NCBI RefSeq assembly: GCF_001418225.1
Contig: NZ_LIPT01000001.1
Coordinates: forward strand, 124,001 to 188,000
Direction: 5' to 3'
Source of the DNA: Pannonibacter indicus
Lineage (GTDB): Bacteria > Pseudomonadota > Alphaproteobacteria > Rhizobiales > Stappiaceae
DNA: 64,000 nt
In this document: piece by piece, positions 1 through 64,000 of the stretch
Layout: every line of letters begins with the position of its first letter
Numbering within the stretch: position 1 is the first letter of the stretch
Position numbers and translations under genes: made by a program
The notes under the pieces: generated by a model
Database searches by the model: none
Seen by the model: only the letters and a program-made list of their open reading frames with translations
Told to the model about the DNA's origin: nothing

Positions 1-402
1 GGCGATGGCGATGCGGTCTTCAATGCCGCGCTTGTAGGTGACGACCCGCGCGCCCATTTCCGCCGTGCGCTTCAGCTTGATGGCCGGGGCATCCTCCGGC
101 ATGACGATGACAGCAGGCATCCCGAGAATGCGCGCCGCCTCAGCCACACCTTGCGCATGGTTGCCGGAAGAACAGGCCACAACGCCGGCCTTCCGCTCCC
201 CTTCCGGGATCTGCGACAATCGGTTGAAGGCACCGCGGAACTTGAAGGAGCCGGTGCGCTGCAGGTTTTCAGGCTTCAGCCAGACCTTGCGGCCAGCTGC
301 ATCATCCAGCACCTTGAAGGACAGGAGCGGGGTTTCAAAAGCTTGCCCTTGCAGCCGTGCGGCTGCGGCCTTCACATCATCAAGCGAGAGGGTGCCATGC
401 AT
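1..402 (-). CDS. Threonine/serine dehydratase (PLP, fold type II), N-terminal part; runs off window edge
   Basis: Reading the minus strand from an ATG at 402 gives an open frame to base 1, 134 codons with no stop. It contains the PLP-lysine motif SFKFRGA and the phosphate-binding region CSSGNHAQGVA, both typical of fold-type II PLP enzymes of the threonine ammonia-lyase family. These deaminate L-threonine or L-serine to the 2-oxo acid. A GGAG lies 8 bases before the ATG. The C-terminal part is outside the window, so I cannot tell whether a regulatory ACT domain follows (biosynthetic IlvA type) or not (catabolic or serine racemase-like type). Confidence 0.88.
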   Translation of the reverse strand, partial: MHGTLSLDDVKAAAARLQGQAFETPLLSFKVLDDAAGRKVWLKPENLQRTGSFKFRGAFNRLSQIPEGERKAGVVACSSGNHAQGVAEAARILGMPAVIVMPEDAPAIKLKRTAEMGARVVTYKRGIEDRIAIA

Positions 403-501
403 GGCCAGTCTCCGGAAATATGCGATTTCCGAGACCTAGCAACGCCTTGCTTGCCCGGCAACAAAAGGCTTGTCACCGTGGCAATTCACGCTGGGACAAG
501 C

Positions 502-1542
502 TCAGGCAGCCTGCGGCTGCGGCTCTGCAGGCATCCCATAGGCGGCGATGGCATTGTCGAGGAACTGCCTGGAACTGGCCTCCCAGCTGAAGCCAAGCGC
601 CACCTGGCGGCAATAGCTGCGGGGAATATCAAGAGCGGCAAGGGCTGCCGCCTGCAGGTCCGTATCGAGAACCCCTGCGCCGCTGTCGCCGATGACATCC
701 AGCGGCCCCATGACCGGATAGGCCGCCACCGGCACGCCGCAGGCCAGCGCCTCCAGCAGAACGTTGCCGAACGTATCCGTCAGCGAAGGAAACACGAACA
801 CATCCGCCGAAGCATAGGTCCGCGCCAGATCCTCACCCGTTTTCGGGCCCGTAAAGAGCACATCGGGATAGGCCTTACGCATGGATTCGAGCTGCGGACC
901 AGTGCCGACGACCACCTTGCTGCCGGGCAGATCCAGATTGAGGAAAGCCTCGATGTTCTTTTCCACCGCCACCCGGCCCACATTCATGAAGATGGGGCGC
1001 GGCAGATCCGGCGGCAGGACAGAGCCCTCATAGGGACGGAACAGCTCCGCATCCACCCCGCGCGACCAGCGCATCAAATGGGTGAAGCCACGCCCGGCCA
1101 GATCCTTCTCCAGGCTGCCGGTTGCCACCATGCAGCCTTGCCCCGCATTATGGAAGCGCCGCAGCCACCTGTAGGTCACCGACACCGGCACCGGCAGGCG
1201 GGCCGCCAGATATTCCGGAAAGCGCGTGTGATAGCTCGTCGTGAAGACCTTGCCCTGCTTCAACGCGACAGAGCGGGCCATGAGACCCAGCGGGCCTTCG
1301 GTGGCAATATGAAGGTGGTCACAGGCAAACTGGTCCATGATCGCCGCCACGCGCGTCCGCGTTGTCAGGGACAGACGGATTTCCGGATAGGTCGGGCACG
1401 GCAGGGTGCGGAAGAGCTGCGGCGTCAGAAACTCAACGCGCAGCCCCATGCGCAGCAACTGGTTCGCGGTCAATTCCAGAGAACGGACCACACCATTGAT
1501 CTGCGGATGCCAGGCGTCTGTGACGATGAGAATGGATGTCAT
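502..1542 (-). CDS. GT4 glycosyltransferase, probable diacylglycerol glycosyltransferase (Agt type)
   Basis: A 346-residue family 4 glycosyltransferase with GT-B layout. The N-terminus reads TDAWHPQINGVVRS, a signature seen in lipid-modifying GT4 enzymes, and the C-terminal donor-binding block is TDTFGNVLLEALACGVPVAA with its conserved E. The ATG at 1542 overlaps the stop of the upstream phosphoesterase (ATGA), so the two are translationally coupled; a longer frame to 1605 would only add a low-complexity N-terminus inside the upstream gene. In alphaproteobacteria a PlcP-type phospholipase C followed by Agt converts phospholipid to glucosyl- or glucuronosyl-diacylglycerol under phosphate starvation. 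The pairing and the upstream Pho box support that role; substrate is inferred. Confidence 0.8.
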   Translation of the reverse strand: MTSILIVTDAWHPQINGVVRSLELTANQLLRMGLRVEFLTPQLFRTLPCPTYPEIRLSLTTRTRVAAIMDQFACDHLHIATEGPLGLMARSVALKQGKVFTTSYHTRFPEYLAARLPVPVSVTYRWLRRFHNAGQGCMVATGSLEKDLAGRGFTHLMRWSRGVDAELFRPYEGSVLPPDLPRPIFMNVGRVAVEKNIEAFLNLDLPGSKVVVGTGPQLESMRKAYPDVLFTGPKTGEDLARTYASADVFVFPSLTDTFGNVLLEALACGVPVAAYPVMGPLDVIGDSGAGVLDTDLQAAALAALDIPRSYCRQVALGFSWEASSRQFLDNAIAAYGMPAEPQPQAA

Positions 1543-2342
1543 GCCGCGACGGAGCGCTCCCCCATCCCCTGTTCCGCCTGCTGTTCGGCCGGACGCTGCA
1601 CCCATCTGATAACCTCGAACGTTCCGTCGTGATGCTCGGCAACCGCCGTGCAGCTTTCGACCCAGTCACCGGTGTTGATGTAGTGGATGCCGTCGATATC
1701 ATGACTGGCGGCATGGTGAATGTGGCCGCAGATGACCCCGTGAACGCCCTTCCGGCGGGCTTCATCGGACAGGGCGTCCTCGAAGCGGCCGATGAAGTTC
1801 ACGGCGTTTTTCACCTTCAGCTTTGCCCAGGCAGAGAGCGACCAGTACGTCAGGCCCAGACGGCGGCGCATGAGGTTGAAGCCGGTATTCAGAGCCAGAG
1901 CGGTCACATAAGCCTTGTCACCGAAGAAGGCGAGCCACTTGGCATGACGGATGACCACGTCGAACTGGTCACCGTGGATGACCAGATACTCGCGCCCGTC
2001 TGCGGCCGTATGCACGACACTGTCCGCCACCTCGACGCCGCCGAAATGGGTCCCGAGGAAGTCCCGCAGGAATTCGTCATGATTGCCAGGAATATAGAAG
2101 ATGCGCGCCCCCTTGCGGGCCTTGCGCAGGATCTTCTGGATCACGTCATTATGCGCCTGCGGCCAGTACCAGCTGCGCTTCAGCCGCCAGCCGTCGACAA
2201 TATCGCCGACCAGATACACGGTCTCGGCATCATTGTACTTCAGGAAGTCGAGCAGAAGATCTGCCTGGCATCCGCGTGTCCCAAGATGAACATCCGAAAT
2301 GAACAGGGCCCGGTAATGCTGGCCCTCCTGCAGAGCTGTCAT
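1539..2342 (-). CDS. plcP: Calcineurin-like metallophosphoesterase, probable PlcP-type phospholipase C (LpxH-like fold)
   Basis: A 267-residue metallophosphoesterase with all five metal motifs: D17-x-H19, GD at 46-47, GNHDE at 86-90, HGD at 123-125 and GHIHH at 206-210. Such proteins are often named UDP-2,3-diacylglucosamine hydrolase (LpxH). Here the next gene is a GT4 glycosyltransferase overlapping by 4 bases, and a Pho-box-like site sits 46 bp before the start. That is the context of PlcP, which releases diacylglycerol from phospholipids under phosphate limitation in rhizobia and marine alphaproteobacteria. The symbol rests on context as well as family, so an LpxH-like role remains possible. 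GGGAG precedes the ATG by 9 bases. Confidence 0.8.
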   Translation of the reverse strand: MTALQEGQHYRALFISDVHLGTRGCQADLLLDFLKYNDAETVYLVGDIVDGWRLKRSWYWPQAHNDVIQKILRKARKGARIFYIPGNHDEFLRDFLGTHFGGVEVADSVVHTAADGREYLVIHGDQFDVVIRHAKWLAFFGDKAYVTALALNTGFNLMRRRLGLTYWSLSAWAKLKVKNAVNFIGRFEDALSDEARRKGVHGVICGHIHHAASHDIDGIHYINTGDWVESCTAVAEHHDGTFEVIRWVQRPAEQQAEQGMGERSVAA

Positions 2343-2387
2343 GTCTGGCGCTCCCGATTACCTTTGCCACCCTTAGACGCGATTCAG

Positions 2388-2405
2388 GTATCAGGATTAT
2401 GACAG
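2388..2405 (-). promoter_or_regulatory. Putative Pho box (PhoB site) upstream of plcP-agt
   Basis: On the minus strand the site reads CTGTCATAATCCTGATAC. The first half-site matches CTGTCAT at 7 of 7 positions and the second matches CTGTCAY at 5 of 7, with the expected 4-base AT-rich spacer. It lies 46 bp before the ATG of the phosphoesterase. This is a by-eye match; no genome-wide background was computed. Confidence 0.65.
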
Positions 2406-2528
2406 CAAAGTTTTTCACAAGCAGACACCCAGTTTTCTGGCGAAATTTATTATTGAACAAAAGACATTTACGGAAAAATGCGACAGTTCAATGAATGACC
2501 GGAACGGACGTTTGTCCCGGAAATGTAA

Positions 2529-2556
2529 ACGGCCGGCACCCGCAGGTACCGGCCGT
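2529..2556. terminator. Hairpin terminator downstream of the FadL-like gene
   Basis: A 12-position stem with one mismatch (ACGGCCGG-ACC / GGT-CCGGCCGT) closes on the 4-base loop CGCA. It sits 23 bp after the minus-strand stop at 2580. The trailing T-tract is short on both sides. Confidence 0.6.
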
Positions 2557-2579
2557 CTTTGATACCGCTGGATAGGCGG

Positions 2580-3824
2580 TCAGAAGCGGTAGCGCATCGA
2601 AGCGCTGACGATATTGACCGATGAGTCGACATCGCCGGAGAGAACCACACCAGCGTAATCCTGATGCCCCGGGACAATGGCAAGCTTTGTGTCCCGGCCA
2701 ATGATGTGCGTGTAGCCGAGATCGAAGGCAAGATTGTCCAGAACCTTGTAGCTCGCACCGGCGCTCAGCCAGATCCGGTCATTGTCCGGCAGACGGGCGG
2801 AACGGATCTTGTCGTCGATCGGCGACCACTCGTAGGCCGCACCGGCACGCAACGTCAGGTGCTCGTTGACATCATATTCCGCACCCAGAGCCGCGAACCA
2901 GCCGTCGTTGTAGTTGAACTTCAGCGTGGTCAGCGTGGCGCCATTGGCCTGAAGCGTGACCTTGGGCGACTTCAACCGGCTCCAGTTGGCCCACTCCACG
3001 GTGCCAAGCACGCGGAAGCTGTCGGTGATGCGCTGCTTGGCAGACAAGGTGACGGTTTCGGGCGTGATCAGCGAGGCATAGATCGGAACTGCAGCGGCCG
3101 ACGTGATCGTCCCGTCAAGATCGTGAGCCACACCCGACCGGTAGCCGAGACCGAACTCGGTACCAGCAAAGGGCTTGTAGATCACGCCTGCGGTAACACC
3201 CACGCCGATGTTGTCGCCTTCAAGCGTCGTAACGGGCGGCGTGGTGGAAGCATTCGTACCTGTTCTCAGCCGCACACTGAAGTACTGAACCTGCACACCC
3301 GCGCCGAAAGCAAGCTGATCGTTGACCTTGTAGCCTACCATCGGGTTGGCGTTGATCGAGAACACCTTGGAACCGGCGTTATAGGTCTGACCCGCCCAAG
3401 GTAAGCCACCATCCGGCTTGGTAGAAAGGCCGAACGGCGCATTCACGGCAAGTCCGAAATAGACCTTGTCGTTGAGATTATATGCCGTGTAGCTGGAGCC
3501 GATCCAGGCGTCAGAAGCAATGTCACCGCCGTTGCCATAGGCGCGCAAAGTGGAGGTCGAATCCAGATTGATCTCGGCCTTCGGCGCAATCAGCGCGTGA
3601 TGGGACTCGGTGGTGATGCCCAAGCCTGCACCAGTGATCGCCGCCGGGTTCCAGAATATCGACGAGATCGACGGACCGGTCGTCGCGTTACCGGCGAAGG
3701 ACATACCTTGATAATAAGCGCTCTGCTCACGCAGCGCAAAACCGCCTGCATAAGCCTGCCCCGCAACAGAGATCATCCCGATGGCGGTGGTGCACAGAGC
3801 CAGCGTCTTGCTGATACGAATCAT
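2580..3824 (-). CDS. Outer-membrane FadL/OmpP1/TodX-family transport protein
   Basis: A 414-residue protein with a Sec signal peptide ending AYA-GGF at about residues 24-26, then a mature N-terminus GGFALREQSAYYQGMSFAGNA that is typical of FadL/OmpP1/TodX porins. The family forms a 14-strand beta-barrel with an N-terminal plug and carries long-chain fatty acids or other hydrophobic compounds across the outer membrane. The last residues, ASMRYRF, end in Phe like many outer-membrane barrels. The start at 3824 has GGGAGG upstream; a frame extension to 3854 would put ten residues before the signal peptide. The substrate cannot be read from sequence, although an acyl-CoA ligase gene lies at 11.5-13.1 kb. 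Confidence 0.88.
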   Translation of the reverse strand: MIRISKTLALCTTAIGMISVAGQAYAGGFALREQSAYYQGMSFAGNATTGPSISSIFWNPAAITGAGLGITTESHHALIAPKAEINLDSTSTLRAYGNGGDIASDAWIGSSYTAYNLNDKVYFGLAVNAPFGLSTKPDGGLPWAGQTYNAGSKVFSINANPMVGYKVNDQLAFGAGVQVQYFSVRLRTGTNASTTPPVTTLEGDNIGVGVTAGVIYKPFAGTEFGLGYRSGVAHDLDGTITSAAAVPIYASLITPETVTLSAKQRITDSFRVLGTVEWANWSRLKSPKVTLQANGATLTTLKFNYNDGWFAALGAEYDVNEHLTLRAGAAYEWSPIDDKIRSARLPDNDRIWLSAGASYKVLDNLAFDLGYTHIIGRDTKLAIVPGHQDYAGVVLSGDVDSSVNIVSASMRYRF

Positions 3825-3975
3825 GTTGCTCAAACCCTCCCAAGCATTTCTCAAAGCCCTGCCAGCTTCGCTCCTCAGGAAAGACGATCTTTGAATTTCG
3901 TAGATCTTTCAATCCGGAAACACGCCGCGATGAAATGCCACCCATCCATGCTGCAGCGCATCAAATATACTATCC

Positions 3976-4004
3976 GCCCCACATTCCCCTAGGGAATGCG
4001 GGGC
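3976..4004. other. Strong hairpin in the FadL upstream region
   Basis: GCCCC-CATTCCC pairs with GGGAATG-GGGGC, 12 pairs with one mismatch and a CTA loop. It lies about 150 bp before the FadL-like start. It could be an operator or a leader-RNA structure; no T-run follows on either strand. Confidence 0.4.
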
Positions 4005-4257
4005 ATGACCGTCGAAAATATGTCATATTCCGGCCAGATTGACACAGGGCGGAAACAGCCGGAGAGGTATGCTTAAAAAATAGGCACCTATCACGCGATT
4101 TCACGCTGGCGAGTTTTCAAGACCTGCGTTGCAGGAAAGTCACACCTCTCTCCGCCCAGCCGGGCAGAAAATGGCTCAATCCACCCGATTCGAGCCATGT
4201 CCTGCGCACAATGGGTTCTTTTGCGCGCCGGATCCAGAATGAGGAAGGTGCCCTCAT

Positions 4258-4294
4258 ACCAATGCTCGATGAGCTTCACTCATCGAGCATTGGT
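4258..4294. repeat. Dispersed palindromic repeat, copy 1
   Basis: A perfect 16-bp stem ACCAATGCTCGATGAG with a 5-base loop. It shares stem length, loop size, the ACCAA ends and the CTCGATGAG core with the palindrome at 57205-57241. Here it lies after the TRAP protein gene (stop at 4357), so it may also end that transcript. Confidence 0.7.
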
Positions 4295-4356
4295 TAAGCC
4301 CGCGCGATGCTGGAGCGTTTTCGAGGCATGATGCGTCAGCGCCGACAGCCTTGGTA

Positions 4357-5466
4357 TCAGGCCTTACCGGCATCGCGCGCGGCAAGGAACCGCTGTACGG
4401 AGACCCGGCTCCAGGGCGCCAGCCGCGCCAGCGCCTTGCTGTAGCTGGCGTGGATGCGGGCTGTAAGCTCGTCCTGGGCCGCAAGCTCTCCCAGCACCAC
4501 CGCTGTTTCGCGGCGCAGCGCATCCAGAACGTCTTCGGGGTAGAAGCGCAGCAGCACCCCCTCGTCCTTCTGCAGGCTCTCAAGGCTGCCCGCATTCATC
4601 CATTCGCTTTCGGCCAGAGAGCGCCCGTTCTCGGCCTTGCAGGCCTCCAGAACGATCGTTCTGAGATCTTCCGGCAGCCCTTCCAGCGCAGTCCTGTTGA
4701 ACAGCGCCTCGCCGGTGCCGTTCGGCTCGTGGAAGCCGGGGGCGTAGTAGAACTTGGCCACCTTCTGGAAGCCCATGGCCTGATCGCTCCACGGCCCCAG
4801 AAATTCGGTTGCGTCGATGAGGCCGGATTGCAGCGCCGGGAATATTTCCCCCGGCGGCAGAGCGACCGGCGTTGCTCCCAGACGGCGCATGACCTCGCCG
4901 CCCAAACCGGGCATGCGGATCTTCAGGCCGGCTAGATCATCGAGCGTATTGATTTCCTTGCGGAACCAGCCGCCCATCTGCACGCCGGTATTGCCCGCCA
5001 TCACCGGCTTGATGCCGAAGGGGGCGTAAAGCTCGTCCCACAGCGCCTGCCCGCCGCCCTGCTCGATCCAGGTGATGTGCTCGAGCGGCAGAAGACCGAA
5101 GGGAATCGCCGTAAACCAGACGGCGGCCGGCATCTTGCCCTGCCAGAAGAAGGAGGCCGTGTGCGCCACCTGTGCCGTACCGGCTGACACGGCATCGAAC
5201 ACACCGAGCGGTGGCACCAGTTCGCCGGCCGCAAAGAGCCGCACCCGCATGCGCCCGCCCGACATTTTCTCGATCCGGTCGCAGATCGTCTGGGCGGTCG
5301 TGCCCGGCCCTGGCAGGTTTTTCTGCCAGGAAGTCACCATCTTCCACTCGATCACGGCCTCGCCGGTATTGGCGAGCGCGGGCGCTGCCAGCAGCGAAGC
5401 GGCACTGGCCGCGCCGAGCTTGAGGGCCTGACGGCGCGAGGCGGACGGCTTGGTCTCAGTTGACAT
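4357..5466 (-). CDS. TRAP transporter substrate-binding protein (DctP family), Tat-exported, orphan
   Basis: A 369-residue DctP-family periplasmic binding protein. The N-terminus carries a twin-arginine signal (SRRQALKLG at about residues 11-19, then an Ala-rich h-region ending ALA-NTG). The mature part starts with MVTSWQKNLPGPGTTAQ, resembling 2-oxo-acid binding TRAP proteins of the TakP kind. The start at 5466 lies 11 bp inside the 3' end of thiD and has GGGAGA upstream. No DctQ or DctM membrane genes are in the window. Because it is the third gene of the thiM-thiD transcript under a TPP riboswitch, a thiamine-precursor or related ligand is worth testing; this is inference. Confidence 0.88.
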   Translation of the reverse strand: MSTETKPSASRRQALKLGAASAASLLAAPALANTGEAVIEWKMVTSWQKNLPGPGTTAQTICDRIEKMSGGRMRVRLFAAGELVPPLGVFDAVSAGTAQVAHTASFFWQGKMPAAVWFTAIPFGLLPLEHITWIEQGGGQALWDELYAPFGIKPVMAGNTGVQMGGWFRKEINTLDDLAGLKIRMPGLGGEVMRRLGATPVALPPGEIFPALQSGLIDATEFLGPWSDQAMGFQKVAKFYYAPGFHEPNGTGEALFNRTALEGLPEDLRTIVLEACKAENGRSLAESEWMNAGSLESLQKDEGVLLRFYPEDVLDALRRETAVVLGELAAQDELTARIHASYSKALARLAPWSRVSVQRFLAARDAGKA

Positions 5467-6274
5467 GACTTGTCTCCCAGAACGCGTGGAAATGATGCAC
5501 GGGCCCATGGCCCTCGCCGATCTTGAGGTCATCGGCCGCGCGGATGGCATGGGTCACATAGAGCTTCGCTCCGGCAACCGCATCCGGCAGCGAAAGCCCT
5601 TTGGCAAGGCCCGCAGCAATGGCGGAGGACAGCGTGCAGCCGGTGCCGTGGCTGTTGCGCGTGACGTGGCGGGGCGCGGTGAACCACTGCTCCCGCCCGT
5701 CGCGGTTCAGCAGCAGGTCCTCGCTCTCCGGCCCCTCCCCGTGGCCACCCTTCAGCAGCACGGCCCTGGCGCCCAGATCCAGCAGCGCCTGCGCCTGAGC
5801 GCGCATGGCCTCCCGGCCCTGTGCGATCTCCGTATTGAGCATGCGGGCAGCTTCCGGCAGGTTCGGCGTGATCAGCTGCGCGCGCGGCAGCAGTTCCGCA
5901 ATCAGCACGGAGACCGCTTCCGGCACCAGCAGCGGGTCGCCGGAGGCTGCGACCATCACCGGATCCAGCACCACATTGGAGGCTTCATGCGCATCCAGAC
6001 CTTCGGCCACGGCGCGGATTACATCCGGACGCGACAGCATGCCGATCTTGATGGCATTGACCCTGAGATCGGACAGCACGGCATCCATCTGCGCCCGCAC
6101 GAAGGCCGGGGGAATGTCATGAATGGCGCTGACGCCGAGCGTATTCTGCGCCGTCAGTGCGCTCAGCACGCTGGCACCATAGACGCCGAGCGCCGAGAAG
6201 GTCTTGAGATCAGCCTGAATACCGGCTCCGCCGCCGGAATCCGAGCCTGCGATGGTCAGGGCAATGGCAGTCAT
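5456..6274 (-). CDS. thiD: Hydroxymethylpyrimidine/phosphomethylpyrimidine kinase
   Basis: A 272-residue ribokinase-fold kinase with N-terminal TIAGSDSGGGAGIQADLKTF and C-terminal anion-hole motif HGTGCTLSSAIAAGL. ThiD phosphorylates HMP and HMP-phosphate to HMP diphosphate, the pyrimidine half of thiamine. It lies 30 bp after thiM and overlaps the TRAP gene by 11 bp. The start is preceded by AGGAGGAACC. Length and motifs are normal for the family. Confidence 0.95.
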   Translation of the reverse strand: MTAIALTIAGSDSGGGAGIQADLKTFSALGVYGASVLSALTAQNTLGVSAIHDIPPAFVRAQMDAVLSDLRVNAIKIGMLSRPDVIRAVAEGLDAHEASNVVLDPVMVAASGDPLLVPEAVSVLIAELLPRAQLITPNLPEAARMLNTEIAQGREAMRAQAQALLDLGARAVLLKGGHGEGPESEDLLLNRDGREQWFTAPRHVTRNSHGTGCTLSSAIAAGLAKGLSLPDAVAGAKLYVTHAIRAADDLKIGEGHGPVHHFHAFWETSHVN

Positions 6275-6304
6275 GGTTCCTCCTGAAATCAGGCTGGCAG
6301 CAGC

Positions 6305-7111
6305 TCAGGCGAGCCGCAGGTGCGCGCCAATCTGCGGCGCATCAAGCCCGTAAAGGGCATCAAGGAATGCCGGAACGAAACTGCCCGGCCCGGCGGCTGT
6401 CACGGCAGCCCTTTCTCCGGCAATCGCCATGATGGACAGCGCCGCAGCCGCAGCCACCACCGGGTCCCGCTCCACGGCAAGTGCAGCCGCAGCCACCGCT
6501 CCGGCAGCACATCCGGTCGCCGTCACCTTGCCCATCAGCGGATGGCCATTGGCAAGGCGCAGGCCTTGCGTGCCGCTGCTGATGTCATCCACAGCACCCG
6601 TCACTGCAACGGGAAGCCCCAGCTGGCGGGAAAGTTCCAGAACGGACGCCCCGCCGCCAAGAGCTGCAAGCTCCCCGGCGTTGATCTTCAGCAAGGACGG
6701 CTTCAGCGCCAGCAGGCGCCGGGCCTCGGTCAGGCGCGGCGGCGAACGGTCGGCAAAGACGGGATCCAGCACCCAGGGCTTGCCCTCGCCAGCTGCAATG
6801 CTGATGGCGCGGTTTGCGGCTTCCTTGCGCGCTTCGTCCAGCGTGCCGAGGTTGACGAGCAGCGCCTGCGCAGAAGCCGTGAAGAAGGGCACTTCTTCCG
6901 GCGAAATCGTCATGGACGGAATGGCGCCCAGCGCCAGCAGCACATTGGCGGTGAAGGCCTGCGCCACCGCATTGGTGAGGCAATGCACACGGGGCACGGA
7001 CGCGCGGATCTTCTCCAGCACCTCCGCCGTGCGCAAGGCCAGCTGATCTGCAGTGATGTGAGACCTGTCAGCAGCATCCGCTGCGCCGCGTGCCGTTTGA
7101 CCGCTCATCAT
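6305..7111 (-). CDS. thiM: Hydroxyethylthiazole kinase
   Basis: A 268-residue protein with the ThiM substrate region HCLTNAVAQAFTANVLLALGA and the catalytic block MGKVTATGCAAGAVAAA. It phosphorylates hydroxyethylthiazole for thiamine salvage. Start at 7111 is chosen because GGAGGG lies 7 bases before it; that Shine-Dalgarno is the 3' end of the TPP riboswitch. The longer frame to 7516 would read through the riboswitch and is rejected. thiC, thiG and thiE are not nearby, so the locus supports salvage rather than de novo synthesis. Confidence 0.94.
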   Translation of the reverse strand: MMSGQTARGAADAADRSHITADQLALRTAEVLEKIRASVPRVHCLTNAVAQAFTANVLLALGAIPSMTISPEEVPFFTASAQALLVNLGTLDEARKEAANRAISIAAGEGKPWVLDPVFADRSPPRLTEARRLLALKPSLLKINAGELAALGGGASVLELSRQLGLPVAVTGAVDDISSGTQGLRLANGHPLMGKVTATGCAAGAVAAAALAVERDPVVAAAAALSIMAIAGERAAVTAAGPGSFVPAFLDALYGLDAPQIGAHLRLA

Positions 7112-7118
7112 CCCAAAT

Positions 7119-7203
7119 CCCTCCGCCGGTACAAGCCGGATCAGGTTCAAGGAGTTGGCACCATCGCCTCTCAGCCCGGCGCATCCGGCGGGCACCCCCA
7201 TGA
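7119..7203 (-). ncRNA. TPP riboswitch (THI element)
   Basis: On the minus strand the conserved THI-box elements appear in order: GGGGUGCCC, then CUGAGA, then GAACCUGAUCCGG, then GUACCGGCGGAGGGA. The last element contains the GGAGGG ribosome-binding site of thiM (7119-7124), so ligand binding should hide the ribosome-binding site and repress translation. It is expected to control thiM, thiD and the TRAP binding protein together. Confidence 0.93.
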
Positions 7204-7333
7204 GACGGCAAAGAGCTACCAAGCCCGGCCCGGCTTGGCAAGCATGCTCTGCCGGCGGCAAGAGAGCGCAGCGATTGACTGGCGGCGGCGGATCGGCCAT
7301 GTCCTTTGACAGGACAGCCCTCAGGAGCACGCC

Positions 7334-7570
7334 ATGAAGCCCTTCTTCATCATGATCAAATGCCAGCTCGGCGAGACCTACAAGGTCGCCAATGCCATTG
7401 CGGATGCCGAAATCGCTTCGGAAATCTATTCCACGAGCGGCGACTATGACCTGCTGGTGAAGGTCTATATCGAGGATGGCGAAGACATCGGCCACTTCGT
7501 CAACGAGAAGCTGCATTGCCTCGAAGGCATCCGCGACACCCGCACCATCATCACCTTCAAGGCATTCTGA
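7334..7570 (+). CDS. Stand-alone Lrp/AsnC ligand-binding (RAM) domain protein
   Basis: A 78-residue protein consisting only of the alpha-beta RAM domain of Lrp/AsnC regulators (MIKCQLGETYKVANAIAD at the N-terminus, SGDYDLLVKVYIED in the middle). There is no helix-turn-helix. Such stand-alone modules form ring-like oligomers that can bind amino acids, but their roles are mostly unknown. AGGAG lies 6 bases before the ATG. It is transcribed away from the thiM riboswitch. Confidence 0.85.
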   Translation: MKPFFIMIKCQLGETYKVANAIADAEIASEIYSTSGDYDLLVKVYIEDGEDIGHFVNEKLHCLEGIRDTRTIITFKAF

Positions 7571-7580
7571 GACACTATTC

Positions 7581-7616
7581 AGCCTGCGCCGGGCGATGAA
7601 AGCCGGGGCGCAGGCT
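7581..7616. terminator. Bidirectional hairpin between the RAM protein and EamA genes
   Basis: AGCCTGCGCC pairs perfectly with GGCGCAGGCT (10 bp). It separates convergent genes ending at 7570 and 7622. Confidence 0.65.
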
Positions 7617-7621
7617 TTGGG

Positions 7622-8668
7622 TCAGGGCCGCAGCGGCGAGGAGGCTTTGCGCGCCCGGCTGTCGTCCTTGCCCAGCGCCCTCTCGCGGTAGATGACGAAG
7701 AGGCCCGCCGCCACCACGATCAGCGCACCGGCCACCACCTGCCATACCGGAATGTCGCCAAAGATCGCCCAGCTGAGCAGCACCGCCCACAGCAGGTTGG
7801 CATAGTCGAAGGGCGCGATGGTGGAGGCATCCGCATAGCGGTAGCTCTCGGTCATGACGATCTGGCCCACACCGCCCGCAAGCCCGACGAAGACGAGCAA
7901 GGCTGCCGTTCTTCCATCCGGAATGACCCAGGCATAATCGGTAAAGATCCAGCCGAACGGAATGGTTGCCAGCGAGATCAGCGAGGCACAACCGGAAAAC
8001 CATATGACAATAGTGCTGGTGCGCTCGGTCTCGCAGAGCTTGCGCACGAAGATCATCGCCATGGCCGTGCAGAAGGCGCCTGCCGCCGCAGCTCCTGCCC
8101 CGAACCAGGCGTCGCCGCTCATTTCCGTGCCGCCCATATGCGGGGACAGGATGACCACAATGCCGAGGAAGCCGACGACAACAGCCGTCCAGCGGTAGAC
8201 ACGCACCGTCTCGCCAAGGAAGAAGAAGGCCAGAACCACCGTGAACAGCGGCGCGGCAAAGCCGATGGCAGTCGAGTCGGCGATGGGCAGATATTTCAGC
8301 GAGGTAAAGGCAAACAGCATGGCCGCAATGCCCGCCATGGCACGCCCCACATGGCCAAGCGGCTGGCGGGTATGAAGAGAGCCGGTCAGCTCACCGCGCA
8401 GCGCCACGAGCAGCAGGACCGGAAACATGCCAAAGAAATTTCGGGCAAAGACGATCTCGCCGATCGGCACGCTTTCCGTGGTGATCTTCAGAGCTACCGC
8501 CATGCTGGCGAAGGTGAAGGTGGAGCACAGCTTCAAAGCGATGCCCAGCACGGGTTTCTGTGACGTGAGAACGGCGGCTTGCGGCGGGACCTGCGCGCCC
8601 TCTCCGGAGGCCAATGCACGGTTCTCCGCCTCATCCTCATCAGGGGCGTTCGTCTCCCTCATGGCCAT
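7622..8668 (-). CDS. DMT-family transporter, two EamA domains
   Basis: A 348-residue inner-membrane protein with two tandem EamA repeats and about ten hydrophobic segments starting near residue 38 (GIALKLCSTFTFASMAVAL). The second repeat begins around the segment GDAWFGAGAAAAGAFCTAMA. Both termini are charged, and the N-terminal 35 residues are acidic and polar. The family exports metabolites such as amino acids; the substrate is not readable. Starts at 8668 or 8662 are both possible and neither has a strong Shine-Dalgarno. Confidence 0.86.
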   Translation of the reverse strand: MAMRETNAPDEDEAENRALASGEGAQVPPQAAVLTSQKPVLGIALKLCSTFTFASMAVALKITTESVPIGEIVFARNFFGMFPVLLLVALRGELTGSLHTRQPLGHVGRAMAGIAAMLFAFTSLKYLPIADSTAIGFAAPLFTVVLAFFFLGETVRVYRWTAVVVGFLGIVVILSPHMGGTEMSGDAWFGAGAAAAGAFCTAMAMIFVRKLCETERTSTIVIWFSGCASLISLATIPFGWIFTDYAWVIPDGRTAALLVFVGLAGGVGQIVMTESYRYADASTIAPFDYANLLWAVLLSWAIFGDIPVWQVVAGALIVVAAGLFVIYRERALGKDDSRARKASSPLRP

Positions 8669-8895
8669 TTGATCGTCCAAAGATCCGGCGCCGGGGCGGG
8701 CATGAAGAGACGGGGCGCCGGTCCCAAGCCTCAACTCAAATCTGCGGGTGCCGCGGCAACTTCGCCGTGCGCACCATGCATGCTACTGTATACAAGGGTA
8801 GCAAACCGGTCTCGAAATTCCAGACCATATTGCCGCAGCTTACAGAATTTTACGCTGCCGGGCGGAAGAGGCACCCGGCGATGGTCCAAATGAGT

Positions 8896-8921
8896 GGACA
8901 GCGCAGTCACCTGCGCTGTCC
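8896..8921. terminator. Perfect hairpin downstream of the CoxL-family gene
   Basis: GGACAGCGCAG / CTGCGCTGTCC, 11 bp with a TCAC loop, 18 bp beyond the stop at 8939. T-tracts are weak. Confidence 0.6.
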
Positions 8922-8938
8922 GGTTTCGCATTGTGTTG

Positions 8939-11242
8939 TCAGGCGCGGGCGGCCTGAATGGCCTGCCAGACCCGGTGCGGGGTGGCGGGCATGTCGATAT
9001 GCTCCACCCCTGCCCCATCGCGCAGCGCCATTTGCAGGGCATTCATCACAGCCGCGCAGCCGCCGATGGTGCCCGCCTCGCCAGCGCCCTTGATGCCCAG
9101 CGCGTTGGTGGTGGACGGCACGTTCTTCGTCTCGAAGTGAATGTCCGGCAGGTCCGATGCCCGGATCAGGCGGTAGTCGAGCAGCGAGGCCGTCAGCAGC
9201 TGGCCATCCGCATCGAACACCGTTTCCTCGCACAGGGCCTGACTGATCGCCTGCACCGTGCCGCCGATGACCTGACCGGCAAGCAGAACCGGGTTCACCG
9301 TGACGCCGAAGTCATCAACGATCGTGTAGTTCAGCAGCTCCACATCGCCCGTCTCTGGGTCCACCTCCAGCTCGCACACATGCGTGCCGTTCGGATAGGT
9401 CGCTTCGGCCTGCTTCACCTCTTCCCGACCGGCTAGCTTTTCACCCGCTGCAGCGGCAACCGCAGCCAGCGAAACGGAACGGTCGGTGCCGACGACACGG
9501 ACCTCTCCATCCACCAGCTCCAGATCATCAATGCCGGTTTCCAGCTGATCGGCGGCCTTTTCCTTGATCTTGCGGACAAGGCTCTTCGAGGCTTCCAGCA
9601 CCGACGGCAGGCCGAGCGGAATGGAGCGGGAGCCGCCCGTGCCACCGCCCTGACGCACCCGGTCGGTATCGCCCTGGATCACCTCGATCTGGCCGATATC
9701 AAGCCCCAGCTGTTCGGCGATCACCTGCGAATAGGCGGTGGCATGGCCCTGACCGTTGGTCTGGGTGCCGATCAGCAGCGTCACCGTGCCATTGCCGTTC
9801 AGTTCCACCGTCGCCTCTTCCCCGCCAGGGAAGGCGCAGGCCTCAATGTAGCTGCAAAGACCGATGCCACGGTACTTGCCGCGCGCAGCACTTTCCGCCT
9901 GGCGGGCGGCAAAACCGTTCCAGTCCGACACCTCAAGCGCCTTGTCCATGTGCCCCGCGAAGTCGCCAGTGTCATACATGCGGCCCGTCGCCGTGGTATA
10001 GGGCAGCGCGCTGGAAGGCACGAAGTTGCGGCGCCGGATTTCCGCCGTGCCAAGGCCGGTCTCAAGTCCTGCCTTCTCGATCAGACGCTCGATCAGATAG
10101 GCCGCTTCCGGGCGCCCCGCGCCACGATAGGCGTCAGTGGGCACCGTGTGGGTATAGACGCCCGTCGCCGTCACGAAGAGCGCCGGCACATCATAGAGAC
10201 CTGTGGACATGGATGTGCCGACGAAGGGGATGAAGGGGCCATACTGGTGCAGATAGGCCCCCATGGCAGCCAGAACATTGATGCGCAGGCCGAGAATGCG
10301 GCCATCGGCATCCAGCGCCAGATCTGCGGTGGTGATGTTGTCGCGGCCATGCGCGTCGGTGACGAAGTGGTCCATGCGGTCGCCAGTCCATTTCACCGGA
10401 CGGCGCAGCTTCTCCGCCGCAAACAGGCAGAGCGGATATTCCCGGTAGACGAACATCTTGGTGCCGAAACCGCCGCCCACTTCCGGGGTGATGATGCGCA
10501 GCCGCGCCGGATCGATGCCGAGGATATCCTTGGCGATGATGTCCCGCTGGCCATGGCCGCCCTGCGTGCCCGCCGTCAGCGTATAGCGGCCGCTGTCTGC
10601 ATCATATTCGGCAAGACAGGCGCGCGGCTCCATGTAGTTGGCCACGAGCCGGTTGTTGACGAGACGGATGGAGGTGACATGCGAGGCCTTGCGGAAGGCT
10701 TCTTCCGTCTTTGCCTCGTCGCCATGGCCGATACGGAACGCCTTGTTGGTGCCATGCTCCGGCCAGACGAGCGTTGCCCCGTCCTGAACCGCCTCCTCGA
10801 TATCGACGATCACATCAAGCGGCTCATAATCCACTTCGATCAGTTCTGCCGCCGACTTGGCCGTATTGACGCTGTCAGCGACGACGAAGGCAATGGCATC
10901 GCCCACGTGGCGGACGGTATCGGTGCAGAGCACGGGCCGCACGGGGCACCAGTGCATGGTGCCGTCCAGCTGCTTCATCACCGCCTTCACAGGCATCGGC
11001 TTCATGCCGTCTAGGTCAGCCCCGGTCAGCACCATCGCCACGCCCGGATGGGCGCGGGCCTCATCGAGACCGGAGACGGAAATCCGGGCATGCGCCATGG
11101 CGGAGCGCAGCACATAGGCATGCAGCGTGCCCTCGGGGGCAAAGTCATCCGTGTAGCGGCCTTTGCCGGTGATCAGGGCAGGATCTTCCTTGCGGCGGAC
11201 CGGGGCACCGATCCCGAATTTCTTCGGCGTCATCTGGTTCAT
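8939..11242 (-). CDS. Molybdopterin-binding subunit of xanthine dehydrogenase/CoxL family (form II type)
   Basis: A 767-residue large subunit of the aerobic CO dehydrogenase/xanthine oxidase family. The N-terminus GIGAPVRRKEDPALITGKGRYTDD and the glutamine-rich block IGTQTNGQGHATAYSQV are family hallmarks, and KGAGEAGTIGG near the C-terminus holds the catalytic glutamate. The active-site loop reads AYRGAGR, the form II version, not AYRCSFR of true CO dehydrogenase, so CO oxidation is unlikely. The FAD (CoxM) and 2Fe-2S (CoxS) partners are not adjacent. Start at 11242 has GAGG upstream; a start at 11281 is possible. Confidence 0.88.
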   Translation of the reverse strand: MNQMTPKKFGIGAPVRRKEDPALITGKGRYTDDFAPEGTLHAYVLRSAMAHARISVSGLDEARAHPGVAMVLTGADLDGMKPMPVKAVMKQLDGTMHWCPVRPVLCTDTVRHVGDAIAFVVADSVNTAKSAAELIEVDYEPLDVIVDIEEAVQDGATLVWPEHGTNKAFRIGHGDEAKTEEAFRKASHVTSIRLVNNRLVANYMEPRACLAEYDADSGRYTLTAGTQGGHGQRDIIAKDILGIDPARLRIITPEVGGGFGTKMFVYREYPLCLFAAEKLRRPVKWTGDRMDHFVTDAHGRDNITTADLALDADGRILGLRINVLAAMGAYLHQYGPFIPFVGTSMSTGLYDVPALFVTATGVYTHTVPTDAYRGAGRPEAAYLIERLIEKAGLETGLGTAEIRRRNFVPSSALPYTTATGRMYDTGDFAGHMDKALEVSDWNGFAARQAESAARGKYRGIGLCSYIEACAFPGGEEATVELNGNGTVTLLIGTQTNGQGHATAYSQVIAEQLGLDIGQIEVIQGDTDRVRQGGGTGGSRSIPLGLPSVLEASKSLVRKIKEKAADQLETGIDDLELVDGEVRVVGTDRSVSLAAVAAAAGEKLAGREEVKQAEATYPNGTHVCELEVDPETGDVELLNYTIVDDFGVTVNPVLLAGQVIGGTVQAISQALCEETVFDADGQLLTASLLDYRLIRASDLPDIHFETKNVPSTTNALGIKGAGEAGTIGGCAAVMNALQMALRDGAGVEHIDMPATPHRVWQAIQAARA

Positions 11243-11410
11243 CTGGAAACGGCCTCGATTGTTATGGGCTGATGCAGCCATGCGGCGCGTGGGGATTGGC
11301 CTGAAGGGGCTGCGAAGCTTGTCTTGTCAGACAAGAATGTTGTGCCGGACCGTGAAACGTCAACCCTGAATTAGAGGCAAGACACCCGATCCGCATATCC
11401 GCAGGAATGA

Positions 11411-11446
11411 CAAGGGGCCCGCCGTTGATATCCGGCGGGCCCCTTG
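11411..11446. terminator. Strong hairpin terminator after the acyl-CoA ligase gene
   Basis: CAAGGGGCCCGCCG pairs perfectly with CGGCGGGCCCCTTG (14 bp, loop of 8). It is 20 bp beyond the minus-strand stop at 11466. Confidence 0.75.
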
Positions 11447-11465
11447 TCGGGATCAGTGTCAGGCG

Positions 11466-13139
11466 TCAGGCGGCCGGCTGATTGGCAGCAGCCGCAGCCC
11501 GCCTGGCAGCTTCTTCCTCGACCAGTTCCTTCTTGGACAGCTTGCCCACCATGGTCTTGGGCAGCGCATCGCGGAACTCGATCTCGCGCGGCAGCTCAAT
11601 GGCAGAGAGGTGATCCTTGAGGAAGGCGCGCATTTCCTCCTGCGTCACCGTGGCACCGGCCCGCAGCTTGACGAAGGCCTTGGGCGCCTGTCCCCGGTAC
11701 TCATCAGGAACCGCAATCACGATGGCCTCCTCAACATCTGCGTGCTGATAAAGGGCTTCCTCGATCACGCGCGGATAGACGTTGTAGCCCGAACAGAGGA
11801 TGAGGTCCTTGATCCGGTCCACCAGATAGATGAAGCCGTCCTTGTCGGCATAGCCCACGTCGCCTGTGTGCAGGAAGCCGTTCTCGATGGTGCGGGCGGT
11901 TTCCTCGGGCCGCTTCCAGTAGCCCTTCATCACCTGCGGCCCCTTGACCACCAGTTCCCCCTTCTCGCCCTGCGGCACAGTGCTGGAGAGATCGTCCAGC
12001 GCCCGGAATTCCGCCAGCGTGCCGGGGACCAACTGGCCGATGGAACCGGCCCGGCGGCGCTCGTCCAGAGGATTGCACGAGACAACCGGCGAGGTTTCCG
12101 TCAGGCCGTAGCCTTCCACGAGGATACAGCCGGTAATCGTCTCGAACTTCTCCTTCACCTCCACCGGCAGCGGCGCGCCGCCGGAGATGCACAGCTTCAC
12201 GCTGGTCAGGTCATAGGAGACGGTGAGCGGTGAATTGTTGATTGCCGTGTAGATCGTCGGGACGCCCGGGAACAGCGTCGGACGGGTGCGCTTGATGGTA
12301 TCCAGAAGCAGCTTCATGTCGAAGCGCGGCATCAAAACCATCTGCGCGGCCAGCACGACGGCAAGGTTCTGCGCCACAGTCATGGCAAAGACGTGGAAGA
12401 AGGGAATGACACAGAGCATCCGCTCCTTGCCCTTCTCCGCTGCATGGAAAATGTCTTTCATCTGCTCGATGTTGGCGGACAGATTCGCATGCGTCAGCAT
12501 CGCACCCTTCGGCACGCCTGTGGTGCCTCCGGTATATTGCAGCACCGCAACGTCCTCGGCCGGATCGATGGCGACCGGCACCGGATTGGCGCCCCGGTTC
12601 AGCAGGGCCGCATAGGGCACGTGGCCGCTGTCCGCCTTCCAGGCGGCCCGGTCCTTGCCCTTGAACAGGGTGAACAGCGCCCGCTTCACCGCAGGCAGGA
12701 TATCGGCCATCGGACAGACGATGAGCCTGTCCAGGATGCCATCCTTGCGCACCGCCTCGACCTTGTCATAGATGACCTTGAGGTCGAGCGTGACCATTAT
12801 GCGCACTTCCGCATCCCGCGCCTGAAAGGCGATCTCGCGCTCCACATAAAGCGGGTTGAAATTAACGACCGTTGCCCCGGCCTTCATCAGCGCGAAGTAG
12901 AAGATGGTGTAATAGGGTGTATTCGGCAGGCAAAGGCCAACCTTGGTGCCCTTCTTGACCCCCAGCGCCTGCAACCCCGCAGCCACCCGGTTGACCAGTG
13001 CACCAAGCTCGCCATAGGTCCAGGTCTTGCCGAGGAAATCTGCGGCCACGGTCTTGCCGTAGGCCGCAACGGTCTCATCCAGATATTCATGCAGCGGGCG
13101 GGGCCTGAAAGCCGCGACCCATTCCTCCACACTCGCCAT
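11466..13139 (-). CDS. fadD: Long-chain fatty-acid--CoA ligase
   Basis: A 557-residue adenylate-forming enzyme. Motifs are in order: P-loop YTGGTTGVPKGAMLTH, then GYGLTETSP, then TGDVGYADKDGFIYLVDRIKDL, and the C-terminal catalytic lysine in MVGKLSKKEL. It activates fatty acids to acyl-CoA for degradation or lipid synthesis. Start at 13139 has GGAG 8 bases upstream; the open frame continues 80 codons further but into low-complexity sequence. The exact chain-length specificity is inferred from overall FadD similarity. Confidence 0.92.
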   Translation of the reverse strand: MASVEEWVAAFRPRPLHEYLDETVAAYGKTVAADFLGKTWTYGELGALVNRVAAGLQALGVKKGTKVGLCLPNTPYYTIFYFALMKAGATVVNFNPLYVEREIAFQARDAEVRIMVTLDLKVIYDKVEAVRKDGILDRLIVCPMADILPAVKRALFTLFKGKDRAAWKADSGHVPYAALLNRGANPVPVAIDPAEDVAVLQYTGGTTGVPKGAMLTHANLSANIEQMKDIFHAAEKGKERMLCVIPFFHVFAMTVAQNLAVVLAAQMVLMPRFDMKLLLDTIKRTRPTLFPGVPTIYTAINNSPLTVSYDLTSVKLCISGGAPLPVEVKEKFETITGCILVEGYGLTETSPVVSCNPLDERRRAGSIGQLVPGTLAEFRALDDLSSTVPQGEKGELVVKGPQVMKGYWKRPEETARTIENGFLHTGDVGYADKDGFIYLVDRIKDLILCSGYNVYPRVIEEALYQHADVEEAIVIAVPDEYRGQAPKAFVKLRAGATVTQEEMRAFLKDHLSAIELPREIEFRDALPKTMVGKLSKKELVEEEAARRAAAAANQPAA

Positions 13140-13624
13140 GGCGGTCTCCAATCGAGATTCTGCGCCACCTGGAAAACCCCGGCCCGGGAGCCCAGCTCCC
13201 GGCTTGCGCTCACCAGCGCAACCTCCCTGCCTGCGGCATTCCAGGTTGATACCCCTGCCTGGGGCGTCCCCAACAGATTTGACGTTCCTTCCGTTTACGT
13301 CAACCTGCGACGTAACGGCACCTGCGACTTTTTTTCTGAAATGTCTGGAGAGGCGGCCTTCAGCCGTACCTGAACGCAAATTCGGATTTCACATTTCGGA
13401 TGGCATTTCTAGCAGCCGGGGAAGATTGCTTCAGCACATTACCCCTAGTTGAAATTGCCATCTCCCCAAAACATCTAAGGGAATCTAGTATCTTAAAAGC
13501 TGCGGTTTGACGCAGTGCAGCAACGAAAATAGTTGACTGCACGCCTTAAGCATCAAATAATTAAATCAACAAAAATTATTCGGTGCTGGCGGCGGCTTCT
13601 ATCAGCCACCAGGGAGGACGCTGA
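13140..13624. other. Intergenic region between divergent fadD and the ROK regulator
   Basis: 485 bp that must hold both promoters. It turns AT-rich towards the regulator, where an inverted repeat lies at 13556-13580. No small gene, RNA or clear sigma-70 box was recognised. Confidence 0.5.
13556..13580. promoter_or_regulatory. AT-rich inverted repeat upstream of the ROK regulator
   Basis: AATAATT and AATTATT form a 7-bp perfect inverted repeat with an 11-base spacer, 44 bp before the regulator ATG. It stands out from the GC-rich surroundings and could be an autoregulatory operator. Confidence 0.35.
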
Positions 13625-14896
13625 ATGGCAGGAAACGTCACAAGCGGGAGAGGCAGCAATTCGGCGCAACTGCGCCGCTACAACGAGCGTATCGTGCTGC
13701 AGATCCTGCGCCGCGCCGGGGAAGCCTCCAAAGCAGAGCTCGCCCGTGCAGCCAACCTGACCAATGCGGCGATTGGCGCCATCATCCAGGAACTGGCCCA
13801 GGACGGCCTGATAGAGGAAGTCGGCAAGCGGCACGATGGCGGCCGCGGCCAGCCGGCCACGATCCTGCGCCTGGCCACACGCGGCGCCTTCGGCTTCGGC
13901 GTCCGCCTCGGCCGCGCCGGGATCGAGACCGTGCTGGTTGATTTCGCCGGCCGCATCATTGGGCGCAGCTACCACGACATGATCCTGCCGCTTCCCTCCG
14001 TAGCGGTGGACATGATCCGGCAGGACATCGAGAGGCTGCAGGACCTTCTGTCCCCGGCCGAGCGCCGCCGCCTGACCGGTATCGGCCTTGCCCAGCCGTT
14101 CAATCTGGGCGCATGGCTGCAGCAGCTTGGTCTTCCTGCAGAGAACTTCAAGCCGTGGGACGAGGTGGACTTCGCTGCAAGCCTGGAGGCGGCCACCGGT
14201 CTTCCGGTTTTCGCCGAGAATGACGGCACGGCAGCGGCAGTCGCCGAGCTGTTCTACGGGCTTGGCCGCCAGGAGGACAATTTCCTCTACCTGTTCATCG
14301 GTCCGGCCATCGGCGGCGGGCTGATCATGAATGGAGATGTGGTGCGCGGCGTAACGGGCAATGCGGCGGACGTCGCCGTGATGCCGGTAACGCCAAGCAA
14401 GCTGGCCGGCGCCCCGCGCCCGAAAGGCAGCTGGGACATCCTGCTGACCCGCGCCTCCCTCGGCGCGCTGGCACGGCACCTGACGCAAGGCTCCGGACTG
14501 CGCCCGTCACGCGCTGAACTGGAACAGGCGGTCATCGCCGGGCGGCCCGAAGTGGAAGAATGGCTGGAGGATTGCGTGGATGCGCTATTGCCTTCAGTCC
14601 GCGCGAGCCACGCCCTGCTCGACATTCCCCTGATCGTGATCGACTGCGACATCGACAGCGGCATGCTGAGCCGTCTGATCGGGAAACTGCACCGGTCGCT
14701 CGTTGAAGAGGCGCCTGAAGCGCGCGATGCGCCGCGTGTGGAGCATGGCAGCTTCGGTCAGGATGCGGGCGCCCTCGGCGCCGCCAGCCTGCCCATGTTC
14801 TTCAATTTCTCGCCCCGGGCAGAAATCCTGACCGGCGGCCTGAAGGGATCGGCGGGGGTGGGAGCCCTCCGTCTGGAAGCCCCCTCGACAGCTTGA
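13625..14896 (+). CDS. ROK-family transcriptional regulator of the frc sugar operon
   Basis: A 423-residue regulator: winged helix-turn-helix at about residues 15-70 ([20 protein letters not shown], then [20 protein letters not shown]), followed by a ROK domain with [10 protein letters not shown]. The CxCGxxGCxE zinc motif usual in ROK proteins is absent; the matching region around [15 protein letters not shown] has no cysteine. It lies just upstream of frcB on the same strand and is therefore the likely regulator of frcBCA. GGGAGGA precedes the ATG. Confidence 0.88.
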
Positions 14897-14903
14897 GGGG
14901 CAG

Positions 14904-14937
14904 CCGTTCTGGCCTGAACCGGCCGGGGCCAGAACGG
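14904..14937. other. Inverted repeat between the ROK regulator and frcB
   Basis: CCGTTCTGGCC and GGCCAGAACGG form a perfect 11-bp stem with a 12-base loop. It could attenuate or separate transcription between regulator and transporter, or be an operator in front of frcB. Confidence 0.5.
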
Positions 14938-14969
14938 GAGGAGACAAACGGCCAGGGAGGATGACGACA

Positions 14970-15989
14970 ATGATCCGCAAGATGCTTCTCGCAGGTTCCG
15001 TACTCGCCGCCATGGGCGCCCTTGCCCCGGCACAGGCCGACACGGTCAGCGCCTGCCTCATCACCAAGACGGACACCAACCCCTTCTTCGTGAAGATGCG
15101 CGAGGGTGCTGCCGCAAAAGCCAAGGAACTGGGCATTCAGCTGAACTCCTATGCCGGCAAGGTGGACGGCGACAACGACACCCAGGTCGCAGCCATCGAA
15201 ACCTGCATCGCCAACGGCGCCAAGGGCATCCTGCTGACGGCCTCCGACACATCCGCCATCGTTCCGGCCGTGAAGCAGGCCCGCGATGCCGGCATTCTCG
15301 TCATCGCACTGGACACCCCGCTCAACCCGATCGATTCCGCCGACATGACCTTCGCCACCGACAACTTCCTGGCCGGTGAGCTGATCGGCCAGTGGGCCGT
15401 CAAGACCCTGGGCGACAAGGCGGCAGACGCGAAGATCGCCATGCTCGACCTTGATGTGTCCCAGCCGACCGTGGACGTGCTGCGCAACCAGGGCTTCCTC
15501 AAGGGCTTTGGCATTGATCTGGGCGACCCGAACAAGTGGGGCGATGAAACCGATCCGCGCATCGTCGGCAATGACGTGACCCAGGGCAACGAGGAAGGTG
15601 GCCGCAAGGCCATGGAAAGCCTGCTCGCCAAGGATCCCTTGGTCAATGTGGTCTACACCATCAACGAGCCGGCAGCCGCTGGCGCCTATGAGGCCCTGAA
15701 ATCCATCGGCCGTGAAAAGGACGTGCTGATCGTTTCCGTCGATGGCGGCTGCCCGGGCGTTGCCAATGTGGAAGCCGGTGTCATCGGCGCCACCTCCCAG
15801 CAGTATCCGCTGCTGATGGCCGCCAAGGGCATCGAGGCTATCGCCGCCTGGGCCAAAGACGGCACCAAGCCGCAGGCCTCCGATGGCAAGGACTTCTTCG
15901 ACACGGGCGTGTCGCTCGTCACCGGCAAGCCGGTGGATGGCGTTGAGTCCATCTCCATCGAAGAAGGCAAGAAGCTCTGCTGGGGCTGA
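14970..15989 (+). CDS. frcB: Sugar ABC transporter periplasmic binding protein (fructose type)
   Basis: A 339-residue periplasmic binding protein of the ribose/fructose class. It has a Sec signal peptide ending AQA-DTV near residue 23, then a mature start [24 protein letters not shown] close to rhizobial FrcB. The start at 14970 is chosen over the ATG at 14961 because GGGAGG ends directly before 14961 and is 9 bases from 14970. It is followed by frcC and frcA. Fructose, mannose or ribose are the usual ligands. Confidence 0.9.
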
Positions 15990-16121
15990 GACCCCGCGCA
16001 TGCGGATCGGGCGGCTCGCCCGCCTGATCCCTGACGTTACAAGAACCAGAAAACATGCCGGAGAAGATCCGGGCGCCCCAAGGCGCCCGGCGTCTCTCTC
16101 ACCGCCGGAGGAGGCTTGGCC

Positions 16122-17192
16122 GTGAGCAAGACCGACAACTTCGAGGATGCGGTAAAAACGCGCCGGGAAGAGAATTTCGCCGAGTTTCAGGATCATAAGA
16201 AAGGCGTCCTGCAGCAGTTCCACCATGCGCTGCACACGAACACGGCGCTCGTGCCGCTGCTCGTTCTCCTCGCAGCCATCCTGCTGTTCGGTGCCTATCT
16301 CGGAGAAAGGTTCTTTTCGCCCTTCGCCATGACGCTGATCCTGCAGCAGGTGCAGATCGTCGGCGTACTGGCGGCGGCCCAGAGCCTGATCATTCTCACC
16401 GCCGGCATCGACCTCAGCGTCGGCGCCGTCGCGGTACTGACGTCCGTCATTATGGGCCAGTTCACTTTCCGCTATGGCATTCCGCCCGCCATTTCGGTGA
16501 TGTTCGGCCTTGCCTGCGGCACGATGATCGGCGCCGTCAACGGCTGGCTGGTCTCGCGCGTCAAGCTGCCGCCCTTCATCGTCACGCTCGGCATGTGGCA
16601 GATCGTTCTGGCCGCCAATTATCTTTACTCTGCCAATGAAACCATCCGCGCGCAGGACATCGAAACACAGGCGCCCTTCCTGCAGTTCCTCGGCACAACG
16701 GTAAAATTCGGCGGCGCCAGTTTCACTTATGGCGTCTTCCTGATGATCCTCGTGGTGGCAGTGCTTGCCTATGCGCTGCGAAGCACCGCCTGGGGACGGC
16801 ATGTCTATGCGGTCGGCGATGATCCGGAGGCGGCGAAGCTTGCGGGCGTTAACGTGCACCGCACGCTCATGTCGGTCTACATGCTCGTCGGCTTCATCTG
16901 CGGTCTGGCCGCCTGGGTCATGATCGGCCGCTTCGGCTCCGTCTCGCCCTCGGCCACCACCGGCGTCATCGGCAACATCCAGGCAATTACGGCAGTGGTG
17001 ATCGGCGGCATCTCGCTCTTCGGCGGGCGCGGCTCCATCGTCGGTGCCTTCTTCGGCGCGCTGATCGTCGGTGTGTTCGAACTGGGCCTGCGCATGTCCG
17101 GCGCCGATCCGCAGTGGACCTATCTTCTCATCGGCGTGCTGATCATCGCCGCCGTCACCATCGACCAGTGGATCAGAAAGGTAACGGCATGA
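16122..17192 (+). CDS. frcC: Sugar ABC transporter permease
   Basis: A 356-residue BPD_transp_2 family permease with about 9-10 membrane segments. The core motif ILTAGIDLSVGAVAVL and the EAA-like loop WGRHVYAVGDDPEAAKLAGVNV are typical of RbsC/FrcC. The first 45 residues are charged and cytoplasmic. The GTG at 16122 is favoured because GGAGGAGG is 8 bases before it; the TTG at 16116 is too close to that site. It overlaps frcA by four bases (ATGA). Confidence 0.9.
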   Translation: MSKTDNFEDAVKTRREENFAEFQDHKKGVLQQFHHALHTNTALVPLLVLLAAILLFGAYLGERFFSPFAMTLILQQVQIVGVLAAAQSLIILTAGIDLSVGAVAVLTSVIMGQFTFRYGIPPAISVMFGLACGTMIGAVNGWLVSRVKLPPFIVTLGMWQIVLAANYLYSANETIRAQDIETQAPFLQFLGTTVKFGGASFTYGVFLMILVVAVLAYALRSTAWGRHVYAVGDDPEAAKLAGVNVHRTLMSVYMLVGFICGLAAWVMIGRFGSVSPSATTGVIGNIQAITAVVIGGISLFGGRGSIVGAFFGALIVGVFELGLRMSGADPQWTYLLIGVLIIAAVTIDQWIRKVTA

Positions 17193-17965
17193 CCGAAGCA
17201 ATTCTGAAGGCCCGTGGCCTCGTCAAACGCTATGGCCGCGTCACCGCCATGGATCATTGCGACTTCGACCTGATGCCGGGCGAGATCCTCGCCGTCATCG
17301 GCGACAATGGCGCGGGCAAGTCCACCCTCATCAAGGCACTGTCCGGCGCCGTGACGCCGGACAGCGGCAGCATCTATCTCGATGGGGAGGAAATCCGCTT
17401 CACCTCCCCCAATGATGCGCGCATGGCCGGGATCGAGACCGTCTACCAGACACTCGCCATGTCCCCTGCCCTGTCCATCACCGACAACATGTTCATGGGC
17501 CGGGAGATCCGCAAACCCGGCCTCATGGGCAAGCTGTTCCGCACCCTCGACCGCAAGGCCATGGAAGACTTCGCCCGCAAGAAGCTGGCGGAACTCGGCC
17601 TGATGACCATCCAGAACATCAACCAGGCGGTGGAGACGCTTTCGGGCGGCCAGCGCCAGGGTGTCGCGGTGGCCCGTGCCGCGGCCTTCGGTTCCAAGGT
17701 GATCATCATGGACGAGCCGACAGCCGCCCTCGGCGTGAAGGAAAGCCGACGTGTGCTGGATCTCATCAAGGACGTGAACTCGCGCGGACTGCCGATCATT
17801 CTGATCAGCCACAACATGCCGCATGTGTTTGAAGTGGCAGACCGGATCCATATCCACCGGCTCGGAAAACGCGCTGCGATCATCAAGCCCGCTGATTTTT
17901 CCATGTCGGATGCTGTGGCGATCATGACCGGTGCCATGGAACCTCCGGTAAGCCTAGCCGCCTGA
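17189..17965 (+). CDS. frcA: Sugar ABC transporter ATP-binding protein, single-domain
   Basis: A 258-residue ATPase with Walker A GDNGAGKST, signature LSGGQRQGVAVARA and Walker B VIIMDEPTAALG. Unlike RbsA it has one ATPase domain, as known for FrcA. The ATG overlaps the frcC stop. Together with FrcB and FrcC it forms a complete importer. The frcK kinase that follows in some rhizobia is absent; zwf comes next after a hairpin. Confidence 0.92.
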   Translation: MTEAILKARGLVKRYGRVTAMDHCDFDLMPGEILAVIGDNGAGKSTLIKALSGAVTPDSGSIYLDGEEIRFTSPNDARMAGIETVYQTLAMSPALSITDNMFMGREIRKPGLMGKLFRTLDRKAMEDFARKKLAELGLMTIQNINQAVETLSGGQRQGVAVARAAAFGSKVIIMDEPTAALGVKESRRVLDLIKDVNSRGLPIILISHNMPHVFEVADRIHIHRLGKRAAIIKPADFSMSDAVAIMTGAMEPPVSLAA

Positions 17966-17979
17966 TTTGAAAAGGCTTT

Positions 17980-18018
17980 CGTCTCCGCCCCACAAAAAGA
18001 CCGAAACGGGCGGAGACG
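17980..18018. terminator. Hairpin after frcA
   Basis: CGTCTCCGCCC and GGGCGGAGACG form a perfect 11-bp stem with a 17-base A-rich loop, 15 bp after the frcA stop. No T-run follows, so strength is uncertain. Confidence 0.45.
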
Positions 18019-18128
18019 TCCCGGAGAATGCGTGTTAGCATTGCGGCCCAACCCATTTTCCTTTATTTAACTCATCGAAATAAATCAGACGGCCGTTGCG
18101 GCCGCACTCCAAAAGGGAGACGAGGAGC

Positions 18129-19601
18129 ATGGCCGTTCGCGTGATCGCAGTGGATGATTTCGATCTGGTCGTATTCGGCGGCACCGGTGACCTCGCGCAC
18201 CGCAAGCTGCTCCCGGCCCTCTATTTCCGCGATCTCGACGGCCAGATTCCAGATGCGGCCCGCATTCTGGTCACATCGCGGCGCGAATTTTCCTCCGGTG
18301 AATACCGCACCTGGGCGGAAGAAGCTCTGCGTGAGCACATCAAGGATCTCGACGATGCCGCTCTCACCCGCTTCCTTGGCCGCCTGACTTACGTCACCAT
18401 CGATGTGGCCGCCGATGCCGGCTGGGCGGAACTGGGCAAGATCCTGAACGAGCGCCCGGATGTGGTCCGCGCCTTCTATCTCGCGGTGTCGCCGGATATC
18501 TTCGGCACCATCTGCGCCGGGATCGGCAAGGCTGGCCTCGTCAATGCCAACACCCGCGTCGTCATCGAAAAGCCGATCGGCAAGGACGGCGAGTCGGCCA
18601 AGGCGCTGAACGAGACCATCGGCAAGGTGTTCCAGGAACACCAGATCTTCCGTATCGACCATTATCTCGGCAAGGAGACGGTGCAGAACCTGATGGCGCT
18701 GCGCTTTGCCAACGCCCTGTTCGAGCCGCTGTGGAACGCCGCGCATATCGATCATGTGCAGATCACCGTGGCCGAGTCGCTTGGCGTTGGCGGGCGCGCC
18801 GGTTACTACGACACGGCCGGTGCCCTGCGCGACATGGTGCAGAACCACATTCTCCAGCTGCTGTGCCTCGTCGCCATGGAGCCGCCCGCCTCGATGGATG
18901 CGGACAGCGTGCGCGATGAAAAGCTGAAAGTGCTGAAGGCGCTGGCGCCCTTTACGCCCGAACTGGTGGAAAAGCACATCGTGCGCGGCCAGTACAAGGC
19001 CGGCGCTTCCTCCGGCGGTGCCGTGCCGGGCTATCTGGAAGAGCTGGGCCGGGACGACAGCCTCACGGAAACCTTCGTCGCCATCAAGGCAGAGATTGCC
19101 AACTGGCGCTGGTCCGGCGTGCCCTTCTACCTGCGCACCGGCAAGCGCCTTGCCACCCGCGTGTCGGAAATCGTCGTGCAGTTCCGTCCGATTCCCCACT
19201 CCATCTTCGGCTCAGAAGCTGGTGTCATCACCGACAACCGCCTCGTCATCCGCCTGCAGCCGGATGAGGGCGTGAAGATGGAAATCATGATCAAGGATCC
19301 AGGCCCCGGCGGCATGCGCCTGCGCAAGGTACCGCTGGACATGAGCTTTGCCGACGCCTTCAAGGTCCGCAATCCGGATGCCTATGAGCGGCTCATCATG
19401 GACGTGATCCGCGGCAACCAGACCCTGTTCATGCGCCGCGATGAAGTGGACGCGGCCTGGCAGTGGATCGATCCGATCCTCGAATCCTGGTCGGCCACCA
19501 AGGACCAGCCCAAGGGCTATACCGCCGGCACATGGGGCCCTTCCGCGTCGATCGCCCTGATCGAGCGCGATGGCCGGACCTGGTCGGAAGAAAACGCCTG
19601 A
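18129..19601 (+). CDS. zwf: Glucose-6-phosphate 1-dehydrogenase
   Basis: A 490-residue enzyme with the NADP-binding GGTGDLAHRKLLPALY and the active-site RIDHYLGKETVQN containing the catalytic His. It makes 6-phosphogluconolactone at the entry of the Entner-Doudoroff and pentose-phosphate routes. GAGGAG lies 3 bases before the ATG at 18129. In many rhizobia zwf is followed by pgl and edd; here pgl is missing and 191 bp of non-coding sequence precede edd. Confidence 0.96.
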   Translation: MAVRVIAVDDFDLVVFGGTGDLAHRKLLPALYFRDLDGQIPDAARILVTSRREFSSGEYRTWAEEALREHIKDLDDAALTRFLGRLTYVTIDVAADAGWAELGKILNERPDVVRAFYLAVSPDIFGTICAGIGKAGLVNANTRVVIEKPIGKDGESAKALNETIGKVFQEHQIFRIDHYLGKETVQNLMALRFANALFEPLWNAAHIDHVQITVAESLGVGGRAGYYDTAGALRDMVQNHILQLLCLVAMEPPASMDADSVRDEKLKVLKALAPFTPELVEKHIVRGQYKAGASSGGAVPGYLEELGRDDSLTETFVAIKAEIANWRWSGVPFYLRTGKRLATRVSEIVVQFRPIPHSIFGSEAGVITDNRLVIRLQPDEGVKMEIMIKDPGPGGMRLRKVPLDMSFADAFKVRNPDAYERLIMDVIRGNQTLFMRRDEVDAAWQWIDPILESWSATKDQPKGYTAGTWGPSASIALIERDGRTWSEENA

Positions 19602-19697
19602 TCCACGGCGAGCTTGGTCAACCGTGCCGCCCGCCCCTGCTGGCGGCACGCTGACCGGGATCGCAAATGACATGCCGGAAGCAGTTGCTGCTTCGGC

Positions 19698-19711
19698 TTA
19701 AATCGATTAAA
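19698..19711. promoter_or_regulatory. Operator-like palindrome upstream of edd
   Basis: TTAAATCGATTAAA, a CG-centred palindrome of the kind LacI-family sugar regulators bind. Its first 13 bases are identical to the site in front of pgi at 24041. It lies about 82 bp before the edd start. Confidence 0.5.
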
Positions 19712-19792
19712 TCCGCAGGGCGGCGGGATTGCGATCTGCTCTGGACGCCTGATGCGCCCCTCCCGCCCCGGAACTGAGGGAGAGAAAGTTCC

Positions 19793-21613
19793 ATGACCGT
19801 GCATGCACGCATCGCAGAGGTGACCGAGCGCATCGTCAAGCGCAGCCACGACAACCGTTCCCGCTATCTGGACCGCATCCGTGCCGATGGCGAGAAGGGG
19901 CCGCGCCGCTCCACCCTGGCCTGCGGCAACCTCGCCCACGGCTTTGCCGCCTGCACCGTTTCCGACAAGGCCGCCCTTGCAGGCGATGTGGTGCCGAACC
20001 TCGGCATCATCACCGCCTATAACGACATGCTGTCGGCCCATCAGCCCTACGAGACCTATCCGGAGTTGATCCGGCAGGCCGCGCGGGATGCCGGTGCCGT
20101 TGCCCAGGTGGCAGGCGGCGTTCCGGCCATGTGCGATGGCGTGACGCAGGGCCAGTCGGGCATGGAACTGTCGCTGTTCTCCCGCGACATCATCGCCATG
20201 TCCACGGCCATCGGCCTCTCCCACGCCATGTTCGATGCCGCCGTCTATCTCGGCATCTGCGACAAGATCGTTCCGGGCCTCGTCATCGGCGCCCTCTCCT
20301 TCGGCCATCTGCCTGCGGTCTTCATCCCGGCCGGACCGATGACTTCCGGCATCACCAATGAAGAGAAGGCCAAGACACGCCAGCTCTATGCCGAAGGCAA
20401 GGTGGGCCGGGCGGAACTGCTGGAGTCGGAATCGAAGTCCTATCATGGTCCCGGCACCTGCACCTTTTACGGCACCGCCAATTCCAACCAGATGCTGATG
20501 GAGATCATGGGCCTGCATATGCCGGGCGCCTCCTTCATCAATCCGGGCACGCCGCTGCGTGAAGCGCTGACCCGCGAAGCGGCCAAGCGCGCGCTGGCGA
20601 TCACCGCCCTCGGCAACGAATACACCCCCATCGGCGAAGTGCTGGACGAGCGCGCAATCGTCAACGGCGTCGTCGGCCTGCATGCCACCGGCGGCTCCAC
20701 CAACCACACCATGCATCTTGTCGCCATGGCCAACGCGGCGGGCATCAAGCTGACCTGGGATGACATTTCCGACCTGTCGGACGTGGTGCCGCTGCTCGCC
20801 CGCGTCTATCCGAACGGCAAGGCAGATGTGAACCACTTCCAGGCTGCCGGTGGCATGGGCTTTCTCATCCGTGAGCTTCTGTCCGCCGGACTGCTGCACA
20901 AGGATGTGCGCACTGTCAACGGCACCGGCCTTGACGGCTACACCGTCGAAGCCAAGCTGAACGATGATGGCACCGTCCGCCGTGATGCCGCGCCTGCCGT
21001 GTCGGGCGATGAAAAAGTGCTGGCGCCGATGCCCAAGGCCTTCCAGGCCAACGGCGGGCTGAAAGTGCTGGACGGCAACATAGGCCGCGCCGTCATCAAG
21101 ATTTCTGCTGTGGCCGCGGAGCGTCACATCATCGAGGCCCCTGCCCGCGTCTTCAATTCGCAGGACGACCTTCAGTCGGCCTTCAAGCGCGGCGAGCTGA
21201 CCGGCGATGTGGTGGCCGTGGTGCGCTTTCAGGGCCCCAAAGCCTGCGGCATGCCGGAACTGCACAAGCTGACACCCGCCCTTGGCATTCTTCAGGACAA
21301 GGGCCTGAAGGTGGCGCTGGTCACGGATGGACGCATGTCCGGCGCCTCCGGCAAGGTGCCGGCCGCCATTCACGTCACGCCAGAGGCTTGCGACGGCGGC
21401 CCCATCGCCCGTATTCAGGATGGTGACGTGATCCGCGTCGATGCCATCAAGGGTACGCTCGAAGTGCTGGTGGATGCGGCGGAGTTCAACGCCCGCCCGC
21501 TCGCCACCTATGATCTCTCGGCCAACCAGACCGGTACGGGCCGTGATCTCTTTGCCCCCTTCCGTGCCCTCGTCGGCACGGCAGACACGGGCGCTCATGT
21601 TTTCGGCAGATGA
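19793..21613 (+). CDS. edd: 6-phosphogluconate dehydratase
   Basis: A 606-residue member of the IlvD/Edd family. [19 protein letters not shown] carries one of the Fe-S cysteines and the sequence around [15 protein letters not shown] is diagnostic. It dehydrates 6-phosphogluconate to KDPG. GAGGGAGAG precedes the ATG, and eda follows after 27 bp, so the two are one operon. Length is normal for Edd. Confidence 0.96.
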
Positions 21614-21640
21614 TGCTGCCACGACCGGAAGGACCAAGGA

Positions 21641-22279
21641 ATGCCGCAGGATACCGCCCGCATTGAAGCTGTCATGACCGCTGCGCCGGTCATCCCCGTT
21701 CTCATCGTCGAGGACCCTGCGGCAGCCGTTCCCATGGCTCAGGCCCTGGTGCGCGGCGGCCTTCCGGCCATCGAGATCACCCTGCGCACCCCGCGCGCGC
21801 TGGAGGCCATCAAGGCCGTTGCCGGCAATGTGGAAGGCGCCATTCCGGGTGCAGGCACCGTGCTGGATGCCGCCCAGTACGAAGCCGCCGTCAAGGCGGG
21901 CGCCAAGTTCATCGTCTCCCCCGGCGCCACGCCGAAGCTGCTGGATGCGGCGGAAAACTTCGACGTGCCGCTGCTGCCGGGCGCTGCCACCTCATCGGAA
22001 GTGATGGCCCTGATAGAGCGCGGCTATCTGCGCCTCAAGTTCTTCCCCGCAGAGCAGGCAGGCGGTGCTTCCTATCTGAAGTCCCTGTCCTCGCCTCTGG
22101 CACAGGTGAAGTTCTGCCCGACCGGCGGCATCACCCTGGAGAAGGCCCCGGGCTACCTTTCCCTGCCGAACGTGCTGTGCGTCGGCGGCTCCTGGATTGC
22201 CGATGCCAAGGCCATTGCCTCGGGCGACTGGGCCGGAATCGAGGCCCGCGCCCGCGAGGCGGCCGCCATCAAAGGCTGA
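21641..22279 (+). CDS. eda: KDPG/KHG aldolase
   Basis: A 212-residue class I aldolase with PAIEITLRTP, GAGTVL and the Schiff-base lysine in RLKFFPAE. It splits KDPG to pyruvate and glyceraldehyde-3-phosphate, completing the Entner-Doudoroff route begun by zwf and edd. AAGGACCAAGGA is upstream. A strong terminator follows. Confidence 0.96.
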   Translation: MPQDTARIEAVMTAAPVIPVLIVEDPAAAVPMAQALVRGGLPAIEITLRTPRALEAIKAVAGNVEGAIPGAGTVLDAAQYEAAVKAGAKFIVSPGATPKLLDAAENFDVPLLPGAATSSEVMALIERGYLRLKFFPAEQAGGASYLKSLSSPLAQVKFCPTGGITLEKAPGYLSLPNVLCVGGSWIADAKAIASGDWAGIEARAREAAAIKG

Positions 22280-22312
22280 TACACACAAATATTCCGTATT
22301 TCGGGACCTAAT

Positions 22313-22350
22313 GAACCGGCGGACTTGAAAAACCGCCGGTTCTTCTTAAG
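22313..22350 (+). terminator. Rho-independent terminator after eda
   Basis: GAACCGGCGG pairs perfectly with CCGCCGGTTC (10 bp, loop of 10) followed by a T-rich TTCTT tract. Confidence 0.8.
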
Positions 22351-22467
22351 TGCTCTGGGATTTTCCGGACTGTTTTCCAGACAGTTGTGATTTTTGGTTC
22401 CGCTCGTCTCTCACGGCAGAGCGAACACGGCCGGCCGATCCGGCACCTGACAGAAGGAAGTGGTTTT

Positions 22468-23415
22468 ATGGCATTGGATCTGACGTATCTTGCAGCCGGT
22501 CTCATCCTTCTGTTTTTGGGCGGTGAAGCGCTCGTGAGAGGCGCAGTCTCCATCGCAGCGCGATTTGGCATGCCGCCTCTGATCATCGGCCTGACGATTG
22601 TCGGCTTCGGCACCTCCATGCCGGAACTGCTTGTGTCGCTGAAGGCGGCCTTGGACGGCGCGCCCGACATTGCCGTCGGCAATGTGGTCGGCTCCAACAC
22701 AGCCAATATCCTGCTCATCCTCGGCGTTGCTGCCGTGATCTGCCCGATCCCGACCGCTATTCCCGGCATCCGCCGGGACCTCGCCATGGTCACCCTCACC
22801 GCCGCCTTCACGCTGGTGCTCGGCTACCTCGGCCATGTCTCCCGCCTGATGGGCGCGGCGATGTTCGTCACCCTCTGCGCCTATCTTTTCTATGCCGCCG
22901 TCTACGGCAAGAAGGAGGAAGCAGAGGAGGACGGCGAGCACGCGCCCGTGCCGATGCCGCTCTGGATGCAGCTTGCCTATATCGCCGGCGGCCTTGCGGG
23001 CCTTGTCATCGGAGCAGATCTGCTGGTGCGCGGCGCCACATCCATCGCCCGCGGCTATGGCATCTCCGAAGCGGTGATCGGCCTCACCATTGTTGCGGTC
23101 GGCACCAGCCTGCCGGAACTTGCCACCTCCGCCATCGCCGCCTTCCGCCGCCATTCGGAAATCGCCATCGGCAACGTGCTCGGCTCCAACCTCTTCAACA
23201 TCATCGGCATTCTGGGCGCGACCGCTGTGTTCCATCCGGTCGCAATCGCCCCCAGCATTGCCAGCCTCGACATTCCGCTGATGCTGGGTGTCACCGTGCT
23301 GCTGGCGCTGATGCTGCTGGGGCTGAAATCGATCAACCGGCTGGCTGGCGCCGCCTTCCTGGTGCTTTACACAGGCTACTGCGGCTATCTCTTCACCCAG
23401 ATGCCGGGCGTCTGA
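22468..23415 (+). CDS. Calcium/sodium antiporter (CaCA family, YrbG type)
   Basis: A 315-residue membrane protein with the two inverted alpha-repeats of cation/Ca2+ exchangers: GFGTSMPELLVSLKA with GNVVGSNTANI, and VGTSLPELATSAIAA with GNVLGSNLFNI. An acidic cytoplasmic loop (KKEEAEEDGEH) lies between the halves. Start at 22468 has AAGGAAG upstream; a longer frame from 22387 is not needed. It lies between the Entner-Doudoroff genes and pgi but has no obvious link to them. Confidence 0.92.
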   Translation: MALDLTYLAAGLILLFLGGEALVRGAVSIAARFGMPPLIIGLTIVGFGTSMPELLVSLKAALDGAPDIAVGNVVGSNTANILLILGVAAVICPIPTAIPGIRRDLAMVTLTAAFTLVLGYLGHVSRLMGAAMFVTLCAYLFYAAVYGKKEEAEEDGEHAPVPMPLWMQLAYIAGGLAGLVIGADLLVRGATSIARGYGISEAVIGLTIVAVGTSLPELATSAIAAFRRHSEIAIGNVLGSNLFNIIGILGATAVFHPVAIAPSIASLDIPLMLGVTVLLALMLLGLKSINRLAGAAFLVLYTGYCGYLFTQMPGV

Positions 23416-23448
23416 GGTTCGGGCACATCGCAGCAGGACGCGCCGGGT

Positions 23449-23856
23449 TCAGGCGCGTCTTGCCATTTGCTCGACGGCACCGCCTGCCGTGGCCCAGGCC
23501 GCAAACCCGCCCTCCAGGTGAATGACCGTTTCCAGACCCATCTCGATGGCCGTCCGCGCCGCAAGCGCAGAGCGCCAGCCTGCCGCGCAGAAGAACACAA
23601 AGGTCGCATCACTGGCGAAAACCGGCTTGTGATAGGGGCTCGCCGGATCGATCCAGAATTCCAGCATGCCGCGCGGGCAGGAAAAGGCGCCGGGAATGGC
23701 CCCTTCCCTCTGGATCTCGCGCACATCGCGCAAGTCAACGAAGACATAGCCATCACGGCCAAGCAGCAGCTTCGCCTCTTCGGCGGAAATCACGCTGACC
23801 AGCTCTGCCGCCTCTGCCAGAAGCACATCGATCCCGCGCGATATTCTGTGAGCCAT
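23449..23856 (-). CDS. Single-domain rhodanese-like protein
   Basis: A 135-residue rhodanese with substrate loop CAAGWRS, whose Cys is the persulfide carrier, and the closing motif HLEGGFAAWATAGG. Such proteins move sulfane sulfur; the partner is unknown. The start at 23856 follows GGGAGG by 8 bases. It is convergent with the antiporter gene, and an ACGCGCC/GGCGCGT hairpin overlaps its stop. Confidence 0.88.
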   Translation of the reverse strand: MAHRISRGIDVLLAEAAELVSVISAEEAKLLLGRDGYVFVDLRDVREIQREGAIPGAFSCPRGMLEFWIDPASPYHKPVFASDATFVFFCAAGWRSALAARTAIEMGLETVIHLEGGFAAWATAGGAVEQMARRA

Positions 23857-24040
23857 GCCAAAGCCTCCCGAGAAAGCGGACCGGCCGATCATGCCACTGT
23901 CCGCCGCAGAAGGCGACACATCAATGGCACAAGAAGATTTCACGCCTTCATTGCGCTGCCCGGAAACTGAGGCATGGCACTGTCATGCCCGCGTGCTATA
24001 CCATTGCCATGATTTGCAGTATGCCTGCGCAGTCAGGATG

Positions 24041-24053
24041 TTAAATCGATTAA
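24041..24053. promoter_or_regulatory. Operator-like palindrome overlapping the pgi leader
   Basis: TTAAATCGATTAA, identical to the site upstream of edd. It ends directly at the AGGAG ribosome-binding site, 10 bp before the pgi ATG, so a bound protein would block transcription start or elongation. Confidence 0.5.
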
Positions 24054-24062
24054 GGAGCTTTC

Positions 24063-25688
24063 ATGTTCACTCCGGACCACTGGCAGTCGCTGAAGTCTCA
24101 CGCCAATGACCTGAAGGCCACCAGCCTGCGCAACCTGTTCGCGGCAGACCCCAAGCGGTTCGACAAGCTGAGTGTGCGCGACGGTGACCTGCTGATCGAT
24201 TTCTCCAAATCGCAGCTCACGGCGGAGACCATCAGCCTGCTCTGCCGCTTTGCCCGCGAGGCAGGGCTTGAGACGCAGCGTGCCGCCATGTTTGCGGGCG
24301 AAAAGATCAACGGCACGGAAAAGCGCGCCGTGCTGCACACCGCCCTGCGCAACCAGTCGGACGAGCCCGTGCTGGTCGATGGCGTGGATGTGATGCCCGA
24401 TGTGCGCGAAGTTCTCGCAGACATGGGCGAGTTTGCCGAAGGCATCCGCTCGGGCGACATCGCCAGTGCCTCCGGCGCGCCTTTCACCGATGTGATCAAC
24501 ATCGGCATCGGCGGCTCGGACCTTGGCCCGGTGATGACGACGCTGGCGCTTGCTCCCTATCACGACGGCCCGCGCCTGCACTTCGTGTCCAACGTGGACG
24601 GCGCCCATATCGCCGACACGCTGAAGGATCTGGACCCGGCCACGACGCTGGTGATCGTTGCCTCCAAGACCTTCACCACCATCGAGACCATGACCAACGC
24701 CCGCACGGCCCGCGCATGGATCGCCGAAGCGCTGGGTGAGGCTGCCGTTGGCGCGCATTTCTGCGCCGTCTCCACCGCGCTGGACAAGGTGGCAGCCTTC
24801 GGCATAGGCGAAGACCGTGTGTTCGGCTTCTGGGACTGGGTTGGCGGCCGCTATTCGGTCTGGTCCGCCATCGGCCTGCCGCTGATGATCGCCATCGGCC
24901 CGGATGCCTTCGCCGAATTCCTCGAAGGCGCTCATGCCATGGACGAGCATTTCCGCACTGCACCGCTTGAGCAGAACCTGCCGGTGCTGCTGGGCCTCAC
25001 CGGCGTGTGGAACCGCAATGCCATGGGCTACGCCGCCCGCGCCGTGCTGCCCTACGACCAGCGCCTGTCGCGCCTGCCTGCCTATCTGCAGCAGCTCGAC
25101 ATGGAATCAAACGGCAAGCGCGTGACACTGGATGGCACCACGGTGGAAACCGAGACCGGTCCGCTTGTCTGGGGCGAACCCGGCACCAATGGCCAGCACG
25201 CCTTCTATCAGCTGCTGCATCAGGGCACGACGGTGATCCCGTGCGAGTTCATCGTCGCCGCCAAGGGCCATGAACCGGAGCTGGCCCATCACCACGAAAT
25301 GCTGGTGGCCAACTGTCTCGCTCAGTCCGAAGCCCTGATGCTGGGTAAAACGCTGGATGAAGCCAAGGCGCAGCTGAAAGCCGCTGGCATGGCGGCAGAC
25401 GAAGTGGAGCGGCTGGCTCCGCACAAGGTGTTCCCCGGCAACCGGCCGTCCATCACCATTGTCCATGACCAGCTGACGCCCTTTGCGCTCGGCCGCCTGA
25501 TCGCACTCTACGAGCACAGGGTGTTTGTCGAAGGTGTCATCTGGGGCATCAACTCCTTCGACCAGTGGGGCGTGGAGCTTGGCAAGGAGCTGGCAACGGC
25601 TCTGCTGCCGATGGTCAAGGGCGAAGCTCCGGCCGATGGCAAGGACGCGTCCACACGCGGTTTGCTGGCCGCATTACGTAGCGCTTGA
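24063..25688 (+). CDS. pgi: Glucose-6-phosphate isomerase
   Basis: A 541-residue enzyme with [13 protein letters not shown] and the C-terminal [18 protein letters not shown] region. It interconverts glucose-6-phosphate and fructose-6-phosphate, linking fructose uptake through frcBCA to zwf and the Entner-Doudoroff route. AAGGAG precedes the ATG by 6 bases. Length is normal. Confidence 0.96.
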
Positions 25689-25860
25689 CGGAACTTGGCT
25701 GCGAAGTCACGTTGTCAGGCGGACGGTGCGATTTATTGGAACCAAATCAGTGCTGATGGGTTACAAAAGTGACATGGATCACCGCAATCCCGTCACTTTG
25801 GACTAATATCAGTGGCGGTCTTGGTTGCGGAATCATATCCGCAATTTCGGGAGAAATCAG

Positions 25861-26130
25861 ATGAAGAGATTCGTTGTTCTTGCTGCGGCCGGTCTGCTGC
25901 TCGCAGCCTGCCAGTCCGACAGCCAGCGTGACCGCGCCCTGGTCGGCGGTGGCCTTGGTGCCGCAACCGGCGCCGTGATTGGTGCTGCGGCGACGGGCGA
26001 CGTCGGCGGTGCCCTCGTGGGCGGCGTCATCGGCGGAGCTGGTGGTGCGATCGTCGGTTCGGCCACCACGCCGAAAAACTGCGTGGCCTATGACCGTTAC
26101 GGCCGTCCGTACCGGGTTGTCTGCCCGTAA
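25861..26130 (+). CDS. Small glycine-zipper lipoprotein (copy 1)
   Basis: An 89-residue protein with lipobox LLAAC (Cys at about residue 18) and a glycine-zipper segment GGGLGAATGAVIGAAATGDVG repeated as GGVIGGAGGAIVG. The C-terminus has two Cys (KNCVAYDRYGRPYRVVCP). Glycine-zipper lipoproteins insert in or bridge membranes. GGGAG precedes the ATG at 25861. A paralogue follows at 26207 after a terminator. Confidence 0.85.
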   Translation: MKRFVVLAAAGLLLAACQSDSQRDRALVGGGLGAATGAVIGAAATGDVGGALVGGVIGGAGGAIVGSATTPKNCVAYDRYGRPYRVVCP

Positions 26131-26153
26131 GCTTCAGGCTTGACTTGACAGGC

Positions 26154-26195
26154 AAGGCCTTCCCCATCCATCGGTGGGGGAGGCCTTCTTGTTTT
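26154..26195 (+). terminator. Rho-independent terminator after lipoprotein copy 1
   Basis: AAGGCCTTCCCC pairs with GGGGGAGGCCTT (one G-T wobble) followed by CTTGTTTT. Confidence 0.8.
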
Positions 26196-26206
26196 GTGAG
26201 AGATCC

Positions 26207-26491
26207 GTGCCACAGTTCCCCTTCCCCGCCGCAGCGCTGCTGCTTGCATCCGGGCTTGCACTTGCCGCCTGCAATTCGGCAAGCCAGACCGAGCGGGCCA
26301 TTGCGGGGGCAGCTGTTGGCGGGGCGGCAGGCACAGGCGCAGGCTGGCTGCTGGGCGGCAATGCGGGCGCAGCAGTTGCCGGCGGCATGGTGGGCGCGGC
26401 GGGCGGCGGCCTGATTGGCGCCCTCACTCCCGGCAAATGCGTCAAGCGCGGACCGGACGGCATCTATTACCGCCTCCCCTGCCCCGAATGA
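26207..26491 (+). CDS. Small glycine-zipper lipoprotein (copy 2)
   Basis: A 94-residue paralogue of the preceding gene with lipobox ALAAC, a glycine zipper (AGAAVGGAAGTGAGWLLGGNAG and AGGMVGAAGGGLIG) and the same two-Cys tail pattern (GKCVKRGPDGIYYRLPCPE). I choose the GTG at 26207 with GAGAG upstream, which starts directly at a signal peptide; the ATG at 26174 lies inside the terminator hairpin of copy 1. Confidence 0.78.
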   Translation: MPQFPFPAAALLLASGLALAACNSASQTERAIAGAAVGGAAGTGAGWLLGGNAGAAVAGGMVGAAGGGLIGALTPGKCVKRGPDGIYYRLPCPE

Positions 26492-26500
26492 CAAGACCCA

Positions 26501-26540
26501 TGACAAGACCCCGGCGCCTTGCGGCACCGGGGTCTTGTCA
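26501..26540. terminator. Long bidirectional hairpin between lipoprotein copy 2 and ald
   Basis: TGACAAGACCCCGG-GCC pairs with GGC-CCGGGGTCTTGTCA, about 17 pairs around a TTGC loop, between convergent genes. Confidence 0.8.
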
Positions 26541-26557
26541 TTCAGTCCGTGAAAGCC

Positions 26558-27676
26558 TTAGGCCTTCAGGGCTGCTTCCGGTGCGACATAATCGTAGCCC
26601 AGAGCCTCGGCCACAGCCTGACAGGTCACCTTGCCCTTGTAGACATTGAGACCCGGCAGGAAGGCCGGATTGGCCAGCAGCGCCGCCTTGGCGCCCTGAT
26701 CGGCCAGCGCCAGCGTGTAGGGCAGTGTCACATTGTTAAGGGCGAAAGTCGAGGTGCGCGGCACGGCACCGGGCATGTTGGCGACGCAATAATGCACCAC
26801 ACCGTCAACGATATAGGTCGGCTCCGCATGGGTGGTTGCGCGGGAGGTCTCGAAGCAGCCACCCTGGTCGATGGCAACGTCGACGACCACGGAGCCATTC
26901 TTCATGCGGCGGATCATGTCGGCGGTGACCAGCTTCGGCGCGGCAGCACCGGCCACCAGAACGGCACCCACGACGATATCCGCATCCAGCACGTACTGCT
27001 CAAGCGCAGCCTTGGTGGAATAGACAGTGCGCAGGCCTGATCCGAAGGTGCGCGACAGCCCGGCCAGCACATCGACGTTGCGGTCCAGCACGGTTACATC
27101 GGCGCCGAGGCCCAGCGCCATGGTGATGGCATGGGCACCGACGACACCGCCGCCGATCACAACGACCTTGGCAGGTGCCACGCCCGGCACGCCGCCGACG
27201 AGGATGCCGGAACCGCCAGCAGCCTTCTGCAGCGCATTGGCGCCAGCGGTGATGGACAGACGGCCGGCAACCTGGGACATCGGCGCCAGCAGCGGCAGGC
27301 CGCCACGGCCATCGGTCACGGTTTCATAGGCAATGCAGGTCGCACCGGACTTGACGAGGTCCGCGGTCTGCTCCGGATCCGGAGCCAGGTGCAGATAGGT
27401 GAAAAGCGTGTGATCGGGGCGCAGCATGGCCCGTTCAACCGCCTGCGGCTCCTTCACCTTGACAATCATTTCGGCAATGTCGAAGACTTCCTTCGCCGTT
27501 ACACAGATCTTGGCACCGGCCGCCACGTAGGCTGCATCTTCAGCGCCAATGCCGGTGCCTGCATTCGTCTCGACATAAACTTCATGGCCATGAGCCACAA
27601 CTTCCATGACGCTATCCGGCGTCAGACCAACACGGTATTCATGGTCCTTTATTTCTTTTGGCACACCGATGCGCAT
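26558..27676 (-). CDS. ald: Alanine dehydrogenase
   Basis: A 372-residue enzyme starting [20 protein letters not shown] with the catalytic histidine in TYLHLAPD and the NAD-binding [13 protein letters not shown]. It reversibly deaminates L-alanine to pyruvate and ammonia. It is divergent from an Lrp-family regulator with two palindromes between, the classic arrangement for ald and its activator. Length is typical. Confidence 0.95.
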
Positions 27677-27769
27677 CGTTTATTCCTCTCTGGTAAGGAT
27701 TTATGCGATGACACTAGAGGAGATGTGATCGAATAGGCTTGCGTTCTTTGCAGCGTAAGCGGCATTTTT

Positions 27770-27803
27770 GCATTATAATGCGAATTTGAGCGGTATAATC
27801 CGC
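27770..27803. promoter_or_regulatory. Paired palindromes between ald and its Lrp regulator
   Basis: GCATTATAATGC is a perfect 12-bp palindrome, and GCGGTATAATCCGC carries 4-bp perfect arms around the same TATAAT core. Their centres are 21 bp apart, two helical turns, as expected for a phased Lrp-type array. Confidence 0.6.
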
Positions 27804-27820
27804 ATATTCTGCGAGGCGCG

Positions 27821-28303
27821 ATGAAATTAGACCGGATCGACAAGCGTATTCTCACCCTGCTCCAGCAGGACGGGAGGATGCCAAACGCCGATCTGGCACA
27901 AAAAGTCGGCCTCTCACAATCTGCCTGCCTGCGCCGCGTGCGGGCGCTTGAGGAGTGCGGCATCATCAGCCGCTATGCCGCCCTGCTTGATCAGCGCAAG
28001 CTCGGACGGCGCATGGATGTCTTCGTCGAGATCTCCCTCACGGGCCAGTCCAACGAGGTGCTCCTGGCCTTTGAACAGGCGGTCAGTCAATCGCCCGAGA
28101 TCATGGAATGCTATCTCATGGCGGGTGATGCAGACTATCTGCTCCGGCTTGCGGCGGAGGACCCCAACGACTTCGAGCGGCTGCACCGCGAAACCCTGGC
28201 ACGGCTGCCCGGCGTTTCGCGGATGAAATCCTCCTTCGCCATCCGGCCCATCGTCCGCAAGACCGCCTTTCCACTGGACAGTACCCACCGAAGCACCGGC
28301 TGA
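27821..28303 (+). CDS. Lrp/AsnC-family regulator, likely of ald
   Basis: A 160-residue protein with N-terminal helix-turn-helix (IDKRILTLLQQDGRMPNADLAQKVGLS, key part ADLAQKVGLS) and C-terminal RAM domain (MECYLMAGDADYLLR). The domain set and divergent position next to ald match AldR-like regulators that respond to alanine. GAGG lies 6 bases before the ATG. Confidence 0.92.
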   Translation: MKLDRIDKRILTLLQQDGRMPNADLAQKVGLSQSACLRRVRALEECGIISRYAALLDQRKLGRRMDVFVEISLTGQSNEVLLAFEQAVSQSPEIMECYLMAGDADYLLRLAAEDPNDFERLHRETLARLPGVSRMKSSFAIRPIVRKTAFPLDSTHRSTG

Positions 28304-28381
28304 CCACAGCAAGGTCGACGCCTGTAGCTCCTTCCGCCTATAGTGCGTGCAAACGACGCATCCACGGATCTGGAGCCTTTC

Positions 28382-29263
28382 TTGACTGCCGCAATTACCT
28401 GCCTGCTCGATGGCCGCTTCGCGCTGGCCGAATGTCCCACGTGGGATGAGCGCCGCCAGAAGCTTTTCTTCACCAATATAAAGGGCAAGACCGTTCACGC
28501 TCTCGACTGGCAGAGCCGTGAGCTGGAAACCTGGACCTTCACCAATGAAGTCGGCTCCTTCGCCTTGTGCGAGGATGGGCGGCTGATCGTGGCCGTCTGG
28601 GATCAGGTGATCCTGTTCGATCCGCAAACCGGCGCGCAGCAAACCATCGCCAGCATTGAGGCTGACAATCCGCATACGCGCCTCAACGACGGCAAGGCCG
28701 GGCCGGATGGCGCCTTCTGGGTCGGCACCATGGACAACCGTTCGCCGCGCCAGCCGGTTGCGGGGCTCTACAGGGTGGCTCCCGGCGGCAAGGTGACGCA
28801 GATCCTCGACGGAGTGCATGTCTCCAACGGCCTCGCCTGGTCGCCGGACGGCACGGCCATGTATCACGCCGACAGTTCCCCCGGCTGGGTGGACCGCTGG
28901 CGCTTTGATCCAGCGACCGGCGCCGTGTCGGAGCGCACCCGCTTTGCCCAGCTCACCAACGAGTCGGGCCGCCCGGATGGTGCCACGGTCGATTCTTCGG
29001 GGAATTACTGGAGTGCAGGCGTTTCGGCCGGCGTGCTGAACTGCTTCTCGCCGGCTGGCGCTCTTCTGGCGAAATTCACCCTGCCCGTACCGCGCCCAAC
29101 CATGCCCTGCTTCTGCGGGCCGGAGCTGGCAGACCTCGTCATCACCAGCCTGCGCCCGGATGATGCGGCCAGCATCGAAGCCGCGCCCCAGTCCGGCAGC
29201 CTCTTCCACCTGCGCCCCGGCCTGACGGGCCTGCCCGCTTACAGGTTTGGGGCGAAGGGCTGA
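28382..29263 (+). CDS. SMP-30/gluconolactonase/LRE-family protein
   Basis: A 293-residue six-bladed beta-propeller lactonase-like protein. Metal-site segments are visible: AECPTWDE with the N-terminal Glu, RLNDGKAGPDGAFWVG, VSNGLAWSPDG and the late Asp in SGRPDGATVD. Such enzymes open sugar lactones. The TTG at 28382 is chosen because GGAG lies 6 bases before it; a GTG at 28343 lacks a ribosome-binding site. It could in principle act in sugar-lactone metabolism, but it is not linked to zwf. Confidence 0.88.
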   Translation: MTAAITCLLDGRFALAECPTWDERRQKLFFTNIKGKTVHALDWQSRELETWTFTNEVGSFALCEDGRLIVAVWDQVILFDPQTGAQQTIASIEADNPHTRLNDGKAGPDGAFWVGTMDNRSPRQPVAGLYRVAPGGKVTQILDGVHVSNGLAWSPDGTAMYHADSSPGWVDRWRFDPATGAVSERTRFAQLTNESGRPDGATVDSSGNYWSAGVSAGVLNCFSPAGALLAKFTLPVPRPTMPCFCGPELADLVITSLRPDDAASIEAAPQSGSLFHLRPGLTGLPAYRFGAKG

Positions 29264-29266
29264 AAC

Positions 29267-30055
29267 TCAGCCCTTCGCAGACAGATCCCCCGCGTCCGGC
29301 TTGCGGACGAAGTCCTTGGCCGCCTCGGGGATGTTGCGGCCCCAGGTGGCCTTGAGGCTGTGGTCAACGGCGATGCGCTCGTCAAAGACGAAGCATTCGC
29401 CGGACCACAGGCTGTTCTCTTCCGGCATCTTTTCCAGATAGTTGAGGATGCCGCCATCGAGGTGGAAGACGTCCTCGAAGCCCATGTCCAGCAGCAGTGA
29501 GGTCGCCTTTTCGCAGCGGATGCCGCCGGTGCAGAACATGGCGACCTTCGGCTTGCCTTCCAGCGCCTGCTGTGCCTTCAGCCACTGCGGAAACTCGCGG
29601 AAGGAACGGGTCTTGGGGTTGATTGCGCCCTCGAAGGTGCCGAAGGCGAATTCGTAATCATTGCGGGTGTCGATCACCAGCACGTCCGGGCTGGAAATGA
29701 GGCCGTTCCAGTCCTCCGGCGCCACATAGGAGCCGACCCGCTTGCGCGGATCGACGGTCTCGATCCCCAGAGTGACGATCTCCTTCTTCAGCCGCACCTT
29801 CATGCGCCGGAAGGGTTTGCGCTCGGCCCAGGATTCCTTGTGGGTCAGATCGGCAAGGCGCGGGTCCTGACGGATGACACGGAGCACATGGCGCAGGTTT
29901 TCCTCCGCTCCGGCAATTGTGCCGTTGATCCCTTCGGCCGCCAGCAGCAGGCTGCCGCAGATCTCATTTTTTTCGCACAGCTCCAGCAGCTGGCCGCGCA
30001 GATCGCGGAAATCTTCCAGAGGAACAAACTTGTAAAGAGCGGCGACGAGATACAT
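29267..30055 (-). CDS. trhO: tRNA uridine-34 hydroxylase (rhodanese-like, YceA type)
   Basis: A 262-residue TrhO/YceA protein: N-terminal acylphosphatase-like part ([15 protein letters not shown]) followed by a rhodanese domain with CTGGIRCEK, whose Cys is required for prephenate-independent 5-hydroxylation of U34 in tRNA. It is convergent with the SMP-30 gene with only three bases between stops. Length and motifs are normal. Confidence 0.93.
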
Positions 30056-30144
30056 GCGGTTAACCTGAGTGATCCGGCGCGCATCTGCCGCCGTGCTGTC
30101 TTCTGATCCGCCTTATAAACCCGCCCGGCGCCAAAACGCAAAAG

Positions 30145-30183
30145 GGAGCGCAGCCCTTCCCGCAAGAGAAGGACAGCGCTCCA
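30145..30183 (-). terminator. Terminator closing the reb cluster
   Basis: On the minus strand GGAGCGC-G-CCTT pairs with AAGG-C-GCGCTCC and is followed directly by TTTTGCGTTTT. It sits 33 bp beyond the stop of the last rebB gene. Confidence 0.85.
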
Positions 30184-30215
30184 GTGATCCCGGCTCCTCA
30201 GGTCCGGGAAAGGGC

Positions 30216-30545
30216 TCAGCGGCCGCCGCTGAAAGCGTTCAGAACGGTCAGCAGGCTGGTCAGGTTGTCGGCAACACCGGTCTGGGCCACCTTCTCGGTC
30301 GCACCGGCCGCTGCGGTCGTGTCCAGCGTGTAGATCTGCATGATGCCCTGGTTCGCGGCAGCCTGCGCCAGCGAGTTCTGCTGCTGCTGGGCGGCGACGG
30401 CGTTCTCGAACAGGATTCCGGTCGAATGCACCATCGACTGGTAGAGGGTGCTGATGGCGACAGCCGGAGCTTCGCCGACAACCTTCACGTTCGACTGCGT
30501 GACGGCATCGGTGATCATCGGATTCACGGTGGTAGGATCAGCCAT
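30216..30545 (-). CDS. RebB-family R-body protein (copy A)
   Basis: A 109-residue, cysteine-free protein without signal peptide. It carries the RebB core: ITDAVTQSNVKVVGEAPAVA, then LYQSMVHSTGILFENAVAAQQQQ, then a C-terminal tail with KVAQTGVADNLTSLL. RebB proteins polymerise into R-bodies, insoluble protein ribbons that roll into a cylinder and can unroll on a pH change. The ATG at 30545 has GAAGGAG 8 bases upstream. It is the last gene of the cluster and is very similar to copies C and D over full length. Confidence 0.92.
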   Translation of the reverse strand: MADPTTVNPMITDAVTQSNVKVVGEAPAVAISTLYQSMVHSTGILFENAVAAQQQQNSLAQAAANQGIMQIYTLDTTAAAGATEKVAQTGVADNLTSLLTVLNAFSGGR

Positions 30546-30641
30546 GTAATTCACTCCTTCAAGCAGGCCTTCGAAGCTTCAGGCCCGTTACACCCCTTAG
30601 GACGCCATCCCGCCGCCGGTGTGAGGCAGACCGGGTTCTTT

Positions 30642-31019
30642 TCAATCAGAGACTGTGGATGCCGTGAGCATTTTCTCCCGGCGCCGCTCTAAAGATCCGC
30701 CTTTGAAGCTTTGGAGCACTGTCAGCAGGTTGAGCTGCGGGTCCGGCACGCCGCTCTGCGGCGCGATCAGGACGGGGCTGAAGCCGATCGGCACCTGATA
30801 GAGGCTTCCGGAAGCATCTCCTCCCGATCTGGCAGCCCGTTCCAGAGCCCTCAAGTTCTCTTGCGCGCTGCGGGCGTTCTCAAAAAGCAAGCCAGTCGAG
30901 TGATGGGTGGATACATGGAGCAGATTGCGCAGGGATCCAGGATGCCCGGGCAGGGGCTGGGCGGTGTTGCCTGCCTCCCAGGCGGAAATATCAGGCCCAT
31001 CCGCTTCAGCACCCTCCAT
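30642..31019 (-). CDS. Divergent RebB-like protein
   Basis: A 125-residue protein. The segment NLLHVSTHHSTGLLFENARS (about residues 32-52) matches LYQSMVHSTGILFENAVA of the neighbouring RebB proteins, and QLNLLTVLQSFKGG near the end matches their NLTSLLTVL tail. The first RebB motif (ITDAVTQ...) is missing, and the N-terminus is acidic and unrelated. It ends in a charged tail (LERRREK). GGGGAGAGG precedes the ATG. It may be a capping or modulating subunit; that is inference. Confidence 0.72.
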   Translation of the reverse strand: MEGAEADGPDISAWEAGNTAQPLPGHPGSLRNLLHVSTHHSTGLLFENARSAQENLRALERAARSGGDASGSLYQVPIGFSPVLIAPQSGVPDPQLNLLTVLQSFKGGSLERRREKMLTASTVSD

Positions 31020-31120
31020 CTGCCTCTCCCCGATAACCTCACGGCCAACAGAGGTTCAGAGTATCCCCGCTCCACCGCGTTTCAAGCGACGGCTGCGTGC
31101 AGCCGGGATGCAAAGCAAGG

Positions 31121-31139
31121 GCCGGCATGAAGCCGGCCG
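31121..31139 (-). terminator. Intercistronic hairpin after rebB copy C
   Basis: GGCCGGC / GCCGGCC with a 5-base loop (TTCAT on the minus strand), followed by CTTGCTTT. The same hairpin sequence occurs after copy D at 31639. Confidence 0.65.
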
Positions 31140-31185
31140 GAGTTTTGGCAGACGCCGGCAACAGCGCCAGCGGGAGGCTGCCCGA

Positions 31186-31518
31186 TCAGCGGCCGGTCCC
31201 GCCCAGCGCGCCGAGAATGGTCAAGAGGCTGGTGAGATTGTCGGATACGCCCGTCTGCGCCACCTTTTCCGTAGCCCCCGCCGCAGCCGTGGAATTGACG
31301 GAATAGATCTGCATGATGCCCTGGTTGGCTGCCGCCTGGGACAGGGTGTACTGCTGCTGCTGGGCGGCAACCGCATTCTCGAACAGGATGCCGAGCGAAT
31401 GGGCCTGCGACTGGTACAGCGTGCTGAGCGCCACGGCAGGTGCATCGCCAACGACCTGCACGTTGGACTGGGTTACCGCATCGGTGATCATCGGGCTCAC
31501 GGTGGTGGGATCGGCCAT
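31186..31518 (-). CDS. RebB-family R-body protein (copy C)
   Basis: A 110-residue paralogue of copies A and D: ITDAVTQSNVQVVGDAPAVA, LYQSQAHSLGILFENAVAAQQQQ and TAAAGATEKVAQTGVSDNLTSLL. No cysteine, no signal peptide. AAGGAG lies 9 bases before the ATG. Its 5' flank resembles that of copy A (both carry an AGGACG-CA-TCCC stretch), pointing to duplication of gene plus leader. Confidence 0.92.
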   Translation of the reverse strand: MADPTTVSPMITDAVTQSNVQVVGDAPAVALSTLYQSQAHSLGILFENAVAAQQQQYTLSQAAANQGIMQIYSVNSTAAAGATEKVAQTGVSDNLTSLLTILGALGGTGR

Positions 31519-31638
31519 CTCTTTTTACTCCTTGAGGCGGGCCAGCACCGCATGCGGCCCTTCACATCTCATAGGACGTCAATCCCAGACTCCCGTGAGG
31601 GAGCGTGCCGGCATTTCGCAGGTCCGCACATGACAAAA

Positions 31639-31659
31639 GGGCCGGCATGAAGCCGGCCC
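31639..31659 (-). terminator. Intercistronic terminator after rebB copy D
   Basis: On the minus strand GGGCCGGC / GCCGGCCC (8 bp) with loop TTCAT is followed by TTTTGTC. It could cut read-through and set subunit ratios within the cluster. Confidence 0.75.
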
Positions 31660-31691
31660 CAATCTGGTCTGTGCGTCCCTGCGGTCTGCGG

Positions 31692-32012
31692 TCAGCTGAA
31701 GGACTGCAGCACCGTCAGAAGGCTGGTCAGATTGTCGGACACGCCCGTCTGGGCCACCTTCTCGGAAGCACCGGCAGCGGCCGTCGTGTCGACGGAATAG
31801 ATCTGCATGATGCCCTGGTTGGTCGCGGCCTGGGCCAGCGAGTTCTGCTGCTGCTGGGCGGCGACCGCATTCTGGAACATGATGCCGGTCGAGTGGGACA
31901 TGGACTGATAGAGCGTGCTCAGCGCGATCGCCGGCGACTCGGCAACAACCTTGACGTTGGACTGGGTCACGGCATCAGTGATCATCGGGCTCACGGTAGT
32001 GGGTGCGGCCAT
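31692..32012 (-). CDS. RebB-family R-body protein (copy D)
   Basis: A 106-residue paralogue: ITDAVTQSNVKVVAESPAIA, LYQSMSHSTGIMFQNAVAAQQQQ and EKVAQTGVSDNLTSLLTVL. Two ATGs lie 6 bases apart; AAGGAG abuts the first (32018) and is 6 bases from the second (32012), so 32012 is chosen. It lies after a 180-bp AT-rich gap with a terminator, so it may have its own promoter. Confidence 0.92.
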   Translation of the reverse strand: MAAPTTVSPMITDAVTQSNVKVVAESPAIALSTLYQSMSHSTGIMFQNAVAAQQQQNSLAQAATNQGIMQIYSVDTTAAAGASEKVAQTGVSDNLTSLLTVLQSFS

Positions 32013-32139
32013 ATTCATCTCCTTTATCTGCGGCGTGGCCGGTATCAGCCAATCACCTGCACAAGAAAAGACGCCAACCGCCACCCCGCGTGACAGATTT
32101 CATTAAATTAAAGAACACACGTGAAATATAAAGCGCAAA

Positions 32140-32164
32140 GCCTCCGCGTTTTCATCGCGAAGGC
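32140..32164 (-). terminator. Hairpin between the repeat protein gene and rebB copy D
   Basis: GCCT-CGCG pairs with CGCG-AGGC (one mismatch, 7-base loop); on the minus strand it is followed by TTTGCGCTTTATATTT. Confidence 0.55.
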
Positions 32165-32192
32165 GTAAGTTTTTCATGATGCTCAGCTTCAA

Positions 32193-33101
32193 TCAGCGCG
32201 ATGAGCCGGTGAGATGCTTCTTCATCTGTTCGATCTGATACTGAAGCCCCTGCCGCACGATCGGGTTCGACAGTCCGGCCTTCTGGGCCGCCAGATTGTG
32301 GCCGATCTGCTCCATGACGCTCAGGGCCTTCACCGCATCCTGCGGCAGCTTCACCAGTTCCTCGTTGTTGGCGAGCAGCTTGGCCAGCGTCTCCTGCTCC
32401 CCCTGGATCGAACTGGAAAGGTTTTTCGCCGCGTCACGGGCACTGCTCAGCACCTTGACCGCAACTGCCAGCCCCTCTTCATAAGCCTGATCTGCGGCTT
32501 TCTTGCGCTGTCCGGCCTCAATACCGGCCGCCAGCACTTTCGGCAGGGCCTGGGTCACCTGGGCGTAGCCCGACTGCAGGGCTGCGACCTTCAGATGCTC
32601 GATGAGCAGCTGGCGCAGCAGCTGCGCCCCTGTGGCGGCCCCTCCGGCGCCGGCGTCCTTGCCACCTCCACCGCTGCCGGCAAGATCGCGGAAGAACTCG
32701 CCGGTGGCGGCAGCGGAAGACTGATCCGCCGCACCGGCACCGGCACCGGCACCGGCCTCATCCTCTCCGCGCCCCGCACCACGGCCTTCGCCCCGCCCGG
32801 CGTCACGCCCTCCCCCCCGGACACTTCCGGCGCTGGCAGCGGCGGTAGAAGAGGGTTGAGCCGCCGGTGCCGTCATCACCGGAACCGCGATTTCAGGTAC
32901 GGGAACTTCGGGCACTGGCATTTCGGGCACCGGCACTTCGGGCACCGGCACTTCGGGCACTGGTACCTTCGGCACATCAACCTGCAGCGCCGGAACAGCC
33001 GGAATCTCTCCAGCACTCTGCGCCGGGGGCTGGGCAGCGGCCTGCGCGGACGCCGTTTCAGCCTTGGGCTCAACTCCGGTACCGGTCTCTACGTCCGTCA
33101 T
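32193..33101 (-). CDS. R-body-locus protein with VPEVP tandem repeats, RG-rich linker and helical C-terminus
   Basis: A 302-residue protein I do not recognise. Residues 1-42 are Ala/Gln/Pro rich; 43-74 hold about six VPEVP-type pentapeptides; 94-112 are Gly/Arg rich (GRGEGRGAGRGE); 113-130 Ala/Gly rich; 158-298 look alpha-helical (LLRQLLIEHLKVAAL, and later SIQGEQETLAKLLANNEELVKL). No signal peptide, membrane segment or cysteine. AAGGAGA precedes the ATG. It overlaps the upstream gene by 32 bp. A stiff spacer joined to a helical oligomerisation domain suggests a scaffold, anchor or chaperone for R-body assembly; this is inference. Confidence 0.8.
   Translation of the reverse strand: MTDVETGTGVEPKAETASAQAAAQPPAQSAGEIPAVPALQVDVPKVPVPEVPVPEVPVPEMPVPEVPVPEIAVPVMTAPAAQPSSTAAASAGSVRGGGRDAGRGEGRGAGRGEDEAGAGAGAGAADQSSAAATGEFFRDLAGSGGGGKDAGAGGAATGAQLLRQLLIEHLKVAALQSGYAQVTQALPKVLAAGIEAGQRKKAADQAYEEGLAVAVKVLSSARDAAKNLSSSIQGEQETLAKLLANNEELVKLPQDAVKALSVMEQIGHNLAAQKAGLSNPIVRQGLQYQIEQMKKHLTGSSR
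32880..32975 (-). repeat. 15-bp in-frame tandem repeat encoding VPEVP units
   Basis: A roughly 96-bp run of about six 15-bp units (GGCACTTCGGGCACC on the plus strand with a few changes) within the 302-residue gene. In-frame copy-number change would alter spacer length without breaking the protein. Confidence 0.85.
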
Positions 33102-33498
33102 TTTCGCTCTCCTTAAGGGTCTTGGCCGAACGGCTGGTGCTGCGCATGGACTGGCTGATTAAGGCAAGCGCATCGCGCATCAGGCTGTCGGAACTGCTGT
33201 CCGGGACCGGAGGACAGCATGAAGCTGCCCCTGCCCCATCCGCTTCGAACACGGCCGCCATCTCGCAGGTGGTGACGGCTGTCACCTCTCCGCTGCTGGA
33301 CAGCTGCAACAACTCACCCGCCTGCCCCAGCGCGGTGCGTGCCCAGGACAGCTGCGTGATGACCTGAGGATAGACGTTGAAGAGCCTGCTCTCTCCCGGC
33401 GCACCGCAGGTCTGGCCGATTTCCTCGGCCCAGTTTTCAAGAAAGCACTGGATCAGAACATCCAGATCGCGGCACAAGCCATCCGTACTCAGTTCCAT
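33070..33498 (-). CDS. Six-cysteine protein of the R-body locus, unknown function
   Basis: A 142-residue protein of no recognised family. It begins MELSTDGLCRDLDVLIQCFLE and carries six cysteines, including an adjacent pair in SCCPPVP, while the Reb-type neighbours have none. No signal peptide. The C-terminal 20 residues are charged and polar. The ATG at 33498 has GGAAGG upstream. The 3' end overlaps the next gene by 32 bp, which supports co-translation with it. Confidence 0.72.
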   Translation of the reverse strand: MELSTDGLCRDLDVLIQCFLENWAEEIGQTCGAPGESRLFNVYPQVITQLSWARTALGQAGELLQLSSSGEVTAVTTCEMAAVFEADGAGAASCCPPVPDSSSDSLMRDALALISQSMRSTSRSAKTLKESENDGRRDRYRS

Positions 33499-33587
33499 GA
33501 CACACCTTCCCAACGGCCGGAGCCGATCCAGCCTCTGCGGCACGCTTGCCGTGCCTGTTCTTCAGGATTTCATCAGCCCGCGGCCCC

Positions 33588-34547
33588 TCAGGACACGGCC
33601 GTCTTCAGATCACCGATCACCGTGGAGGCCGAGGTTCCGGCGGTGGTGCTGACACTGCCATAGACAGCGACGGCGGCCTGCACCATGGCCTGGATTTCTG
33701 CCATCAGCGGCACGGCGATCAACTCGCCCGCAGGCCCCTGCGCCGCCTTCTTGATGGCCACCGCCTGCCCGGCCACCGCAATCTGCATGATGGCGTTCAT
33801 GTAGCTCTCGGCATCCTGCACCGCGATGGCGGTCGTCTGGCCGACGCTCATCTCCGGCGGCGTGATGACCATGGCGGGCGCATTCGCCAGATTCTGATAG
33901 TTGGTGAAGTTCACCGCCTGCACGATCTGCTTGTTCAGCGCCGAAGTGTCAGGCGGTGTCGCGCCCACCGGGGCAGTCGGATCTCCAGGCATTCTCTTCT
34001 CCTTTGACAGGTCTTTCTCAAGCTGCGGGGCAAAGGCCGCCTCAAGGTTTACCGGCCTGCCGTTGACGGGGCGCCCGTTCACCGGACGCAAGGTCTGGGA
34101 CGAGGGCGGGGTCGAAGTCTGGGGCGTAACACCCGCCCGCCACGACGGGCTCGTGTTAACGTTAACGAAGCCCGGCGAACCTTCACCGGCATTTCTGGCC
34201 GCCCGCCCCCCTGCCGGAGCAGGCCGCGAAACACCCGGAGCCCCCGGCTCAGGCGCCGTCTCAGACGTCCTTGCGGACAGGCGGGAAGCCGGTTTCGCCG
34301 TGGCCGGAGCTGTGGCTGGCGCATGTCCGGTCACCGAAGGCTTTGCCTCAACGGGCACCGCTCTGCCTTGCAGGCTGATCTCCGGCGTATCCGGCTGCCC
34401 CTTCCCGCCTGCCACCGGCTTTCCGCCGTGGATCCAGTCGGACAGCCAGCCATCCCGCCAGGCTCTTTGCTTGCCCCTCCCCTCCGCTCCGCTCACGGCG
34501 GCGGAGACAGACTGGCGCAGGCGGTGCAGAAACGTTTTCGTGGCCAT
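33588..34547 (-). CDS. Long R-body-locus protein with C-terminal RebB-like domain
   Basis: A 319-residue protein. Residues 1-185 are Pro/Ala/Gly rich with an RPVNG-type repeat at 154-166. From residue 204 the sequence LNKQIVQAVNFTNYQNLANAPA aligns without gaps to VNSQITDAVTQTNVKVVAEAPS of the short RebB next door, 14 identities over 44 positions. A second start at M186 (base 33992) has AAGGAG 6 bases upstream, so a 134-residue form with only the Reb-like domain may also be made. The long start at 34547 has GAGGGAG 7 bases upstream. Confidence 0.78.
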   Translation of the reverse strand: MATKTFLHRLRQSVSAAVSGAEGRGKQRAWRDGWLSDWIHGGKPVAGGKGQPDTPEISLQGRAVPVEAKPSVTGHAPATAPATAKPASRLSARTSETAPEPGAPGVSRPAPAGGRAARNAGEGSPGFVNVNTSPSWRAGVTPQTSTPPSSQTLRPVNGRPVNGRPVNLEAAFAPQLEKDLSKEKRMPGDPTAPVGATPPDTSALNKQIVQAVNFTNYQNLANAPAMVITPPEMSVGQTTAIAVQDAESYMNAIMQIAVAGQAVAIKKAAQGPAGELIAVPLMAEIQAMVQAAVAVYGSVSTTAGTSASTVIGDLKTAVS

Positions 34548-34636
34548 GGCACAGCTCCCTCATCGCGCCCCGGCCGGACCGGAGCACCTGTGAGCACCTA
34601 GGGACGGACTGGAGAGAAGCTCCCGCTGCCCTTGCG

Positions 34637-34864
34637 CTACTGGCCCACTTCCATGATCAGCTGCACCGCCTTGGAGACGACCGCCGTCATGACCTGGTTG
34701 AGCGCCTGCTGGCTGTGAACCGCATTCTGGATCGACAGGCCCGTCGCATGGCTGCTGACCTGATAGAGGCTCGCGATGGCCTGGGACGGCGCTTCGGCCA
34801 CCACCTTCACATTGGTCTGGGTGACCGCATCGGTGATCTGGGAATTTACAAGCTGATCGGCCAT
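34637..34864 (-). CDS. Short RebB-family R-body protein
   Basis: A 75-residue RebB protein: VNSQITDAVTQTNVKVVAEA, SLYQVSSHATGLSIQNAVHSQQ, then a hydrophobic end KAVQLIMEVGQ. It lacks the QQQQ run and the NLTSLL tail of copies A, C and D, and its length fits the minimal RebB core. AGGAA lies before the ATG. It is the second gene of the cluster, directly after the sigma factor. Confidence 0.9.
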   Translation of the reverse strand: MADQLVNSQITDAVTQTNVKVVAEAPSQAIASLYQVSSHATGLSIQNAVHSQQALNQVMTAVVSKAVQLIMEVGQ

Positions 34865-34912
34865 TTCCTGTTCCTGTTCGGTTTGCGATGACCCGACATA
34901 AATCTGGACGCG

Positions 34913-35524
34913 TCAGGCTTTCGTCCGTGAGGGCCGCGAGGGGGCGGTTTTTGTGGCCCGCTCTTGCGGCTGGTTCCAGTGCTCCTGCCCGGTTTCGCCA
35001 AGGGCCGCCCTCAGCGTCTGGCGCAGGGTCTGCACGCGCTTGCGCGCCAGCGCCTCGGAAATGCCCAGCACATCGGCGATGTCCCGGTAGCTCTGCTCCT
35101 CGCAGAAGCGCAGCTCGAAGATCCGCCGGTGCTCTGCGGACAGGGAATTCATGACCGCCATCACCCGGCGCAGGATTTCCTGCTGCCAGAGCAGGTGCTC
35201 CTGCGAGGGGCGCACATCCGCAAAACCCGTGTCGTTGTCCTCATAGATGTCAGCCGAGAAATCCCGCACCTGACGTTCCGAGTTCTTGCGGCGCAACCTG
35301 CTGATGTACTCGTTCTTGAGCGCAAAGAGCAGGAAGGCACGCGGTTCACGGATATGCGTCTCTGCACGCTCCACGTGTGAAATCGCCTTGATCAGGGTGG
35401 AGGACAGCAGATCCTCCGCCTCCTCCCTGTCCCCTTTCGTCAGGCGCAACGCCCGGCGCCGCAGCACAGGCGCGTCATCGATCCAGCTGGTCCATAATCC
35501 GTTTGCAGGCAAAACACTCGTCAT
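34913..35524 (-). CDS. ECF-like RNA polymerase sigma factor at the head of the reb cluster
   Basis: A 203-residue sigma-70-family protein: region 2 at about residues 20-80 (RALRLTKGDREEAEDLLSS, FALKNEYISRLRRKN) and region 4 at about 125-175 (LSAEHRRIFELRFCEEQSYR, DIADVLGISEALARKRVQTL). Region 3 is absent, as in ECF factors. The tail is basic and Ser/Thr/Pro rich. I choose ATG 35524 with GGGA upstream; the frame is open to 35647 but without a ribosome-binding site. It is first in the cluster on the same strand, so it probably controls reb transcription. No anti-sigma gene is recognised. Confidence 0.85.
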   Translation of the reverse strand: MTSVLPANGLWTSWIDDAPVLRRRALRLTKGDREEAEDLLSSTLIKAISHVERAETHIREPRAFLLFALKNEYISRLRRKNSERQVRDFSADIYEDNDTGFADVRPSQEHLLWQQEILRRVMAVMNSLSAEHRRIFELRFCEEQSYRDIADVLGISEALARKRVQTLRQTLRAALGETGQEHWNQPQERATKTAPSRPSRTKA

Positions 35525-35688
35525 TGCGCGATTCCCGGTTTCAACCATGAAAGTCTTCGACGCAGACCCTCTCACCCCATGGGCTTGTCTGGATAGACGC
35601 AGAAGAAATTCCTTCGTGACAACCTTAGCTGGATTTTTTATAGCCACAAAATAATAATTTAATACTTAATTAACCACGATATTTTTGC

Positions 35689-35706
35689 ATATTAAGGATT
35701 TAATAT
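35689..35706. promoter_or_regulatory. AT-rich inverted repeat upstream of the reb cluster
   Basis: ATATTAA-GGAT-TTAATAT, a 7-bp perfect inverted repeat 165 bp before the sigma-factor start. It lies in an AT-rich island (about 35630-35710) that contrasts with the GC-rich surroundings, and a TTAATACTTAATTAA stretch lies next to it. A repressor or activator site is plausible. Confidence 0.45.
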
Positions 35707-35821
35707 TGAACTCAGAAAGACGTCTTCGGGCAGACCGGAAAACGGAATCAGTCTGAACGCCTTGCACGCATAAGATGAAGTGACAGAGCACACCGCGCAT
35801 GCAACCTTGAATACGCAAAGC

Positions 35822-35847
35822 TGCGGAGGGCATGGGCACCCTCCGCA
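35822..35847. terminator. Hairpin downstream of the 327-residue secreted protein gene
   Basis: TGCGGAGGG / CCCTCCGCA, 9 bp perfect, 8-base loop. It separates the gene ending at 35970 from the reb promoter region. The rest of 35848-35969 shows nothing recognisable. Confidence 0.55.
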
Positions 35848-35969
35848 TGCGCCAGATCTTTGCAACCAGATACAACCGAGGATTTAATTCACAGCTGTGG
35901 GCAAAAATTATGCCCGGACAGGCGGGCCTGACCGGGCGCAAGAAATGTCATTGATCACACTGCGCAGGC

Positions 35970-36953
35970 TTACCAGCGGCTCTCGCAGACACAGGAAGGC
36001 ACGTCATCATGGCGCACGGTGATCTTCACACCCTCCATATACGACAGCAGGGCCTCAAGGGTCACTGGCCCCAGCGTGGCCAGAGGCGCGAAATCCAGCG
36101 TCGAAATCCCCTTCGCCGAGCTGACATTCACATGCATCAGACCGGCGGGATGGGGAACGGACGCAATGATGGACGCCAATGCCTTGCGGCTTTCCTGATC
36201 CACCAGTTGATCCGGCAGTTCCTCAGCCTGTCTGGTCAGCATCTGCTTTGCGGTCTCCACCGCACTCTCGGGCGTATCACCGTAGGCGGGATAAAGGAAT
36301 GCGATCCAGACCGCCGACATGGATTCAAAGAAGCCGCCGTTCTCGATCTTGACGTCCAGCTCATGCAGCCGGATCTGCGCCACCCTGTCCATCTGCGCCG
36401 GCTCGGCCAGCAGCGCCGGAAGATCAAACGCCTCAAGCCGCGCCGCCGTTCGCATCCGGGTGCCGCCGCCCATGTCGATTTCCAGCCGGTTCAGCGCCAG
36501 CTGCTTGCGCTCCGGGTCCAGCTCGTAGTCGAGATGAAGGCTGCCGGGGTTCCTCTCCCCCATCAGCCGCATCTGATAGATCGACTCAGGCATGCCCTCG
36601 AACATCGGGATGTTGCGCGCGCCGGTCATCTCCAGCACGAGTTTCTGCGGCGCGATCTCCCGGCCGCCCTCCCCCCATTGCGCGGTCCAGACCACCTCAT
36701 CCGCCTCGATCGTGTAGCTGACCATCCCTTCGGTCAAAGGCAGGGAGACATCCCGCAGAATGCAGCGGCCATTCTCCTCCACCGGCGTCATCGCCGAAAG
36801 CGCTGCACCGGCGCGCTCAGTCGCGGCCTTTCCGAGAACGGAAGCGGCATAGGCCACATCGGCAGCGCAGTCAGTTTCCGCAGCCTGCGCAGTGCCGGCA
36901 GCAGAAACGCAGCCCGCAAGGATCAGGGCGCCAGTGGCGAACAGCGATTTCAT
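35970..36953 (-). CDS. Exported protein of unknown function, possible lipoprotein
   Basis: A 327-residue protein with an N-terminal signal. LILAGC at residues 10-15 is a fair lipobox, while AQA-AE at about 25 would suit signal peptidase I. The mature part is rich in beta-like amphipathic stretches (SLHLDYELDPERKQLALNRLEIDMGG) and resembles bacterial periplasmic proteins built from repeated strands, but I do not recognise the family. It ends with two cysteines (PSCVCESRW). GGAG precedes the ATG by 5 bases. Confidence 0.78.
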   Translation of the reverse strand: MKSLFATGALILAGCVSAAGTAQAAETDCAADVAYAASVLGKAATERAGAALSAMTPVEENGRCILRDVSLPLTEGMVSYTIEADEVVWTAQWGEGGREIAPQKLVLEMTGARNIPMFEGMPESIYQMRLMGERNPGSLHLDYELDPERKQLALNRLEIDMGGGTRMRTAARLEAFDLPALLAEPAQMDRVAQIRLHELDVKIENGGFFESMSAVWIAFLYPAYGDTPESAVETAKQMLTRQAEELPDQLVDQESRKALASIIASVPHPAGLMHVNVSSAKGISTLDFAPLATLGPVTLEALLSYMEGVKITVRHDDVPSCVCESRW

Positions 36954-37142
36954 GGGAGCTCCACGTGCGTGTCATCAGAACCAGAATGCCGGAAAGCTCC
37001 AGCCTGTCCTGACAATGCACATCCCCGCCCTGCAGATCCGTGATCTGAATCGCATTTTTACGGATGGTATAGCGGAGACAAAAACAGCAAGAGACATGCC
37101 GCAGGGCGGTTTCGCTACTGCCTGATTTTCAACGGAAGGAGA

Positions 37143-37218
37143 TGGTGGGTGCACAAGGATTCGAACCTTGGACCGTCTGATTAAGAGTCAGATGCTCTAC
37201 CAACTGAGCTATACACCC
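37143..37218 (-). tRNA. tRNA-Lys (anticodon CTT)
   Basis: On the minus strand a full cloverleaf starts GGGTGTATAGCTCAGTTGGT, has anticodon stem TCTGA/TCAGA around loop CTCTTAA (anticodon CTT, reading AAG), T-loop GGTTCGAATCC, and an acceptor stem closing GTGCACCC with discriminator A. CCA is encoded at 37145-37143. Confidence 0.97.
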
Positions 37219-37573
37219 ATCTCGTCGCGGCGGCGTCAGCGCCTGTCCGCTTCGGATGAGCGGCTTATACCCAGCACCTCCCGGACATGCAAGAGGGTTT
37301 GATGAAGTTTTTGTGGCGCCTGTGTAAAACTTTTCAGAGGCCGTAAAAATCCGCAGAAATCAGCCACTCCGGGAAGCCATCCGGCCCCTTCCGCAACTTT
37401 CGGCAACGCAAACGGGCTTTTGCGAAATAATCAGAATTTCCGCTTGACCAACCCTCGGCACCAATACTAGTGTGCAGCGCAACTGCAGCAGCTGCCGAAG
37501 GTGGCCTGCGGGATTTGAACTTGTCATGACCGGCCTTTACAGCAAGACCGGCAGTCAGGAAGCGGGACGCCCG

Positions 37574-37636
37574 ATGGCGAAGCAGATTTTCGCAGCTTCT
37601 CAGCTGCTTCTGGTAGTAGGAACGCGCGCGGCCTGA
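37574..37636 (+). CDS. ilvB leader peptide (attenuator)
   Basis: A 20-codon frame, MAKQIFAASQLLLVVGTRAA, with LLLVV control codons near its end. It lies about 140 bp before ilvB and is followed by a hairpin made by the stop region (GCCTG-AACGG with CCGTT-CAGGC) and then a T-run terminator. That is the layout of ribosome-mediated attenuation sensing Leu/Val tRNA charging. The rest of 37219-37573 shows no gene; a 149-codon minus-strand frame there is rejected. Confidence 0.85.
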   Translation: MAKQIFAASQLLLVVGTRAA

Positions 37637-37671
37637 ACGGTAGATCCGTTCGGAACAGGCTGGCGCGCAGC

Positions 37672-37695
37672 AAGGGCTCCTCGGGAGCCCTTTTT
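37672..37695 (+). terminator. Attenuator terminator in the ilvB leader
   Basis: AAGGGCTCC pairs perfectly with GGAGCCCTT around TCG, followed by TTTTT. It lies 36 bp after the leader-peptide stop and 82 bp before ilvB, so it can only act on transcription into ilvBH. Confidence 0.92.
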
Positions 37696-37776
37696 CGTTC
37701 CAGCCCTCCGGACACACTTCAAACACGGCAAGATCAAGAGATTTCGGATCAAGAAGCCAAGGCAAGGAAGCAGACG

Positions 37777-39552
37777 ATGACACGGGAGATGACCGGAGCC
37801 GGCATGGTGCTCCAGGCGCTTAAAGACCAGGGTGTGAAACATATCTTCGGCTATCCCGGCGGCGCGGTACTGCCGATCTATGACGAGATCATCCAGCAGG
37901 ACGACATCGAGCACATCCTTGTGCGCCACGAGCAGGGCGCGGGTCATGCGGCGGAAGGCTATGCCCGTTCCACCGGCCGTCCCGGCGTCGTTCTGGTCAC
38001 CTCCGGCCCCGGCGCGACCAACATGGTCACCGCGCTGACCGATGCGATGCTCGATTCCATTCCCCTTGTCTGCATCACCGGCCAGGTTCCGACCCATCTC
38101 ATCGGCACGGACGCCTTCCAGGAATGCGACACGGTCGGCATCACCCGCAACTGCACCAAGCACAACTGGCTGGTCCGCGATGTCAACGACCTGCCGCGCA
38201 TCATCCATGAGGCCTTCTATGTCGCCACCTCCGGCCGCCCCGGCCCGGTCGTGATCGACATTCCGAAAGACGTGCAGTTCGCCACCGGCATCTATCAGGG
38301 CCCGACGGCCAACCCGGCAGCAGCGCACAAGAGCTACCGCCCGCAGGTCAAGGGCGACCTCAATGCCGTGCGCCAGGCCATCGAGCTGATGGCCGACGCG
38401 AAGAAGCCGGTCTTCTATACGGGCGGCGGCGTCATCAACTCCGGCCCGCACGCCAGCCAGCTCCTGCGCGAACTGGTCCAGCTCACCGGCTTCCCGATCA
38501 CCTCCACGCTCATGGGACTTGGCGCCTATCCGGCGTCCGGCGCGAACTGGCTCGGCATGCTGGGCATGCACGGCACCTATGAAGCCAACATGACGATGCA
38601 TGACTGCGACGTCATGATCTGCATCGGCGCGCGCTTCGATGACCGCATCACCGGCCGCATCGACGCCTTCGCCCCCAACGCCCGCAAGATCCACATCGAC
38701 ATCGACCCCTCCTCGATCAACAAGGTGGTCAAGGTGGATGTTCCGGTCATCGGCGATGTCGGCCACGTTCTGGAAGACATGGTCCGCCTGTGGCGTTCGT
38801 CCGGGGCCAAGGCCGATCCGGCCGCGCTCAAGGCCTGGTGGGCCCAGATCAGCCAGTGGCGCGCGCGCAACTGCCTTGCCTACACGCCCAACAGCGACAT
38901 CATCATGCCGCAGTATGCGCTGCAGCGCCTTGCCGAGCTGACCAGGGGCCGCGAGACCTATGTCTCCACCGAAGTCGGCCAGCACCAGATGTGGGCGGCG
39001 CAGTACATCGGCTTTGAATCGCCCAACCACTGGCTCACCTCCGGCGGCCTCGGCACGATGGGCTATGGCCTGCCGGCCTGTATCGGCGCGCAGGTTGCCC
39101 ACCGCGATGCACTCAGCATCTGTGTGGCGGGCGATGCCTCCGTGCTGATGAACATGCAGGAAATGTCCACGGCGGTGCAGTTCAACCTGCCGGTCAAGAT
39201 CTTCATCCTCAACAACCAGTACATGGGCATGGTGCGCCAGTGGCAGCAGCTGCTGCATGGCAACCGCATGTCCCATTCCTATATGGAAAGCCTGCCGGAC
39301 TTCGTGAAGCTGGCCGAGGCCTATGGCGGCGTCGGTTTCCGCGTCGAGAAGCCGGGCGAGCTGGATGATGCCATCCGCGAGATGATCGCCGTCGACAGGC
39401 CGGTGCTGTTCGACTGCCGCGTGGCGAACCTCGCCAACTGCTTCCCGATGATTCCCTCGGGCAAGGCCCACAACGAAATGCTGCTTCCCGATGAAGCCAA
39501 TGACGAAGCGGTGGCCAATGCCATCGGTTCGGCAGGCAAGGCACTGGTCTGA
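37777..39552 (+). CDS. ilvB: Acetolactate synthase, large catalytic subunit
   Basis: A 591-residue ThDP enzyme. It has the N-terminal FGYPGGAVLPIYDEI, the catalytic Glu region RHEQGAGHAAEGYAR, and the ThDP/Mg motif GDASVLMNMQEM with NNQYMGMVRQW. It makes acetolactate or acetohydroxybutyrate for valine, leucine and isoleucine. ilvH follows after 14 bp. AGGAAG precedes the ATG. Control is through the attenuator upstream. Confidence 0.97.
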   Translation: MTREMTGAGMVLQALKDQGVKHIFGYPGGAVLPIYDEIIQQDDIEHILVRHEQGAGHAAEGYARSTGRPGVVLVTSGPGATNMVTALTDAMLDSIPLVCITGQVPTHLIGTDAFQECDTVGITRNCTKHNWLVRDVNDLPRIIHEAFYVATSGRPGPVVIDIPKDVQFATGIYQGPTANPAAAHKSYRPQVKGDLNAVRQAIELMADAKKPVFYTGGGVINSGPHASQLLRELVQLTGFPITSTLMGLGAYPASGANWLGMLGMHGTYEANMTMHDCDVMICIGARFDDRITGRIDAFAPNARKIHIDIDPSSINKVVKVDVPVIGDVGHVLEDMVRLWRSSGAKADPAALKAWWAQISQWRARNCLAYTPNSDIIMPQYALQRLAELTRGRETYVSTEVGQHQMWAAQYIGFESPNHWLTSGGLGTMGYGLPACIGAQVAHRDALSICVAGDASVLMNMQEMSTAVQFNLPVKIFILNNQYMGMVRQWQQLLHGNRMSHSYMESLPDFVKLAEAYGGVGFRVEKPGELDDAIREMIAVDRPVLFDCRVANLANCFPMIPSGKAHNEMLLPDEANDEAVANAIGSAGKALV

Positions 39553-39566
39553 GGCAAGGAACTCTC

Positions 39567-40139
39567 ATGAACGCACAGAACGTCAACGCCCCTTCCGCCT
39601 ATTTCATGGCCGAAGTCAGCGACAAGATCGAGTCCCACACCCTATCGATCCTGGTGGACAACGAGCCCGGTGTGCTGGCCCGTGTCATCGGCCTGTTCTC
39701 GGGCCGTGGCTACAACATCGACAGCCTCACCGTTTCGGAAACCGAGCATGAGGCACATCTGTCGCGCATCACCATCGTCACCACCGGCACGCCGATGGTG
39801 ATCGAGCAGATCCGCCACCAGCTGGACCGGCTGGTGCCGGTGCACCGGGTCACCGACCTCACCGTGCAGGCGCGCCTTGGCAGCAATGACAAGCCGCTGG
39901 AACGGGAACTGGCGCTGGTGAAGGTGGCAGGCCATGGCGAGAAGCGTCTGGAGGCTCTGCGCCTTGCCGATGCCTTCCGCGCCACGGTGATTGATGCCAC
40001 GACGGATCACTTCGTTTTCGAGATCACCGGCCGCACGTCCAAGATCGAACAGTTCATCACCATCATGAAGCCGCTCGGCCTCGTCGAAGTCTCCCGCACC
40101 GGCGTCGCTGCCGTCCAGCGCGGCCCCGAAGGGCTGTAA
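39567..40139 (+). CDS. ilvH: Acetolactate synthase, small regulatory subunit
   Basis: A 190-residue protein with N-terminal ACT domain (HTLSILVDNEPGVLARVIGLFSGRGYNIDSL, key part NEPGVLARVIGLF) and the C-terminal IlvH domain (RLADAFRATVIDATTDHFVFEITG). It gives valine feedback control to IlvB. It is the second gene of the ilvBH operon and is followed by a strong terminator. Confidence 0.96.
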   Translation: MNAQNVNAPSAYFMAEVSDKIESHTLSILVDNEPGVLARVIGLFSGRGYNIDSLTVSETEHEAHLSRITIVTTGTPMVIEQIRHQLDRLVPVHRVTDLTVQARLGSNDKPLERELALVKVAGHGEKRLEALRLADAFRATVIDATTDHFVFEITGRTSKIEQFITIMKPLGLVEVSRTGVAAVQRGPEGL

Positions 40140-40202
40140 GCATCCCCGAAAGGCCCTGTCAGACCCTGCAAGGCCATAGACGCACGCGCCGCAACGCAAT
40201 AT

Positions 40203-40235
40203 ACGGTCACCGGCTCCGGCCGGTGACCGTTTTCC
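40203..40235 (+). terminator. Rho-independent terminator after ilvH
   Basis: ACGGTCACCGG pairs perfectly with CCGGTGACCGT (11 bp, 6-base loop), followed by TTT. Confidence 0.85.
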
Positions 40236-40296
40236 GTTCCGGCCCGCCCTATCGGATTGCTGACCGCAAGGTCTCACAAGGAAGGCTTAGAAGCCC

Positions 40297-41541
40297 ATGA
40301 GCAACGGTTTGTCCCGGCCGAAGAATCAGATCCGCTGGCTGCTGCTGGAGGGCATTTCCCCCACGGCGAAGGCTGTGCTGGACGCCAGCGGCTATCACAA
40401 TGTCGAAATGCTGCCGAAGGCGCTTGACAAGGAGGCGCTGATCGAGGCGCTCAAGGGTGTGCATGTGGTGGGCATCCGCTCGCGCACGCAGCTGACCCGT
40501 GAGGTGATCGAGGCGGCCGGAACGCTGGTCGCCATCGGCTGCTTCTCGGTGGGCACCAACCAGGTGGATCTGGCCGCTGCCCGCGAGCGCGGCATCCCGG
40601 TGTTCAACGCCCCCTTCTCCAACACACGCTCCGTCGCCGAGCTGACCATTGCCGAAATCGTCATGCTGATGCGCGGCGTTTTCGAGAAATCCACCGCAGC
40701 CCACGCCGGGCGCTGGATGAAGACGGCCGCCGGTTCACGCGAAGTGCGCGGCAAGACGCTGGGCATCGTCGGCTACGGCAACATCGGCACGCAGCTGGCC
40801 ACGCTGGCGGAGGCCATGGGCCTCACCGTCATCTATTATGACAAGGTGGACAAGCTGCGCCACGGCAACGTGATGCCGGTGGACACGCTGGACGAATTGC
40901 TGTCGCGCTCCGACATCGTGTCGCTGCATGTGCCGGACACGGCCGAGACGCGGAACATGATCCGCGCCGAAGAGCTGGCGAAGATGAAGCCCGGCAGCTT
41001 CCTCATCAACAACGCCCGCGGCAAGGTGGTGGACATCGACGCCCTCGCCGCCGCGCTGAGGAGCGGCCACATCGCCGGTGCAGCCATCGACGTATTCCCC
41101 TCCGAGCCCAAGTCGAACAACGACGAGTTCGTCAGCCCGCTGCGCGGCTTCCCAAATGTGATCCTGACCCCGCATGTGGGCGGTTCCACGGAAGAGGCGC
41201 AGGAGCGCATCGGCGAGGAAGTGTCCCGCCGCCTCGTTGAATATTCGGACGTTGGCTCCACCGTGGGTGCGGTCAACTTCCCGCAGGTGCAGCTGCCGCG
41301 CGGCACGGATGCCACCCGCTTCATCCAGGTTCACCGCAACGTGCCGGGCGCCATGCGCACGCTGAACGACCTGTTCGCCCGCAACAATCTCAACATCCAC
41401 GCCCAGTTCATGCAGACGGTGGAAGAAACCGGCTATGTGGTGCTGGATGTGGACGGCAAGGTGGAGAACGCGGTCGACATCCTCGAGGAAATCCGCGCCC
41501 TGCCCGGCACCATCCGCGCCCGCCTGCTGAACCGGGTGTGA
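40297..41541 (+). CDS. serA: D-3-phosphoglycerate dehydrogenase, ACT-domain (short) type
   Basis: A 414-residue enzyme of the E. coli-like short type: NAD fold with GIVGYGNIGTQLATLAEAMG, catalytic region NNARGKVVDIDALAAAL, HVGGSTEEAQ, and a C-terminal ACT domain (NVPGAMRTLNDLFARNNLNI) for serine inhibition. It is the first step of serine synthesis. Start ATG 40297 follows AAGGAAGG. Another serine gene, serB, lies at 58.9 kb. Confidence 0.95.
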   Translation: MSNGLSRPKNQIRWLLLEGISPTAKAVLDASGYHNVEMLPKALDKEALIEALKGVHVVGIRSRTQLTREVIEAAGTLVAIGCFSVGTNQVDLAAARERGIPVFNAPFSNTRSVAELTIAEIVMLMRGVFEKSTAAHAGRWMKTAAGSREVRGKTLGIVGYGNIGTQLATLAEAMGLTVIYYDKVDKLRHGNVMPVDTLDELLSRSDIVSLHVPDTAETRNMIRAEELAKMKPGSFLINNARGKVVDIDALAAALRSGHIAGAAIDVFPSEPKSNNDEFVSPLRGFPNVILTPHVGGSTEEAQERIGEEVSRRLVEYSDVGSTVGAVNFPQVQLPRGTDATRFIQVHRNVPGAMRTLNDLFARNNLNIHAQFMQTVEETGYVVLDVDGKVENAVDILEEIRALPGTIRARLLNRV

Positions 41542-41564
41542 TGGTTCAAGCCTGATGAGACGCA

Positions 41565-41600
41565 AACGGCGCGGGGCATGGCTCCGCGCCGTTCGTTTTT
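41565..41600 (+). terminator. Rho-independent terminator after serA
   Basis: AACGGCGCGG pairs perfectly with CCGCGCCGTT (10 bp) and is followed by CGTTTTT. Confidence 0.9.
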
Positions 41601-41733
41601 GGTATCCGCCCTGACGGTGGCGCGAATAAATTCTTGTCACCGCAGCAATATCCGGTTTGACAGGACCGCCGTTCCGGCCGATTTTCGGCACTCTGCGGCA
41701 CCAGCCGCCTCATTCCATTGCCGGACGCCTGCC

Positions 41734-42480
41734 ATGACTGCCTCCCGCCTTTCCGTGAATGTCAACGCCGTCGCCATGCTGCGCAACCGGCGCGATCTGC
41801 CCTGGCCGAGCGTCACCGGCATGGCGGCGATCGCTATGGAGGCAGGCGCCAAGGGTATCACCGTGCACCCGCGCCCGGACGAGCGGCACATCCGCAAGAG
41901 CGACGTGTTCGATCTGGCGGAACTGATCGAAGACCGGTTCCCCAACAAGGAACTGTGCCTTGAGGGTTATCCCACGCCGGAGTTTCTGGATCTGGTGGAA
42001 AAGGCGCGGCCCGATCAGGTGCTGTTCGTGCCCGACGCGCCGGAACAGAACACCTCGGACCACGGCTGGCAGTTCGGCGCGGACAAGGCGCTGCTGAAGG
42101 AAGCCATTACGGCGGCGCGCGAATGGGCGGTCACCGTGTCCCTGTTCCTTGATCCGGACCCGGCGCTGGCACCTGAGGCTGCCGCCATCGGGGCGGAGCG
42201 GATCGAGATCTACACCGGCCCCTATGGCGCCTGCTACGACAGTCCGGAGCGGGCGAAGCTGGAGCTTGACAAGGTGGTAGCCACCGCAGAAGCGGCCCGT
42301 GCCGCAGGCCTCGGTGTCAATGCGGGGCATGACCTGACGGTGGAAAACATCCCGGCACTGATTAGCCGCGCCCCCTTCATCCGCGAAATGTCCATCGGCC
42401 ACGGCTTCACCGCCGACGCCCTGATTCACGGCTTCGCCGCCAGCGTTCAGCGCTTCCGCAAGGCGATGGGGGAAGTATAA
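41734..42480 (+). CDS. pdxJ: Pyridoxine 5'-phosphate synthase
   Basis: A 248-residue TIM-barrel enzyme: LSVNVNAVAMLRNRRDLPWP at the N-terminus, GITVHPRPDERHI, and NAGHDLTVENIPALI near the end. It condenses 1-deoxyxylulose-5-phosphate with 3-amino-2-oxopropyl phosphate to form vitamin B6. The start at 41734 is chosen because the family begins at this point; the frame continues upstream into non-homologous sequence. Confidence 0.95.
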   Translation: MTASRLSVNVNAVAMLRNRRDLPWPSVTGMAAIAMEAGAKGITVHPRPDERHIRKSDVFDLAELIEDRFPNKELCLEGYPTPEFLDLVEKARPDQVLFVPDAPEQNTSDHGWQFGADKALLKEAITAAREWAVTVSLFLDPDPALAPEAAAIGAERIEIYTGPYGACYDSPERAKLELDKVVATAEAARAAGLGVNAGHDLTVENIPALISRAPFIREMSIGHGFTADALIHGFAASVQRFRKAMGEV

Positions 42481-42492
42481 CCATCCCCCTGA

Positions 42493-42526
42493 CGCCTGAA
42501 CCGGCCTCAAACAGCCGGTCCAGGCG
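42493..42526. terminator. Bidirectional hairpin between pdxJ and the carbonic anhydrase
   Basis: CGCCTG-ACCGGC pairs with GCCGGT-CAGGCG (one mismatch, 8-base loop) between convergent genes. Confidence 0.65.
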
Positions 42527-42538
42527 CGGATCACCGGA

Positions 42539-43279
42539 TCACTTTTCCAGAATGAACCTGCGGCCGATCGGCTGCAGCGGGCGGGCGTTGGCGGCGTAGA
42601 TGGCTTCGAATTCCTTGATCGAAGCTTCAGACACCTTGATCGGCTCCTTCATTACCGTCCAGACCACGGTTTCCGAACAGGGCGGCGTCGTGAGGGAGCC
42701 TTCGTATCGGAAGAAGTGCCGCGTGCCGGGCAGCATCTTTGCCGCATCCGCCGCGCCAACCTTCACTTCTTCACCGGCTTTGGCAGGCGCCTTGTCCATC
42801 ACGGCCTTGAACAGCTCATTCTCCCCGCCCGGCTCGATCATGGCGCCGACGACCGCCAGCGTGCCATCTTCGGCCTGATGCACGAAATGGGCTTCCATCG
42901 GCGCCTTCTTGCCATCGATGGCGTGTTCGGACGGCGTGTGGAAGTGGAACTGGCGCAGCACGTAGGACTTGCCATCCAGATCAATGGTGCCGCCATCATC
43001 GGTGTTGGCCTGAATGGTGTGGCCATTGTTGACCACGGTCCAATGGGCATCCTTGTTCCAGTGGAACATGATATCCGCAGGCTCGGCCTTGACCGCATGG
43101 GTCAGATCGACGGGGGACTGCTCGTGCCCCGCTTCGCAAACCTCGAAAGTCTTTGCGAGTTCCGCCCAGTGGGCAGGCCCTTCGGCGCCCTCGTAGGACC
43201 AGTGCGGCGTACCTGCCGCGAGTGCTGAGGTTGAAATGATAGAAATGGCAGCAACTGCAATCAGAAAACGGCTTTTCAT
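42539..43279 (-). CDS. Alpha-type carbonic anhydrase, periplasmic
   Basis: A 246-residue alpha-carbonic anhydrase. A Sec signal peptide ends ALA-AGT near residue 22. Zinc histidines are in QFHFHTPSEH and EAHFVH, and the C-terminal block SLTTPPCSETVVWTV is characteristic. It interconverts CO2 and bicarbonate in the periplasm. AAGGAGA precedes the ATG at 43279. No operon partner. Confidence 0.95.
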   Translation of the reverse strand: MKSRFLIAVAAISIISTSALAAGTPHWSYEGAEGPAHWAELAKTFEVCEAGHEQSPVDLTHAVKAEPADIMFHWNKDAHWTVVNNGHTIQANTDDGGTIDLDGKSYVLRQFHFHTPSEHAIDGKKAPMEAHFVHQAEDGTLAVVGAMIEPGGENELFKAVMDKAPAKAGEEVKVGAADAAKMLPGTRHFFRYEGSLTTPPCSETVVWTVMKEPIKVSEASIKEFEAIYAANARPLQPIGRRFILEK

Positions 43280-43474
43280 CCTGGTCTCCTTGACCACCTC
43301 TCAGTCAGCGCTGAGGTGACACTGGAGTAAACCCGAAGAAGAGCCGCGCAAAGTTACAGATAGGTCATGACAAAGATGTAATCCGCCGCCAATCAGAGCG
43401 CGCAGAGAGAGAGGCAAATGCTCCGCATGAGGCTTGCCGAACAGCCTGCAAAGCAAGCCCATCGGGTGCTGGTT

Positions 43475-43855
43475 TCACTCCACCTTTGGCAGGGATTTGT
43501 CCTTGTCGCATTGGGCCAGTTTGAGCTGGCGGAAGGAATAGACGGCCGTGATGAACTGCGTTCCGTCTTCCTTTCCGATTTCCACCTTCATGCAGCCGCA
43601 GGCATAGCCATAGTTGCCGTTCACAGCGCGGTAATCGCCGGCAGAGATATCGCCGATATTCTCCATGCCCAGCGCTTCCCGGTCCGAGCCCTGCGTGGCC
43701 AGAATCCAGTCGCCGTCCCGGTCGGTCAGCCACCAGTTGCCCGGTGTCGGATTGACGATCCAGCCGCAGCGGTTTTCAGGCGCGGCAGAGGCGGAAGCCG
43801 CAAGCAGAGAGGCTGCAACGGCGCAAACAAGCGCAAGAAGAGGGGCAGAGCGCAT
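43475..43855 (-). CDS. Small secreted DUF4087-type protein
   Basis: A 126-residue protein with a signal peptide ending ASA-APEN near residue 24. The mature part (NRCGWIVNPTPGNWWLTDRDGDWIL) is typical of DUF4087 proteins and has four cysteines likely to form disulfides. Function unknown. It follows the 149-residue gene by 22 bp and is probably in the same operon. AGGAGACAGGAA precedes the ATG. Confidence 0.82.
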   Translation of the reverse strand: MRSAPLLALVCAVAASLLAASASAAPENRCGWIVNPTPGNWWLTDRDGDWILATQGSDREALGMENIGDISAGDYRAVNGNYGYACGCMKVEIGKEDGTQFITAVYSFRQLKLAQCDKDKSLPKVE

Positions 43856-43877
43856 TTCCTGTCTCCTGAACCGGGAA

Positions 43878-44327
43878 TCAATTGTTGATCGAGACAATGG
43901 CCCAGTAGCTCTTCGCGCAGGCATTGTCCTCGCACACCGGGCTGAGCCAGACGGCCCCATCGCCGATGGCGACGCCCTCATCGGTCACCAGAAGATCCTC
44001 ATAGGCGGCTTCCGCAACGATGGCCTTTGTCTCGCCGCTCACCAGCCGGGGGTACGCAGCGATGAATTCCTCTGCCGTTTCAACCGAGTGGAACGTGCCA
44101 TTGTTGTTGACCGGCAGGGGGAAGGCCGCAAGTGCGGCCACATCTTCTCCCGTGCCCGTCACCAGGGCACGGCGCACATTTTCCAGAAACGGATCAAGCC
44201 CCTTGGCATCGCCGAGGATGGTCTCGACCCGCTCATAGACATCTTCCGCGCTCGCCGCCGCTGCGGGCATGGCGGTCAGAAGAGCAAGACACAGAGTAAG
44301 ACACGGGGCAAGGACAGGCGTCTTCAT
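43878..44327 (-). CDS. Small secreted protein, unknown function
   Basis: A 149-residue protein with a signal peptide (APCLTLCLALLTAMPAAAASA). The mature part contains AYEDLLVTDEGVAIGDGAVWL and ends DNACAKSYWAIVSINN. I do not assign a family. The start at 44327 has GGAG upstream; the long frame to 44489 is not convincing. It pairs with the DUF4087-type gene downstream. Confidence 0.75.
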   Translation of the reverse strand: MKTPVLAPCLTLCLALLTAMPAAAASAEDVYERVETILGDAKGLDPFLENVRRALVTGTGEDVAALAAFPLPVNNNGTFHSVETAEEFIAAYPRLVSGETKAIVAEAAYEDLLVTDEGVAIGDGAVWLSPVCEDNACAKSYWAIVSINN

Positions 44328-44528
44328 CGGCAACTCCAGGGAACAACCGGGCTGAAGAATACCCGCTTCCGCATCTGTGCGCCTGACAAACTTTGGGCTA
44401 AATAATGGCCCTGACCGGAACCGGAAACGCTTCCCCGCGTTTCCGGTTCCGCAAAGTCCGCTCTGCCGCTCATCCCGACGGCACGACACCAGCCGGTGCC
44501 GGAAAAAACAGCAGGGGTAGTGTCAGCA

Positions 44529-46448
44529 ATGACCCCAAGCGACGGCCCTCTAGAGGGCGAGGCAAGTCTTCCTCAACATCATCTCCCCAGATCCGGCCAC
44601 GGCATGCTCATGCTGGGCGCCGCCGGTGTGGTCTATGGCGACATCGGCACCAGCCCGATCTATGCCCTGCGCGAGACGCTGCGGGCAGCGACGAATGGCG
44701 GCACCGCGCCCCCCACAAGCACCGAGATCACCGGCTCCCTGTCGATCATCGTCTGGGCGCTGACGGTGATCGTCACCCTCAAATATGCGCTCATCGTGCT
44801 GCGTGCAGGCAACAAGGGCGAAGGCGGCACCCTGTCACTCGCCATTCTCGCCCAGTCCGCCGCCGGGCGGATGCGCCTTGCCGTCGTCTCCCTCGGCGTC
44901 ATCGGCGCGGCGCTGTTCTTCGGCGATGCGGTGATCACGCCCGCCATCTCGGTTCTGTCCGCCGTCGAAGGTTTTAAACTCACCGTCCCTGCGGTCGGGG
45001 ACTACATCATTCCGATCACCGCCGGCATTCTCATCGCGCTCTTCGCGGCCCAGCGTTACGGCACCGGGCGAGTGTCGGCCGTCTTTGGTCCGGTCATGCT
45101 GATCTGGTTCGCCTGCCTCGCTGCCGCTGGCGCGGGGCATGTCATGGATGATCCGGCCATCCTGCGCGCCCTCAACCCGCTGGAGGCCGTCGCCTTCGCA
45201 CAGGCCCATACCGGCGTTGCCCTGGCGGTGGCCGGTGCTGCCTTTCTGGCCGTGACGGGCGCCGAAGCGCTCTATGTTGATCTGGGCCACTTTGGCCGCA
45301 AGCCGATCATCCACACCTGGTTCGTGCTGGTGTTCCCCGCCCTTGTGATCAACTATCTGGGTCAGGGTGCCTATCTGCTCAGAACCGGCGGCTCCATCAG
45401 CCAGCCGCTGTTTGAGATGATGCCCGCCTGGGGCCAGACACCGCTTGTGGTGCTGGCGACCGTGGCAACGGTCATCGCCAGTCAGGCGGTGATCTCCGGT
45501 GCCTTTTCGATGGCACGGCAGGCCGCGCAACTGCATCTGCTGCCGCGCCTGACGGTGATCCACACCTCGGAAACCCAATCGGGCCAGATCTACCTGCCGC
45601 AGGTCAACTGGCTGCTGCTGGCCGGCGTGCTGGCGCTGGTGCTGGGCTTCGGATCGTCGGACGCGATCGCCGCGGCCTATGGCATTGCCATATCAGGCCA
45701 GATGCTGGCGACGACGCTGCTGCTGGCGCTGGTGATGCGCGGCGTCTGGGGCTGGCCGCTGCCGGCGGTGCTGCTGGTCACACTGATCTTTGCCGCCATC
45801 GACGCCACGTTCCTCACCGCCAACATGCTGAAATTCATGGATGGCGGCTGGGTATCGATCTTCATGGCGGCGGTGCTTCTCGCCGTAATGACCATCTGGA
45901 CACGCGGCAGCCGGAAGCTCTTCGAAAAGACCCGCCGGATGGAAATCCCGCTGGCAGACCTTGCCGCCTCGCTGGAGAAAAGCCCGCCGCACCGGGTGCC
46001 GGGCACCGCCATCTTCATGACGGGGGACCAGGAAAGCGCGCCAACCTCGCTGCTGCACAGCCTCAAGCACTACAAGGTGCTGCATCAGCAGAACCTGATC
46101 ATGACGGTGAAGACGCAGCCGGTGCCGCATGTGGAGGAAAACGACCGGGTTGAGATCAGACCGCTGAACGGCGACTTCAAGCTGCTCACGGTCAACTTCG
46201 GCTACATGGAAGACCCCAACATTCCCAAGGCCCTCAAGGCCTGCCGGAAGCAGGGCATCAAGTTCGACATCATGTCGACCTCCTTCTTCCTGTCGCGGCG
46301 CACGCTCATTCCCGCCCCCGCCCCGCCCCTCACCAGCCTGACAAAGCGGGTCTTCATCCAGCTGGCCCGAAACGCTGCCGACACCACCAGCTTCTTCCGC
46401 CTGCCCACGGGCCGCGTCGTGGAGATCGGCACGCAGGTGGTGATCTGA
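44529..46448 (+). CDS. kup: Low-affinity potassium uptake protein
   Basis: A 639-residue Kup/HAK/KT transporter with GVVYGDIGTSPIYALRE at the N-terminus and about 12 membrane segments, followed by a cytoplasmic C-terminal domain from about residue 475. It brings in K+ by proton symport. The ATG at 44529 is preferred; GTG codons at 44496 and 44520 are possible and the AGGGG at 44513 could serve either of the later two. Confidence 0.94.
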   Translation: MTPSDGPLEGEASLPQHHLPRSGHGMLMLGAAGVVYGDIGTSPIYALRETLRAATNGGTAPPTSTEITGSLSIIVWALTVIVTLKYALIVLRAGNKGEGGTLSLAILAQSAAGRMRLAVVSLGVIGAALFFGDAVITPAISVLSAVEGFKLTVPAVGDYIIPITAGILIALFAAQRYGTGRVSAVFGPVMLIWFACLAAAGAGHVMDDPAILRALNPLEAVAFAQAHTGVALAVAGAAFLAVTGAEALYVDLGHFGRKPIIHTWFVLVFPALVINYLGQGAYLLRTGGSISQPLFEMMPAWGQTPLVVLATVATVIASQAVISGAFSMARQAAQLHLLPRLTVIHTSETQSGQIYLPQVNWLLLAGVLALVLGFGSSDAIAAAYGIAISGQMLATTLLLALVMRGVWGWPLPAVLLVTLIFAAIDATFLTANMLKFMDGGWVSIFMAAVLLAVMTIWTRGSRKLFEKTRRMEIPLADLAASLEKSPPHRVPGTAIFMTGDQESAPTSLLHSLKHYKVLHQQNLIMTVKTQPVPHVEENDRVEIRPLNGDFKLLTVNFGYMEDPNIPKALKACRKQGIKFDIMSTSFFLSRRTLIPAPAPPLTSLTKRVFIQLARNAADTTSFFRLPTGRVVEIGTQVVI

Positions 46449-46457
46449 CCCTGGAGA

Positions 46458-46490
46458 CGGGGCGGGCCGGAAAGGGCCCGCCCCGGTTTC
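46458..46490 (+). terminator. Terminator after kup
   Basis: CGGGGCGGGCC pairs perfectly with GGCCCGCCCCG (11 bp, 6-base loop), followed by GTTTCC. Confidence 0.7.
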
Positions 46491-46514
46491 CGCTCCCCTC
46501 CCCGTCTTCCCCTC

Positions 46515-46566
46515 TTGACGGCGCCTGCCCGCTCGCCTAGAACCATGAACCGTACGGTACGGTACA
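46515..46566 (+). promoter_or_regulatory. Promoter with TetR operator upstream of the TetR-ilvC unit
   Basis: TTGACG (46515) and TAGAAC (46538) are spaced by 17 bp. Just after lies ACCGTACGGT (46549-46558), a perfect palindrome extended by ACGGTAC. A bound TetR dimer there would block RNA polymerase at the start site. Confidence 0.6.
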
Positions 46567-46585
46567 GAAATTCCGGAGTGGTTCC

Positions 46586-48324
<1,739 letters not shown>

Positions 48325-48353
48325 TCCTGAAGTCAGGCCGTAGCGAACAAAAT

Positions 48354-48380
48354 GATGGGCCCGTCACTGACGGGCCCATC
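48354..48380 (+). terminator. Hairpin terminator after ilvC
   Basis: GATGGGCCCGT pairs perfectly with ACGGGCCCATC (11 bp, 5-base loop), 29 bp after the stop. No T-run follows. Confidence 0.65.
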
Positions 48381-48401
48381 AGACTGCTGCCCCCCTCGAC
48401 C

Positions 48402-48531
48402 GTCATACCGGACGTAGCGGAGCGGAGATCCGGTACCGGTGGGTCAAGGCCTGCCGGCTCTACGAACTCATTGAAACAACCTGCAGCCCGGCTCACCGGT
48501 CCCGGCTCGCGCTACGCTTGGCGGGGATGAC
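48402..48531. repeat. Imperfect inverted-repeat intergenic element
   Basis: The ends are GTCAT...GTAGCG and CGCTAC...ATGAC, complementary to each other across about 130 bp. The type (GTCATACCGGACGTAGCGG and a matching right end) resembles intergenic mosaic/REP-like elements common in alphaproteobacterial genomes. It has no coding capacity. Confidence 0.55.
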
Positions 48532-48599
48532 GCGGAGAGGCCGTGTGATTGTCATCAAACTCATGGGCCCGGTGCTCGCGTGAAGTCCGGCAGCTGAGA

Positions 48600-49556
48600 T
48601 CAGTTCATCAGGCTCGCAGTGCCAGAGGCGAAATACCGCTCGAACAGCGCGGTCACTTCCTGGTCACGGGCTGCTTCCGTTGCCCCGCCGATGACCACGA
48701 CCATCAGCTGGCGGCCGTTACGGCGGCCGGTTGCGACAAGATTGTAACCGGCCATGTCAATGTGCCCGGTCTTCAGGCCATCCACGCCCGGAACCTTGCC
48801 CAGCAGCTTGTTGGTCGCCTCGATGGTGCGGCCGCGGAACTGGAAGGACTGGGCGCTGAAATAGTGCATGTGCTGCGGGAAACGGCGGCGCAGGGCCAGC
48901 CCCAGCGTAGCCATGTCGCGCGCCGTGGTCACCTGCCGGGTGTCGGGCAGGCCGGAAGCGTTGACGAAACGGGTGCGGCTCATACCGAGCTGCAAGGCCT
49001 TGCGGGTCATTTCGGCAGCAAAGGCGTCCTCACTGCCGGCAAGCTGTTCGGCCACCGCCACTGCAATGTCATTGGCCGAGCGGATCGCCAGCGCCTGCAC
49101 CGCCTCTTCAACCCTCAGCGAGCCGCCCTCACCGACGCCCAGCTTGGCAGGCGGGCGGGAGGCAGCACGGGCGGAGACCCGAAGCTGGCTGTCAAGAGAG
49201 ATTTCTCCCCGGTCGATCGCTTCGAAAAGCAGATAGAGTGTCATCATCTTCGTCAGCGAGGCCGGATAACGCGGTGCGTCGGCGTTGAAACTGTCCAGCT
49301 CCTGCCCCGTTGCCATATCCACCACCAGCACCGACTTGCCGCGCACTTCGGCCTTGGCAGGCGCCAGTGACACCGCCAGCGGCGCAGGAGCTGCCGTGGC
49401 CTGCACTGCGGGCGCAGCGGCAACAGCGGCCATGGCGGGCGGGCGCGAGGCCTGCTGCGCGCTCTGGCAGGCGGCCAATGCAAGAATGGCTAGACCGGCG
49501 AGCCCGGCGCGCAGAATGCGCAGGGCCGCCGTGGAATGGGAAACAGATGCAGTCAC
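48600..49556 (-). CDS. D-alanyl-D-alanine carboxypeptidase (PBP5/6 type) with lipobox
   Basis: A 318-residue S11 peptidase with SLTKM (catalytic Ser-Lys), SAN and KTG motifs in correct order. The N-terminus has a hydrophobic segment ending LALAAC, so it is probably a lipoprotein, followed by an Ala/Pro-rich linker to about residue 70. It trims the terminal D-Ala of peptidoglycan stems. The C-terminal membrane anchor of classic PBP5 is absent. The start is a GTG at 49556. Confidence 0.92.
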   Translation of the reverse strand: MTASVSHSTAALRILRAGLAGLAILALAACQSAQQASRPPAMAAVAAAPAVQATAAPAPLAVSLAPAKAEVRGKSVLVVDMATGQELDSFNADAPRYPASLTKMMTLYLLFEAIDRGEISLDSQLRVSARAASRPPAKLGVGEGGSLRVEEAVQALAIRSANDIAVAVAEQLAGSEDAFAAEMTRKALQLGMSRTRFVNASGLPDTRQVTTARDMATLGLALRRRFPQHMHYFSAQSFQFRGRTIEATNKLLGKVPGVDGLKTGHIDMAGYNLVATGRRNGRQLMVVVIGGATEAARDQEVTALFERYFASGTASLMN

Positions 49557-49586
49557 GCCGGGTACTCTCTCACCTTGTCAGCCGGA

Positions 49587-50348
49587 TCATGACTTGAGGC
49601 GATAGCCGGTCCTGAAGATCCACGCAATCACCCCAAGGCAAAGCACCAGGAACAAAAGCGTCATCGCCAGCGATAGCTCCACCCCAACGTCCGCCTGACC
49701 GTAGAAGCTCCAGCGGAAACCGGAGATGAGATAGACGACTGGATTGAACAGGGTCACAGTCTGCCAGAACTCCGGCAGCATGCGGATCGAATAGAAGCTG
49801 CCGCCGAGGAAGGCGAGCGGCGTGACGATCAGCAGCGGCACGAACTGCAACTGCTCGAAATTGCGGGCCCAGATGCCGATGATGAAGCCGAGCAGCGCGA
49901 AAGTGACGGATGTCAGCACGAAGAACAGCACCATCCAGACCGGATGCTGGATGTGCAGATCGACGAAAAGACTGGCCGTGATGAGGATGATCGCCCCCAC
50001 AAGCATGGCCTTGGTCGCCGCCGCCCCCACATAGCCGATAACGATTTCCAGATAGGATACCGGTGCCGACAGCACCTCGAACACCGTGCCAGTGAAGCGC
50101 GGGAAGAAGATGCCGAAGGAAGCGTTGGAAATGCTCTGTGTCAGCAGCGACAGCATCGTCAACCCCGGCACGATGAAGGCGCCGTAGCTGATGCCGTCCA
50201 CCTCCTGAATGCGCGAGCCGATCGCGGCACCAAAGACGATGAAATAGAGCGAGGTGGAAATCACCGGCGAGACAATGCTCTGGAAGAGTGTCCGCAGGGT
50301 GCGGGCCATCTCGAATGTATAGATGGCCTGAATGGCACGAAAGTTCAT
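49587..50348 (-). CDS. ABC-2 type transporter permease
   Basis: A 253-residue permease with six hydrophobic segments and the conserved [13 protein letters not shown] near the end, typical of ABC-2 exporters of the NodJ/DrrB kind. It overlaps the ATPase gene by four bases and forms an export pair with it. The exported substrate is unknown. Confidence 0.92.
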
Positions 50349-51271
50349 TGGGACTGCCTCACCAGATTGACGAAGATTTTTTCAAGCGAATCCTGCCGGG
50401 TCTGCAGGTCGCGGAAGGCGATGCCGGCCTCCCGCAGGTCACTCATCAGGCTGGTGATGCCGGTCCGCTCGCCCTGGGTATCATAGGTATAGACCAGTTC
50501 CCTGCCATCATCTTCCAGCGCCAGATCATGGGCACAGAGGCTTTCCGGGATCGCTGCCAGCGGCTCGTTCAGCTGCAGGCTCAGCTGCTTCTTGCCGAGC
50601 TTGCTCATCAGGGCGTTCTTTTCTTCCACGAGAACGATCTCGCCCTTGTTGATCACGCCCACCCGGTCGGCCATTTCCTCGGCCTCCTCGATGTAATGGG
50701 TGGTGAGAATGATGGTGACGCCGGACTCCTTCAGCCGCCGCACCACCTGCCACATGTCGCGGCGCAGTTCCACGTCGACGCCTGCCGTTGGCTCGTCGAG
50801 GAACAGCACCTGCGGCTCATGCGCCAGAGCCTTGGCAATCAGCACACGCCGCTTCATGCCGCCCGAAAGCGTCATGATACGGGCATCCTTCTTGTCCCAC
50901 AGGGACAGGTCTTTCAGGATCTTTTCGATATGGGCCGGGTCCTTCGGCAGGCCAAAAAGTCCGCGGCTGAAGCTCACTGTCGCCCAGACCGTCTCGAAGG
51001 ACTCGGTCGTCAGTTCCTGCGGCACCAGACCAATCATGCGCCGGGCAGCGCGGTAATCACTGACCGTATCGTGCCCGTTGACCAGCACACGCCCGGAAGA
51101 GGCACGCACGAGCCCGCAGATGATGGAAATCAGCGTGGTCTTGCCTGCGCCATTGGGCCCAAGCAGGGCAAAAAGCTCCCCCTTTCCGATGGACAGATCG
51201 ACGGACTTCAGCGCCTGAAAGCCGCTGTCATAAATCTTGGAAAGGGCTTCGATGGAAATAGCCGGTTGCAT
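50345..51271 (-). CDS. ABC-2 exporter ATP-binding protein
   Basis: A 308-residue ATPase: Walker [10 protein letters not shown], signature LSGGMKRR, Walker [12 protein letters not shown] and a switch His in [13 protein letters not shown]-terminal extension of about 80 residues follows, as in drug- or polysaccharide-export ATPases. The ATG at 51271 fits the family start; upstream sequence in frame is low complexity and the ribosome-binding site is weak. Confidence 0.92.
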
Positions 51272-51489
51272 GGCGGGGTCCGTGCAGGAGGGAGGAACGC
51301 GAAGGCAGGATAGGGCTGGATAATAGTGTTCCTGCGTCAGCTTTAAACCCCTCTGCCGCATTTTGCAGCAATGCATCGTTCACCGCGCCGTTCACTAACA
51401 TTGAACACTGTGTCCGGTCCAGCGCCCTTGGCCACCGGCCCGGCCCGGCCTATTTTTGGCTCAACTTCACAAGACAACCGGAGGCTGCC

Positions 51490-52395
51490 ATGTCCATCCG
51501 TCCCGTCCGCCAGATCTCTGGCACCACCCCTGCGCTGGAAGGCGCTGGCGTCCATCTGCACCGAGTGTTCGGTTTTCAGGACCCGGAGCTGACCGATCCG
51601 TTCCTGATGATGGACGACTTCCGAAATGAAAACCCGCGCGATTACCTCGCAGGTTTCCCCTGGCATCCGCATCGCGGCATCGAAACCATCACCTATGTGC
51701 TGGCCGGAACCGTTGACCATGGCGACAGCCTCGGCAACACCGGCACGCTTGGGGCTGGCGATGTGCAGTGGATGACCGCCGGGCGCGGCATCATGCATCA
51801 GGAAATGCCGAAAGGTGACGCCAAGGGCCGCATGCACGGCTTCCAGCTCTGGGCCAACCTGCCTTCGAACCTGAAGATGACTGCGCCGCGCTATCAGGAT
51901 GTGGAATCCAAGGACATCCCCGTCATTCAGGACGATGACGGCACGATCGTGCGCGTTGTCTGCGGCGAGTTCTGGGGCCGCCGCGGGCCGGTGGACGGCA
52001 TTGCCGCCGACCCGCAGTATCTCGACATCACCATTCCGCCGGGCCGCGCCAAGCGCCTGCCGGTCGACACCCGCCGTCAGGCCTTCGCCTATATCTTTGA
52101 AGGCGCAGGCCGCTTCGCCGATGCTTCCAAGCCCTTCGGCGTGCTGACGGAGAAGGAACTCGACAACGAGGAAATCTACATCCGCGACGAAACCGGCAAC
52201 CGCACGCTGGTGATCTTCGGGGCGGGTGACGAGGTGGTGGTGCAGGCCGGCGAGGAAGGCATGCGCTTCCTGCTCGTCTCCGGCGCTCCGATCCGCGAGC
52301 CGATCGCCTGGCACGGTCCCATCGTGATGAACACCCGTGAGGAGCTGATCCAGGCGGTGACGGAACTGCGCAATGGCACGTTTATCAAACCTTAA
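51490..52395 (+). CDS. Pirin-family protein
   Basis: A 301-residue double cupin. The metal site is seen in FPWHPHRGIETITYV and in RGIMHQEMP. Bacterial pirins include quercetinases and redox sensors; no partner gene tells which. GGAGG precedes the ATG by 5 bases. A terminator lies 70 bp after the stop. Confidence 0.92.
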   Translation: MSIRPVRQISGTTPALEGAGVHLHRVFGFQDPELTDPFLMMDDFRNENPRDYLAGFPWHPHRGIETITYVLAGTVDHGDSLGNTGTLGAGDVQWMTAGRGIMHQEMPKGDAKGRMHGFQLWANLPSNLKMTAPRYQDVESKDIPVIQDDDGTIVRVVCGEFWGRRGPVDGIAADPQYLDITIPPGRAKRLPVDTRRQAFAYIFEGAGRFADASKPFGVLTEKELDNEEIYIRDETGNRTLVIFGAGDEVVVQAGEEGMRFLLVSGAPIREPIAWHGPIVMNTREELIQAVTELRNGTFIKP

Positions 52396-52464
52396 GAGCG
52401 GGCATCAAGCTGTAATGGCAGGCCGCCACTGACGGAAGAAACAGATCCCGCCCTTGCGGGACAC

Positions 52465-52499
52465 AAAAGGGCACGCTAGCCATAGTGTGCCCTTTTATT
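52465..52499. terminator. Terminator between pirin and the GNAT-Nudix gene
   Basis: AAAAGGGCAC pairs perfectly with GTGCCCTTTT (10 bp, 12-base loop) and continues ATTC. Confidence 0.8.
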
Positions 52500-52522
52500 C
52501 TTTTCATACGTGGATTTCTCCA

Positions 52523-53686
52523 GTGTTTCCGAGCCTCAGCCTGCGCCGTGCCCGTTTGTCCGATGCTCCGGAACTGACGCAGATCCTGCACCGTGCCAAA
52601 GCCTCCTGGGGCTATCCGGCAGCAGTCATGGATGCCTTCCGCGCCGGGCAGCGCATCTCTCCGGCCACCATCACCTCGCAGCTTCTGATCGTTGCGGAGC
52701 GCGAGGGGCGCATGGCGGCCTTTGCGGGCGGAGAAATGCGGCAGGACCATTTCTATCTTGGCTTCCTTTTCGTTGCGCCGGAGCATCAGGGCCAGGGCCT
52801 TGGCCGCCTGCTGCTGTCGGCAATCGAGGATCTGGCGCGCGATCAGGAAATCTACCGCATCCTGCTGGAGAGCGACCCGCATGCGGCGTCCTTCTACCAT
52901 CATCTGGGCTACCGGACGTTGAGCGAGCGCCCCTCCATCATGGTCCCGGATCTGCATATTCCGATGATGGAGCGCAGCTTCGAGCCGCAGTACCTGCCGT
53001 TAAACGGCATTGCCATGCATCTGTCGCGTGCGCAGGGCTGGTCCTTCGAAGCGAACGAAGCCAAAGCCATCGCCGCCCACTGGCAGAGCCTCACCAGCGC
53101 CAATCCGAACCTGTGGAACGGGCGTAAACTGCATACGCTGCAGGTGCAGCATGACAGGGGCACCCTCACCGCCCGCTGCGCTGAGGTGAATTACTCCTCC
53201 TTTCTGGCCTGGCGTGACTGGGGTGCACCGGACCGGGAAGCCTACAACCTGTTCGGTGCGGCCATCGTGCGCAGCAGCGACGGTGCGCTTCTTTATGGCG
53301 TCATGGGGCCGAAGACCGCCAATCACGGGTCCTGCTATCCGCCAGCCGGCAACCTCGATCTGAATGACCTCAGGCCTGACAGCAGCGTCGATGTGGAAGG
53401 CTCCATCGCCCGCGAACTGCTGGAGGAGACGGGCCTGGATATCAACACGGCCCGGAAAGGCGCCCTCTTTGCCCTGTTCGACGGTCAGCGCATCTGCATC
53501 GGGCAGGAACTGACATTTTCTGCTACCGCGCAGGAACTGCGTGCACGGATGCTCGCCCATGCAGCCACAGACCCGGAGGAGGAGCTGGCCGATATCGTCA
53601 TCCTGAGGAAGACGGGGGATCTCAAGGGGCTGAAAGTGCCCGGTTATGCCCGCGTCATTGCACGCCGCCTGTTGCCCCAATCTTAA
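52523..53686 (+). CDS. GNAT acetyltransferase-Nudix hydrolase fusion
   Basis: A 387-residue two-domain protein. Residues about 8-150 are a GNAT domain with acetyl-CoA motif VAPEHQGQGLGRLLLSAIE. From about 225 a Nudix fold follows with the Nudix-box half RELLEETGLD, preceded by an extended loop where the standard GX5E part should be (PPAGNLDLNDLRPDSSVDVE). The GTG at 52523 is chosen because the frame upstream runs through the terminator hairpin; no strong ribosome-binding site is seen for either. The joint substrate is unknown. Confidence 0.82.
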   Translation: MFPSLSLRRARLSDAPELTQILHRAKASWGYPAAVMDAFRAGQRISPATITSQLLIVAEREGRMAAFAGGEMRQDHFYLGFLFVAPEHQGQGLGRLLLSAIEDLARDQEIYRILLESDPHAASFYHHLGYRTLSERPSIMVPDLHIPMMERSFEPQYLPLNGIAMHLSRAQGWSFEANEAKAIAAHWQSLTSANPNLWNGRKLHTLQVQHDRGTLTARCAEVNYSSFLAWRDWGAPDREAYNLFGAAIVRSSDGALLYGVMGPKTANHGSCYPPAGNLDLNDLRPDSSVDVEGSIARELLEETGLDINTARKGALFALFDGQRICIGQELTFSATAQELRARMLAHAATDPEEELADIVILRKTGDLKGLKVPGYARVIARRLLPQS

Positions 53687-53806
53687 ATTTTCCATTCACC
53701 AAAGATGAAAAAGCCGGGCTGGCGAAGCTGCGGAAACCATGCAAAAGTCCGGCCTCACCTTGAACCGGCCTCTGCGCGCCAGGGGAGCTTGCAGGAGACA
53801 TTGCTG

Positions 53807-54718
53807 ATGGGACGCCGTTACGCTGTGCTTGATGTGTTCACGAACAAGGCGCTGGCCGGAAATCCGCTGGCCGTGGTTCTGGACTCCGAAGGCCTCGAAA
53901 CCGCGCAGATGCAGGTGATTGCCCGCGAGTTCAACCTGTCCGAAACCGTCTTCGTCTTCCCGCCGGAAAATCCCGGCCAGTCCGCCTCCATCCGCATCTT
54001 CACGCCTGAATCCGAACTGCCCTTTGCCGGGCATCCCACTGTCGGCACGGCTGTCCTTCTCGCCATCGAACGCTTCGGCGAGGTGAAGGGCGAGCAGGAT
54101 GCGGTGGTGGTGCTGAAGGAAAAGATCGGCACCGTGCGCTGCGCCGTCATCCTGCGCGAAAATGCAGCCGCCTTTGCCGAATTCGACGTGCCGAAGCTGC
54201 CCGAACCGGCGGGTCCCACCGTCAATCCGGAGCTGATCGCCGCCGCCCTTTCGCTGGACGTATCCGAGATCGGCTTCGAGAATCACACGCCCAGCCGCTT
54301 CAAGGTGGGTCCCGCCTTCACCTATGTGCCGGTGCGGGATCTGGAAGCGCTCGCCCGTTCCAAGCCGGACCAGAGCCGCTGGGCCGCCGCCTTCGGCCAT
54401 GACGACCACAACAACGCCTATGTCTATTGCCGCGAGACCCGCTCCACCGAAAGCGCCTTCCACGCCCGCATGTTTGCCCCGGGCATGGGTGTTCCGGAAG
54501 ATCCGGCAACGGGCTCGGCGGCGGCTGCCTTTGCCGGTGTCGTGCAGTTCTACGACGCGCTTCCCAACGGCACCCACTTCATCCGCATCGAGCAGGGTTT
54601 CTTCATGGGCCGCCCGTCGCTGATCGATCTGGAGATCGACATTGCCGCGCGCAAGCTTCATGCCGTGCGCATCGGCGGGCAGGCCGTTCTGGTTGCAAGG
54701 GGCGAGCTTTTCGTTTGA
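53807..54718 (+). CDS. PhzF-family isomerase/epimerase-like protein
   Basis: A 303-residue PhzF protein: [20 protein letters not shown], catalytic glutamate in NLSETVFVF, then [13 protein letters not shown] and [13 protein letters not shown]. PhzF itself isomerises a phenazine precursor, but most homologues have other or unknown substrates, and no phenazine genes are present. AGGAG lies 9 bases before the ATG at 53807. Confidence 0.93.
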
Positions 54719-54818
54719 GGGGAACTCCCCTCTTGCGTGAGGCGGCCCCATCCGCTACACAATTTTGCAATTAACGCATGTCCGGCGCCCTGCCGGCACG
54801 GGAAAGGCCCTGAATTTC

Positions 54819-54929
54819 ATGATCGCCGCTTGCGACATGACTGGCTCCAAGACCACCGCGCTTCTGCGTAGCGGCCTTTCCGCGCGCGCCCTTCTGCTTG
54901 GCAAGCTGCTTCTGCTTAGATGCCCCTGA
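54819..54929 (+). CDS. leuA leader peptide (Leu-rich, attenuator)
   Basis: A 36-codon frame ending in a dense leucine block: ALLRSGLSARALLLGKLLLL before RCP-stop. Eleven of its last 24 codons are leucine. It lies 140 bp before leuA, with a hairpin overlapping its stop codon. This is the layout of a leucine-sensing attenuator. GGGAAAGG lies upstream of the ATG; a second ATG at 54837 is also in frame. Confidence 0.8.
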   Translation: MIAACDMTGSKTTALLRSGLSARALLLGKLLLLRCP

Positions 54930-54966
54930 GCGTCGGCTGCCCCATGCGCGGGCGGGCTCTCAGGGG
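54923..54966 (+). promoter_or_regulatory. Leader RNA hairpin overlapping the leu leader stop
   Basis: CCCCTGAG (containing the leader stop) pairs with CTCAGGGG, and an inner GCCC/GGGC stem is possible. A ribosome stalled at the upstream Leu codons or at the stop would alter pairing. No T-run follows, so the mechanism may be RNA folding at translation or Rho-linked rather than an intrinsic terminator. Confidence 0.55.
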
Positions 54967-55068
54967 ATAGCGAACTCACCCGATTACGTCTGATCGCTCC
55001 CGTCCGAGACCCCGCTACCAAGGGTATGACATCAGGGCTGGCGGGAGACACCAAGGGAAGGAACACCC

Positions 55069-56625
55069 ATGACCACCACCGGCTCCAAGGACCAGGTCCT
55101 CATCTTCGATACCACCTTGCGCGATGGCGAACAGTCGCCGGGCGCATCCATGACGCTGGAAGAAAAGCTCCAGGTGGCAGAGCTGCTCGACGACATGGGC
55201 GTCGACATCATAGAAGCCGGTTTCCCGATTGCCTCCAACGGTGACTTCGAGTCCGTGCGCGAGATTGCCAAGCGCTCCAAGCGTTCGGTCATCGCCGGTC
55301 TCGCCCGCGCCATCCATGCCGATATCGACCGCTGCGGCGAAGCTGTGCGCTTTGCCGGGCGCGGCCGCATCCACACCTTCGTCTCCACCTCGCCGATCCA
55401 TCTGAAATACCAGATGAACAAGACCGAGGACGAGGTGCTGGCCATCATCAGCGACACGGTGGCCCGTGCCCGCAACCTCATCGACGATGTGGAATGGTCG
55501 GCCATGGACGCCACCCGCACGCCGATCGACTATCTCTGCCGCACGGTGGAAGCTGCCATCAAGGCCGGTGCCACCACTATCAACCTGCCCGATACGGTGG
55601 GTTACGCAACGCCGGACGAATACCGCGACATGTTCGCCCAGATCCGCAACCGCGTGCCGAATGCAGACAAGGCCATTTTCTCGGTGCATTGCCACAATGA
55701 CCTTGGCCTCGCTGTTGCCAACTCGCTGGCCGGTGTGGCTGGCGGCGCGCGCCAGATCGAGTGCACCATCAACGGCCTCGGCGAGCGTGCCGGCAATGCG
55801 GCACTGGAAGAGATCGTCATGGCGATCCGCACCCGCTCCGACATCTATCCCTATGGCTGCAACGTCGAGCCGAAGTTCCTCACCCGCGCCTCGAAGCTGG
55901 TGTCGGCTGTGTCGAACTTCCCTGTGCAGTACAACAAGGCCATTGTCGGCAAGAATGCCTTTGCGCATGAGAGCGGCATTCACCAGGACGGGATGCTCAA
56001 GAACGCCGAAACCTACGAAATCATGCGCCCTGAGGACGTCGGCGTGAAGGCCACCTCGCTCGTCATGGGCAAGCATTCCGGCCGCCATGCCTTCAAGGAC
56101 AAGCTTAAGGAACTCGGCTACGAGCTCGGTGACAACGCCCTGCAGGAGGCTTTCCGCCGCTTCAAGGACCTCGCAGACCGCAAGAAGAACGTCTATGACG
56201 AGGACATCGAGGCGCTGGTCGAGGATGAAATCTCCACCTCCGGCGAAGGCGCCAAGGTGATTGCGCTGACCGTGATTGCCGGCACCGGTGGTCCGCAGAA
56301 GGCCATTCTCACCATGGACATCAACGGCCGCCACGAAACGAAGGAAGCCACGGGCGACGGCCCGGTGGACGCAACCTTCAAGGCCATCCGCGCCATCTGC
56401 CCGCACAACGCCACCCTGTCGCTCTATCAGGTGCATGCGGTGACCGAGGGCACGGATGCGCAGGCGGAAGTCTCCGTCCGCCTCGAAGCCAATGGCCGCA
56501 TTGCCACCGGCAAGGGCGCCGACACCGACACGCTGGTGGCCTCTGCCCGCGCCTATGTGGCGGCGATGAACCGCCTCAACCTGCGCCAGCAGTCCAGCAA
56601 CCCGGGCGCGCTCAAGGCCAGCTGA
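55069..56625 (+). CDS. leuA: 2-isopropylmalate synthase
   Basis: A 518-residue enzyme with the N-terminal FDTTLRDGEQSPGASM, the metal-binding HCHNDLGLAVAN, and a C-terminal LeuA dimer domain for leucine feedback. It commits 2-oxoisovalerate to leucine. AAGGAA precedes the ATG. It sits alone, controlled by the leader at 54819. Confidence 0.97.
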   Translation: MTTTGSKDQVLIFDTTLRDGEQSPGASMTLEEKLQVAELLDDMGVDIIEAGFPIASNGDFESVREIAKRSKRSVIAGLARAIHADIDRCGEAVRFAGRGRIHTFVSTSPIHLKYQMNKTEDEVLAIISDTVARARNLIDDVEWSAMDATRTPIDYLCRTVEAAIKAGATTINLPDTVGYATPDEYRDMFAQIRNRVPNADKAIFSVHCHNDLGLAVANSLAGVAGGARQIECTINGLGERAGNAALEEIVMAIRTRSDIYPYGCNVEPKFLTRASKLVSAVSNFPVQYNKAIVGKNAFAHESGIHQDGMLKNAETYEIMRPEDVGVKATSLVMGKHSGRHAFKDKLKELGYELGDNALQEAFRRFKDLADRKKNVYDEDIEALVEDEISTSGEGAKVIALTVIAGTGGPQKAILTMDINGRHETKEATGDGPVDATFKAIRAICPHNATLSLYQVHAVTEGTDAQAEVSVRLEANGRIATGKGADTDTLVASARAYVAAMNRLNLRQQSSNPGALKAS

Positions 56626-56653
56626 TCTGTAGCCAAGCCTGACTTTCTGAAAG

Positions 56654-56684
56654 CCCGGCGCCGCAGCTGCGGTGCCGGGTTTTC
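56654..56684 (+). terminator. Rho-independent terminator after leuA
   Basis: CCCGGC-CCGC pairs with GCGG-GCCGGG (one mismatch) and is followed by TTTTCC. Confidence 0.85.
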
Positions 56685-56791
56685 CGTTTCATGCTCTCCC
56701 ATAGGGAAAAACTGCTGTGCCCGCTCCAGCCTTGATCCGGCCGCAAACCGTGTCATGCTCGCAAGCCAGAGCCAGCCCGGAGGAGCCAGCC

Positions 56792-57136
56792 ATGATCGCC
56801 GTGATCTTTGAAGTCGAACCGCATGCGGGTCATGTCTCCGCCTATTTCGATCTTGCGGGCGCACTGAAAAGCGAGTTGTCAAAGATCGACGGCTTCATCT
56901 CGGTGGAGCGCTTTGAAAGCGTGACGACACCGGGCAAGTTCGTCTCCCTGTCCTTCTGGCGCGATGAGGAGGCCCTTGCCGAATGGCGCAGCCTTGCCAG
57001 CCACCGGGACGCGCAAACCGCCGGGCGGACCCGCATGTTCGCGGGCTACCGCCTGCGCGTTGCCACCGTCATCCGCGATTATGGCCTCGAAGACCGCACG
57101 CAAGCCCCCGAGGACAGCCGCGCCCTGCACGGGTGA
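56792..57136 (+). CDS. Antibiotic biosynthesis monooxygenase (ABM)-fold protein
   Basis: A 114-residue dimeric alpha-beta barrel protein: MIAVIFEVEPHAGHVSAYF, GFISVERFESVTTPGKFVSL, and FWRDEEALAEWRSLASHRDA. ABM-fold proteins include small monooxygenases and haem-degrading enzymes; the function is not readable. GGAGGAG lies 7 bases before the ATG at 56792. Confidence 0.87.
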   Translation: MIAVIFEVEPHAGHVSAYFDLAGALKSELSKIDGFISVERFESVTTPGKFVSLSFWRDEEALAEWRSLASHRDAQTAGRTRMFAGYRLRVATVIRDYGLEDRTQAPEDSRALHG

Positions 57137-57204
57137 TGCCGCATGCCAAGGCTTTCGATGCTGACGCATCGGCCTTGAAATTGCTCAGGCGCCGCACAGG
57201 CTTA

Positions 57205-57241
57205 ACCAACTCTCGATGAGGCGGGCTCATCGCGAGTTGGT
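57205..57241. repeat. Dispersed palindromic repeat, copy 2
   Basis: ACCAACTCTCGATGAG pairs with CTCATCGCGAGTTGGT, 16 positions with one mismatch and a 5-base loop. Same geometry and core as the palindrome at 4258-4294. Here it lies between convergent genes. Confidence 0.7.
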
Positions 57242-57242
57242 A

Positions 57243-57791
57243 TCATCCGTTCGCCACCAGCCGCCGCAGCGACGGGTTGAGAATCTGGTAGACGTCACAG
57301 GGCAGACCGCAGGACCAGCGGGTTTCCCGCCAGTTGAGCCCCGCCCGGTGCAACACCTTGCGCGCCGCCGCATTGCCGCGGGCGACGAGGCAGATCAGGT
57401 GGCTGTAATAGGTGTTGAGGAAGAACCAGTTCACCAGCGCCGGAGACAGCTCGCTGGCAAGACCCTGCCCCCAGTGCGGACGGCCGATGACGATCTCCAT
57501 GCTGATTTCGGAGGTCGGTTCATGCGGCTCGAAGCCGGCCCGGCCGATGAAGGTGCCGTCTTTCGCCAGAACCTTCCACATGCCGAAACCCTGCAACGCA
57601 TGGCTGGTGACGTAATCAACCAGACGGCTCGCCAGCCAGATATCGTCCGGCACACGCCGGGAAAAGCGGCGGCTGATGTCGAGATGAGCGTTCACTTCCG
57701 GATCTGCATGAAGCGTTTTCAGCTCATCCAGATCGTCCGGCGTGAAGGGTACGAGGCGTAAACGGCGTGTCGCCAGTACGGTATCCTGCAT
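57243..57791 (-). CDS. GNAT-family N-acetyltransferase (RimJ/RimL-like)
   Basis: A 182-residue GNAT protein of the RimJ/RimL subgroup, starting TRRLRLVPFTPDDLDELKTL and with the CoA-binding region VIGRPHWGQGLASELSPALV and the late motif GNAAARKVLHRAGL. It probably acetylates an amino group of a protein or small molecule. The ATG at 57791 follows GGGAGA. Confidence 0.9.
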   Translation of the reverse strand: MQDTVLATRRLRLVPFTPDDLDELKTLHADPEVNAHLDISRRFSRRVPDDIWLASRLVDYVTSHALQGFGMWKVLAKDGTFIGRAGFEPHEPTSEISMEIVIGRPHWGQGLASELSPALVNWFFLNTYYSHLICLVARGNAAARKVLHRAGLNWRETRWSCGLPCDVYQILNPSLRRLVANG

Positions 57792-57914
57792 TGCGCATTC
57801 TCCCTTCGTCCTCATCGTTATTTTTGACGGGATGAGGAGATAGAGAGCGATTGTGCGCTTTAAAGGGCTGTTTGACGACAATCCGGCGACAGTTCCCTGA
57901 CAGTTTGACAACCA

Positions 57915-58844
57915 TCAGAAATCATTGAGGATTTCACGCGCCAGCAAAGCCAGGTCCTGCGCCTGCGGATCCTTGCGCGGCCAATCGGCCAGTTGCCCGC
58001 GGAAAAAGGTCTCCTGCCGTTTGGCATACTGGCGGGTGGCCACCGTCAGGGCGAAATGCGCCTCTTCCCGGCCGCATTCCCCGCGCAGCAGCGCGCCGAT
58101 TTCGGCAATGCCGATGGCCCGCATGGCCGGCAGCGTATCCGGCAGTCCCTGCGCCAGCAGCGCCTCCACCTCAGCAAGGCCTTCGGGGGCCAGCATCATC
58201 TGTGCGCGCAGCGCAATACGCGCATGCAGCCAGGGGCGCGGCGGGGCGAGAACCACCTTCACCAGCCCTTCTGGCCCCAGCAGCGGCGTCCCGTGCGCCT
58301 TTGCCTGCCAGTCTGCCAGTGTCCGGCCGGTGCCCAGCGCCACCTCCAGCGCCCTTGTCAGGCGCTGCAGGTCCATCAGCCGCTCCGCAGCTTCTGCATC
58401 CAGCGGGGCAAGCTCTGAGCGAACGGCTGAAATGCCGCCCTCCGTGGCAAGCCGCCGGCACTGCTCCCGAATGGCGGCAGGAATCGGCGGCACTTCGGCA
58501 AACCCCTGTGTCAGCGCCCGGAAATAGAGCCCCGTGCCACCCACCAGCACCGGCAGCTTGCCCTCAGCCCGGACGGCTTCAATCTCACCGCGCACCAGAT
58601 CGAGATAGGCACCGGTCGAAAAGGCCTCGCTGGCATTCAGGCACCCATAAAGCCGGTGCGGCACCAGTGCTTCGTCTTCGGCGGAAGGACGCGCCGTCAC
58701 CAGCCGCAATTCACGGTAGAGCTGCATGGAATCGGCATTGATCACAACGCCATTGGCGGCTTGCGCCAGTTCAATGGCCAATGCCGACTTGCCGCTGGCC
58801 GTCGGCCCGGCTATCAGGATCGCGGTTTTTGCTGTTCCGGCCAT
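57915..58844 (-). CDS. miaA: tRNA dimethylallyltransferase
   Basis: A 309-residue enzyme with P-loop LIAGPTASGKSALAIEL and DSMQLYRELRLVTARPS. It adds dimethylallyl to A37 of tRNAs reading UNN codons. The start at 58844 matches the family; the open frame continues upstream over serB sequence. It is divergent from serB with a 37-bp gap, an arrangement kept in rhizobia. Confidence 0.96.
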   Translation of the reverse strand: MAGTAKTAILIAGPTASGKSALAIELAQAANGVVINADSMQLYRELRLVTARPSAEDEALVPHRLYGCLNASEAFSTGAYLDLVRGEIEAVRAEGKLPVLVGGTGLYFRALTQGFAEVPPIPAAIREQCRRLATEGGISAVRSELAPLDAEAAERLMDLQRLTRALEVALGTGRTLADWQAKAHGTPLLGPEGLVKVVLAPPRPWLHARIALRAQMMLAPEGLAEVEALLAQGLPDTLPAMRAIGIAEIGALLRGECGREEAHFALTVATRQYAKRQETFFRGQLADWPRKDPQAQDLALLAREILNDF

Positions 58845-58881
58845 GTTGCTCCGGCCTTCTGCCCTTTCAAGAGGTTCCCCG

Positions 58882-59775
58882 ATGCCGTCTCTGGTTGCCA
58901 CGCTCGTTTCCAATCCGGCTTTCCCGGCCCTTGATGATACGTTTCTGGCCGAAGCCGCCCGCCTGCTGAACAGCGCAGACGCCCCTGCCCTTCTCTCTCC
59001 CGGCGTTGCCGCCGATCTCTCCGTGGGGCTGGAGCTGCCCGCCCGTGACGTGGAAGCCCGCCTGCGCGCGCTTGCCGGCACCCGCCCGGTTGACGTCTTT
59101 GTGCAGCCTGCCGAGGGCCGGCGCAAGCGGCTGCTGATCGCCGACATGGATTCCACCATGATCGGGCAGGAGTGCATCGACGAACTGGCCGCAGAACTCG
59201 GTCTGAAGGATCATATCGCCGCCATCACCGAGCGCGCCATGCGCGGCGAAATCGAGTTCGAGCCCGCCCTGCGCGAGCGTGTTGGCCTGCTCAAGGGCCT
59301 GCCGGTTGCCGCCGTCGCCGATGTTCTGGACAAGCGCATCACCCTGATGCCCGGTGCTGTTGCGCTGGTGCGCACGATGAAGGCCAATGGCGCCTATTGC
59401 GCACTGGTCTCAGGCGGCTTCACCCTGTTTACCGGCCCCGTGGCCGAGCGCATCGGCTTTGACGAGAACCGCGCCAACATTCTGGAGCATGCGGACGGCC
59501 AGCTGTCCGGCACGGTGCGCGAGCCGATTCTTGGCCGCGAAGCCAAGCGCGAGCGGCTTGAACAGCTGGTGGCGGAGAAGGGGCTTGCCTTCGGCGAGAC
59601 CATGGCTGTGGGTGACGGAGCCAACGACCTTGCCATGATCGCCCGTGCAGGTGTGGGCGTTGCCTATCACGCCAAGCCGAAGGTGGCGGCGGAAGCGGAC
59701 ATGCGCGTCGATCACGGCGACCTGACGGCGCTGCTCTTCATTCAGGGATACCGCTTGCAGGACTTCGCCGCCTGA
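58882..59775 (+). CDS. serB: Phosphoserine phosphatase
   Basis: A 297-residue HAD phosphatase: an N-terminal 80-residue domain followed by the catalytic motif ADMDSTMIGQECIDELA, SGGFTLFTGP and VGDGANDLAMI. It performs the last step of serine synthesis, matching serA at 40.3 kb. GAGG lies 8 bases before the ATG at 58882. Confidence 0.96.
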   Translation: MPSLVATLVSNPAFPALDDTFLAEAARLLNSADAPALLSPGVAADLSVGLELPARDVEARLRALAGTRPVDVFVQPAEGRRKRLLIADMDSTMIGQECIDELAAELGLKDHIAAITERAMRGEIEFEPALRERVGLLKGLPVAAVADVLDKRITLMPGAVALVRTMKANGAYCALVSGGFTLFTGPVAERIGFDENRANILEHADGQLSGTVREPILGREAKRERLEQLVAEKGLAFGETMAVGDGANDLAMIARAGVGVAYHAKPKVAAEADMRVDHGDLTALLFIQGYRLQDFAA

Positions 59776-59802
59776 GGCGTATCTTGCTCAGGCGGGCCTT
59801 GT

Positions 59803-62800
59803 TCAGGCCGGGATACGCACCGGCATGCCGCTGGCCTGCTTTTGCGGCGTGTCGCTCGCCTTGAGGAGTTGCAGGACATCAGCCGCAGGCATGGGGCGGC
59901 CAATGAAGAAGCCCTGTGCCTGCGAACAGCCTTCCCGGCGCAAGGCCTCCATCTGGGCTGCCGTCTCCACCCCTTCTGCAGTCGTTTCAATTCCGAGACT
60001 GGCGCAGAGGCTGGTAACGGCGCGCACCACGGCCCGCTTGTCTTCCCCCTCATGAATATCCTGAACAAAGGCCCGGTCGATCTTCACCTTGTCAAAGCGG
60101 AACTTCTGCAAATAGCTGAGGCTCGAGTAGCCGGTACCGAAATCATTCATGACGATACGCACGCCAAGGCTCCTCAACTCTTCAAGGGTCGTAAGCGTCG
60201 CTTCGGTATCCTGCAGCAGCACACCTTCAGTGACTTCGATTTCCAGGCCGCTCGCCGCAAGGCCCGATGCGCCAAGCGCCGAAAGGACATCGAGGACCAA
60301 TGTGCGCGTGCGGAACTGAACCGGAGAGATATTGACGGCCACCCGCACGTCCGAAGGCCAGGAGGATGCCTCACGGCAGGCCTGTTTCAGGACCCAGGAG
60401 CCAATAGCGCTGATCAGCCCGGTTTCCTCGGCGATGGGAATGAACTCACAGGGCGGAATGTTGCCGCGTTCAGGGTGCGGCCAGCGGATCAAAGCTTCGA
60501 AACACGCAATCTGACCATGGTTGAGGTCATAAAGCGGCTGATAATGCAGCTGGAACTGGTCCTCCGCGAGCGCCGAGCGCAGGTCGAGCTCCAGTTCCCG
60601 GCGCTGCTGGATCTGGGCATCCATCGACATCTCGAAGAAACGGTGGATGTTGCGCCCGTCCTGCTTGGCCCGGTACAGCGCCATATCCGCATGCATGAGA
60701 AGCGTGTCCGCGTCTTCCCCATCCTGCGGAGAGATGGCAATGCCGATGGAGACGCCGACAAAGATGCACTGTCCGCTGATATCGAAAGGCTGGCCGATGG
60801 CATCGATGATCCGGTCCGCTATTTCCGCAGCCTGCGCAGGGCTGCGCCGGCCATGCAGCACGATGGCGAACTCATCGCCGCCCAAGCGGGCAATCAGATC
60901 TTCTTCGCCGATCGCCTGCCTCAAACGCGCAGCAACCTCGACCAGAAGCCTGTCCCCCACCGGATGCCCAAGCGTGTCGTTGACCGTCTTGAACTGGTCC
61001 AGATCAAGATAAAGCAGTGCCGTCGGATGGCCTGTCGCAAGGCTGCGGGCAACATATTCCTCGGCCTTCTCGCGGAACAGGATGCGATTGGCAAGGCCGG
61101 TCAAGGAGTCATGATGGGCAAGATGGGCAATGCGCTTCTCCTGCCGCTGGCGCTCCGTCACATCTTCATAGACCGCGACTGACCCGCCTTCTTCCGTCCT
61201 GGCAATGGTGACCACGATGGTGCGTTCGTCCCGCACCTGAACGATACGCTTGCGCGTCACCTGCAGCCCGGCCGCCAGCCTCTGATCCTGCGGGCCTTCG
61301 TCGGCAATCACCTGCGCCCCCTGCCCGATGCAGGCTGAAACGACCCCGGCCCGGGTGGTGCCGGGCTGAACCGCCGCCTCGGACAGATCAAACAATGCAC
61401 GGAAGTTGCCATTGGCAAGGATCACCCGGTCATCCGGCCCGCACATCAGGATCCCTTGCGGAATGCTCTCCACCGCCGAGGACAACCGGTCGAACTGCTG
61501 CTTCACCTCCTGACGGGACGAGGCCAGCAGATCCTGCCGTGCAGCCTCCAGTGACTGCATCAGGCTGTCAAACGCCGCGCCCAGCTCTCCGATCTCGTCC
61601 GGGCGCCTGATCAGATCCTCCGGCACCGGATGGATGGCATCGCCCGCATCCCGCAGGGCTCTGGCATGGCGCGTAAGCCGTTCGACCGGCCGCGCCACGG
61701 CAGCACCAAAGGCAAGCACGGCTCCGATACAGGCAAGGCAGGCAAAGGCTGCCACCGCGAGAATCGTGAACATCCCGGCATCGATGCGCCGGGTGATCAT
61801 CGCCGTGGTATCCTCATTCTGCTTACGCGCCCAGATGGCAAGTTTTTGCACCGCCTTCGTCAGCCGGTATTCAGAAAGCCGCAGCAGGCGCATCACATCC
61901 GTCCGGGCCCGGTCGATGGTAATTGCCTGTTGCAGAACGGTCTCCAGCGGACCGCCGGCCTCCACCTCGCTGGATACGGCGCGGATTGCATCGCGCAGCG
62001 GCCGTGTCCGGGGAAAAGAAGACTGAGCCTCCAGCCAGGGCATCAGCTGGCGGGAAATCGCTCCAATGCCCTGTGCTGCGAGATTCTGGTTCTGGATCGT
62101 CTCGCCAAGATTGCGTGTGCCTGCCGCATACCTGTCCCCCAGCAGACTGGCATCGAACCGCTCCACTTCCTTGCGCAGGTCATAGGCAAGACGAATAACC
62201 GGCCAGTTCTCCACCATGGCTGAACCGAGCCGCGCCCTCTCAGCCTCAAGACCATCAGCTTTGCCGATCATCTCGCGCATGCTGCGCTCGTCAAGCGCAA
62301 CTGCGCCATCCACCTGTTCCAGCAGCCTGTCCAGCGTCGCATTCATGCGCTTGAAGTTGAAGCGGATACGCTCCTCGACGCGCCTGCGCTCCTGAGAGTT
62401 CAGAATATGCTGGTCGCAGACGGCCAGAACCTCGCCCTGAATTCTCTTGAAATCATCCCGCGCCCGGATCGCATCCTGGCCCAGCGTCTCGAGATTGCGC
62501 TGCCGGATCGACATATCAAGTGCATCAAGCTCGGAATAATCGACTGACCGCAGATTGAAGGCTGCAAGCGCCGGATCTCCGCCCGTGCGGAAGAAACACT
62601 CATCAATCAATGTCCGCGACAGGCCGGCAATCTGCTGGACGCTGGCCGTTGCGCGAAGGGCGTCCACATAGAGCGGACCTGTCGCCTGGCTCATCAGATG
62701 CATGCCGCCGGACACCGCCTGCATCTGCCGGATGCTGACAAGACCGAGGCTCAGGATAAGGAGAACAAGGACGCCGCCGAAGCCGGCAACAGCAATGCGC

Positions 62801-62847
62801 AGGCGCTGAAATCGCAGGAGCAAAGGTAATGAAAACCAAAAGCGCAT
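59803..62847 (-). CDS. Membrane sensor with HAMP, PAS-like, GGDEF and EAL domains
   Basis: A 1014-residue cyclic-di-GMP protein. A membrane segment at about 17-40, a large helical periplasmic domain to about 355, a second membrane segment at 358-386, HAMP to about 440, PAS-like at about 455-565, GGDEF (motif at 656-660) and EAL (784-786). The GGDEF site is intact without a RxxD inhibition site. In EAL most catalytic residues are kept (EALIRW, NISPVQF, EVTEG, KIDRAFV, AEGVET), but the DDFGTG motif reads NDFGTG, with Asn 901 in place of the metal-bridging Asp. It may therefore favour synthesis over breakdown. Confidence 0.93.
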   Translation of the reverse strand: MRFWFSLPLLLRFQRLRIAVAGFGGVLVLLILSLGLVSIRQMQAVSGGMHLMSQATGPLYVDALRATASVQQIAGLSRTLIDECFFRTGGDPALAAFNLRSVDYSELDALDMSIRQRNLETLGQDAIRARDDFKRIQGEVLAVCDQHILNSQERRRVEERIRFNFKRMNATLDRLLEQVDGAVALDERSMREMIGKADGLEAERARLGSAMVENWPVIRLAYDLRKEVERFDASLLGDRYAAGTRNLGETIQNQNLAAQGIGAISRQLMPWLEAQSSFPRTRPLRDAIRAVSSEVEAGGPLETVLQQAITIDRARTDVMRLLRLSEYRLTKAVQKLAIWARKQNEDTTAMITRRIDAGMFTILAVAAFACLACIGAVLAFGAAVARPVERLTRHARALRDAGDAIHPVPEDLIRRPDEIGELGAAFDSLMQSLEAARQDLLASSRQEVKQQFDRLSSAVESIPQGILMCGPDDRVILANGNFRALFDLSEAAVQPGTTRAGVVSACIGQGAQVIADEGPQDQRLAAGLQVTRKRIVQVRDERTIVVTIARTEEGGSVAVYEDVTERQRQEKRIAHLAHHDSLTGLANRILFREKAEEYVARSLATGHPTALLYLDLDQFKTVNDTLGHPVGDRLLVEVAARLRQAIGEEDLIARLGGDEFAIVLHGRRSPAQAAEIADRIIDAIGQPFDISGQCIFVGVSIGIAISPQDGEDADTLLMHADMALYRAKQDGRNIHRFFEMSMDAQIQQRRELELDLRSALAEDQFQLHYQPLYDLNHGQIACFEALIRWPHPERGNIPPCEFIPIAEETGLISAIGSWVLKQACREASSWPSDVRVAVNISPVQFRTRTLVLDVLSALGASGLAASGLEIEVTEGVLLQDTEATLTTLEELRSLGVRIVMNDFGTGYSSLSYLQKFRFDKVKIDRAFVQDIHEGEDKRAVVRAVTSLCASLGIETTAEGVETAAQMEALRREGCSQAQGFFIGRPMPAADVLQLLKASDTPQKQASGMPVRIPA

Positions 62848-63076
62848 CCAGAACCTACCCCATCTGGAGTTCCTGCCTCAGGCAAACAACACTCAAAACA
62901 CCACCTGCGCCGCCCAATTCATGGCAGCGGATAAAGCGAGCCCCTGACCAGGATAACACTCGTATAAATTGCTATACGTTTCGTAAAAAACATACGTCAA
63001 ACAAGAAAATAACGTAGCGTCATTAAAGGCGCCCCCTCCGGGACATGGGCACTCAGAGGTTGCATATCAAAAGCAA

Positions 63077-63101
63077 GGGGCGCGGAACATGTCCGCGCCC
63101 C
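63077..63101 (-). terminator. Terminator after the DegP-type gene
   Basis: GGGGCGCGGA pairs perfectly with TCCGCGCCCC (10 bp, 5-base loop); on the minus strand TTGCTTTTGATA follows. The rest of 62848-63131 shows nothing else recognisable. Confidence 0.8.
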
Positions 63102-63131
63102 GATCAGGCAAGATAAGACAAGAGCCTGATT

Positions 63132-64000
63132 TTACTTCTGTTCCTCAATCCGCACCGGAATGAAGCGCAACTCTCCGTTCGGATTGGCCAGCAGCAGCAA
63201 CGCCGACTTCCGGCCGCCCTTTTTCAGCTTCTCGACCTGGGCAGCAGCTTCTTCGGGCGTCTTGACCGGCTCCTGGGCGACTTCCTTGATGGTATCACCT
63301 GCCTGGATCCGCTTCTCTTCTGCGGAACTGCCAGCGATCACCTCGGTCACGACAACGCCCTCAACCTCAGCATTGATCTGGAATTTTTCGCGCAGGGCAT
63401 CGTCGAGAACCGCCAGCTTCATGCCCAGCACTTCGCTGGTCTTCTGCTCTTCCTCTGCCGGCTTTTTCTCTTCCTCAGCCGCACCGGCTGCATCTGCCTC
63501 TTCAAGGCGGCCAAGCGTCACCTTCAGCGTCATCCGCTCGCCCTTGCGCAGCACGACAACATCCACTTCCTTGCCGATGGCCGTGTCGGCCACCATACGA
63601 GGCAGGTCGCGCATCGCCGGAACAGGCCTGCCGTCGAACTCGACGACCACATCCCCCGGCAGGATCTTGGCAGCAGCAGCCGGGCCGTCATCGGACACAC
63701 CGGCAACCAGCGCACCCATGGCCTTGTCCATTCCCAGGCTTTCCGCGATTTCGTCAGTCACTTCCTGAATGCGCACGCCCAGCCAGCCGCGGCGGGTCTC
63801 GCCGAACTCACGCAGCTGCGCAATGACGGCGGTGGCCGTGTTCGAGGGAATGGCAAAGCCGATGCCGATCGAGCCGCCCGACGGGGAGATGATGGCCGTG
63901 TTGATGCCGATGACCTTGCCATTCATGTCGAACAGAGGGCCGCCCGAGTTGCCCCGGTTGATGGCAGCGTCCGTCTGGATGAAGTTGTCATAGGGGCCGG
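63132..64000 (-). CDS. degP: DegP/HtrA-type periplasmic serine protease, C-terminal part; runs off window edge
   Basis: The frame is open from base 64000 down to the stop at 63132, 289 codons. It contains the catalytic serine motif [20 protein letters not shown] close to the edge, then PDZ1 at about residues 70-160 of the visible part and PDZ2 after an acidic [12 protein letters not shown] linker. The His and Asp of the triad and the signal peptide lie outside the window. Family function is periplasmic folding quality control. An ATG at 63926 is internal and not the true start. Confidence 0.93.

Follow-up and report, generated by a model that had tools for sequence, protein, structure and literature searches.

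The window analysed here, a 64-kb stretch of the Pannonibacter indicus (Stappiaceae) genome, contains a cluster of nine complete ORFs (35524-30216), all on the minus strand and with ATG starts and intact stops. The intergenic gaps were 48-180 nt long and the single overlap was of 32 nt, so the ORF coordinates bore out the run of minus-strand genes with short gaps or overlaps proposed in the initial annotation. The genes and the promoter-like and terminator-like signals are as follows:

35596..35619, minus strand: promoter-like site 1, its TCAC starting 95 nt ahead of the ATG of the sigma gene
34913..35524, minus strand: ECF-type sigma factor, 203 aa (PF04542, PF08281, TIGR02937)
34907..34930, minus strand: promoter-like site 2, upstream of the gene in the rebD position, 66 nt before the ATG
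34637..34864, minus strand: short RebB-family protein in the rebD position, 75 aa (PF11747, 90.0 bits)
33588..34547, minus strand: 319-aa protein with a variable proline-rich N-terminal part and a conserved, plausibly Reb-like C-terminal domain (33591-33941)
33070..33498, minus strand: 142-aa protein with a conserved N-terminal helical stretch of ~75 aa and a variable tail (35/40 family genomes)
32193..33101, minus strand: 302-aa protein carrying VPEVP repeats; its helical C-terminal region is conserved (38/40 family genomes)
32070..32093, minus strand: promoter-like site 3, 81 nt ahead of the ATG of the 106-aa RebB gene
31692..32012, minus strand: RebB-family protein, 106 aa (97.7 bits)
31638..31660, minus strand: terminator-like hairpin after the 106-aa RebB gene (9 pairs, 8 of them GC, and a T run; consensus match only)
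31575..31598, minus strand: promoter-like site 4, ACGTC form, by coordinates 80 nt ahead of the ATG of the 110-aa RebB gene
31186..31518, minus strand: RebB-family protein, 110 aa (92.6 bits)
31120..31138, minus strand: terminator-like hairpin after the 110-aa RebB gene (7 pairs, all GC; consensus match only)
30642..31019, minus strand: divergent Reb-related protein, 125 aa (sub-threshold at 15.4 bits; cut-off, 24)
30601..30624, minus strand: promoter-like site 5, 79 nt ahead of the ATG of the 109-aa RebB gene
30216..30545, minus strand: RebB-family protein, 109 aa (94.3 bits)

R-bodies are coiled, spring-like protein ribbons. When the nine proteins were searched with the PF11747 profile (cut-off, 24 bits), the 75-, 106-, 110- and 109-aa proteins, all encoded within 4.7 kb, scored far above the threshold; the claim of four clear RebB-type proteins, for which this search had been chosen as the refutation test, thus survived. 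The 125-aa protein, described as divergent and RebB-like, is Reb-related but stayed below the cut-off. PF11747 was found in 40 of the 87 genomes of the family, and synteny with the reb cluster was kept in 38 of these 40. The accessory genes also keep their place beside rebB in the relatives (sigma gene in 38, 319-type in 38, 302-type in 38 and 142-type in 35 of the 40 genomes), and with this the reading withstood the second refutation test that had been named for it. The locus is almost certainly a reb cluster. The first reading of it as an R-body cluster that includes a sigma factor and accessory genes was right, and these accessory genes are conserved. No Pfam family was assigned to the neighbouring upstream gene (35970-36953).

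The 203-aa protein encoded at the head of the cluster is a genuine sigma-70/ECF protein, as had been proposed: TIGR02937 gave 69.8 bits (cut-off, 42.9), PF04542 (38.1 bits) and PF08281 (40 bits) were both above their cut-offs, and regions sigma2 and sigma4 were present without other sigma-70 regions. The family sigma profile also matched the cluster sigma factors of Ruegeria (91.3 bits) and Burkholderia pyrrocinia (134.2 bits).

None of the 319-, 142- and 302-aa proteins had a convincing Pfam match. In the 319-aa type, the C-terminal domain is conserved across 38 clusters and the N-terminal part is variable. For this domain neither the window's protein nor the 27 relatives scanned alongside gave a RebB match in Pfam, yet it aligned in register with a Reb profile (44 columns, 30% identity, pairwise E 0.0013) at an hhalign probability of only 18.6%, so that the RebB-like C-terminal domain claimed for one protein is plausible rather than proven. 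The structure model of the protein was helical (pLDDT 63.9). Homologues of the 142-aa protein also occur in two further alphaproteobacterial clusters. The window's 142-aa sequence does contain the six cysteines for which it had been singled out, but they are not a conserved feature, as the count varied from 1 to 12 and no cysteine column was common to all 35 aligned proteins. Similarly, the VPEVP-type repeats are present in the 302-aa sequence of the window but in none of its other 37 homologues. Weaker matches of the 302-type were found in the Xanthomonas/Luteimonas clusters (34.7, 19.1 and 14.4 bits).

The suggestion that the accessory set might be new was not sustained, because the same layout has been described for Labrenzia alexandrii, fits Group 2 of Raymann and is collinear with PA14. 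The 2013 description of Labrenzia (Roseibium) alexandrii DFL-11, of a related genus, reports an ECF sigma gene, rebB genes interrupted by four hypothetical genes, and R-bodies observed by TEM; it also gives orthologous arrangements for Roseibium sp. TrichSKD4 and Polymorphum gilvum (PMC3764935). Three rebB homologues are given for DFL-11, as compared with three long rebB genes and a divergent one in the window; the DFL-11 text available to us mentions neither a promoter motif nor unlinked targets (PMC3764935). Group 2 synteny in the 2013 survey includes a sigma factor, HP2.3, and the hypothetical partners HP2.1 and HP2.2 beside reb (PMC3583457). A sigma factor of the HP2.3 type heads the window cluster, and proteins in positions like those of HP2.1/HP2.2 (~205-220 aa) are present, the likeness being judged by position; the Group 2 text available to us names no partners of 142-aa size (PMC3583457). 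No counterpart of HP2.4, a Crp/cyclic-nucleotide-binding regulator that is frequent in Group 2 but neither constant nor obligatory, was found among the nine genes. In Pseudomonas aeruginosa PA14 the genes are fecI2, rebD, rapA and rebP1/P2; expression of rebP1 requires FecI2 and RcgA, and RapA is found with R-bodies (PMC8322103). The PA14 order fecI2-rebD-rapA-small genes-rebP1-rebP2 is collinear with the window, judged by gene numbers, and the source describes the PA14 small genes as lacking conservation in other genomes (PMC8322103). The 319-aa protein occupies the place of rapA, and its architecture would fit that described for RapA and Dorr group S4 (long proline-/charge-rich N-terminal part and divergent Reb region). 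Ruegeria pomeroyi DSS-3 has the order Crp-sigma-rebD-accessories-rebB-rebB and the same dyad, with TCAC 60-62 nt before three starts; it also encodes, in SPO_RS21840, a homologue of the 142-aa protein (28.2 bits once the two further alphaproteobacterial cluster members had been added to the profile), and differs in an extra 463-aa gene and in its megaplasmid location. The gene set itself is therefore already known, and what is new here is the proposed regulation of the reb cluster through a shared dyad.

This promoter-like dyad, TCAC(A/G)-N14-(G/A)CGTC, occurs at five sites in the window, all of them inside the cluster and on its strand, against 0.64 expected. In the 38 sigma-bearing Stappiaceae clusters, the cluster strand carried 107 dyads with spacing 14 and the opposite strand 6, and there were none in 251 kb of their flanks; each of the other spacings from 8 to 20 gave 0-10 sites on the cluster strand. 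All 38 clusters had at least one dyad and 37 had at least two. Outside the family, the strict dyad was present in 8/8 like clusters elsewhere in Proteobacteria (Xanthomonas, two Luteimonas, Ruegeria, Burkholderia pyrrocinia, L108, L113 and L115), in 0/4 loci whose sigma gene is more distant and divergently placed (L107, L112, L114 and L116) and in 1/10 loci where no sigma gene was seen. This distribution suggests that the dyad is very probably the promoter of the cluster sigma factor. A single long unit closed by an end terminator, as first proposed, was not confirmed: five promoter-like sites divide the cluster, terminator-like hairpins follow two rebB genes inside it, and the hairpin downstream of the last reb gene is weak. 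Ten such hairpins were counted in the region, where shuffled sequence gave 4.9 on average.

The dyad was also found upstream of unlinked genes, encoding a GH25 muramidase with no signal peptide, a 106-aa protein and a 186-aa family. In 14 sigma-bearing genomes, 10 of 30 unlinked sites had an ORF with RBS and ATG 45-100 nt downstream, as compared with 2.29% of background positions (P 8e-10). The P value is weaker (9e-4) under a stricter rule applied to the first 21 sites of this set, because only 3 of 7 matches have a stop between site and start. The genome-wide total in the 14 genomes (50) hardly exceeded that of a reversed-pattern control (46), which implies that most unlinked sites are due to chance; for the genome of the window the counts were 25 vs 14, and for the other four Pannonibacter they were 24/20, 24/25, 20/20 and 21/7. 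The unlinked targets differ from genome to genome.

GH25 genes of one length class had the dyad upstream in 13/13 cases, and none of 12 control GH25 genes did; three of the 13 members led to this association and the remaining ten were looked up afterwards. The class was present in 13/38 sigma-bearing and 0/49 other genomes of the family, and the 16 genomes of Pseudovibrio (genus g5) had no GH25 match, which means that the system itself does not require the enzyme. All the GH25 (PF01183) matches listed for the family genomes were over the cut-off of 27 bits (129.5 bits for the G057 member). The 12 intact members form one clade in which GxDVS and IDCE are kept, DVS and IDCE being invariant, and we take their acidic residues to be the catalytic positions. 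Compared with GH25 muramidases at large, these are preceded by a reb-type dyad and have a domain that begins 6-10 residues after the Met, too close to it for a signal peptide to fit. The copy of the window's genome has a changed reading frame, and in G037 the dyad lies at -164 and not near -57. Together these sequence data make it likely that the GH25 gene belongs to the sigma regulon.

The unlinked 106-aa family had the dyad at -59 to -68 in 6/6 homologues from sigma-bearing genomes and in 0/2 from genomes without the sigma gene, although its occurrence in 6/38 vs 2/49 family genomes was not significantly associated with sigma presence (P 0.075). The G389 homologue has no dyad. The 186-aa family was found in 5/87 genomes, all five sigma-bearing; the spacing-14 dyad was missing at the copies of G072 and G040 and at the second tandem copies of G000 and G008.

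We propose, with a probability of about 0.72, that this is a Group-2-type reb cluster building an R-body, whose sigma factor controls a regulon including unlinked genes, and that the system serves lysis and payload release. The sigma factor would recognise TCAC(A/G)-N14-(G/A)CGTC and activate its own gene, the unit of rebD and accessory genes, and the structural rebB genes, as well as, in Stappiaceae, single unlinked genes for the cytosolic muramidase and variable small proteins. Through this co-expression, ribbon, muramidase and candidate payload would build up together in switched-on cells. R-body unrolling is acid-triggered in Caedibacter. A ribbon formed in Pannonibacter might likewise unroll and breach the membrane, giving the muramidase access to the cell wall, and the burst cell would release its contents into a predator or host compartment. 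In this way the dyad before a wall-cutting enzyme and small proteins points to a possible means of cell bursting and to possible released products; we give this lysis/payload step about even odds.

That the sigma factor controls the cluster alone, the unlinked sites being coincidental or belonging to another regulator with a similar site, would fit the closeness of their totals to the control counts and the non-significant context test in the window's own genome (1/21 unlinked sites, P 0.39). It is improbable, nevertheless, in view of the 13/13 versus 0/12 distribution at GH25 genes, the context enrichment over 14 genomes and the confinement of the site before the 106-aa gene to sigma-bearing genomes. 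Less easily set aside, but still unlikely, is a GH25 enzyme that does not act in self-lysis and is instead part of the payload, acting for example on other bacteria that share the phagosome or on a host glycan, or remodels the wall before ribbon extension so as to give the R-body space or let it out; the variation of the unlinked targets between genomes would suit this, as would the lack of room for a signal peptide, which also means that the enzyme would be freed only once the cell opens.

GH25 enzymes are common endolysins, and homologues of the unlinked 106-aa protein were found in four viral contigs, both of which would point to a domesticated phage or tailocin-like lysis module in place of an R-body system. 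This origin appears very improbable, given that a RebB match was found in 0 of 50,697 phage records, that trhO lies in the same stretch as the reb cluster in 36/40 loci and that none of nine proteins tested beside four GH25 genes was of phage type (seven were transporter, OpgC or YjbR, and two had no family).

R-bodies made in E. coli from RebA, B and C do not kill, and a partner yet to be identified has therefore been assumed; the 2013 survey looked for such partners in the neighbourhood of reb and through gene content (PMC3583457). A promoter signature makes such a search possible anywhere in a genome. It may be, with an evenly balanced chance, that sigma-type R-body systems are regulons in general, with a promoter type common to Alpha-, Beta- and Gammaproteobacteria and scattered, lineage-variable targets, in which the muramidase opens the cell after the ribbon pierces the membrane and the candidate payloads could be the long-missing killing factors. 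No paper linking the GH25 clade or the small protein families to R-bodies appeared in the literature returned by our search. Ribbon exit and delivered cargo become directly testable questions in marine Roseibium, and the dyad has already led to a muramidase clade and small protein families.

The reb cluster of the window was found to consist of nine intact genes, which are arranged as follows:

35524 to 30216, minus strand: genes for an ECF-type sigma factor, a 75-aa RebB, accessory proteins of 319, 142 and 302 aa, RebB proteins of 106 and 110 aa, a divergent relative of 125 aa and a RebB of 109 aa

Four of the proteins passed the cut-off of PF11747, the R-body protein family, in agreement with the initial annotation, but the 125-aa relative, which had been described as RebB-like, stayed below it. 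The nearest named locus was that of P. phragmitetus DSM 14782, in which the 117-aa C-terminal domain of the 319-aa protein was 100% identical. The structure model of this domain was all helical and of middling quality (pLDDT 63.9), and that of the 142-aa protein, built without an alignment, was poor (pLDDT 42.6). No match of the 109-aa RebB to solved structures was obtained at E values up to 1, and a PHROGs search of the accessory proteins gave nothing useful.

PF11747 was present in 40 of the 87 Stappiaceae genomes, and the 40 loci (39 fetched plus the window) were compared. Of these, 38 had the sigma gene, 38 encoded the conserved region of the 302-aa protein and 35 encoded a member of the 142-aa family. 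In its last round, the profile of the 319-aa family gave a match at every one of the 40 loci; two of these matches were RebB genes (loci L038 and L039), so that a fair count of 319-type proteins is 38. The succession of sigma, short reb, 319-, 142- and 302-type genes and further rebs did not vary, except where a lineage had additional or rearranged reb genes. The 142-type match was absent at three loci (L056, L058 and L066), and at L056 and L066 the cluster was split and partly turned round. In these two genomes, probably Roseibium litorale and R. suaedae, rebB, the 302-type gene and trhO were seen on the opposite strand, some kilobases off. A mobile or plasmid origin of the cluster was not supported, because trhO, a rhodanese gene, lay within the same stretch in 36 of the 40 loci; some reb clusters are plasmid-borne (13 of 72,556 plasmid records). 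A phage origin was likewise rejected, RebB giving 0 matches in 50,697 phage records.

Comparison of upstream sequences in Pannonibacter revealed TGTCACG-N14-GCGTC ahead of the sigma gene, and rebB was preceded by a similar site. In the form TCAC(A/G)-N14-(G/A)CGTC, this promoter-like dyad occurred at five sites in the window, against 0.64 expected, all of them in the cluster and on its strand, 66-95 nt before the ATG of the sigma gene, of the gene in the rebD position and of three rebB genes. Across 38 clusters, 107 dyads with the spacing of 14 were on the cluster strand and 6 on the opposite strand; each of the other spacings from 8 to 20 gave 0-10 sites on the cluster strand, and 251 kb of cluster flanks contained none. 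Judged from sequence, the link between the sigma factor and this putative promoter appears strong. The alternative sigma factors of Pseudomonas aeruginosa PA14, FecI2 among those studied, are reported to autoregulate (PMC4362757).

Outside the family, PF11747 was detected in 15 of 385 genomes of a class-wide sample, the window's own included, and in 4 of 369 genomes of a gammaproteobacterial sample, among them the Xanthomonas genome used as centre. The Xanthomonas and Luteimonas clusters contained a sigma gene (178-185 bits), a short RebB, a 319-type protein (155-172 bits) and RebB. Their 302-type match was weak (14.4-34.7 bits), and they lacked a 142-type gene. Proteins of the 142-type were matched at 22.4 and 29.0 bits in the alphaproteobacterial clusters L108 and L113, and at 28.2 bits in Ruegeria pomeroyi when the profile was widened by these two proteins (the next best match had 1.6 bits); across the order, the 142-type profile matched 1 of 199 genomes, namely the window's own. 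Iterated 319-aa profiles drifted into RebB proteins and were left out of the counts outside the family. The strict dyad was found in all 8 of the scanned clusters of the same type:

Outside clusters with the strict dyad: Xanthomonas, two Luteimonas, Ruegeria, Burkholderia pyrrocinia, and alphaproteobacterial loci L108, L113 and L115

These eight include L108, where the sigma match is divided between two overlapping frames, and L113, whose contig ends before the sigma position. In Ruegeria the distance from the start of the dyad to the gene was 62 nt for rebD, 60 nt for the 142-type gene and 62 nt for the first rebB, and B. pyrrocinia had a single strict site and a GCGTT variant. The dyad was seen in 1 of 10 reb loci in which a sigma gene was not observed and in 0 of 4 loci whose sigma gene is more distant and stands divergently (L107, L112, L114 and L116), suggesting that a second promoter type may exist at these four. 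They belong to one genus (g144), and their sigma relative lies beside a different reb arrangement.

The window genome had 25 sites of the GCGTC form, 4 of them inside the 5.4-kb cluster. When 14 other sigma-bearing genomes were scanned, 50 sites were obtained against a control total of 46; 19 were in reb clusters, 1 preceded the known gene for an unlinked 106-aa protein (distinct from the 106-aa RebB) and 30 lay elsewhere. All 30 were examined, one of which sits inside the split reb region of genome G072. A ribosome binding site and the ATG of an ORF 45-100 nt downstream were present at 10 of these 30 unlinked sites, compared with 2.29% of 53,508 background positions taken from the flanks of reb clusters, and the ATG distance was 55-71 nt in 9 of the 10. 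GH25 proteins made up three of the ten hits. By eye, the start of the single targets L200, L217 and L228 resembled a signal peptide. Five Pannonibacter genomes (L159 and L178-L181, for example) shared a conserved dyad-matching stretch, TCACACTTGCGAATC...GCGTC / GAATCACACTTGCGAATC, with no clear gene start behind it; GAATCACACTTGCGAATC includes two GAATC (GANTC) sites. Two near-identical dyads 2.4 kb apart were also noted at G042:C9:236897-239295 (L213), with a clear gene start behind neither.

GH25 matches were found in 68 of the 87 family genomes. One class, comprising genes with a 531-534-nt match and one disrupted copy in the window genome, occurred only in 13 sigma-bearing genomes; it was defined by match length before the upstream sequences were read. 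The dyad preceded these genes at -51 to -61 in 12 cases and at -164 in one. These counts include kin, since the protein is near-identical among G034, G050, G060 and G066 and close between G040 and G072. Before 12 control GH25 genes drawn from the many listed, the dyad was found in 0 cases, even in relaxed form (Fisher P 1.9e-7); of these controls, 3 came from sigma-less genomes, and 9 from sigma-bearing genomes but from other classes. The 12 intact members formed one clade in a midpoint-rooted tree with 18 other GH25 genes, in agreement with the length class; the broken copy of the window genome entered the motif count and was left out of the alignment and tree. In that copy (G000:C2, about 195702-196312; L160, L296) the reading frame was changed close to the start when compared with the intact one of G008, a genome that is probably P. 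phragmitetus DSM 14782. In the 12 intact proteins the enzyme domain came 6-10 residues after the start and the DVS and IDCE motifs were kept, and in 11 of them the C-terminal tail ended in W-F/Y, possibly a sorting tail. Among nine proteins encoded beside four of the class genes, seven were transporter, OpgC or YjbR proteins and two had no family.

As described in one report, the rebP1 promoter of PA14 is active in 0.26% of cells and requires FecI2 and RcgA, and the R-bodies of Caedibacter are extended at the low pH of the phagolysosome (PMC8322103). From the parts found here and this published work, we hypothesise that a cytosolic muramidase made together with the ribbon would be harmless before the membrane is pierced and would dissolve the wall thereafter; extension of the ribbon and opening of the cell would then be one event, with release of whatever else is co-expressed. 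Within the accessible portions of the open-licence literature, no publication was found joining R-bodies, those of Roseibium or Pannonibacter included, with a muramidase, lysozyme or GH25 protein, a promoter motif or a regulon, so the regulon reading appears to be new as far as could be seen.

The initial annotation had held that the accessory parts may be new, but the cluster is a new member of a kind already known from earlier reports (PMC3583457, PMC3764935, PMC8322103 and PMC13430693); in the last of these (Dorr 2026), as far as its accessible text goes, the non-Reb neighbours were set aside. The VPEVP repeat scaffold was no longer regarded as a general feature, since the other 37 homologues lacked the pattern. 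The six-cysteine feature had to be abandoned as well: the 142-type proteins have from 1 to 12 cysteines, and the 35 aligned sequences share no cysteine column, for which reason a role as metal-binding protein or anti-sigma factor was also discarded. What the 142-type proteins kept was an N-terminal helical stretch, with M1, L20, W23, R54 and A60 nearly invariant. The middle parts of the accessory proteins behave like fast-changing linkers. In the Luteimonas 319-type protein (L086:6654-8342) the linker was a very long SPS repeat instead.

In the window genome, the gene for the unlinked 106-aa protein (G000:C1:267160-267477; L183, L294) follows a dyad and has the methionine synthase gene as a neighbour; in two Roseibium genomes it lies close to a gene of similar size. 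Homologues were found in 8 of the 87 family genomes, with the dyad at -59 to -68 in 6 of 6 sigma-bearing and 0 of 2 sigma-less genomes. The family was present in 7 of 40 genomes with reb and 1 of 47 without (Fisher P 0.022), and in 6 of 38 with sigma and 2 of 49 without (P 0.075). In the class sample, it was found in 2 of the 15 genomes with reb and in 1 of the other 370 (P 0.004); the G389 copy had no dyad. Relatives were also seen on four viral contigs (L194-L197), all without the dyad, and on a Burkholderia stagnalis plasmid. The protein matched CsgH, but below the cut-off, and nothing convincing was found among solved structures (best E 0.31).

The 186-aa family occurred in 5 of the 87 genomes, all sigma-bearing (P 0.014), and no Pfam or NCBIfam match was found for it at E 0.1. 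A dyad lay 52-54 nt before the match in three of the five, and the other copies had, by eye, only look-alikes with a spacing of 15. Its E..D..QAK sequence pattern recalls PD-(D/E)XK nucleases. In the tandem pair of the window genome (G000:C3:286530-287714; L284, L289), this pattern was kept in the second copy and lost in the first.
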